NCBI GenBank assembly: GCA_026395435.1
Contig: JAPLYT010000003.1
Span: forward strand, 199,328 to 238,834
DNA from: Candidatus Saccharimonadota bacterium
GTDB lineage: Bacteria; Patescibacteriota; Saccharimonadia; Saccharimonadales; AWTP1-31
Direction of reading: 5' to 3'
DNA: 39,507 bases
This document shows, one piece after another, positions 1 through 39,507 of the stretch. The notes beneath the pieces are model-generated. The model worked only from the letters and a program-made list of their open reading frames with translations. It was not told where the DNA came from and did not search any database. Position 1 is the stretch's first letter. Each line of letters begins with the position of its first letter. Made by a program: the position numbers and the translations under genes.

Positions 1-630
1 TTGCGTCAAGACCCTGATGTGGTGATGGTCGGGGAAATTCGAGATAAAGAAACTGCTCAGCTTGCTGTGCAGGCAGCGCTTACGGGGCACTTAGTATTTA
101 GTACACTGCACACCAACTCCGCTGCCGGTATTTTGCCACGTCTGCTCGACATGGGCATTGAGCCGTTCCTGATTGCCAGTACCGTCCATACCGTTATTGG
201 CCAGCGACTTGTCCGCCGGACCAGCGAAAATCGCACGCAGTATCAGTCTAGTAAGTCAGAAACCGCTGCCATCCAGGCCACGATTGGTTCGTTATTGCCA
301 AAGACTGATGCCGATCGCAAAAAAGCAGCCGAAGATCTTGGCTATGATAACTTGCCACTTGGCACCCAAAACGCTTATACTTTATTCAAGGGTGAAGACG
401 CTCCAGAAACGCCCGGTGGGTATAAGGGGCGAATGGGCTTATACGAAGTATTCGGCATAAGCGAACCCATCCAAGATCTTATCCTCAAACGCTCCACATC
501 TGCCGAAATCCAGAAGGCAGCACGAGCGGAGGGAATGGTCACTATGAGAGAAGACGGGTATCTGAAGGCACTCACCGGCCAGACGACACTCGCAGAAATC
601 AACAGGGTCGCCGCAACGGATAGCGCGTAA
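1..630 (+). CDS. pilB: Type IV pilus assembly ATPase PilB/GspE family, C-terminal part (truncated by window edge)
   Basis: [40 protein letters not shown] Walker B/His box; [13 protein letters not shown] motif; followed by pilT and pilC. Confidence 0.93.
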
Positions 631-648
631 AGAAAAAAGGGCAAAAAC

Positions 649-1710
649 ATGCAACCACGAATCGAAATATTACTCGAAGAAGTTATCAAAAAGAAAGCAT
701 CTGACCTTCACTTGCAGGTCAGTCTGCCACCGATGCTTCGCGTCGATGGTGCACTCATGCCCGTCAATGGCACCGATCCACTCACCGAGGAAACCATTGA
801 GCTACTCATCTTTGCCATTCTTGATGAAGACCAAAAGCAAATCTTACTCAAAGATAAAGAATTCGATTTTTCTTTTGCCTTTGGCGATCTCGGCAGATTC
901 CGTGTCAATGCCTTCCACGAACGGGGCAACCTCGCGGCTGCTCTTCGTCTCATTCCTAATGAAATCTTAAGTATCGAACAGCTCGGCCTGCCGCCAATCG
1001 TTAATAAATTTGCCGACTACCCGCGCGGCCTTGTGCTTGTTACGGGGCCAACCGGTTCTGGTAAATCTACCTCGCTTGCCGCGCTCGTTAGCAAGATCAA
1101 CCACGAGCGAGCAACTCATATCGTCACCATCGAAGATCCAATCGAATTTACCCACAAATCAGTTAAGTCTGTCATTGTGCAGCGTGAAGTTCACTACGAT
1201 ACCTATTCGTTCTCAGCGGCTCTCCGTTCATCACTCCGTCAAGATCCAGACGTGGTACTCATCGGAGAAATGCGTGACCTCGAGACCATCAGCTCAGCTA
1301 TTACTATCGCAGAGACGGGGCACTTAGTGTTCGCCACACTGCACACCAACTCTGCCGCACAGAGTATCGATCGTATGATCGATGTCTTTCCACCGCATCA
1401 ACAGCCGCAAATTCGCTCACAGCTTGCCAATATCCTCATGGCCATCTGTTCTCAACGCCTTGTGCCTTCCATCGGTGGTGGTCGTATTGCATCTGCTGAG
1501 ATTCTGATTGCTACTCCTGCTGTCCGTAACATCATCCGCGAAGGCAAGAGCCATCAGCTTGAAGCGGTCATTCAGACCGGTGCTGAATTTGGCATGCAAT
1601 CCATGGATAAAACCCTCGTGAACCTCATCCATAATGGCACGATTACCTACGAAGAAGCACGAAACTACGCCGTAGATGTCGATGAGCTAGATCGGCTCAT
1701 GAGAGGATGA
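649..1710 (+). CDS. pilT: Twitching motility ATPase PilT
   Basis: GPTGSGKSTSLAALV Walker [39 protein letters not shown]. Confidence 0.95.
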   Translation: MQPRIEILLEEVIKKKASDLHLQVSLPPMLRVDGALMPVNGTDPLTEETIELLIFAILDEDQKQILLKDKEFDFSFAFGDLGRFRVNAFHERGNLAAALRLIPNEILSIEQLGLPPIVNKFADYPRGLVLVTGPTGSGKSTSLAALVSKINHERATHIVTIEDPIEFTHKSVKSVIVQREVHYDTYSFSAALRSSLRQDPDVVLIGEMRDLETISSAITIAETGHLVFATLHTNSAAQSIDRMIDVFPPHQQPQIRSQLANILMAICSQRLVPSIGGGRIASAEILIATPAVRNIIREGKSHQLEAVIQTGAEFGMQSMDKTLVNLIHNGTITYEEARNYAVDVDELDRLMRG

Positions 1711-1717
1711 AATCCCC

Positions 1718-2935
1718 ATGTTAGTTTTTGAATATACCGCTCGCAATACTGCAACTGGCCAAAAAGTTAGTTCAGACATTGCTGCAGAAAACGAGCAAGC
1801 TGCCGCCAAGATCATCCAAGGGCAGGGGCTTGCTCCGCTAAGCATTAAGGTTAAAGATTCAAACAGTGGTGGTATCCTAAAAATATTTAATGGCATCAAA
1901 ACAAGTGATAAAGTCTTATTTTCTCGTCAGCTATCCACTCTCATAAACGCCGGATTGCCACTAGTCCAAAGCCTTCGGAATGTCGTAGCTCAGACAGAGA
2001 ATAAGAAGCTCAAAGTAGTCGTCAACCAAGTAATCTCAGATGTAGAAGGTGGATCAGCACTAGCCAAAGCACTAGGACGCCACCCAGAAGCGTTCAACAA
2101 AGTGTTCGTCAGTATGGTCGCCGCCGGTGAAGCTTCAGGTACTCTCGATACGGCATTAGAGCGCCTCGCTAATCAGCAAGAAAAAGACGCTGAAATTATA
2201 AGTAAAGTCAGGGGTGCTCTTATATACCCAGCGGTTGTTTTGGTTGTGATGTTCGCAGTTATTGGATTTATGATCGTTAAAGTTCTCCCGCAGGTAGAAG
2301 TGTTATATAAAGACTTACCGGGGGCATCTCTTCCTATTTTGACTAAAATTTTACTGTGGATGTCTCATGCCATAATTGACTATTGGTGGATTGTAATCGC
2401 TATAGTTATTTTCGGCGGCATTTTCTTAGGCAGGTGGGTACGTACAAGTAGCGGTAAATCAGTCATGGACAATTTGAAGATGAAAGCATGGCCTATCGGT
2501 CCGCTATTTATGAAATTATATATGGCACGTTTTGCACGAACCGGGGCAACGCTCGTAAGCAGTGGCGTGCCATTACTCCAGATGCTTCAGATTACTGGCG
2601 ACGCTATCAGTAACGTCCATGTTGAGCACGCACTTTCTAAAGCGGCAGAGAAGGTAAAGGGTGGTAAGGCGCTCAGTGACTCTCTTGAAGGCGACCCCAA
2701 CTTTTTGCCGTTAGTACCAAACATGCTGCGTATTGGAGAGCAATCGGGAGCTCTCGAAGCTATGCTCGAGAAAATTGCCGATTACTACGAAAAAGAAGTC
2801 GATACTCAGATTCGGAATGTCTCAAGCATTATCGAGCCAGTCTTGATGGTAATACTCGGTGTCTTTGCCTTCATAATCGTTGCAGCCGTTCTATTGCCTA
2901 TTTACGGTCTAGCGGGTCAAAACTTTATTAAATAG
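1718..2935 (+). CDS. pilC: Type IV pilus inner-membrane platform protein PilC (GspF family)
   Basis: FSRQLSTLINAGLPLVQSLR, VSMVAAGEASGTLD, C-terminal TM; position after pilT. Confidence 0.94.
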   Translation: MLVFEYTARNTATGQKVSSDIAAENEQAAAKIIQGQGLAPLSIKVKDSNSGGILKIFNGIKTSDKVLFSRQLSTLINAGLPLVQSLRNVVAQTENKKLKVVVNQVISDVEGGSALAKALGRHPEAFNKVFVSMVAAGEASGTLDTALERLANQQEKDAEIISKVRGALIYPAVVLVVMFAVIGFMIVKVLPQVEVLYKDLPGASLPILTKILLWMSHAIIDYWWIVIAIVIFGGIFLGRWVRTSSGKSVMDNLKMKAWPIGPLFMKLYMARFARTGATLVSSGVPLLQMLQITGDAISNVHVEHALSKAAEKVKGGKALSDSLEGDPNFLPLVPNMLRIGEQSGALEAMLEKIADYYEKEVDTQIRNVSSIIEPVLMVILGVFAFIIVAAVLLPIYGLAGQNFIK

Positions 2936-3019
2936 TGTTAAAATGCTCTTGCTTTTTATGCTAAACGCCGTATCATAATAAGCATAACTAACGTTAAACA
3001 TCTAAAGGGGGCATTTAGA

Positions 3020-3484
3020 ATGCTAAACAAAATAAAAAACCGTAAACAAGAGGGCTTCACCATTATCGAAGTCTTGATCGTCTTGGCTATCGCCGGACTC
3101 ATCATGCTGATCGTATTCTTGGCGGTACCTGCACTACAAAGAAACTCACGAAATACTGAAGTCAAAAATGAAGCAAATCGAATGGCAACAGGAATTAATG
3201 AGTTTATTTCTAACGCTAACGGAAAGAATCCTTCTGCTAGTGCTTCAACAACAGCAAACTCTGACGCTGAGACTATATACAAGGGGGCTACGGCTACTCG
3301 AATCACGAAACTCACAATTCAGACGGGTGACGTTACAAATGCTTCTGATACACCTTCTGGAATAGCGATAGCTGTTACTAACGGTCAATGCAATGGTAAT
3401 ATTGCAAAATCAGGTGGAACTGCTAGACAAGCTGCACTCCAGTACGGTTTAGAAGGTGGTCAATCAGCTTGTATCCAAATTTAA
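3020..3484 (+). CDS. Type IV major pilin-like protein
   Basis: Prepilin motif EGFTIIEVLIVLAIAGLIMLIV; C-terminal Cys pair. Confidence 0.9.
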   Translation: MLNKIKNRKQEGFTIIEVLIVLAIAGLIMLIVFLAVPALQRNSRNTEVKNEANRMATGINEFISNANGKNPSASASTTANSDAETIYKGATATRITKLTIQTGDVTNASDTPSGIAIAVTNGQCNGNIAKSGGTARQAALQYGLEGGQSACIQI

Positions 3485-3504
3485 TGTTACGATGAACGAG
3501 CAGT

Positions 3505-3529
3505 AGAGTACGGTATATCTTACCGTACT
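3505..3529 (+). terminator. Hairpin between pilin gene and pilD (GAGTACGGTA tatct TACCGTACTC)
   Basis: Perfect 10-bp stem just after the pilin stop; weak downstream T content, so may be a processing/stabilising hairpin rather than a terminator. Confidence 0.55.
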
Positions 3530-3551
3530 CTATTTATATATAATGATAATT

Positions 3552-4373
3552 ATGATTCCCCTTACTCTTGTTCTACTTGGTCTTTGCTATGGTAGTTTTG
3601 TAAACGCCCTTGTCTGGCGTATTCATAAGCAGGCTACTACTAAGACAATGAAAGGCCAGGCCAAGTACTCAATAGCCAATGGCAGATCTATGTGCGTCCA
3701 TTGTGAGCATGTCCTCAGTCCACTTGATCTCATTCCAGTGCTAAGCTGGCTCTCGCTCCGCGGCAAATGCCGTTACTGCCACAAGCCCATACCAGATACC
3801 CCGTTGAGTGAACTGGCCACCCCGCTCATATTTGTTATTTCGTATGTCTTCTGGCCACTGCCGTTTTCTACCTATCAGATATTCCTTTTTTCGCTGTGGT
3901 TGATTTTTGTTACTGGCTTTATGGCGCTCGCTATCTATGATCTGCGCTGGAAGTTGCTACCAAACAGGGTCGTTTTCCCACTCATGTGGCTATCACTCCT
4001 TCAGCTATTGCTTGGGCTCGTGATCTTTGGTCAGGGCGTACATATTCTGCCAGGTATTATTTCGGCAAGCCTCGTGGGCGGAGGTATCTTTTGGCTTCTG
4101 TTTCAGGTATCAGACGGAAAATGGATCGGCGGTGGGGACGTCAAGCTTGGTTTCCTCGTCGGCTCGCTGTTTACAAGTCCACTTCAGAGCGTGCTTTTTA
4201 TTTTTCTTGGCTCACTCATCGGCACTATTGTCTCATTGCCGCTACTACTTGCGGGTAAGGCTAAACGCACATCACACCTACCGTTTGGGCCTTTTCTGAT
4301 TGCATCAGCAATACTTGTACGACTCTTTGGACTTGGGATTATTAGTTGGTATAAGCGCCATATAGGGCTATAA
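3552..4373 (+). CDS. pilD: Prepilin peptidase (A24 family); ORF track starts at 3543, ATG 3552 fits a leaderless start better
   Basis: GSFVNALVWRIH, CVHCEH...CRYCHKPI zinc motif, GGGDVKLGFLVG motif; TATAAT at 3539-3544. Confidence 0.92.
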   Translation: MIPLTLVLLGLCYGSFVNALVWRIHKQATTKTMKGQAKYSIANGRSMCVHCEHVLSPLDLIPVLSWLSLRGKCRYCHKPIPDTPLSELATPLIFVISYVFWPLPFSTYQIFLFSLWLIFVTGFMALAIYDLRWKLLPNRVVFPLMWLSLLQLLLGLVIFGQGVHILPGIISASLVGGGIFWLLFQVSDGKWIGGGDVKLGFLVGSLFTSPLQSVLFIFLGSLIGTIVSLPLLLAGKAKRTSHLPFGPFLIASAILVRLFGLGIISWYKRHIGL

Positions 4374-4414
4374 AATATCTCGTTAGCCTTAATGCTTATG
4401 CTATACTTGTGAGT

Positions 4415-5173
4415 ATGAAGTGTGGGTCCAACCCCAAGGGTTTTACTATTGTAGAGACGTTGATATTTCTAGCCGTATCAGGTGCTCTTTTGTTTAGCGC
4501 AATTGCTGTCATGTCAGGATCTCAAAATAAATCTCGTTTCAATGATGCCCTCTATGATGTTCAACAGCAAATTGATTCAGCCGTTAATAATCTTTCTACT
4601 GGTTATTATGGAGGTTCAGATAATCTGTCCTGTTCGGTTGATTCAGTAAATGGAAATATTGTACTTTCTGTAGGAGGTGTTCGAGGTCAAAGCCCGCAGT
4701 GCCAATTTATAGGCAGGATGGTTACCTTTAATCCAGACAACATGGTCATTCAAAGTATTGTCGGTCTTACGAAATCCTCAGGTTCTGATGTTACTAGCTT
4801 CAATGACTCAAAGGCAGTCGTTGTGCCTGCCACTATCCAGACAATAAACTACAAATACGGCCTAACTTTTAATAAGTTGCAGCTTGGGGCTAATGCTTCT
4901 ACGGAACGTAACATTGCATTTATTTCTGCATTTCCTGAAGATAACGGATTGGGAGCAGGTATCTTGAAATCAGGGAACCTGCAAAATGACTTTGTTGTAG
5001 TCCCCGGCGGCATTTTAGATAGCATCAAAACTACATATCTTGCATCTAAAAATCCGTCCTCAGGCATCACGGTCTGTTTAAAGAGTGGTACGAATAGTGA
5101 ATATGCTGCTATAACGATAGGTGGTGAAGGACGGTCTGCGACGACTTCACGATTGATAGGTACATCATGCTAA
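4415..5173 (+). CDS. Type IV pilin-like (minor pilin) protein
   Basis: KGFTIVETLIFLAVSGALLFSAIAV prepilin N-terminus; ORF track starts at GTG 4409. Confidence 0.8.
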   Translation: MKCGSNPKGFTIVETLIFLAVSGALLFSAIAVMSGSQNKSRFNDALYDVQQQIDSAVNNLSTGYYGGSDNLSCSVDSVNGNIVLSVGGVRGQSPQCQFIGRMVTFNPDNMVIQSIVGLTKSSGSDVTSFNDSKAVVVPATIQTINYKYGLTFNKLQLGANASTERNIAFISAFPEDNGLGAGILKSGNLQNDFVVVPGGILDSIKTTYLASKNPSSGITVCLKSGTNSEYAAITIGGEGRSATTSRLIGTSC

Positions 5174-5514
5174 GGCGTCGACTCAATCAGACGGGTGATA
5201 CCATAGTGGAAGTCCTCATTGCTTCCGTGATAGTTAGTACCGTACTCGTGGGAGGCTATAAAATAGCAAACTTGAGCATTCGCCAGATACGAATGGCACA
5301 AGAACGAACTGAAGCTCAAAAAATTGCATCTGGTGAGATAGAGAAAAAACCAATCTGTTCCGATCTCCCTTCCTCCAAATTCATAGCACCACGATACACT
5401 GTTAATTTTTCTTGCGATACAAATACTCCACAAACCTTAAGCATTGAAGTCACTTGGCCGTCTCTAAGTGGTGGAATTGAGAAAACTTACATGTACTACA
5501 GGGCAGGGCCATAA
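5167..5514 (+). CDS. PilV-like minor pilin
   Basis: TGDTIVEVLIASVIVSTVLVGGYKIA; overlaps neighbours in operon. Confidence 0.75.
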   Translation: MLRRRLNQTGDTIVEVLIASVIVSTVLVGGYKIANLSIRQIRMAQERTEAQKIASGEIEKKPICSDLPSSKFIAPRYTVNFSCDTNTPQTLSIEVTWPSLSGGIEKTYMYYRAGP

Positions 5515-6107
5515 TGCGTCTCAATAGATCACAAAAGTCACAATCGGGCTTCACTATATTAGAATTAATGATAGCAACAACAGCTTTTTCGGTAATTTTA
5601 CTTGCGTGTGCGTTCGCCCTTATACAGATAGGTAACTTATATTACAGAGGTACTATTATTTCTCGGACTCAAGGTGTCGCTAGATCTGTGGTAGACGAAA
5701 TTTCTACCGCCATACAATTTGGGGACGCAGCACCCCAGATAGCACAGGCTAGTACCACGACTCCAGGGTATGTCTGTATTGGTCCGAACAGATATACTAT
5801 TTTTAAGTTGAATACTCAAGTTCAAGGAGCTAATCATGCTTTGGGTTTTGATAAAAACGGTCTTTCATGTACTGCAAACACCGCCTTCAGAGGAGCAAAA
5901 GAACTATTAGGCGATAATATGCGGTTAACTAAATTCTCTGTAACTCCTCGGCCATCCGCAGTTAGTCCGTCATATTATGATATTGAAGTGAATATTATTT
6001 ATGGTACTGACGATCTTTTTACTGGCGATAACTGTAACGGTGGAAAAGGGAGCCAATTTTGTGCTTCTGCTCATTTAACGACAACGGTATTCAGGAGGAA
6101 GACATGA
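5514..6107 (+). CDS. PilW-like minor pilin
   Basis: QSGFTILELMIATTAFSVILLACAFAL prepilin motif. Confidence 0.8.
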   Translation: MRLNRSQKSQSGFTILELMIATTAFSVILLACAFALIQIGNLYYRGTIISRTQGVARSVVDEISTAIQFGDAAPQIAQASTTTPGYVCIGPNRYTIFKLNTQVQGANHALGFDKNGLSCTANTAFRGAKELLGDNMRLTKFSVTPRPSAVSPSYYDIEVNIIYGTDDLFTGDNCNGGKGSQFCASAHLTTTVFRRKT

Positions 6108-7141
6108 TTACTACAAATGATGATGCAGATTTTCCTAAAAAGGAAAGTTTACAAAAAGATGAGAAGGGTATTGTTTCAATTGTTGTCACATTATTAATCA
6201 TGGCTATCCTTACCCTTATCGTTACAGGCTTTGCTCAACTTGCCCGTAGAGAGCAAAGAGAAGCACTCGATAGACAGCTTGCCTCCCAGGCAAATTATGC
6301 CGCAGAGACAGGGATAAACGATGCGAGAAGAGCGTTATTAAACTCAGCGTTCAGTGGCCAGAAAGACGATTGCGGTCCAGTCTCTAGGATACACGAACTT
6401 AGCAACAATAATCTCGGTGACAATGTGTCATATAGTTGTCTGCTCATCAATCAAAAGCTAAAAAATACTTTATCTAATGTATCGACAGATAAGTCCACTG
6501 TCGAAGAACTGCACGCAGTAAGTTCCACGCCAACACCTTTAACGAATCTTGACCAGGTTCTCATAAGCTGGAAATCAGTCGATGGTAGTAGTGGCATACC
6601 TAGCAATTTCGGGCAGTTCCCGGCCAGTGGAAGTTGGGGCCCAAATATTGGCATATTGAGACTCGACATAATCCCTTATAATCCCACTAATTTTAATTCA
6701 ATAGGTTTAAAACAGGCGGCGTATACCGTATTCTTATATCCTAGCTCAGTCGGCACTACACCTAGTTATTCATCGGCTCTACGCGATCAAGGTCAAGTAA
6801 TTAAAGCTCAGTGTACCGGAGGCCTCTGCAAAATGAGCATAACAGGCCTTACGAGCGTAGATTATATTGTTCGCCTTAAGTCAATATATAAAGACTCTAC
6901 AGTAAGTATCTGTGCTGGGACATGCGACGGCACAATACTATTTAAAGGCAGTCAAACAGAAATTGACTCAACAGGTAAAGCAGGTGATGTACTAAAGAGA
7001 CTGAAAGTTCGCATTCCAAAAAATCCTGGTAATGCTAAAAAAACACCTGCAGACTTCACCCTCGATAGCTCAGAGAGCATTTGCAAGGAATCGAAAGTTA
7101 CACCGACCACATTTGATAAAGGTACTTGTCCGACCTACTAG
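6104..7141 (+). CDS. PilX-like pilus assembly protein
   Basis: KGIVSIVVTLLIMAILTLIVTGFAQLARREQREALDRQLASQANYAAETGINDA; last gene of pil cluster; ATG 6104 preferred over track start 6059. Confidence 0.7.
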   Translation: MITTNDDADFPKKESLQKDEKGIVSIVVTLLIMAILTLIVTGFAQLARREQREALDRQLASQANYAAETGINDARRALLNSAFSGQKDDCGPVSRIHELSNNNLGDNVSYSCLLINQKLKNTLSNVSTDKSTVEELHAVSSTPTPLTNLDQVLISWKSVDGSSGIPSNFGQFPASGSWGPNIGILRLDIIPYNPTNFNSIGLKQAAYTVFLYPSSVGTTPSYSSALRDQGQVIKAQCTGGLCKMSITGLTSVDYIVRLKSIYKDSTVSICAGTCDGTILFKGSQTEIDSTGKAGDVLKRLKVRIPKNPGNAKKTPADFTLDSSESICKESKVTPTTFDKGTCPTY

Positions 7142-8058
7142 CCTTCGCTGCGGTGAAAGCGTTCGTGGATGTCTTTCAGGTGTGGGTCGGTCACGTGAGT
7201 ATATATCTGGGTTGTCGATATATTGCTATGTCCAAGCATAGCTTGCACGCTCCGAAGATCAGCCCCATTCATGAGTAGATCGGTCGCAAATGAATGACGT
7301 AGGGTATGGGGTGATACGTGTTTGGTGATCCCGGCCATCAGGGCAGTTTTGGCCACCATTCGTTGCACGCTGCGGGCAGTCAGCCGATGGAAGTTGCCGC
7401 TGGTATCCACCTTCTTTTGGCCACTATAGCGTATAAAAAGTGGTTTCACGGTATCTTTACGCATATCTATGTATAAGGTGATCCACTCAGCTGCCTCAGG
7501 ACTGATAAAGATTGGTCGGTCTTTTTGGCCTTTTCCTCGCACCATAAACTCTCGTCGCTTTAAGTTGATATGATCTTTATCCAGAGCCACTAGCTCAGAC
7601 ACACGGAGTCCACTACTGAACAAAAGTTCGAGTATCGCGCGGTCGCGGAGTCCGGCGAGTGTTTTTATGGGGCAAGCTTTGAACATTCGTTCTACTTCTT
7701 CAGGAGTCAGAAATGTCACTTGCCGCCGACTGGTTTTAGCCAGCTCGATTTTATCGGCACGCAGCGCAGGGATGTCCCGTTTGGTGCAAAATTTCAGAAA
7801 ACTTCTGAGGGCTATAAGGTGGTAATTTTGAGTATTTTTTTGTAGTTCATCACTAGTATTCGTGCCCAGACGGTTCAGCCAGAGTCGCCATTTGCGTATC
7901 AGCTCGGCATCGATATCCTTGATCTGTATTTCACCGGCATAATCGAGCAGGCGTGTCAGGTAGTGGTCGTAGTTCGAGATGGTCTTCTGAGACCTGTTTT
8001 GTTCAATCTCTAAATACTCGAGGAAGTCGGTCTTGGCTTTACTTACTAACATAAGCAT
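7138..8058 (-). CDS. Tyrosine recombinase XerC/XerD family
   Basis: LLFSSGLRVSELVALD, HVSPHTLRHSFATDLLMNGADLRSVQAMLGHSNISTTQIYTHV catalytic R..H-x-x-R..H..Y. Confidence 0.95.
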   Translation of the reverse strand: MLMLVSKAKTDFLEYLEIEQNRSQKTISNYDHYLTRLLDYAGEIQIKDIDAELIRKWRLWLNRLGTNTSDELQKNTQNYHLIALRSFLKFCTKRDIPALRADKIELAKTSRRQVTFLTPEEVERMFKACPIKTLAGLRDRAILELLFSSGLRVSELVALDKDHINLKRREFMVRGKGQKDRPIFISPEAAEWITLYIDMRKDTVKPLFIRYSGQKKVDTSGNFHRLTARSVQRMVAKTALMAGITKHVSPHTLRHSFATDLLMNGADLRSVQAMLGHSNISTTQIYTHVTDPHLKDIHERFHRSEG

Positions 8059-8146
8059 AAGTATACCTCACGTGGCACCAACAATGCCTTTCAACATCGT
8101 GTCCGTATCTGTTAAACTATAGACAACCTAAACAAGGAATATATAC

Positions 8147-8671
8147 ATGGAACAAACACTCATTATTCTCAAGCCAGATGCAGTCAAGCGTGGACTTACC
8201 GGAGAAATAATCTCAAGGTTCGAGCGAGCAGGGCTCAAGATCGTCGCTGCCAAAATGCTCCGACCAGACTATGATCAATTCTACTACCACTACGAAAACA
8301 TCAGTAAAATGGTGTCACGACGTGGCCAAGATGCTTTCGATGTAACCCTTGCCATGATGCAAGAAGGCCCGGTTATGGCATTTGTTCTGCAAGGCCTCGG
8401 TGCAGCAAGCCTCGTTCGTAAGATGGTAGGCGACACAGAACCGCAAAAAGCCCTCCCTGGCACCATTCGGGGTGACTTTGCACACATGGGCTTCGCTCAC
8501 GCCAACGCTCATGGAATCGGCGTACCAAACGTCATTCATGCGTCAGGCGATGCCGATGAAGCCAAGGAAGAGATCAAGCACTGGTTTAGCGAAGACGAAT
8601 TATTCGACTACGAGACAGCAGCCGAAACATACACACAAGCGACAAATCGCGGCAAAAACAAGAAAAAATAG
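8147..8671 (+). CDS. ndk: Nucleoside diphosphate kinase
   Basis: EQTLIILKPDAVKRGLTGEIISRFERAGLKIVAAKM; PGTIRGDF; NVIHASGDADEA. Confidence 0.95.
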   Translation: MEQTLIILKPDAVKRGLTGEIISRFERAGLKIVAAKMLRPDYDQFYYHYENISKMVSRRGQDAFDVTLAMMQEGPVMAFVLQGLGAASLVRKMVGDTEPQKALPGTIRGDFAHMGFAHANAHGIGVPNVIHASGDADEAKEEIKHWFSEDELFDYETAAETYTQATNRGKNKKK

Positions 8672-8690
8672 CTCGATACCGTCTTAAAAT

Positions 8691-8720
8691 AAAAAATCTC
8701 TGATATATCAGAGATTTTTT
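8691..8720. terminator. Perfect 30-bp palindromic bidirectional terminator AAAAAATCTCTGATATATCAGAGATTTTTT
   Basis: Perfect self-complement, A and T runs on both flanks; between convergent ndk and tRNA-Arg. Confidence 0.9.
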
Positions 8721-8722
8721 AA

Positions 8723-8799
8723 TGGTGACCCGGGAGGGATTCGAACCCCCGACGCCCGCCTTAGGACGGCGGCGCTCTATCCAGCTGAGCTACCGGGCC
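8723..8799 (-). tRNA. tRNA-Arg(CCT), CCA encoded
   Basis: GGCCCGG...anticodon arm CCGCC GTCCTAA GGCGG...GGGGG TTCGAAT CCCTC...CCGGGTC A CCA. Confidence 0.96.
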
Positions 8800-8910
8800 A
8801 TGGGCCTATTCTAATAGGGGTAACCATAAAAAGCTACCCAATAACCAATATAATGCCTTTTTACTAGCCCACCCCTAGACGTAAGCCACCAAAAGCATTA
8901 CGCTAGTGGT

Positions 8911-9465
8911 ATGCCAAAATCGACCAAAAAGTATTTTGATGACCAGTTTGACGACGAAACGGTTTTATATGTTTTTCGAAAGCACCCGATCGTTATGCGG
9001 AAGGGGCTCATCATCGGGTTGGCCGCCTGGCTCGTAGGGCCCATCTATACGCTTGTCCTTGTCTACGCGCGCCCCGACAACGTTCCCAGTATGGGATTCT
9101 TCGGATTAAGCCTCGTCGCTAGCATTCTACTCGGTATGCTTATACTGTTACCTTCATGGATAGGTTGGTATTACAGCCTGTTTATCGTTACCGACCAAAG
9201 ACTCATACAAATTACTCAAAAAGGTTTGTTTCACCGAAGCGTTATAGATCTAGGCTTAGGGCAGATACAAATGGTCAACTACCAGATCGCTGGACTCCAG
9301 CAAACTTTGCTCGGATACGGTACAATAATGATGCAGACGTACGTCGGTGATCTTGTTATCCACGATATTCACCATCCTGCAAAGATTCAGAAGAAACTCC
9401 TCCATATTCTCCGCGAAGAAGGTGTGGACGTACTGGAAAAACCGATAGAAAAGGAACAAGAATAA
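8911..9465 (+). CDS. PH-domain (bPH2/YdbS-like) membrane protein
   Basis: Two TM segments then VTDQRLIQITQKGLFHRSVIDLGLGQIQMVNYQ, typical of bacterial PH membrane proteins. Confidence 0.75.
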   Translation: MPKSTKKYFDDQFDDETVLYVFRKHPIVMRKGLIIGLAAWLVGPIYTLVLVYARPDNVPSMGFFGLSLVASILLGMLILLPSWIGWYYSLFIVTDQRLIQITQKGLFHRSVIDLGLGQIQMVNYQIAGLQQTLLGYGTIMMQTYVGDLVIHDIHHPAKIQKKLLHILREEGVDVLEKPIEKEQE

Positions 9466-9466
9466 C

Positions 9467-10519
9467 ATGAAGCAAAAACTAAAAAATCTGGTATCAAAAA
9501 AGGCTCGCATAGCATCGCAAGACACAGAACAAGAGGGCTTGCCACGTATCACTAATGAAACCGTTGCTGAACACCGCGAAGAGGTCTTATCTAGTGCTCG
9601 TAAGTACATTTATCCTTTGCAACACTCAAAACACAAGATAGTCCTGATTACGACCAGCTTATTCATTGCGGCTATCGTGATGTTCTTTAGCTTCACGACA
9701 CTGTCGTTATATAAGCTCAAGTCGCACTCAGCTTTTCTGTATGGCGTTACCCAAGTTCTGCCATTCCCAATTGCAAAAGCAGGGGGTAGCTATGTTGCAT
9801 ACGAAAATTACCTTTTTGAGCTCAAACACTACATCCACTACTATCAAAATCAGCAGAAACTCGACTTCAAGACAGAATCAGGTAAGCAACAACTCGCTGA
9901 ATTCAAAAAACGTGCACTCGATAAGGTCATCAACGATGCCTACATCAAGCAACTGGCTAAAGAAAACAAAGTTTCTGTTTCCGACAAAGAAGTGAATACC
10001 GAAATTCAAATTGTTCGCACCCAAAACAGGCTAGGCGGAAGTGATAAAGTATTCGAAGATGTCCTCAAGGAATACTGGGGCTGGTCACTCAATGACTTCA
10101 AGCGAAGTCTTAAGCAGCAGATCCTAGCCCAAAAGCTCCTACCAGTTTTAGACCCAGCAACGTCGGCCCGAGCAGCGGCAGCAAAAGCTGAATTATCATC
10201 AGGTGCTGACTTTGCAGCTATTGCTAAGAAATATTCTGACGACGCATCTACAAAAGACAACGGCGGAGAATTTGGGTTCCCAATAGACAAAGCAAACCGT
10301 GATATATCTGCACAAACCACAGCCGTACTGTTCAAACTAAAGCCTGGCGAAGTATCCGATGTTATCAATGCTGGCTACAGTTTGGAGATAGTCAAGAACA
10401 TAGAAGTGCAGGGCGACAAAGTCCGATCTGCCCATATTCTGTTCAATTATAAAGATATAAATACCTATATCAATGACCTCAAAGATAAGAAGAAATCAAG
10501 CATTTTCGTGAAACTTTAA
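9467..10519 (+). CDS. Membrane-anchored parvulin-type peptidylprolyl isomerase (PrsA/SurA-like)
   Basis: SurA-N-like helical part; AELSSGADFAAIAKKYSDDASTKDNGGEFGF rotamase motif; N-terminal TM. Confidence 0.85.
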   Translation: MKQKLKNLVSKKARIASQDTEQEGLPRITNETVAEHREEVLSSARKYIYPLQHSKHKIVLITTSLFIAAIVMFFSFTTLSLYKLKSHSAFLYGVTQVLPFPIAKAGGSYVAYENYLFELKHYIHYYQNQQKLDFKTESGKQQLAEFKKRALDKVINDAYIKQLAKENKVSVSDKEVNTEIQIVRTQNRLGGSDKVFEDVLKEYWGWSLNDFKRSLKQQILAQKLLPVLDPATSARAAAAKAELSSGADFAAIAKKYSDDASTKDNGGEFGFPIDKANRDISAQTTAVLFKLKPGEVSDVINAGYSLEIVKNIEVQGDKVRSAHILFNYKDINTYINDLKDKKKSSIFVKL

Positions 10520-10520
10520 A

Positions 10521-11822
10521 ATGTACATAAACCGAATTGTCCCTAAACCTGCAAATATTGGGAGGCATAGCGATAATATTTTATTAAATAAATTACTAAG
10601 TAAATATATAGTATATATACCATTTGGCCTTCCTCTACTCTATATTTTCCCTCTATTTGGATCCTCTAATACTTTTTTATTGCAAGCTATGGTGATAAAT
10701 ATCTCTGCTCTATTGATTATTTGTTCAAGCGGGCTTAAGAAAGATCTAAATGAACTAGGATCTTACAAATATCTAGTCATTATATTTAGCGTCAATGTGG
10801 CCTTATCGACACTTCTTTTTTCAAGTAGTCTACCTACAGGATTACTAGGCCTCAAAGGAGATTATCAGGGAGCGATATTCCAATTGTCATCATTACTTCT
10901 AGGTTTATATTTAGCACCGAGACTATTTGCGAAAAATAACCTACGTAATATTACCAATATCATGTCGTTAGTCTGCGCCATATCAATTATCGTTGACCTG
11001 CCTTTTCTTATAAACGGGATTAGACTATCAGGTTTATTGTTGCACGACACTGCAATGAGTTTATATGCCGCAATTACATTTGGCTTTAATATAATTCAAC
11101 TGAAGGGTTCGGTTATTAATAAAGAATTTAAACTTAGAGGGGTAGGGGCTTTGGTTAGCCTGTTGGCAGTCTTATTGACTGCTTCACGTATAGGGCTTTT
11201 TGTCTTGATAGTAATCATAGTGTTTAACGTCGTCTTAAATAGAAAACCAATAGTATCATTAAAAGTGTCATTAATAATTCTCGCAAGTATAGGCGTGATA
11301 CTCCTCTCATTTTCGCCAGCTTCTCGTCTCGTAAGGATCTCAAAAATTCATAAAGGCGTTAGCTATAGGCTTCAACTGTACGAATGGTCGATACGACAAT
11401 CAAGATTAAGTCTAATAGGGCTAGGATCCTCTCAGACGTATAGGGCATTAATACCTGACGGTAATACGCCCATACCTCCTGTTATAAAAGATACGCTGAA
11501 CAAGGGTTATCCATTGTGGTATACCCACGATCAATTTATTGATAAATATATACAGTACGGCACAATTGGCTCAGGTATTTTCGTTTCGCTAGTCGCAGCT
11601 TCAATATTCAGCTACTGGAAGGTGTTATTGAGCGGAAGGATACAAGAGCGCGAACTTCTAGAAATACAAACTCTGCAAGTATTCGGCATAGTTTTAATCG
11701 CTACTCTCGGTCATTTAATGGTCGACACGCCGAACATAATATTGGCCCCAATTGTATACATCTCGCTGTTCGGTATCATTATAATTAACACTAGATTATC
11801 CTATCGGGCTAGAGCACTATAA
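10521..11822 (+). CDS. O-antigen ligase/polymerase-like multi-TM protein
   Basis: Many TM helices, LLTASRIGLFVLI, GLGSSQTY, WYTHDQFIDKYIQYGTIG periplasmic loop pattern. Confidence 0.7.
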   Translation: MYINRIVPKPANIGRHSDNILLNKLLSKYIVYIPFGLPLLYIFPLFGSSNTFLLQAMVINISALLIICSSGLKKDLNELGSYKYLVIIFSVNVALSTLLFSSSLPTGLLGLKGDYQGAIFQLSSLLLGLYLAPRLFAKNNLRNITNIMSLVCAISIIVDLPFLINGIRLSGLLLHDTAMSLYAAITFGFNIIQLKGSVINKEFKLRGVGALVSLLAVLLTASRIGLFVLIVIIVFNVVLNRKPIVSLKVSLIILASIGVILLSFSPASRLVRISKIHKGVSYRLQLYEWSIRQSRLSLIGLGSSQTYRALIPDGNTPIPPVIKDTLNKGYPLWYTHDQFIDKYIQYGTIGSGIFVSLVAASIFSYWKVLLSGRIQERELLEIQTLQVFGIVLIATLGHLMVDTPNIILAPIVYISLFGIIIINTRLSYRARAL

Positions 11823-11938
11823 AAGCCCTTTTATAACAAGCGCGTATCTGTTAAACATGAGTAAAAAATTTGTTCAAAAGCACTTTTTATATACATGTAC
11901 TGACTGCGTCCATGGACGGATAAAATACCCCTCATGGA

Positions 11939-12649
11939 TCATTCTATAAAGCGCTGTTGAGTAATGTACCAGTCATGGATTATGGCGCTGGTTTTATCGG
12001 AACTCGAAACGTCTAATATTTCTACATCGATCGGGTAGGCTCTGCCGGTTTCGTCCCAGCCCCAATTATCAGCATGCGCTGCTTCAAATGGATTAAGAAG
12101 CTGAAGAATGGATTCTGGGGCAGGCCCTACAGCAGGGTCAAAATCTGGATCAAGTCTCCGGTACATCGCTAGTACCTGCGATTCTTCATCAAATAAATCT
12201 GCGTATGGAGGGCCATACGTTTTCACAGGCTCACGGGAGGGATCAGGCTTAGATTGATTTTCGCCATAGCTGATCAATTTTGGGGTTGATGCATATAGCT
12301 GATAGCGACCATCAGTATCTTCACGGATTCCCCATTGTGTGTCAGGGAACAGTACGCCGGCATCCGTCGCATAGCGTAATAATGCTACGGCTTCGGTCGC
12401 CTCGTCCAAGGTATTTACTTTGTGACACGGCTTTACATACAGGAATTCAGTTTTATTTCCTGCTTCATCGAACTTCCAAAACGTACCATGAAATCCATCA
12501 TTGAATCCTTCTTCTTTTCGGTACTCATCAAATTGCTCCTGAGAGATAATCACGTCCAGTTCTGTTTGATCTACCAACTCGCCAGTTGCTTGCGGTGCAG
12601 GGGGCATAATTGTTTGTAATTCAACTGGAGTATCAGGCATATCTGTCAT
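11939..12649 (-). CDS. Hypothetical protein with possible divergent kinase-like catalytic motif
   Basis: Long ORF; motif HADNWGWDETGRAYPIDVEILD resembles HxDN...D-G...xDxE of APH/kinase-like folds. Confidence 0.6.
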   Translation of the reverse strand: MTDMPDTPVELQTIMPPAPQATGELVDQTELDVIISQEQFDEYRKEEGFNDGFHGTFWKFDEAGNKTEFLYVKPCHKVNTLDEATEAVALLRYATDAGVLFPDTQWGIREDTDGRYQLYASTPKLISYGENQSKPDPSREPVKTYGPPYADLFDEESQVLAMYRRLDPDFDPAVGPAPESILQLLNPFEAAHADNWGWDETGRAYPIDVEILDVSSSDKTSAIIHDWYITQQRFIE

Positions 12650-12690
12650 ATTTCAATAGTATCACAAGGGACATCACGATATTACCTACA

Positions 12691-12703
12691 CAAACCGGCG
12701 ATC
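12691..12703 (-). repeat. tRNA-Asp-derived fragment (GATCGCCGGTTTG)
   Basis: 12-13 nt match to variable/T-arm of tRNA-Asp at 12962-13039. Confidence 0.4.
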
Positions 12704-12786
12704 TCATTCACTTCGTTCATGGATCGCATCGCTTGTATCGCAAGTCAGCAAACTAAAAAAGCCACCTTTCAGGTGACTTACTTAGT

Positions 12787-12805
12787 TTGGCGGGCCCGAC
12801 CGGAT
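12787..12805 (-). repeat. tRNA-Asp 3'-end fragment (ATCCGGTCGGGCCCGCCAA), including CCA
   Basis: 19-nt exact match to tRNA-Asp 3' end; followed on - strand by its own terminator-like hairpin. Confidence 0.8.
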
Positions 12806-12860
12806 AACCGCACACCTGCGCTTGTTCTCGAAGCAAGCTTCTGCGAGCGAGCTTGATGAC

Positions 12861-12876
12861 CGAACCGGCGATCTAG
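12861..12876 (-). repeat. tRNA-Asp T-arm/variable-loop fragment (AGATCGCCGGTTCG)
   Basis: 14-nt match to the half of the T-arm missing from the 12787-12805 fragment. Confidence 0.65.
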
Positions 12877-12926
12877 CCCCGCTAGAGCGGGCCGATCGCC
12901 TTGCTTCAAATTAGACAGACAGCAAT

Positions 12927-12960
12927 AAAAAAGACCCATCTAGAGATGAGTCGTTTTTTA
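12927..12960 (-). terminator. Intrinsic terminator of tRNA-Asp
   Basis: GACTCATCTctagATGGGTC TTTTTT on - strand. Confidence 0.8.
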
Positions 12961-12961
12961 T

Positions 12962-13039
12962 TGGCGGGCCCGACCGGATTCGAACCGGCGATCTCCTCCG
13001 TGACAGGGAGGCATGTTAGGCCAGCTACACCACGGGCCC
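12962..13039 (-). tRNA. tRNA-Asp(GTC), CCA encoded, G73 discriminator
   Basis: GGGCCCG...CCTCC CTGTCAC GGAGG...GCCGG TTCGAAT CCGGT CGGGCCC G CCA. Confidence 0.96.
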
Positions 13040-13123
13040 GCATCTGTTTCTTTTTCAAGTAACGAAACAAATCATAGCAATTTAAGGGGTAAAAAGCAAG
13101 ATTTGATTTATAATATAGGAGTT

Positions 13124-13594
13124 ATGGGCAAGTTAATAACAAAGAAATGCATTGTTTGTGGAAAGCGTGTATCAAGGTCTAGATATACCTATTGTTCAAA
13201 TCAGTGCCAATCAGATATTACATATCAAAATTATATTAGTGACTGGAAGAAAGGTATTGTTTTGGGCTTACAAGCAAGTCAGGGAATTGTTTCAAGACAT
13301 ATTAAGCGGTATTTAAGAGATAAATATAATAACAAGTGTTGTGTTTGTGGATGGGCTCAGGTTAATATCATTACAAGGCAAGTACCGCTTGTTGCAGATC
13401 ATATTGACGGTAATTGGCAGAATAATCGTGAGGATAACCTTCGCTTAATATGTCCAAATTGCGACTCAATATCCCCTACTTACGCTGCGCTGAACAGAGG
13501 TAAAGGCAGGAAAGGGAGGGTGGTGAGCAATAGAGTCATAAAGTCGAAGATATACGCTAAAGAACATGCCGGAGTAACTCAGTTGGTAGAGTAG
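13124..13594 (+). CDS. HNH endonuclease (homing-type/free-standing); stop codon lies inside the downstream tRNA-Thr
   Basis: Zn ribbon CIVCGKRVSRSRYTYCSNQC; CCVCGW...VADHIDGNWQNNREDNLRLICPNCDS HNH motif; ATG 13124 follows TATAAT/GGAG. Confidence 0.88.
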   Translation: MGKLITKKCIVCGKRVSRSRYTYCSNQCQSDITYQNYISDWKKGIVLGLQASQGIVSRHIKRYLRDKYNNKCCVCGWAQVNIITRQVPLVADHIDGNWQNNREDNLRLICPNCDSISPTYAALNRGKGRKGRVVSNRVIKSKIYAKEHAGVTQLVE

Positions 13595-13643
13595 CTGTTT
13601 CGTAAATAGCAAGTCGTGGGTTCGAATCCCATCTCCGGCTCCA
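13568..13643 (+). tRNA. tRNA-Thr(CGT), CCA encoded, U73 discriminator
   Basis: GCCGGAG...GCTGT TTCGTAA ATAGC...GTGGG TTCGAAT CCCAT CTCCGGC T CCA. Confidence 0.95.
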
Positions 13644-13700
13644 TTGCTTTTATCATCGTACTGTTCGTCCATTTAACTCTAATGGTCGTTGATTCCTCAG

Positions 13701-13859
13701 GCGGGTATCGTATAGTGGCTAATATGCGACCTTCCCAAGGTCGAGAGGAGAGTGAGTGATGCCAGTGGCATCGCGCAAGGCAATCTTCACTTTAAAACTT
13801 GTTTTCAAAGTAGAAGTTGCGGGGTCGCAGGATGTGAACGATTCTCTCCATCCGCACCA
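13701..13859 (+). tRNA. tRNA-Gly(CCC)-like gene interrupted in the T-loop by an ~84-nt structured insert
   Basis: GCGGGTA / D-arm / CGACC TTCCCAA GGTCG / AGAG / GAGAG [insert] CGATT CTCTC / CATCCGC A CCA; 159 nt versus ~76 expected. Confidence 0.75.
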
Positions 13860-13908
13860 GCAATAACACTAGTTAAAGCGGGTCAAAACGTGTATTATTG
13901 ATCACTAT

Positions 13909-14265
13909 ATGGCACTACCAAAAAAATACTTACATGATCGCCTTGTGTTACTCCTTTTGAGCGTACAGACATTCTTTGCTCTTCTTGGTACGACCCTGAT
14001 TCTCCTGCGACTCGGCAGTGGACAGCGGGGTGTTTACTGGGCTGAATATCGATCTAACCTAGGAATAGGCGCCCATATCCCAGGAAAGCTCACCGATTTA
14101 CTGGCCTTTGTTTTATTTTTTGTTATTGTCCTCGGCGTAAATACTATGTTGAGCGCCAAAGCATATGTTCATCACCGTAATTATGCCCTCACGGTTCTTG
14201 GGCTCGGTATTTTACTCATGATTCTTTCCATAATAGTTAGTAACTTACTTCTAGATTTGCGATAA
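13909..14265 (+). CDS. Hypothetical small multi-TM membrane protein
   Basis: Three hydrophobic segments; 3 nt before the GT2 gene. Confidence 0.65.
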   Translation: MALPKKYLHDRLVLLLLSVQTFFALLGTTLILLRLGSGQRGVYWAEYRSNLGIGAHIPGKLTDLLAFVLFFVIVLGVNTMLSAKAYVHHRNYALTVLGLGILLMILSIIVSNLLLDLR

Positions 14266-14268
14266 CTC

Positions 14269-15867
14269 ATGAAAGTAACAGATATTGAAATACCCTACGA
14301 AAAAGATCGTAGCCGTCGATATCGATTATTCGAAATTCTACCTGGTGTTATATCTTGGAGCATTCTCATACTTCCATTTATATTGAGCCTATTCATACCT
14401 CAGCTAGTGATCTTCATGATCATTACGTACATCTTACTGTGGTTTGTAAAATCTATGGGCTTATTGATTCGAAGTTTTCAAGGGCTAAAGAAGCTCGAAG
14501 ATTCCAAGAAACTTGATTGGCGAGCAATGACCGCAGATTTGCAAAACGGCACTGTTGCCGAGACCACCGTTGCCCCCGAGTGGCATCAAGAAAATCTTGC
14601 TCGAGTAGGGAACATAAAGCCCGATGATGTATATAACGCCATTATTATCGCTGCATACAACGAAACCCGAGAAATTCTCGAGCCTACCATTCAGTCAGTA
14701 CTGGCCTCAGACTACGATATGAAAAAGGTCATCTTGGTCCTGGCGTATGAAGGGCGCGACGGAGCTAAATCTGAAGAAGCGGTATTACAGCTAGCCCATG
14801 AATATGGCAGTAAATTTGCTCATACCGTTACTGCGAAACATCCACTCACCGAAAATGAGGTAAGAGGCAAGGGTGGAAACATCACCTTTGCTGCCCGAAA
14901 GCTTGAAGAGTATCTGAAAAGTGCCAAGATCGACCCTATAAATGTAATTGTGACCACTCTTGACTCAGATAACCGGCCACATCCGAAGTACCTTGCCGCA
15001 CTTACATACTTATACGTCGTGTGTCCGGATCCACTCTATGCATCTTTCCAACCTGTACCAATATTCACCAATAATATTTGGGATGTCCCGGCACCGATGC
15101 GTGTTATAGCTACCGGTAATTCATTCTGGAATATCGTGCTTTCTATGCGTCCGCATATGATCCGAAACTTTTCCTCACACGCTCAAGGTATGCAAGCGCT
15201 CATCGAGACAGACTATTGGAGTGTCCGTACAATCGTCGAAGATGGCCACCAGTTCTGGCGTACCTATTTCAGATTTGACGGTAAGCACGAAGTCTATCCG
15301 ATCTATCTGCCAATCTATCAAGATGCTGTCTTCTCGTCTTCTTATATTAAGACCCTCAAGATGCAATTCGTACAATTACGACGGTGGGCCTATGGTGCAT
15401 CTGACATCGCCTACGTCGTAGATAAAGGCTTCTTCACTAAGAACAAGGTACCCAAAGGTGATCTCATTATGAAGATTGCCCGACTCGCAGAAGGGCACAT
15501 CAGCTGGGCTACAGCGCCACTTATTTTAGCATTCGCAGGGTACGTCCCATTACTCGTCAATCCAAAAGATTTTAGTTCAAATCAACTTCCGATCATCGCT
15601 GGACGAATTCAGACAATCGCAATGTTCGGTATTCTTGCCACGTTATATATGAGTCTCAAGACACTGCCGCCCAAACCTGAGCACTACAAGCGACACCGAA
15701 CTATTTTTATGATCCTCCAGTGGGTGTATCTACCGTTTACAACGGTCATTTATAACTCTATGTCGGCACTCGTGTCACAAACTCGACTCATGTTCGGAAA
15801 ATACCTCGATAAGTTCGATGTCACCGACAAAGCAGTCATGACCAGCGACAAAAAAACGATTATCTAA
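14269..15867 (+). CDS. Membrane glycosyltransferase family 2 (BcsA/processive-like)
   Basis: IIAAYNETREILEPTIQSVL, TTLDSDNRPHPKYL, ETDYWSV, QLRRW motif, flanking TMs. Confidence 0.85.
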   Translation: MKVTDIEIPYEKDRSRRYRLFEILPGVISWSILILPFILSLFIPQLVIFMIITYILLWFVKSMGLLIRSFQGLKKLEDSKKLDWRAMTADLQNGTVAETTVAPEWHQENLARVGNIKPDDVYNAIIIAAYNETREILEPTIQSVLASDYDMKKVILVLAYEGRDGAKSEEAVLQLAHEYGSKFAHTVTAKHPLTENEVRGKGGNITFAARKLEEYLKSAKIDPINVIVTTLDSDNRPHPKYLAALTYLYVVCPDPLYASFQPVPIFTNNIWDVPAPMRVIATGNSFWNIVLSMRPHMIRNFSSHAQGMQALIETDYWSVRTIVEDGHQFWRTYFRFDGKHEVYPIYLPIYQDAVFSSSYIKTLKMQFVQLRRWAYGASDIAYVVDKGFFTKNKVPKGDLIMKIARLAEGHISWATAPLILAFAGYVPLLVNPKDFSSNQLPIIAGRIQTIAMFGILATLYMSLKTLPPKPEHYKRHRTIFMILQWVYLPFTTVIYNSMSALVSQTRLMFGKYLDKFDVTDKAVMTSDKKTII

Positions 15868-15877
15868 GTCTCAATAT

Positions 15878-16294
15878 TCACTTCTTTGTACCTGTCTTAG
15901 GGTGATACGCAGCATAATAGACTCCCGCTGCAGGGTCAAATGCGTGTAGGACTTTCAGGGACTCTTCGATGATCACATCTTTTTGAACCTCAGCATGCTT
16001 AATATGGGGGTAGATGTTGCTGATTATGGTGTCTGTAAGAGCAATAGAGCTCCCCAGAGCATCCTTACGGTGTTTACAGCTTTCGTATATGCTCACCAGT
16101 AATCTGTCGCGAGAGAAGGGCTCTGTGAGCCTACTCGTGCGTACTAAAACAGCAGTGGCAAGATCTATTTTTTCGAGAGTTGTTACTGTTGCATGACACT
16201 CTGTGCATTCACGTCTACGCCAAACGGCATTAGCGCGTTTTTGTAATCGTGAGTTTTTGACTGATGTTTCGTTACCACAATAGAGACATACCAT
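15878..16294 (-). CDS. nrdR: Transcriptional repressor NrdR
   Basis: CLYCGNETSVKNSR...RRRECTECHATVTTLEKI Zn ribbon followed by ATP-cone-like domain. Confidence 0.9.
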   Translation of the reverse strand: MVCLYCGNETSVKNSRLQKRANAVWRRRECTECHATVTTLEKIDLATAVLVRTSRLTEPFSRDRLLVSIYESCKHRKDALGSSIALTDTIISNIYPHIKHAEVQKDVIIEESLKVLHAFDPAAGVYYAAYHPKTGTKK

Positions 16295-16310
16295 GACAAT
16301 ATGTTGTCAT
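16293..16310. promoter_or_regulatory. Inverted repeat ATGACAA-TATG-TTGTCAT over the nrdR start codon
   Basis: 7-bp arms, 4-bp spacer; NrdR-box-like layout. Confidence 0.45.
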
Positions 16311-16450
16311 ACCGGAGAGAAAAATGCTAGTGGATAAACAGAATATTTCTGTGGGTAAAGCAGCAATAGCAGTAGAATTTTTAAGAGATTGAAAGAGAAC
16401 GCTCGTTATTTCTCGAGAGAAGAACAGGGAAATGGTGCTTAAAATAAGGG

Positions 16451-16624
16451 TTAAACCTTAGAAGAAGTACGCACTCGTCTGATTCGATTGATGATTTGCT
16501 TGGGTGCTAACAGTTCTTCATAGAACAGCTGAAAACTCTCAAGCGAACTTTGTTTGTTGGTACTCAAAACCAAAAACGCCTCAATTAACACGCTTATGAT
16601 AACATAAAATAAAAGAATATACAA
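16451..16624 (-). CDS. Small membrane protein, 57 aa (MYILLFYVIISVLIEAFLVLSTNKQSSLESFQLFYEELLAPKQIINRIRRVRTSSKV)
   Basis: Open TTG-started frame below the track's length cut-off; N-terminal TM, basic C-terminus; TATAGG 8 nt before TTG. Confidence 0.5.
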   Translation of the reverse strand: MYILLFYVIISVLIEAFLVLSTNKQSSLESFQLFYEELLAPKQIINRIRRVRTSSKV

Positions 16625-16737
16625 CTATTGGCCCTATAAATTACAATGAATTCACTGCTCAAATATTGCTTTTCAATCTGTTATGCGCTATTATCATCAA
16701 GTAAAAGTAACATATACGAAAGTATTGTTGCAGTTAT

Positions 16738-16814
16738 GGGTGATTAGCTCATTTGGCTAGAGCGCCTCATTGACGTTGAGGAGGTGAGAGGTTCGAATCC
16801 TCTATCGCCCACCA
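16738..16814 (+). tRNA. tRNA-Val(GAC), CCA encoded
   Basis: GGGTGAT...CCTCA TTGACGT TGAGG...AGAGG TTCGAAT CCTCT ATCGCCC A CCA. Confidence 0.96.
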
Positions 16815-16850
16815 ATGAAAGTGGAGTCCGAAAGGACTCCTTTTTCATTG
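16815..16850 (+). terminator. tRNA-Val terminator
   Basis: GGAGTCC GAAA GGACTCC TTTTT. Confidence 0.9.
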
Positions 16851-17043
16851 GAAGATAGATAATTTGAGAACCTCGAACGAACGAAGTGAGCCTAACAAAA
16901 TTTGTATACCAGAAAAGGTATAAATCCACAGTTCTTTATCCCCAGACAAAAGTGTAGAAAAAACAATACTTATTTACTAGCCTTATAGTACTAACACTGT
17001 TATGATTGTTGGAGTGAAGTTTTGAGATAAGTTTTTTTGAAAG

Positions 17044-17083
17044 AGCGATTGAATGACATGCGAGATCATTTAATCGCTTTTTT
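17044..17083 (+). terminator. Intrinsic terminator of a possible short transcript
   Basis: AGCGATTgAATGA...TCATTtAATCGCT TTTTT with no annotated gene directly upstream. Confidence 0.7.
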
Positions 17084-17129
17084 CATTCCTAGCCAAAGTA
17101 CCGTAGGAAGGGTTGTGACGGGTATATGA

Positions 17130-17310
17130 TATAATTACCTCGAGTGATGAAGCGGTCTCACCAACCGAATAGCTCCGTCCGGCAAGGCATAACGTGACGA
17201 TAACGTGCATGCAAGAGTAAATGTCCCAGGTGGAACCTCCTATTTTTAGGACCTTAGGACGCGGAAATGTTTAGACTATTTGCGAGAATTCTAAACCCCG
17301 CGTCTTTTTA
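17130..17310 (+). promoter_or_regulatory. T-box-like leader of thrS: promoter -10, upstream hairpins, antiterminator with 7-nt UGGAACC bulge, intrinsic terminator
   Basis: AGG-UGGAACC-UCCUA-UUUU-UAGGA-CCU at 17228-17254; terminator GACGCGG...GTTTAG...CTAAAC.CCGCGTC TTTTT at 17258-17309; immediately upstream of thrS. Confidence 0.75.
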
Positions 17311-17328
17311 TATGTAAAGGAGAACAAC

Positions 17329-19212
17329 ATGGATAAAGAACAAAATTTACACGCAATGAGGCACTCGTTGGCACATATTACCGCCAGTGCAGTTCAGCAG
17401 CTTTGGCCAGAAGCTAAGTTTGGCGTTGGGCCGGTCGTCGAAAATGGCTTTTATTATGATATTGATCTAGGCGACAAAACAATTTCCCACGATGATTTTG
17501 GTAAGATTGAGAAAAAGATGCGTGGTATTATCGCTCAAAACCAGACATTTCAACGAACTGAAAAGCCTATTGATGAAGCAATCGTTTGGGCAAAAGGCTC
17601 AGGGCAGCCCTACAAAGAAGAGCTTCTAAACGACCTCAAGAGGGCAGGTACCACCATCGCTAAGGATCTCGATGCTGACGAACTTGGTACTATTACCGAA
17701 GGAGATGCTCAGGTAGAAAACGTATCATTCTATTCGAATGGCCCATTTACCGATCTTTGTCGAGGTCCTCACCTTGAATCTACTGGTAAAGTCGGTGCCT
17801 TCAAGCTCATGCGCATTGCTGGTGCATATTGGCGCGGTAAAGAAGGGAACCCTCAAATGCAGCGCCTCTACGGTGTCGCCTTCGAAACACAAGAAGAACT
17901 AGACCACCACCTCCACATGCTCGAAGAAGCCAAAGCCCGCGACCACCGCAAGCTTGGCCGCGAACTCGACTTGTTCGTATTTTCAGATCTCGTTGGTCCA
18001 GGATTGCCTTTATTCACACCAAGAGGCACTACTATCCGCAGGCTACTAACAGAGTTAATGAGACAAATTGGCACTAAGTATGGAGCGCAAGAAGTAGAGA
18101 TTCCTCCGATGGCCAGGAGAGCACTTTATGAGAAGTCTGGACATGCACAGAAATTCACCGAAGAGCTTTTTGAAGTAAAGAGTCACTATGATATAGATTT
18201 TGTCCTCAAGCCAGTAAACTGCCCTCACCATATTCAGATATTTGATGCTGTACCAAGAAGCTATAAAGATTTACCAATACACTATATGCAAGTTACCAAT
18301 CAGCACCGTGATGAGAAGCCCGGACAACTCGGTGGTTTGCAGCGTACGCGATCTTTTGCGGTAGATGATGGCCATATTTTTCTTACGAGAGATAATCTAG
18401 AAGAAGTTATCGGCGGATTTTGTAAGACTATCGAAGAAGTACATACTGCTCTCGGGATGTACGGGGATCATTGGGTTTCACTATCACTTCGTGATCCATC
18501 CACACCCGACGCGTATGTCGGTGATGAAGCTGACTGGATTGAAGCCGAGAAAACACTAGCCCATATTAGTGACATACAGGGCCTTAATGCAAAACCAATG
18601 GAGGGCGAGGCTGCACTCTATGGTCCAAAACTTGATTTCATGTATAAGACAGTTACCGGTAATGAAACACAGCTCGCAACAATTCAGCTTGATTTTGCTA
18701 CACCTAAACGCTTTGAGCTTGAGTATATAGATGAAAATGGTGAGAAACAGACACCTATTATGGTACATCGAGCCATCCTGGGGTCACTTGAAAGATTCAT
18801 GGTAATTCTCATTGAGAAGACTGCTGGTTGGTTCCCATTCTGGCTAGCGCCAGAGCAGGTCCGAATTTTGACCATCAACGACACTGTTGGTGATTATGTC
18901 GATCAGATCAAAGAGGTTCTCGACGGTACTCTATTAATGAAACCAATAAAATATAACGAAGTTCGCTACAGTGTTGATATGCGAAACGAATCATTGGGTC
19001 GCAAAATACGCGATGCAGCCGGAATGAAAATTCCAGTTACGCTGATCGTTGGTCCAAAAGACGTCGAAGCCAAGGAAGTTAGTGTTCGCCTACAAGACGG
19101 AGAGCAAAAGGTTAAACTTAGCGATCTAAAAGATTTCCTACCTTTAATGAACGAGTTTACGAATTCGTTGCAACTATTCCTGCCGGTAAAGTTGCAACAT
19201 ATGGTCAGGTAG
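17329..19212 (+). CDS. thrS: Threonyl-tRNA synthetase without N-terminal TGS domain
   Basis: RHSLAHITASAVQQLWP, FTDLCRGPHLESTGKVGAFKL editing motifs, PVNCPHHIQIF, anticodon-binding C-terminus. Confidence 0.96.
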   Translation: MDKEQNLHAMRHSLAHITASAVQQLWPEAKFGVGPVVENGFYYDIDLGDKTISHDDFGKIEKKMRGIIAQNQTFQRTEKPIDEAIVWAKGSGQPYKEELLNDLKRAGTTIAKDLDADELGTITEGDAQVENVSFYSNGPFTDLCRGPHLESTGKVGAFKLMRIAGAYWRGKEGNPQMQRLYGVAFETQEELDHHLHMLEEAKARDHRKLGRELDLFVFSDLVGPGLPLFTPRGTTIRRLLTELMRQIGTKYGAQEVEIPPMARRALYEKSGHAQKFTEELFEVKSHYDIDFVLKPVNCPHHIQIFDAVPRSYKDLPIHYMQVTNQHRDEKPGQLGGLQRTRSFAVDDGHIFLTRDNLEEVIGGFCKTIEEVHTALGMYGDHWVSLSLRDPSTPDAYVGDEADWIEAEKTLAHISDIQGLNAKPMEGEAALYGPKLDFMYKTVTGNETQLATIQLDFATPKRFELEYIDENGEKQTPIMVHRAILGSLERFMVILIEKTAGWFPFWLAPEQVRILTINDTVGDYVDQIKEVLDGTLLMKPIKYNEVRYSVDMRNESLGRKIRDAAGMKIPVTLIVGPKDVEAKEVSVRLQDGEQKVKLSDLKDFLPLMNEFTNSLQLFLPVKLQHMVR

Positions 19213-19439
19213 CTGCCGCTTGTGGAGCTGCATGGGCTGCCTGGGAAGTTGGCCAGATCGCCCATACCGGCCCCTCGGACTTGCCTTGGCAACGAGTGGT
19301 CAATAAGCAAGGCGGTCTGGCTAGTGGCTACCCGGGTGGCAAGGCCGGACACAAAAAAGTCCTCGAGGCCGAGGGATTTGTTGTTAGTGATGACTATACG
19401 ATAGAGATTGGAAAATATTTATGGCATCCAATAAAGTAA
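19122..19439 (+). CDS. Alkyltransferase-like protein (ATL; MGMT-fold, Trp in place of active-site Cys); start unclear, -1 frame relative to thrS
   Basis: Frame reads FNERVYEFVATIPAGKVATYGQVAAACGAAWAAWEVGQIAHTGPSDLPWQRVVNKQGGLASGYPGGKAGHKKVLEAEGFVVSDDYTIEIGKYLWHPIK*; PWQRV replaces PCHRV; no ATG/GTG/TTG between TAG 19119 and the conserved domain. Confidence 0.8.
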   Translation, partial: RSKRFPTFNERVYEFVATIPAGKVATYGQVAAACGAAWAAWEVGQIAHTGPSDLPWQRVVNKQGGLASGYPGGKAGHKKVLEAEGFVVSDDYTIEIGKYLWHPIK

Positions 19440-20200
19440 AACCGCTAATAGTTATAGTAGGTCCAACGGCTAGTGGCAAGACTTCAGTCGCGATTGAAAT
19501 TGCTAAGAAATTTGACGGCGAGGTGATTTGCGCCGATTCTCGAACGGTTTATAAGGGTATGGATATTGGTACCGCCAAACCATCAATCTCTGAGCAAGAG
19601 GGAATTCGACATCATTTACTCGATATCGTACGTCCAGATCAGCAATTTACGGTTGCTGAATTTAAAACGCTAGCCGATAAAGCGATCAGCGATATTCGAA
19701 TGCGTGGCAAGTTGCCGATACTGGTTGGTGGTAGTGGCTTATATATTAACTCCGTGATTTATGATTATGATTTTGCCGGCTCAGATGGTCCGCGAGATTC
19801 TCAGAATCCAAGACATCTGAGTGCTGATACGCCAAAGCAAACGCCAGAATTGGTACCTGATACCGTCTTATTTGGTATTGAAGTAGATAAGGATGCGCTA
19901 AAGACTCGCATTAAACAGCGAGTTGAATCCATGGTAGCTAATGGGCTTGTCGAAGAGACGAAGTTGCTCGGAAGTACCTATGGCTGGGACATCGCTCCGA
20001 TGCAAGCATCGGCGTATACATCGTTTAGAGAATATATCGACGGATCGGTAGAACTCGTGGAAGCAATAGAACATTGCGCGCGTCTTGACGGTAGGTTGGC
20101 CAAAAAACAACGCACATGGTTTAAACGAAACAAAAGTATTCAATGGGTCGATAACCCCAGTAAAATTGTTGATTTAACGACAACGTTATTGAACAACTAG
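19421..20200 (+). CDS. miaA: tRNA dimethylallyltransferase MiaA (short form)
   Basis: VIVGPTASGKTSVAIEIAKKFDGEVICADSRTVYKGMDIGTAKPS. Confidence 0.95.
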   Translation: MASNKVKPLIVIVGPTASGKTSVAIEIAKKFDGEVICADSRTVYKGMDIGTAKPSISEQEGIRHHLLDIVRPDQQFTVAEFKTLADKAISDIRMRGKLPILVGGSGLYINSVIYDYDFAGSDGPRDSQNPRHLSADTPKQTPELVPDTVLFGIEVDKDALKTRIKQRVESMVANGLVEETKLLGSTYGWDIAPMQASAYTSFREYIDGSVELVEAIEHCARLDGRLAKKQRTWFKRNKSIQWVDNPSKIVDLTTTLLNN

Positions 20201-20237
20201 CATATCTTTGCCAGCGTTCGTCTGATACAATAATCGT

Positions 20238-20291
20238 ATGACTGAACAACTATCAGAAAATATTTCAAAACAGGAGATTCTCGATGATTGA
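20238..20291 (+). CDS. Possible 17-aa upstream ORF (MTEQLSENISKQEILDD) overlapping the next start
   Basis: ATG...TGA overlaps ATG 20284; GGAG inside. Confidence 0.3.
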   Translation: MTEQLSENISKQEILDD

Positions 20292-20877
20292 TCAATTGTT
20301 TGGTTCAAAAACACGCGTTAAATTACTCAATATGTTTTACGCTAACCCGAATCGGTCATTCTATGTCCGCGAGATAACCCGCAAGATAGACGAACAGATT
20401 AATTCGGTACGTCGAGAACTCGCCAATCTATTAAATATTGGAATCATTACATCTGAGACAACAAACAACAAGCTTTATTACGAAGTTAATCAAGACTATG
20501 AATACCATAAACCACTGACAACCATTTTTGGCGGATCACATACCTCGGAAACACAGGATGAAGCAAAAGAGACGATGCAAGCAGACCCCCTAAAGGCATT
20601 GGGTAACGTCGAACTCGCATTGCTGACAGGACAATTTACTCGTGATGAGCGTACAGGCATAGACTTATTGATTGTAGGTAATGTTAATCAGACTCAGGTC
20701 AATAAATACATTTCAAATCTTGAAAAACAAGAAGGCAAGGAAATCCGCTATACTGTAATGACGTTAGACGATTTTAAATATCGCCACCAGATCAAAGATC
20801 GCTTCATTGCGAATATTTTTGAGGCAAAGATTCAAATAATCGTCGACAAACACAAACTACTGAGTATAAAAGATTAG
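20284..20877 (+). CDS. Winged-helix transcriptional regulator
   Basis: DQLFGSKTRVKLLNMFYANPNRSFYVREITRKIDEQINSVRRELANLLNIGIIT. Confidence 0.75.
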   Translation: MIDQLFGSKTRVKLLNMFYANPNRSFYVREITRKIDEQINSVRRELANLLNIGIITSETTNNKLYYEVNQDYEYHKPLTTIFGGSHTSETQDEAKETMQADPLKALGNVELALLTGQFTRDERTGIDLLIVGNVNQTQVNKYISNLEKQEGKEIRYTVMTLDDFKYRHQIKDRFIANIFEAKIQIIVDKHKLLSIKD

Positions 20878-20895
20878 AAGGGTAATGGAGCAACT

Positions 20896-21525
20896 ATGGA
20901 AATACAATATTACGGCGGAAACTGCATCAAGATTACTACAAAAAAAGGTAGCGTCGTTATAGACGATACTATAAAAGCTCTTGGCGGCACATCTCCGGCG
21001 AAACCAACGGACGTCAATATCCATACTCAAAAAGTCGAGGGGAAATTGCCCGCTACACTTTTATTCATTGATGGGCCTGGTGAATATGAAGTTTCGAATA
21101 TTTCTGTTGTTGGCATCGCGGCAAGAGCTCATATGGAAGAGACTGCAGCTAAAAAGGTGGCAATGTATAAAATTGCTTGTGACGACATCCGTATAGCGGT
21201 GGTGGGGCACATATACCCAGAGCTTAGCGAAAGTCAGCTCGAAGCGCTTGGTGTTATTGATGTCTTGATCGTACCGGTAGGTGGTCATGGCTTCACGCTT
21301 GATGCCATCGGTGCAGCTAAAATAATCAAAAACATAGACCCAAAGATTATCATCCCAACTAATTATGCCGATAGTAAGCTTAACTATCCTGTTCCTGCCG
21401 CCGAACTCTTTGATGTCCTGAAGGAATGGGCGCTTGAACCTAAAGAAACAGTCTCAAAGCTCAAAGTTAAGGCCGCAGACTTATTGTTAGACAAAGCACA
21501 AGTCATTGTTCTTGAACGACAATAG
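20896..21525 (+). CDS. Metallo-beta-lactamase-fold (UlaG-like) hydrolase
   Basis: MEIQYYGGNCIKITTKKGSVVIDD; VLIVPVGGHGFTLDAIGAAKIIKNIDPKIIIPTNYAD. Confidence 0.75.
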   Translation: MEIQYYGGNCIKITTKKGSVVIDDTIKALGGTSPAKPTDVNIHTQKVEGKLPATLLFIDGPGEYEVSNISVVGIAARAHMEETAAKKVAMYKIACDDIRIAVVGHIYPELSESQLEALGVIDVLIVPVGGHGFTLDAIGAAKIIKNIDPKIIIPTNYADSKLNYPVPAAELFDVLKEWALEPKETVSKLKVKAADLLLDKAQVIVLERQ

Positions 21526-21542
21526 TAACTCCTGACTCAATA

Positions 21543-21571
21543 AAAATAACACCTTTCCAAGGTGTTATTTT
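21543..21571. terminator. Bidirectional terminator AAAATAACACCTT tcc AAGGTGTTATTTT
   Basis: Perfect 13-bp stem. Confidence 0.85.
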
Positions 21572-21883
21572 AATATTCAGCCACTTCAGGAAATAGTAGT
21601 TTTCATACGTATTAACGATAATACAGGAGTGTAATACGAGGAGATAGTGATGGGCGCAGTTAGTTGTACGAAAATACTACAAACGAGCACCTTTTTATTC
21701 GACATCTCAGAGAATTGCATTTAGCATTTTCGCTTTAGTACAAGACAATGAATTAGTGAACATCGTAATGAGGCGTATTAATGATACGGCTCATGAGAAG
21801 CGCAACTTTATGAAGCAGTATTGTGCAAAGAGTATTGGCATGCTGGTTGCATAGCGACCAGGATCACCAATACGGCGAAATGT

Positions 21884-22072
21884 CTAAAGGAGGCCTTTTT
21901 TCTTCAAAGTGCGTATAGCTTGTGTACTAATTTTCATAGTCACTTTACGGCCATCAACAACAATAGTTTTAGTCTGAAGATTGGGTTTCCAGACTTTTTT
22001 GGTATGACGCTGTGAGAAGCTGACATTGCTGCCATATTGCTTTCCTTTGCCGGTGAGTTCACATTTCTGCAT
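21884..22072 (-). CDS. rpmB: 50S ribosomal protein L28
   Basis: MQKCELTGKGKQYGSNVSFSQRHTKKVWKPNLQTKT. Confidence 0.93.
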   Translation of the reverse strand: MQKCELTGKGKQYGSNVSFSQRHTKKVWKPNLQTKTIVVDGRKVTMKISTQAIRTLKKKGLL

Positions 22073-22170
22073 GGTATTTAATTCCTATTAGATTCAAGGT
22101 GTTATTTTAGATGTATTACACCTTAAAGTCAAGTGTTAGGAGATGCTTTCTTTGATATACTAATAGCATT

Positions 22171-22800
22171 ATGTTTTCTCAAATGTCCGGAGCTGAATTA
22201 ATAATCATATTTGTATCCATTATCGTTTCAATGGGTATTCACGAAGCTATGCATGCCTTCACGTCTCATTGGCTCGGTGATACTACTGCAAAAGATATGG
22301 GACGGCTTACGCTGAACCCTTTCAAGCACATAGATATTATGACGACAGTTTTACTGCCTATGGTCTTAATTTTGGCCCGTCTTCAGCCGTTTTTTATCGC
22401 CAAGCCCGTACCATTTAATCCTGATAGGGTGAAATACGAAGAATTTGGAGCTGCGATGATCGGAATTGTTGGGCCTTTTACGAATCTGCTTCTGGCAGTT
22501 ATCGCTTCATTATTTCTTCACGCGTTCGGTATCGCGACAGGGACAGATGCATTCAATATCTTTAGTATATTCATCCAAGTCAATCTTAGCTTCTTTGTAT
22601 TCAATATGATTCCGTTCCCGCCACTCGACGGGTCAAGGCTGCTGTATGCTTTCGCCCCCGAGCCAGTCCAAAGAATTATGTATATGATCGAATCAGGTGG
22701 AATCATGACAATTGTTGTTTTCATGTTCCTACTTTTTCCCGTTGTGGGACCGGTTGTGAGTAGTATTGTCCAAAATCTCTATGTATTCCTCGTGGGCTAG
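22171..22800 (+). CDS. Site-2 protease (M50) family membrane metalloprotease
   Basis: GIHEAMHAF (HExxH-like HEAMH), NMIPFPPLDGSRLL. Confidence 0.92.
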   Translation: MFSQMSGAELIIIFVSIIVSMGIHEAMHAFTSHWLGDTTAKDMGRLTLNPFKHIDIMTTVLLPMVLILARLQPFFIAKPVPFNPDRVKYEEFGAAMIGIVGPFTNLLLAVIASLFLHAFGIATGTDAFNIFSIFIQVNLSFFVFNMIPFPPLDGSRLLYAFAPEPVQRIMYMIESGGIMTIVVFMFLLFPVVGPVVSSIVQNLYVFLVG

Positions 22801-22804
22801 GGAG

Positions 22805-22972
22805 TATACTAGTGACGTTAGGTGCCGACAATATGATAATCTGAATATTTATCATACGGGATTCCAATATTTGATCTAGCTGTGGCTAAGATCGTGAGGA
22901 GCCCCACCTGGGTTTCATTCCAGGTTGTCATGTCGGAAGCCTACGATAAAACACCCCGAAAGGGGTGTTTTA
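22805..22972 (+). ncRNA. Candidate structured ncRNA: closing stem, three hairpins, intrinsic terminator
   Basis: TATACT at 22805-22810; AGG..CCGACA (22820-22830)/TGTCGG..CCT (22931-22942); hairpins at 22832-22856, 22873-22893, 22906-22925; AACACCCC GAAA GGGGTGTTTT. Confidence 0.6.
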
Positions 22973-23019
22973 TTATTTCAATTTCACGCTAACATTACGA
23001 CTACGTTATAGTACCAAGC

Positions 23020-23832
23020 ATGAAAGCTTTAAAACTCAACCATGAATTCGCACAAGCAATTGTACAAGGGAAGAAGACTTCGACCTGGCGCGTCAATGAC
23101 GATAAAGACCTTCACGTCAATGACATGGTCACTCTAATCGATAAAGTCGACCCACTTAAGCCCGAGAGTTGGACCGGTATTGGAGTAGTCCAGATTTCGA
23201 GCATACTCGAAAAGCGCTTAGGAGAAATTGAGAAAAATGATGTACCACCAAATGAATTGTTGCCTGATAAAACTGAACTGCTAAAAATCTTCCAAGGATT
23301 TTACGGGCCACAGATCAATCTAGAGACGCCAGTAAAAATCATAAATTTTGCGAGAGCTACCAATACTGGAGTTTCTTTCCTAGAGTCTGCTGAATCAACG
23401 ATAAAATCATCACCGGCAGAAGTACAACTTTTCTCCGACGGTGGCTCTAGGGGCAACCCAGGGCCTTCTGCGTGTGGCTTTGCGCTGATTGATATGAAAG
23501 GGGAGGTCATCGTTGAAGATGGTCTATTTCTCGGCGTTACGACGAACAACCAAGCAGAATATCAATCATTGAAGCTCGGACTTGAGACGGCCCTTGCACG
23601 TCATTTTAAAATCGTCCATGTGTATATGGATAGTACACTGGTCGTGAATCAGATGAATGGTATTTATTCGGTCAAAAATCGTGATCTCATCCCGATTCAT
23701 CAATTTATTGTTGATCTTCTTCCTCGGTTTGAGAAAGTTATTTTTACATATATACCAAGAGAGCGTAACAAACGTGCCGATGCTAAAGTCAATGAAGTCT
23801 TAGATGCTGAAACTAAAAAATCACCCGGATGA
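23020..23832 (+). CDS. ASCH-like domain fused to RNase HI
   Basis: N-term MKALKLNHEFAQAIVQGKKTSTWRVNDD (ASCH-like); C-term LFSDGGSRGNPGPSACGFALID...TTNNQAEYQSLKLGLE...VYMDSTLVVNQMNG RNase HI DEDD motifs. Confidence 0.85.
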   Translation: MKALKLNHEFAQAIVQGKKTSTWRVNDDKDLHVNDMVTLIDKVDPLKPESWTGIGVVQISSILEKRLGEIEKNDVPPNELLPDKTELLKIFQGFYGPQINLETPVKIINFARATNTGVSFLESAESTIKSSPAEVQLFSDGGSRGNPGPSACGFALIDMKGEVIVEDGLFLGVTTNNQAEYQSLKLGLETALARHFKIVHVYMDSTLVVNQMNGIYSVKNRDLIPIHQFIVDLLPRFEKVIFTYIPRERNKRADAKVNEVLDAETKKSPG

Positions 23833-23840
23833 GGGTGATC
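23814..23840 (-). terminator. rnpB intrinsic terminator embedded in the 3' end of the RNase HI CDS
   Basis: - strand ATCACCC TCATCC GGGTGAT TTTTT. Confidence 0.85.
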
Positions 23841-23845
23841 GCTTA

Positions 23846-24219
23846 GTATCAGGCTATGTGTAAGCCGGGTTCTGTTTTTACCTCCGAAGAGGTAAACACT
23901 AATCATCTATCTAGTCCCATAATTGCTCATGGGATCAAGCGGGTCATAACATGCTCAGACGGGAGCCCTCTACGATACAGTAGATTTGAACATATTTCCT
24001 TGCAGCAGACAGGGTTTACCGTTTCATATCGTCACCGATACAAATTGCGAGCTCTTACCTCGCTCGTTTCACCCTTACCTCAAACAATGTTGAGGCGGTT
24101 TCGTTTCTGTGGCACTTTCCCTAAGGTTTCCCTCGGTTGCTGTTAACAACTGTCATCTCCCAGTGCTGCCCGGACTTTCCTCCCAAGTTGCCTTGGGCGA
24201 TTAGTCGATAACCTGACAA
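23846..24219 (-). ncRNA. rnpB: RNase P RNA (bacterial class A-like)
   Basis: - strand GGGAGGAAAGTCCGGGCAGCACTGGGAGA...ACAGAACCCGGCTTA; P1 TCAGGTTAT/ATAGCCTGA. Confidence 0.95.
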
Positions 24220-24223
24220 CAGT

Positions 24224-24252
24224 ATTATACCATAAAAATAACCACTTTGATC
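24224..24252 (-). promoter_or_regulatory. rnpB promoter (TATAAT -10, TTGATC -35)
   Basis: - strand TTGATC-N19-TATAAT just upstream of the rnpB 5' end. Confidence 0.6.
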
Positions 24253-24268
24253 AAGCAAAGTGGTTATT
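24232..24268 (-). terminator. Terminator of infC-rpmI-rplT operon, overlapping rnpB promoter
   Basis: - strand AATAACCACTTTG cttgat CAAAGTGGTTATT TTT. Confidence 0.85.
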
Positions 24269-24286
24269 CAATGTATCGAAATGAAT

Positions 24287-24631
24287 TTATTTTTGGCTAG
24301 CTTTGACGATTGCTGCAAAAGCAGTCGGCTCATTCACAGCAAGTTCACTCATGATCTTACGATCAATGGTAATGTTTGCGTTCTTGATTGCAGCGATTAA
24401 TCGGCTATAGGTTGTGCCGTTAATACGTGCAGCAGCGTTAATACGTGCATTCCATAGTGCGCGGAAGGTTCGCTTGCGGTTGCGGCGATCGCGGTATGCG
24501 AACTGGAGGCCCTTTGTGATGGCCTGTCGACCGCGCTTGATGCTTGATCGGTTACCACGGGTCATTCCCTTAGTAGCTTTACGAATTTTCTGGTGTCGTG
24601 CGTGGCTTGTAACGCCTCTTTTTACTCGCAT
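24287..24631 (-). CDS. rplT: 50S ribosomal protein L20
   Basis: [69 protein letters not shown]. Confidence 0.97.
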
Positions 24632-24634
24632 ATT

Positions 24635-24829
24635 CTATGCTCCTGACATTGTTTTAAGGGTTTTCTTAGCTTTTCCAGTGACAGCCTCTAATCCAGCTAG
24701 GCCTCGTTTTCGGGCACCGCTCTTTTTTTGCAAAAAGTGACTCGCCATTGAATGGCGTCTGAGGACTTTTCCGTTCTTAGTGACACGGATTCTATCTTTT
24801 GTACCGCTATGCGTCTTTAACTTTGGCAT
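24635..24829 (-). CDS. rpmI: 50S ribosomal protein L35
   Basis: MPKLKTHSGTKDRIRVTKNGKVLRRHSMASHFLQKKS. Confidence 0.96.
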   Translation of the reverse strand: MPKLKTHSGTKDRIRVTKNGKVLRRHSMASHFLQKKSGARKRGLAGLEAVTGKAKKTLKTMSGA

Positions 24830-25337
24830 TGTTGTTGCTCCTAATCACAAAACTTAACTGTTTACCGCTGAGTTGAGGCTGTTGATCGACTGCGATCATT
24901 TCACCAAAACCTGCTATTACTTTATCTGCAAGTTGAAATCCGAGGTCCTTGTGGGCAAGTTCACGTCCTCTATAGAAAACAGTGATCTTTACCTTATGAC
25001 CTGCTTCCAAGAAACCAATAATCTTTCGTGTTTTAACACCCAGATCATGTTCACCGATTTTCAGTCCAAATCGCATCTGTTTAACTTCGAAAGATTTGGC
25101 ACTACGTTTGTTTTTCTGTAGTTGCTTCGTCTTTTGATAGTTGAACTTTCCCCAGTCAATAATTTTAGCAACTGGTGGATTCGCTTCGGGTGAAATCTCT
25201 ACGAGATCTAATCCTTGTTCTTCAGCTAACTGTAGTGCTTCCTCGCGGGAGACTACTCCGAGCTGATTCCCATCTTGGTCGATTACTCGTAGTTGTGATG
25301 CTCGAATCATATGATTCAAGCGGGTTATCTTGGCGAT
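24807..25337 (-). CDS. infC: Translation initiation factor IF-3; probable AUC start at 25337 (track start TTG 25319)
   Basis: RLNHMIRASQLRVIDQDGNQLGVV; AAGGAG-CAAGCA-ATC upstream; overlaps rpmI start. Confidence 0.93.
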   Translation of the reverse strand: MAKITRLNHMIRASQLRVIDQDGNQLGVVSREEALQLAEEQGLDLVEISPEANPPVAKIIDWGKFNYQKTKQLQKNKRSAKSFEVKQMRFGLKIGEHDLGVKTRKIIGFLEAGHKVKITVFYRGRELAHKDLGFQLADKVIAGFGEMIAVDQQPQLSGKQLSFVIRSNNNAKVKDA

Positions 25338-25395
25338 TGCTTGCTCCTTGCATCGATTAAGGTTCGTACAAGTGTACCAAACATTACAACAGGGG

Positions 25396-26928
25396 TCAAG
25401 TGCTTATGGCATCAAAAGCTACTTGTTTTCTTCGATATTGCAGAGCTTCACTTATATGCTGGACCTCAATAGCCTTAGATTGTTCAATATCCGCAATAGT
25501 ACGAGCGACTCTCACGGTATGCATATAATTTCTGGCAGAAATATGTAATTTTTCTCCTGCGAGATTGATAAGTTCGAGCGCATTAACTGATAAATTGGCG
25601 AATTTTTTTATTTGTTTGTTGCTCATATCCCCATTTATAGCGAGCTGATTACCATATCTCCTACATTGAATCTCGCGAGCTTTTTGGACGCTAAGACGTA
25701 TTTGCGTCGTATCACGAGTGCCGCTTGAATCAGCCAACAACCTAGAATGATCAATTTCTTCTACTTCGATAAACATATCAATGCGATCAGTTATCGGGCC
25801 TGATAATTTTCTTTGATAATTTGATATTTGATACGGCATACAAACACACTCTTTAGTTGTTCCCCAATAGCCGCAGGGGCAGGGATTCGCGGTGGCTATG
25901 AGTATAAAGTGAGCAGGGTACTCGATAGTCCCACTCGCTCGGGCGATTCTAATTTTCCTATCTTCTAAGGGCTGACGAAGAGATTCGATGGCTGCCCGGC
26001 TAAATTCGGGGAATTCATCGAGGAATAAAACACCTTGATGGCTCAAGCTAATTTCTCCTGGACGTGGGTTCTGTCCGCCACCAATCAGTGATATATCACT
26101 TGCCGTGTGATGAGGCGCCCTAAAAGGTCGTTCGGTCACAACAGTATCATTATTTGAGCCAGTCAAGCTTGCAAGTTGAGTTACCTCAAGCATTTCTTCA
26201 TGGCTCATTGGGGGGAGTATTCCTTTGAATGCTTTCGCGAGCATACTTTTTCCTGTTCCTGGTGGGCCGCTTAAAAGAATGTTGTGCCCACCTGCTGCAG
26301 CTATTTCAAGCGCTCTCTTGGCAATTGAGTGTCCAATAACTTCCTGCATGTCCACCTCACTCTTATCGAGCGGGGCCACAATCGCTTGAGGCTCGATGTG
26401 CCGTACAGGGGATAATTGGTTGGATCCGCCCAGATGATTATAGATATCTTGCAAAGTCGCAACCGGATAGAGCTCTATGTTAGGCACTAACGAAGCTTGG
26501 TCTAGATTCAATGACGGGATGAAGCATTTCTTAAACCCAAGCTTCCTTGCTTGTAGTACTATGCCAACAATACCATGCACAGGTCTCAGCTCACCGCTTA
26601 AGCCTAGTTCGCCAATAAATACCGAGTCATCTACGTTTGTCCTGATTTGTTCTGTAGCAGAGAGTATGGCGACGGCGATCGCAAGATCCAAGTTTGTACC
26701 GTGTTTCGGCATATCGCCTGGCGCTAAATTGATCGTTATTCGTTTTTTGGGAAACGCCACCATACTATTTGCAAATGCACTTCTGATTCTTTCCCTAGAT
26801 TCATCCACGGCTTTATTTGCGATGCCTACGATGATCATAGCGGGGAGTCCTTTTGTTACCACGCACTCTACGACGATAGTAATCCCATTCATCCCGTGGC
26901 TAATAATGCTATGAGTTTTTGCGTGCAT
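25396..26928 (-). CDS. comM: ComM/YifB-family Mg-chelatase-like AAA ATPase
   Basis: LLSGPPGTGKSMLAKAFKGILPP, RPFRAPHHTASDISLIGGG, GVLFLDEFPEF, ATANPCPCGYWG. Confidence 0.95.
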   Translation of the reverse strand: MHAKTHSIISHGMNGITIVVECVVTKGLPAMIIVGIANKAVDESRERIRSAFANSMVAFPKKRITINLAPGDMPKHGTNLDLAIAVAILSATEQIRTNVDDSVFIGELGLSGELRPVHGIVGIVLQARKLGFKKCFIPSLNLDQASLVPNIELYPVATLQDIYNHLGGSNQLSPVRHIEPQAIVAPLDKSEVDMQEVIGHSIAKRALEIAAAGGHNILLSGPPGTGKSMLAKAFKGILPPMSHEEMLEVTQLASLTGSNNDTVVTERPFRAPHHTASDISLIGGGQNPRPGEISLSHQGVLFLDEFPEFSRAAIESLRQPLEDRKIRIARASGTIEYPAHFILIATANPCPCGYWGTTKECVCMPYQISNYQRKLSGPITDRIDMFIEVEEIDHSRLLADSSGTRDTTQIRLSVQKAREIQCRRYGNQLAINGDMSNKQIKKFANLSVNALELINLAGEKLHISARNYMHTVRVARTIADIEQSKAIEVQHISEALQYRRKQVAFDAIST

Positions 26929-26967
26929 GGGTACTATATACACGATGATTTCTCTATTAACAAAAGC

Positions 26968-27118
26968 AAAAAAAAACAGCCCTTTGCGAGGAGGGCTGTT
27001 TTATATTTTTTTGATATTTCTATTTTTGTTGTCTCTGTTTTTGGTGGAACAACGGCTTGCGAGAAGCCGTTGTTACGAAGTCGTTTTTGTTTTTGAGCAC
27101 TTAATTTATTCAAGTGCT
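26968..27118 (-). ncRNA. Candidate sRNA with own promoter, three hairpins and T9 terminator, upstream of comM
   Basis: - strand TTGACA-N17-TAAGAT (27153-27125); hairpins AGCACTT/AAGTGCT, AACAACGGCTT ctcgc AAGCCGTTGTT, ACAGCCCT/AGGGCTGT + TTTTTTTTT. Confidence 0.65.
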
Positions 27119-27861
27119 AAACCTATCTTATAAATTGTCTTTTTAACTGTCAACACGAATGTGCTTAATTTTTACAGAAAGCTGTGTATAACTTTTCGAC
27201 TAGATTTTTATTTGCTATCGATATTTAAAAAATAGAGCCTATGATCGCCTATTTTAACGCGTAAAACATAATGAATATACACATGCATCAAAGTGCACTC
27301 GCCAATATTAATTAGAAACATATATGTATAAACTTACAGCCACACACGTCCTGCATATATAGAATGTGGAGGGTCTAGCTTGCCGGCATGCAGGAGAATA
27401 TTTACTATTACGTTGAAAATACATAACTTAATACTCAAAATAATTCGTGATGAACAGGGGAGCGCATGCGATGTATCGACTAAATGAGAACTTACGATAA
27501 ATACTAAGATGATAATTACTCTCAAAATATTTTGAACTAGGCGATTCAGGTATATGATTTAAGTCGATTGCTGACAGTACGAACGCAAAGAGCTATGATA
27601 GTTATTCAACTTTTTGGGCATAGAAGACTACTATTTTAATTTTTTAAACTAATGAAATATGCACAATGCTAATTACAAAATAACCACATTAATTTTTACT
27701 TGAAACAATTCCTATTGTAATCTTTTAAGGTGCTAAAAGCGCAATAAACCACTAGCAAATTGATTGATACGTTGTAAATATAGATACAATAATATGTATA
27801 AATAAGTCAATATATTGACGCACCAACAGGGTAATGATGTTATTATCACTACATAAACTTA

Positions 27862-27890
27862 TTGACATAAGCATTTTGTTCTAGTATTGT
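27862..27890 (+). promoter_or_regulatory. Consensus-like promoter TTGACA-N17-TATTGT
   Basis: 27862-27867 and 27885-27890, spacer exactly 17. Confidence 0.8.
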
Positions 27891-27895
27891 TGGTT

Positions 27896-28030
27896 GTGTA
27901 AGGATTATTGATTCTTACACCACTCTTCGTCGCTCTCATTTGCGGAAACGCAAGTAGAGCGGTCAGTCACAGCTCGGACGGTAAGCGCTCTAATAGTTTA
28001 TTTTAAACAAGCGGATTTACCGTCCAGCTC
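27896..28030 (+). ncRNA. Candidate structured RNA / leader of the T4SS-like gene cluster
   Basis: GTGTAAG/CTTACAC; CGCTCT..TTGCG GAAA CGCAA..AGAGCG; AGCTcGGACGGTAA..CGCT..AGCG..TTACCGTCC-AGCT. Confidence 0.6.
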
Positions 28031-28108
28031 CTTATAAACATTACAAAGACTGATATACTAAACCGTGACAAAACCGATTAGACTGTCGGGAAACTTTTGG
28101 GAGCCGAG

Positions 28109-28474
28109 ATGACTGAATTTATGCATAAAGCCAAGAATCAAGTAAGAGTATCTTTATTGGTAGTTATCCTTCTGTTAGGATTTTTACTATTCACCAACCC
28201 AAATAACTTACCAATCTTACTCCTTATCACCCCGATCTTTTTACTATTCGTTTTTCTTACGAGCTCTATATCTGTCGTGTTAAAGGCCTTACATAAAAAT
28301 CCCGCGTCAAATCCTAGCGGCGTCTCGGTTTATGCGGTCACATTTTCATTTGTAACTTGTCTTGCTCTCCTGTTGCGATCGATTGATCAGCTTAACGGCA
28401 AGGACATTCTGCTTATTATAATTTTATTTGTAGTAAGTATTTTCTATATACGGCATATTAGACCATCGAAATAA
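28109..28474 (+). CDS. Hypothetical membrane protein
   Basis: Four hydrophobic segments; GGGAG upstream of ATG 28109. Confidence 0.6.
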   Translation: MTEFMHKAKNQVRVSLLVVILLLGFLLFTNPNNLPILLLITPIFLLFVFLTSSISVVLKALHKNPASNPSGVSVYAVTFSFVTCLALLLRSIDQLNGKDILLIIILFVVSIFYIRHIRPSK

Positions 28475-28524
28475 TTATAAAACTCGTAGTAAACTAAAAT
28501 TCACATCTGTTATAATTAAGTTAA

Positions 28525-28869
28525 ATGAATCCAACAAATATAGACGAAAACAATATTCAAATGCCTAATAATCAGGGCGTTAATTCCTTTAATCCGATCG
28601 ATTCTCAGACTCCAGTATCCGCGCCACTCGATGCTGGCATGCTCGCAGCAACTCAACCGCAGGCCCCTGGAGGGCCGGCAGGTAGTCAATATGCTCCTGT
28701 AATTGCCGAAGATGCCGATCTTATTGAAAAAGAATGGGTGACTCGTGCGAAAATGATAGTCGCAAAAACTAAAGATGATCCTAGAGAGCAGAATAAAGAG
28801 ATTAACAAGTTTAAAGCTGACTATCTCAAGAAACGATACAATAAAGACATTAAAGTAAGTGAAGTGTAG
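28525..28869 (+). CDS. Hypothetical soluble protein, Pro/Gln/Asn-rich N-terminus
   Basis: ORF directly upstream of the ATPase; TATAAT 8 nt before ATG. Confidence 0.65.
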   Translation: MNPTNIDENNIQMPNNQGVNSFNPIDSQTPVSAPLDAGMLAATQPQAPGGPAGSQYAPVIAEDADLIEKEWVTRAKMIVAKTKDDPREQNKEINKFKADYLKKRYNKDIKVSEV

Positions 28870-28874
28870 TCTGT

Positions 28875-31712
28875 ATGCCTTTTAGTCTTGCCCTAGCACT
28901 TGTCTTCGTACTGCTGTTATCAGTTAGTTTTTTTATAGTCTATTTCCACATCAGAAAACTTCTCCGCGAACAAAAGAATTATGAACGTGGCTTGAAAATG
29001 GTCCCATTGTTGATACATCTGCCGCCTTCAAGTGAAGATATTCAAGGCAATGGGCGAGACAACCGTGATGTCGTTGAAGAAAATATATCAAAGGCTCAGA
29101 TATTGTATAGCATTATTGCTAGTACAGTGACCAAAGGCTTTAAGAGCAAATATTATGGTCAAAGACATTTTTCATTTGAAATTATCGGCACCAACGGTTT
29201 TGTGAATTACTATGCGGCCGTTCCCGTGGTTCTCGTTGATATCGTAAAGCAAGCTGTAATTAGCGCATACCCGACAGCACAACTTGAAGAAGTAGCTGAA
29301 CACAATATCTTTAGTCCTGTTGGCCGTATGGCTGGGACGATAGGTGGGGAACTGAGCTTAAAAGAGCATTATGGATATCCGATAGCGACTTATCAAGAGA
29401 TAAAGCGTGATGCCATGCAGTCGCTCTTGAACGCACTCTCGACTCTCGATAAGGAAGATGGAGCGGGAATCCAGATCTTGCTTCGACCCGCCAACCCTTC
29501 GTGGCGCAAAGGGGCGCATGGCGTAGCATCGAAAAAAAGAAAGGGCACTAAAGATAAAAAAGGTTTTGAGAATTTATTCTGGTGGGCCCGACAGCTGGCT
29601 GTTGCGGCAGTTAAGCCTCCAGAAGATAAATCTGGTGGAGGGAAAGACGATCCCAAGAATGATTTGTCGAGTCTCGACCAGTCTATCTTGGACTCTATTG
29701 ACGATAAAACGAGGTATCCAGGTTACGAAGTGCTGATACGTGTTGTTGCCTCATCTAATGTCTCGCAAAGAGCACAGACAATACTTCGAAATGTTGTCGC
29801 AGCTTTTGCACTTTATGATGCACCGGGTAAGAATGGGTTTAAATATACCGTCGCAAAAGACATAGATAGTTTCGTGACTGCTTTTATTTTGCGATTTTTC
29901 CCACCTGAGAATAACCAGAATATTCTTAATGCTGTTGAACTTGCAACATTATTCCATTTTCCAGACCAAAAAAATATCCCTACATCTCAGCTGGAACGAC
30001 AGGCATCCAAACAAGTTGATGCTCCCCGAAACATTCCTGAAACAGGTCTGTTGCTTGGCTATAACTTATTTAGGGGCGCCAAAAAACCTATTAGGCTCCA
30101 GATAGGCGATCGACAGCGACATATGTATGCAGTCGGTCAAACCGGAACCGGTAAATCGACTTTTCTTGAGAATCTAGCTGTCCAAGACATGATGAACGGC
30201 GATGGCTTCGCGTTTGTCGATCCCCACGGAGATACAGCCGAGAAGTTACTATCAATGGTTCCAAAAGAACGAACAGAAGATGTCATCTACTTCTGTCCTG
30301 CAGAGATGGACTTCCCGATGGGGTTAAACCTTTTCGAGTTTACCTCTCCGGTCCAGAAAGACTTCTTAATCCAAGAAGCAATTAATATACTTTACAAACT
30401 CTATGACCCAAACAGGCAGGGTATGATTGGGGCTCGGTTTGAACATATTTTCCGTAACTGCGCACTACTTCTTATGGCAGATCCTAAAGGCGGCACGTTC
30501 GTCGATATACCCAAGCTTCTTATAGACGCTGACTTCATGAAGGCGAAGTTAAAATATGTCACTGATCAGAACGTTCTAGACTTCTGGACCAAGGAATGGC
30601 CAAACTCTCAGCGTTCAAATGAATCAGGTGAAGTGACAAGCTGGGTCGTCAGTAAGTTCGGTGCGTTCTTATCTAACGAAATGATGCGTAATATAATTGG
30701 TCAGACGAAGAGTTCATTTGATCTACGCGAGATTATGGACAATAAGAAAATCCTGCTCGTGAACCTGAGTAAAGGTAAGACCGGCGACCTCAACTCAAAG
30801 TTAATGGGTATGATCTTCGTCATGAAGTTTCAGGCGGCTGCAATGAGCAGAGCAGATGTCCCTGAAGCTGACCGTGAAGACTTCTGTTTGTATGTTGATG
30901 AGTTCCAAAACTTCTCAACCGATTCATTTGCGACAATCATGTCAGAAGCTCGAAAATATCACCTTAACCTTATCGTGGCCAACCAGTTTACGACGCAGCT
31001 AACCGAAGAAATTCGAGATGCTGTCTTCGGTAATATGGGTACGATAGTTTCCTTCCGTATTGGTCAGAACGATGTGGAGTCGATGTCACGTTACTTCCAG
31101 CCCCTGTTTGATGGCGATGATCTCCTTAGAATACCAAGCTTTAATGCAGTTGTTCGAACGCTTATCGGAGGTGTTCCTACGCAGCCTTTCAGCATGGCAG
31201 GTTTGCCGCCTCTGGGTACGCCTAATAACGATCTAGGGAAGGCTCTTCGACAATTATCATCTGCTAAGTATGGTAGGCCGAAAGCAGAAGTCGAGAAAGA
31301 AATATTCGCTCGGTTGGCCTCACCTGTAGTAGCCCGCCCGGCACAAGGTGCGGCATTGGCGCAGCCAGTACCTGGCAGCGCAAAGCCAGGATTCGCAGGG
31401 CAGCCTCGCCCGCAAGCTCCAGCTGGGGCAGGGAGCTTCCTAGACGAATGGCTCGCCAAAAAGAAGACTGCACCTGCTAGCCCTATGGCTCCACAAAGGC
31501 CTCTCCCGGTGCAGAATAACAATAATGCTCCAATGAGTCCTCCTGCTCAATTTCAGCCAGCACAAAGCGTCTATAACCCTCAGGTGGCTCAGTCTATTCC
31601 ATCGGCTCCATCTGCTTCAGTCAGCCTTGGGCATGCAGGTGAGATAAACATTAATCAATCCAGCGACGAGCTACAAGCAGAAGATACAATCATTCTGAAC
31701 AATAGAGGTTAA
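28875..31712 (+). CDS. Type IV secretion/conjugation-type ATPase (VirD4/TraD/HerA-like), N-terminal TM, Pro-rich tail
   Basis: MYAVGQTGTGKSTFLENLAVQDM Walker A, DGFAFVDPHGD, LYVDEFQNFSTDSFATIMSEARKYHLNLIVANQF. Confidence 0.9.
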   Translation: MPFSLALALVFVLLLSVSFFIVYFHIRKLLREQKNYERGLKMVPLLIHLPPSSEDIQGNGRDNRDVVEENISKAQILYSIIASTVTKGFKSKYYGQRHFSFEIIGTNGFVNYYAAVPVVLVDIVKQAVISAYPTAQLEEVAEHNIFSPVGRMAGTIGGELSLKEHYGYPIATYQEIKRDAMQSLLNALSTLDKEDGAGIQILLRPANPSWRKGAHGVASKKRKGTKDKKGFENLFWWARQLAVAAVKPPEDKSGGGKDDPKNDLSSLDQSILDSIDDKTRYPGYEVLIRVVASSNVSQRAQTILRNVVAAFALYDAPGKNGFKYTVAKDIDSFVTAFILRFFPPENNQNILNAVELATLFHFPDQKNIPTSQLERQASKQVDAPRNIPETGLLLGYNLFRGAKKPIRLQIGDRQRHMYAVGQTGTGKSTFLENLAVQDMMNGDGFAFVDPHGDTAEKLLSMVPKERTEDVIYFCPAEMDFPMGLNLFEFTSPVQKDFLIQEAINILYKLYDPNRQGMIGARFEHIFRNCALLLMADPKGGTFVDIPKLLIDADFMKAKLKYVTDQNVLDFWTKEWPNSQRSNESGEVTSWVVSKFGAFLSNEMMRNIIGQTKSSFDLREIMDNKKILLVNLSKGKTGDLNSKLMGMIFVMKFQAAAMSRADVPEADREDFCLYVDEFQNFSTDSFATIMSEARKYHLNLIVANQFTTQLTEEIRDAVFGNMGTIVSFRIGQNDVESMSRYFQPLFDGDDLLRIPSFNAVVRTLIGGVPTQPFSMAGLPPLGTPNNDLGKALRQLSSAKYGRPKAEVEKEIFARLASPVVARPAQGAALAQPVPGSAKPGFAGQPRPQAPAGAGSFLDEWLAKKKTAPASPMAPQRPLPVQNNNNAPMSPPAQFQPAQSVYNPQVAQSIPSAPSASVSLGHAGEININQSSDELQAEDTIILNNRG

Positions 31713-31725
31713 AACCAATATAAAA

Positions 31726-31753
31726 AACCGTACAGCTTCATGTACGGTTTTGT
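31726..31753. terminator. Bidirectional terminator AAAACCGTACA..TGTACGGTTTT
   Basis: 11-bp perfect stem between convergent genes. Confidence 0.88.
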
Positions 31754-31771
31754 AATAAGCTTTATAATTTT

Positions 31772-32341
31772 CTATGAAGGTCTACGGATGAGTTTATATA
31801 GTAGCTCTAAGATAGAACCTATTAGATAGCCGCCCACAAACAGAATACAAAATACAATTGGGTTGTATTTCATACCGAATTGCTTGGCTAAATAGGCAGA
31901 GAATACGCTACCTAGTAGCGCAAAAATACCGCCAAAAATAATTCCTATAGGTCGAGCAATAGTTTTTTCGCCGATATTACTTGCTTTCTCAACCACATTT
32001 GAATGGATAGCCTTACTGAATACCCTTTGTCCAGGGGAAAGCTGCCTTTGGACTCTATTGAGCGTTCGTGTAAACATCATATCTTTTAATTCATTATCTA
32101 TGGTTGTCTGGGGTGCTTTGGTTTTCTCACTACCGCTAGCATGCTTGATCGTTTCGGCTGTCGGTGTAGCTTTCTCGGCGACATTATGTCGAATTTCGGA
32201 CAGAGATTTTTCATTGTTTCTCTCCGATGAATGCTCCCCGTGTTTTTCTGCATGGTGTTCTATCTTACTGTGTTCAGGTGAAGGCATATTTTCGATATTT
32301 TGACGAGCTTGTTCAGCGCTTACGGGCATTTTTTCTGACAT
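31772..32341 (-). CDS. Hypothetical membrane protein, charged N-terminus, two C-terminal TM
   Basis: ORF; 3 nt after surface-protein gene on - strand. Confidence 0.65.
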   Translation of the reverse strand: MSEKMPVSAEQARQNIENMPSPEHSKIEHHAEKHGEHSSERNNEKSLSEIRHNVAEKATPTAETIKHASGSEKTKAPQTTIDNELKDMMFTRTLNRVQRQLSPGQRVFSKAIHSNVVEKASNIGEKTIARPIGIIFGGIFALLGSVFSAYLAKQFGMKYNPIVFCILFVGGYLIGSILELLYKLIRRPS

Positions 32342-32343
32342 AA

Positions 32344-34290
32344 TTATAGTCCTCCACTTGCTGTTGCATATTCATTTCTTACGATATCAATTTCTTTCGA
32401 TAAGAGCCGGCCTCGGGCAAAGAAGTATCCGACGGTCATAGCAATTAATCCACTAATGATAACTGCTTCACCAGGGCCTGTATTCGTCAGGGTAGTGTTG
32501 TTGATTGTTTCGGTAGTTTTGAGTACTGTGGTCGGTAATTTAATGTTCACGACATTCCCATATTCGTTCGTAAGAACCATGTCATATGATGCACCAGGAG
32601 CGTTGTTAGGGCGTAGTGTCTGAGGGATAGGGCTCTTGATGGTGACGCGGAAGGTTTTTGTAATAGATTCACCCGGTTTTAACGAGACAGGCTTATTCCA
32701 TGAGAGCTCTTGGGAAGCACTCTCAAAAATACCACCATCGAGTCTGGTTAGATCAATGTCAGCGTATTCTAAGACGTCAGCTAGTTTTTCGCTTTGAAGA
32801 ATTCCATTCTTGAGCTCTCCATCACCTTTGTTCGTAGTAGTGAGGGAGTATTCAATCACATCACCAGCCTTAGCTACAGTATTGTTCGCATCAGAAATGC
32901 TTTGTGTGATATTTGAAGCTTTCTTAGTGCGCACTGGTATAGGAGTAACCACTATATCCTCTGGCTTAACAGTGACGGCCGTTTTACAGATCAATCCTGG
33001 CTTTGGTGCAACGGAGGTGCCAATAGTTACCGTCACGGTGTATGTACCTGGTTTTTTGAAGTCGTAGTCTTTTACCGTATCAGTTACGGAGGTTGATTGT
33101 TTGATGAGACCTTTGGACCCATCACCGAAGTTATAGCTATAAGATTTGATGGTAGCTCCATTAAGGACCTGAGCTTTAGTCTCGAAAGAGAACTTCGTGC
33201 GGGATGATTGACCAGTGTTCTGTAGGTAGAGGCAAGCAGCGTCGGCAACCGCTACAGGCGTACATTGACCGTTTGGCCCAGGGATGGTTCCGCCTGGACA
33301 ATCAACGACTACAGTATTACAAGCGGTTACATCGCCCCAGCCGCGCACTTGCTTTGTCGCTGTATCGATATCGCCCAACCAGCCTCTGTTGCAAATTGTC
33401 GTTCCCGATGGAACGTTCGACTTTACTTTGGCCGATACGGTTATAAAGCCTGGCGTACCAAATGCTACAGTATTTCCAAAGGTGTAGTAGGGTGGTGTGT
33501 TGTTGTACCACTTTAATGCTTGGCCATTACGTTCAAACACCCAATTACCATATTCTGAGCCCACATATTCCATTGTGTCTGGCAAAACATCATTAACAGA
33601 GAAAAACGCTGCTGTTCCTCCGGTATTAGTAAACGCTAAGGTATATTTGATTGTATCGCCCGGCTTAACAACACCTGCAGGTTGCGCTACTTTGACGAGT
33701 TTAAGCGCTGCGGATGGCTCTTTGACGGCTGGTGGGGTATAGCCACCAAGAATGACGATGTTACCGCAGTCATACATGACCATAAAGGGTTTATTATCTG
33801 GTGTCTGCATGACTAGCACTTTGGGGCTTATATTGCCCCAACTCGAAAGGTGACGTAAATAAAAAGTACCAGCATTTGGTATCGCTACAGGGTATTCACC
33901 GCGCTTTTGATAGGCATTTCGGCCCATCGAGTAAAGCTGATCGCCTTGATCCGTTGCACCAATCGTTTTAGTTGCTGCAGAACCAAGAGTCGCGCAGCTA
34001 ATACCGTAGTAGGTTAGGATAGAGCCAAAACCATAGGTATTGGCGTTACATTTCTGTACTGCTTCATCTTTCGTTTTAAAGCCACAGCGGATCACATCAT
34101 TACTGCTACATTGGTTACTCGCTTCACTAGGAGTGACAAATCCAAAAATCTGAACGACCATGGCAAGAGCGACAAACCCAAACCCAATTCTACGTAAGGA
34201 ATTTTCTTTTCGAAGCCGTTTGCCATAAAATGAAACTTGATCAATAAAGCTTGGATTGAACGGTAGGTTTCTGAGAAGTCTGTTGAACAT
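32344..34290 (-). CDS. Large cell-surface protein with DUF11-like repeats and a PKD-like domain, C-terminal TM
   Basis: Signal/TM N-terminus; VKPGDTIKYTLAFTNTGGTA...VNDVLPDTMEYV (DUF11-like, twice); SYSYNFGDGS...YDFKKPGTYTVTVTI (PKD). Confidence 0.8.
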   Translation of the reverse strand: MFNRLLRNLPFNPSFIDQVSFYGKRLRKENSLRRIGFGFVALAMVVQIFGFVTPSEASNQCSSNDVIRCGFKTKDEAVQKCNANTYGFGSILTYYGISCATLGSAATKTIGATDQGDQLYSMGRNAYQKRGEYPVAIPNAGTFYLRHLSSWGNISPKVLVMQTPDNKPFMVMYDCGNIVILGGYTPPAVKEPSAALKLVKVAQPAGVVKPGDTIKYTLAFTNTGGTAAFFSVNDVLPDTMEYVGSEYGNWVFERNGQALKWYNNTPPYYTFGNTVAFGTPGFITVSAKVKSNVPSGTTICNRGWLGDIDTATKQVRGWGDVTACNTVVVDCPGGTIPGPNGQCTPVAVADAACLYLQNTGQSSRTKFSFETKAQVLNGATIKSYSYNFGDGSKGLIKQSTSVTDTVKDYDFKKPGTYTVTVTIGTSVAPKPGLICKTAVTVKPEDIVVTPIPVRTKKASNITQSISDANNTVAKAGDVIEYSLTTTNKGDGELKNGILQSEKLADVLEYADIDLTRLDGGIFESASQELSWNKPVSLKPGESITKTFRVTIKSPIPQTLRPNNAPGASYDMVLTNEYGNVVNIKLPTTVLKTTETINNTTLTNTGPGEAVIISGLIAMTVGYFFARGRLLSKEIDIVRNEYATASGGL

Positions 34291-34371
34291 TGTTACAACT
34301 TTCTATTAGAGTTATTGTGCTTATGATTATTGAACCATATTTTAAGGTGATCAATCAATAGGCAATAGTCA

Positions 34372-34400
34372 TTGTCTCTGGACTCTTTTTCATCTATACT
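34372..34400 (+). promoter_or_regulatory. gyrB promoter TTGTCT-N17-TATACT
   Basis: Spacer exactly 17 nt; upstream of gyrB. Confidence 0.7.
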
Positions 34401-34426
34401 TAGAGGAAGTGTGGGAAACAAATTAG

Positions 34427-36415
<1,989 letters not shown>

Positions 36416-36416
36416 T

Positions 36417-38981
36417 ATGGAACCAGAAGATCAAATTATCGAACCGGCAAAAGAATTATCAATGGCTGAAAAGCGCCATGGCGTTGAACTCCAAGCAGAC
36501 GTACTTGACTCCGGTCACTCCCGAAGTGTTGAGCGACGTACGGTAGAAAACGTCATGGAAGATAGCTATCTTCGTTATTCGATGAGTGTCATCATCGATC
36601 GTGCACTGCCTGATGTTCGTGATGGAATGAAGCCCGTACACCGACGAATCTTGTATAGCATGAACGAAGATGGCCTCCGGAGTGGTGCTCGTCACCGAAA
36701 GAGTGCCAACGTTGTCGGTGCAGTAATGGGTAAATACCACCCTCACGGCGACTCGAGTATCTATGACGCCATGGTAAGAATGGCGCAGCCATGGGCTATG
36801 CGATATATGCTGGTTAATGGACAGGGTAACTTTGGTAGTATGGATGGCGATCCTCCAGCCGCTATGCGTTATACCGAGGCTAAAATGGCACGATTAGCCG
36901 ATGAGCTACTTGCTGACATCGATAAAGAGACCGTTGATTTTCGGGAAAACTACGATGGTACTACCTCAGAGCCGACAGTATTGCCGGCTAAGCTTCCAAG
37001 CTTGCTCCTCAATGGCCAGCTTGGTATCGCTGTTGGTATGGCAACAAACATTCCTCCTCATAACCTGACTGAGCTTGTTGATGCTGAGCTACATCTTATT
37101 GATAATCCTCAGGCGACTGTCGATGATCTTCTTGAGTTCATAAAAGGACCTGACTTCCCAACAGGCGGCGTCATCTATGGCCGCGATTCTATTCGGACTG
37201 CATACGCAACAGGTCGTGGTGGCGTTGTCACCAGGGGCGTCGCTGAAATCGTAGAAGGCAAAAAAGGGCGTAGTCAGATAGTTATTACGGAAATACCCTA
37301 TGCTCTCAACAAAGAAACATTAGTACTTAAAATTGCCGATTTAGTCAGAGACAAGAAACTTACTGGTATTAGTGATCTTCGAGACGAAACCGCTCGTGGC
37401 CAGGTCCGTATCGTGCTCGACCTCAAGAAGGATGCCTATCCTAAAAAGCTCCTTAATCAGTTGTTCAAGCTTACACCACTTCAAACGAGCTTCCACTTTA
37501 ATATGATGGCTCTTATTGACGGCATTCAGCCTCGTGTATTAGGCTTAACCGACATTCTTTCAGAGCACATAAAGCACCGTCAGATTGTCGTCCGACGTCG
37601 TACAGAATATGAACTTCGTAAGGCTCAAGATCGTGCCCATATCCTTGAAGGTCTCAAGATAGCGCTTGATCACATTGATGAGGTTATTAAGGTTATCCGT
37701 GCCAGCAAGAGTAGTGAAGAAGCCCAGATTAACTTAATAGCTAAATTCAAGCTGAGCGAGATTCAGGCCAAAGCAATTCTGGCGATGCAACTCCGAGTCC
37801 TAACCGGATTAGAACGACAAAAAATTGAAGACGAGCTCGCTGAACTGCAGAAATTGATTGCTAAATTACAGGGTATTTTGGCTGATGAGAAGAAAATCCT
37901 GGCCATTATCAAAAAAGAGCTTAACGGTCTCAAGGAGCAATACGGTGATGAAAGACGCACCAAGGTCATCCCGGGTGAACTAGGTAAGATGGCCGATGAA
38001 GATCTTATCCCTGATGAACAGGTTGTAGTCACCCTTACTTCTGCGAATTACATTAAGCGCTCACAAATGGCTGACTACCGAAAGCAAAACCGTGGAGGCA
38101 AGGGTAAGCGTGGCATGGTTACTCGAGAAGAAGATGTTATTGAACATGTCGTAAACGCTAGCACTCATGATTTCCTACTATTCTTTACAAATAAGGGACG
38201 TGTCTTCCGTCTCAAGACTTACGAAGTACCTGCCACAAATCTCAGCGCCAAAGGTGTTGCCATTGTGAACTTGCTTCAATTGCAGCCAGAAGAAAAAGTT
38301 AGTGCAGTAATCAATATTTCTAAGCTCAATAAAACAGGCCACTTATTTATGTGTACGGTCAGAGGTGTCGTCAAGAAAACACCTTTTGAGCAGTATCAGA
38401 ACGTACGAAGTTCAGGGCTCATCACAATAAACCTCGATGAAGGCGATGAGCTTAAGTGGATACGGATGACGAGCGGAGATAATGAAATTGTGATTTCAAC
38501 CTCGCTTGGTCAGGCAATACGATTTCATGAGAAGGACGTACGACCTATGGGGCGTGCTTCAAGAGGTGTGAGAGGTATCCGATTGCGAACTGGTGATCAG
38601 GTCATCGGAATGGACACCGTAAAGCAGGGCTCAAGCATTTTTGTAATCAGTAAATCTGGCTACGGTAAACGGACTAAGATAGCCCAATTTACTCCTCACG
38701 CTAGAGGTGGCGTAGGTATCCGTTCTGCAATCGTCAACAAGAAGACTGGTGACCTCGTTGGCGTTAAGACGTTAGACGGTGATGACTCACAAGAGGTAAT
38801 CATTATCTCGCAGCAAGGACAAACCATTCGATTAGGCATAAAAGATATTCCAGAACTAGGTCGTGCTACTCAAGGCGTCCGAATTATGCGGCTTAAAGAA
38901 GACGACACTGTCGTATCATTAGCTCTCGTAGACAAGACTGAAGACACCGAAGAAGAAGAGCCGTCAACAGCTCCAGCCTAA
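36417..38981 (+). CDS. gyrA: DNA gyrase subunit A
   Basis: [67 protein letters not shown]. Confidence 0.98.
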
Positions 38982-39019
38982 ATGATGTAATGTTCACTAC
39001 TAAAAAGGGTAATTAACTC

Positions 39020-39048
39020 TTGACAATGCCGATTCAGACCGTTACTAT
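39020..39048 (+). promoter_or_regulatory. rRNA operon promoter TTGACA-N17-TACTAT
   Basis: 39020-39025 and 39043-39048, ~170 bp before 16S. Confidence 0.8.
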
Positions 39049-39218
39049 TGCATGAGATCTTTTCGGGGGACTGTACTTTAGTTGTCTCGACAAGAAATGT
39101 TCGTTAAAAATTGAATAGTGCAAATCAACGTCAGTTCAATGAATTGTTTTTGAAAATATATAAGTCAGTGTGATCTTCGGATCACATGTTCGACTGAAAT
39201 CTAGAATTAAATTTTTCT

Positions 39219-39507
<289 letters not shown>

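Follow-up and report, generated by a model that had tools for sequence, protein, structure and literature searches.

A structured repeat family of Saccharibacteria associated with tRNA genes, including a copy that splits a tRNA-Gly(CCC) gene

An interrupted tRNA-Gly(CCC) gene

The window analyzed here is a stretch of 39,507 nucleotides from a Candidatus Saccharimonadota draft genome of 17 contigs. Positions 13701 to 13859 read as a tRNA-Gly(CCC) gene in which 86 nt occupy the place of T54-T55 (Table 1). An earlier note on this DNA had described a tRNA-Gly(CCC) split in this way, with 86 nt for 2, and its reading was correct: the stems that it listed are present, and the acceptor stem contains a single mismatch, A7xC66, in addition to one G5-U68 pair. 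The insert, referred to here as E, reads TGAGTGATGCC...GATGTGA followed by one A. At 13013 to 13594, between tRNA-Asp and tRNA-Thr(CGT), is an ORF with a weak HNH_3 match; its placement resembles that of a free-standing homing-type endonuclease adjoining tRNA genes.

Table 1. Features at the interrupted tRNA-Gly(CCC) locus
Feature	Position	Strand	Details	Basis
tRNA-Thr(CGT)	13568-13643	+	Intact	Syntenic neighbor of tRNA-Gly(CCC) in relatives
tRNA-Gly(CCC), nt 1-52	13701-13752	+	GCGGGTATCGTATAGTGGCTAATATGCGACCTTCCCAAGGTCGAGAGGAGAG; acceptor 5′ strand, D-arm, CGACC-TTCCCAA-GGTCG, variable loop, GAGAG	Sequence reading
E element	13753-13838	+	86 nt including closing base 13838, in place of T54-T55	CM R1, 99.2 bits; family alignments A1 and A5
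Hairpin P1	13756-13774	+	13756-13763 with 13767-13774; triloop AGT	Covariation in 7-8 of 8 pairs
Joining segment	13775-13779	+	GCAAG, near-invariant	Family alignments
Hairpin P2	13780-13820	+	13780-13797 with 13802-13820	Covariation in 12 of 17 pairs
Joining segment	13821-13824	+	GGGG, near-invariant	Family alignments
Hairpin P3	13825-13837	+	13825-13829 with 13833-13837	G-U pair conserved
tRNA-Gly(CCC), 3′ part	13839-13859	+	CGATTCTCTCCATCCGCACCA; T-loop remainder CGATT, T-stem CTCTC, acceptor CATCCGC (C66 mismatched with A7), ACCA	Sequence reading

With the insert in place, the gene was not called by ARAGORN or Rfam; ARAGORN called tRNA-Gly(CCC) once the insert was omitted and one T was restored. 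As brought out by the comparison of orthologous loci that the earlier note had suggested, in many relatives the tRNA-Gly(CCC) at this position, behind tRNA-Thr(CGT), is intact. Relative to those relatives, the stems that reach across the insert show compensated pairs (e.g., G49-C65 versus C49-G65), indicating that both halves are one gene. Exact excision of E leaves a T-loop without T55, and TTCGATT is not regained. The failure to restore T54-T55, on which the earlier note had cautioned, follows from the replacement of exactly two bases by members of the E family. When E was left out of 191 E contexts, the flanking halves formed a whole tRNA only in the window copy; two other calls look spurious.

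The inventory of tRNA-Gly genes points the same way as the note's suggestion of a pseudogene. The assembly, in which tRNAs were read from individual sequence stretches, yielded no other tRNA-Gly(CCC); tRNA-Gly(GCC), tRNA-Ile, tRNA-Ala(UGC), and tRNA-Pro(GGG) were also missing, indicating that the assembly is incomplete. The gene for tRNA-Gly(UCC) is intact, and since this tRNA is able to read GGG by wobble, loss of tRNA-Gly(CCC) would be tolerated. Given an excision product without T55, the acceptor mismatch, and the intact tRNA-Gly(UCC), the window gene is most likely a broken, dispensable one that has lost its function.

Structure and distribution of the E family

The secondary structure of E was drawn by eye on a first alignment, ahead of a test on a separate second set. 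In the first set (29 copies), 96.7% of cells were paired, compared with 78.7% after shuffling, and double changes were found at 22 of 30 pairs; covariation was 0.471 versus 0.136, and this support collapsed when the partner was shifted by one base. The second set, composed of 36 further copies and the window copy, gave 97.7% paired cells, double changes at 23/30 pairs, and covariation of 0.504 versus 0.152. None of 500 shuffles reached values as high. Outside P1, the fold also pairs an invariant UG/CA. The G-U pair in P3 is kept in 27/29 sequences of the first set and 34/37 of the second, and the joining segments UGA, GCAAG, and GGG/GGGG are nearly invariant in both family alignments. The window copy itself is predicted to fold as three hairpins (z = -2.4 as RNA and -3.9 as DNA). 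Hence, of the folds offered in the earlier note, the formation of hairpins and the local GATGCC-AGT-GGCATC hairpin stand, whereas the single extended hairpin gives way to the three separate hairpins supported by covariation. Base pairing between GCAAG and CUUG in the loop of P2 was considered by eye and dropped, since it is lost where the loop varies. In a longer variant (loci L048, L050, L016, L101, and L318), GCAAGGCCGGAAGCC... takes the place of P2, and P3 is lengthened by a hairpin rich in A/T that ends in ATATCTGTGA.

Among 60 relatives searched, many genomes contained the insert on its own, apart from the tRNA. A covariance-model search of 392 genomes from the order Saccharimonadales detected E in 114, and the highest copy number, 19, was that of a closed genome of 0.9 Mb (G040); the survey used draft genomes, and these counts are among the matches listed. 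In a phylum-wide draw of 287 genomes, E was confined to Saccharimonadales. A pattern scan of named genomes gave matches mostly labeled Saccharibacteria or Saccharimonadia or without a group name, and one genome labeled Parcubacteria. Rfam contained no family matching E, at the gathering score in the window or at an E value of ≤1 in seven related loci. Pattern searches of IMG/VR and of phage and plasmid records gave no match, and carriage of E by phages or plasmids was rejected on these grounds. Literature searches on inserts in tRNAs, or on repeats, of Saccharibacteria turned up no account of this family. E is a previously undescribed, strongly structured repeat family of Saccharibacteria.

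Target sites and neighboring tRNA genes

E substitutes for exactly two bases, and all 76 distinct sites have G at -1. For 124 of the 194 distinct copies, the distance to an intact tRNA of the same strand is at most 130 nt, compared with ~1.7 expected by chance at an approximate tRNA density. E modules, which are ~150 to 210 bp long and without genes, occur at >20 tRNA species, with the insertion point p in the D-, anticodon-, or T-arm. There are two layouts. In layout U, a module consisting of tRNA 1..p, E, a short 3′ stub, and an antisense stretch precedes a promoter and the intact tRNA, and p is in the D-arm, anticodon loop, or T-loop. In layout D, the intact tRNA and a terminator are followed by antisense, short stub, E, and the tRNA 3′ part, and p is nearly always in the T-loop. 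Many upstream units appear, as read by eye, to have a TATAAT-like promoter of their own.

The partial copies stop exactly at the mature 5′ end (nt 1) or at CCA; identity with the neighboring intact tRNA is ~97% inside the mature tRNA and ~30 to 40% immediately outside. The antisense stretch spans p and holds the two bases missing on the sense side in 158 of 176 cases. Where copy and intact tRNA differ, the antisense agrees with the intact tRNA 82 times and with the copy twice, a count that is biased toward the intact tRNA because the antisense was aligned to it. A conserved helix between the copy arms and the antisense was unsupported: no covariation was seen, in a comparison scored against the intact tRNA and hence biased toward it. 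A few targets are not tRNA genes. The conserved hairpin GAGYCTACAGAGGGGGTGGGCACCGCTGTAGRCTC carries E at L101 (516-598, on contig C6 of the window genome), L038, L121, and L172, with the same partial-copy layout as at tRNA sites, and at L279 E lies antisense to tRNA-Phe.

Five members of the family, including the window copy, were found in the window genome. The other four are a U-type module before tRNA-Gln(CUG), a D-type module of the same tRNA ~12 kb away, a rearranged D-type module at tRNA-Val(UAC), and the hairpin site on C6. The ~12 kb between tRNA-Gln(CUG) and its D-type module (L102/L103; contig C15, ~134.3 to 146.7 kb) is probably an ordinary tRNA-integrated island; a tRNA 3′ end and a terminator precede the module.

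Several observations bear on mobility. In one genus, several species have an empty tRNA-Pro(GGG) site behind a conserved flank; in four others (4/13 sites), the site is occupied by a module, with p = 24 or 37 and always with a new TATAAT-type promoter of its own ahead of the intact tRNA. E copies nested within E occupy sites of the same type (L016 and L050), identical or nearly identical modules are repeated in tandem (L064 and L047), and E copies of a single genus or genome can be nearly identical at tRNAs that differ. Together with the non-tRNA targets and the antisense copy at L279, these findings fit mobile DNA better than an RNA fixed in the host. At L047, two nearly identical D modules enclose ~0.9 kb with one 205-codon ORF, an arrangement like a cassette between two recombination sites.

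Relation to known systems and possible origin

Like miniature inverted-repeat transposable elements (MITEs) and REP/BIME sequences, E is short, gene-less, hairpin-forming, multicopy, and patchy between relatives; it is noncoding and dispersed (86 nt, ≤19 copies per genome, 114/392 genomes). In contrast to MITEs, it has neither terminal inverted repeats nor a target-site duplication: its ends, TGAG... and ...GTGAC, are not inverted repeats, and two target bases are lost, not duplicated. It differs from both groups in its three-hairpin branched core and in being nearly always tied to a tRNA gene with a regenerated tRNA.

In REP/RAYT systems, a Y1 transposase gene is flanked by the REP repeat. 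Y1 genes were found in 12 of 20 E-rich and 2 of 20 E-free genomes (P = 0.002, kinship ignored). In 20 Y1 regions there were one full and two partial E matches; other palindromes flank the Y1 genes examined, and the RAYT genes examined have short palindromes of their own. No Y1 transposase was detected in the closed genome with 19 E copies. The Saccharibacteria RAYT-like Y1 transposases at L301 to L320 are ~205 amino acids long, and many lie between short palindromes whose core sequences are their own. No transposase, recombinase, or other mobility gene was recurrent beside E at 119 loci. Reverse transcriptase was rejected as the mobilizer, since no association was seen (4/20 versus 2/20), and so was the HNH ORF as a partner, its HNH_3 match being weak and not recurrent beside E.

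E modules share with tRNA-integrating elements, including tycheposons and helper-dependent satellites, a site in a tRNA gene, a block of identity from p to the tRNA end, and a regenerated complete tRNA; the window copy lacks the identity block and the regenerated tRNA. Tycheposons have been described as tRNA-bordered, xerD-bearing elements of 4 to 200 kbp (PMC10872708). E modules, by contrast, measure ~150 to 210 bp, have a conserved three-hairpin core, and occur at >20 tRNA species; being gene-less, they carry no site-specific recombinase, which satellites may lack too. The attC sites of integrons are recombination sites whose hairpin structure is conserved more than their sequence. In E, too, structure is conserved over sequence, and the gene-bearing stretch at L047 lies between two nearly identical modules; unlike attC, E has no recognized GTTRRRY/RYYYAAC boxes and no integrase, and its target is a tRNA.

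Introns in tRNA genes, both group I and archaeal, are likewise structured inserts, and archaeal bulge-helix-bulge introns can occupy the T-arm. The completeness of both tRNA-Gly(CCC) halves, their pairing stems with compensated pairs across the insert, and the compact structure of E would fit an intron removed by itself or by an enzyme, leaving a functional tRNA. We consider this very unlikely. Exact excision yields a tRNA without T54-T55, whereas archaeal-type introns restore the exons exactly from a bulge-helix-bulge; the acceptor mismatch persists; Rfam matched no ribozyme or intron; and a group I intron has a conserved catalytic core and ≥200 nt, and the 86-nt insert, given as ~84 nt in the earlier note, is far below that size, as the note said. 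Other E contexts are almost always partial tRNA copies, mostly beside an intact gene, which implies no selection for removal from RNA. Accordingly, the intron was rejected, and what survives of the note's proposal of a new class of tRNA insert is a dispersed, mobile-looking family. About as improbable is a reading confined to the window, as a decayed tRNA pseudogene into which sequence was inserted by chance or as an artifact of assembly. The acceptor mismatch, the wobble-dispensable gene, and the 17-contig draft are compatible with either, but the insert conforms well to a large covarying family, four other members are in the same genome, and the same two-base replacement is seen elsewhere.

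It is also unlikely, to a much lesser degree, that E is a functional RNA domain of host-encoded small RNAs, the window copy included, with tRNA-mimic and antisense arms that act on the neighboring tRNA or gene. Strong covariation, conserved joining segments, the conserved G-U pair, the preference of the antisense for the intact tRNA over the diverged copy (in the biased comparison above), and the promoters of upstream units speak for such a role. The patchy presence among genomes and, in one genus, among sites and at two positions speaks against it, as do nesting, tandem repeats, non-tRNA targets, antisense orientation, and the lack of a conserved set of target tRNAs.

The family, its structure, the target rule, the neighboring architecture, the empty sites, and the nesting are demonstrated by the data above. 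Judged on sequence, E is probably a short, nonautonomous integrative or transposable mini-element specific to Saccharibacteria and targeting tRNA hairpins, with mobility as the cause of its distribution. The entry point, in tRNA genes and in a small number of other sequences that form hairpins, would follow a run of purines with G as its last base, and E would take the place of the next two bases. At essential tRNAs, the outcome would be either tRNA 5′ part, E, stub, antisense, new promoter, and intact tRNA or intact tRNA, new terminator, antisense, stub, E, and tRNA 3′ part. Because insertion of the module regularly leaves an intact tRNA, the essential tRNA would survive. An enzyme acting in trans may recognize the hairpins of E, in the form of RNA or single-stranded DNA, and the module would behave as a gene-less integrative element with the tRNA as its attachment site. 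In the window, E would have entered and inactivated a tRNA-Gly(CCC) gene that is whole apart from the insert and has no regenerated copy.

Simple transposition fails to explain the precise match of tRNA 1..p to the local allele together with the non-local promoters. Since the copies also stop exactly at mature tRNA ends, we propose, tentatively and as a possibility on the doubtful side, that insertion of E copies the local target sequence around itself. Such target-templated integration, directed by RNA or a single strand, would regenerate the entered gene; it would produce a sense tRNA copy to the exact mature end and an antisense stretch that spans the insertion point and is the complement of the intact target.

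For annotation, split copies like the window tRNA-Gly(CCC) are a warning, as they distort tRNA counts in Saccharibacteria genomes. The probable breakage of the window gene matters because elsewhere E appears to enter essential tRNA genes and leave an intact tRNA. The E family would enter tRNA genes of reduced-genome Saccharibacteria, usually with an intact tRNA left, and its modules may be natural examples of a parasite that uses essential genes as landing sites.
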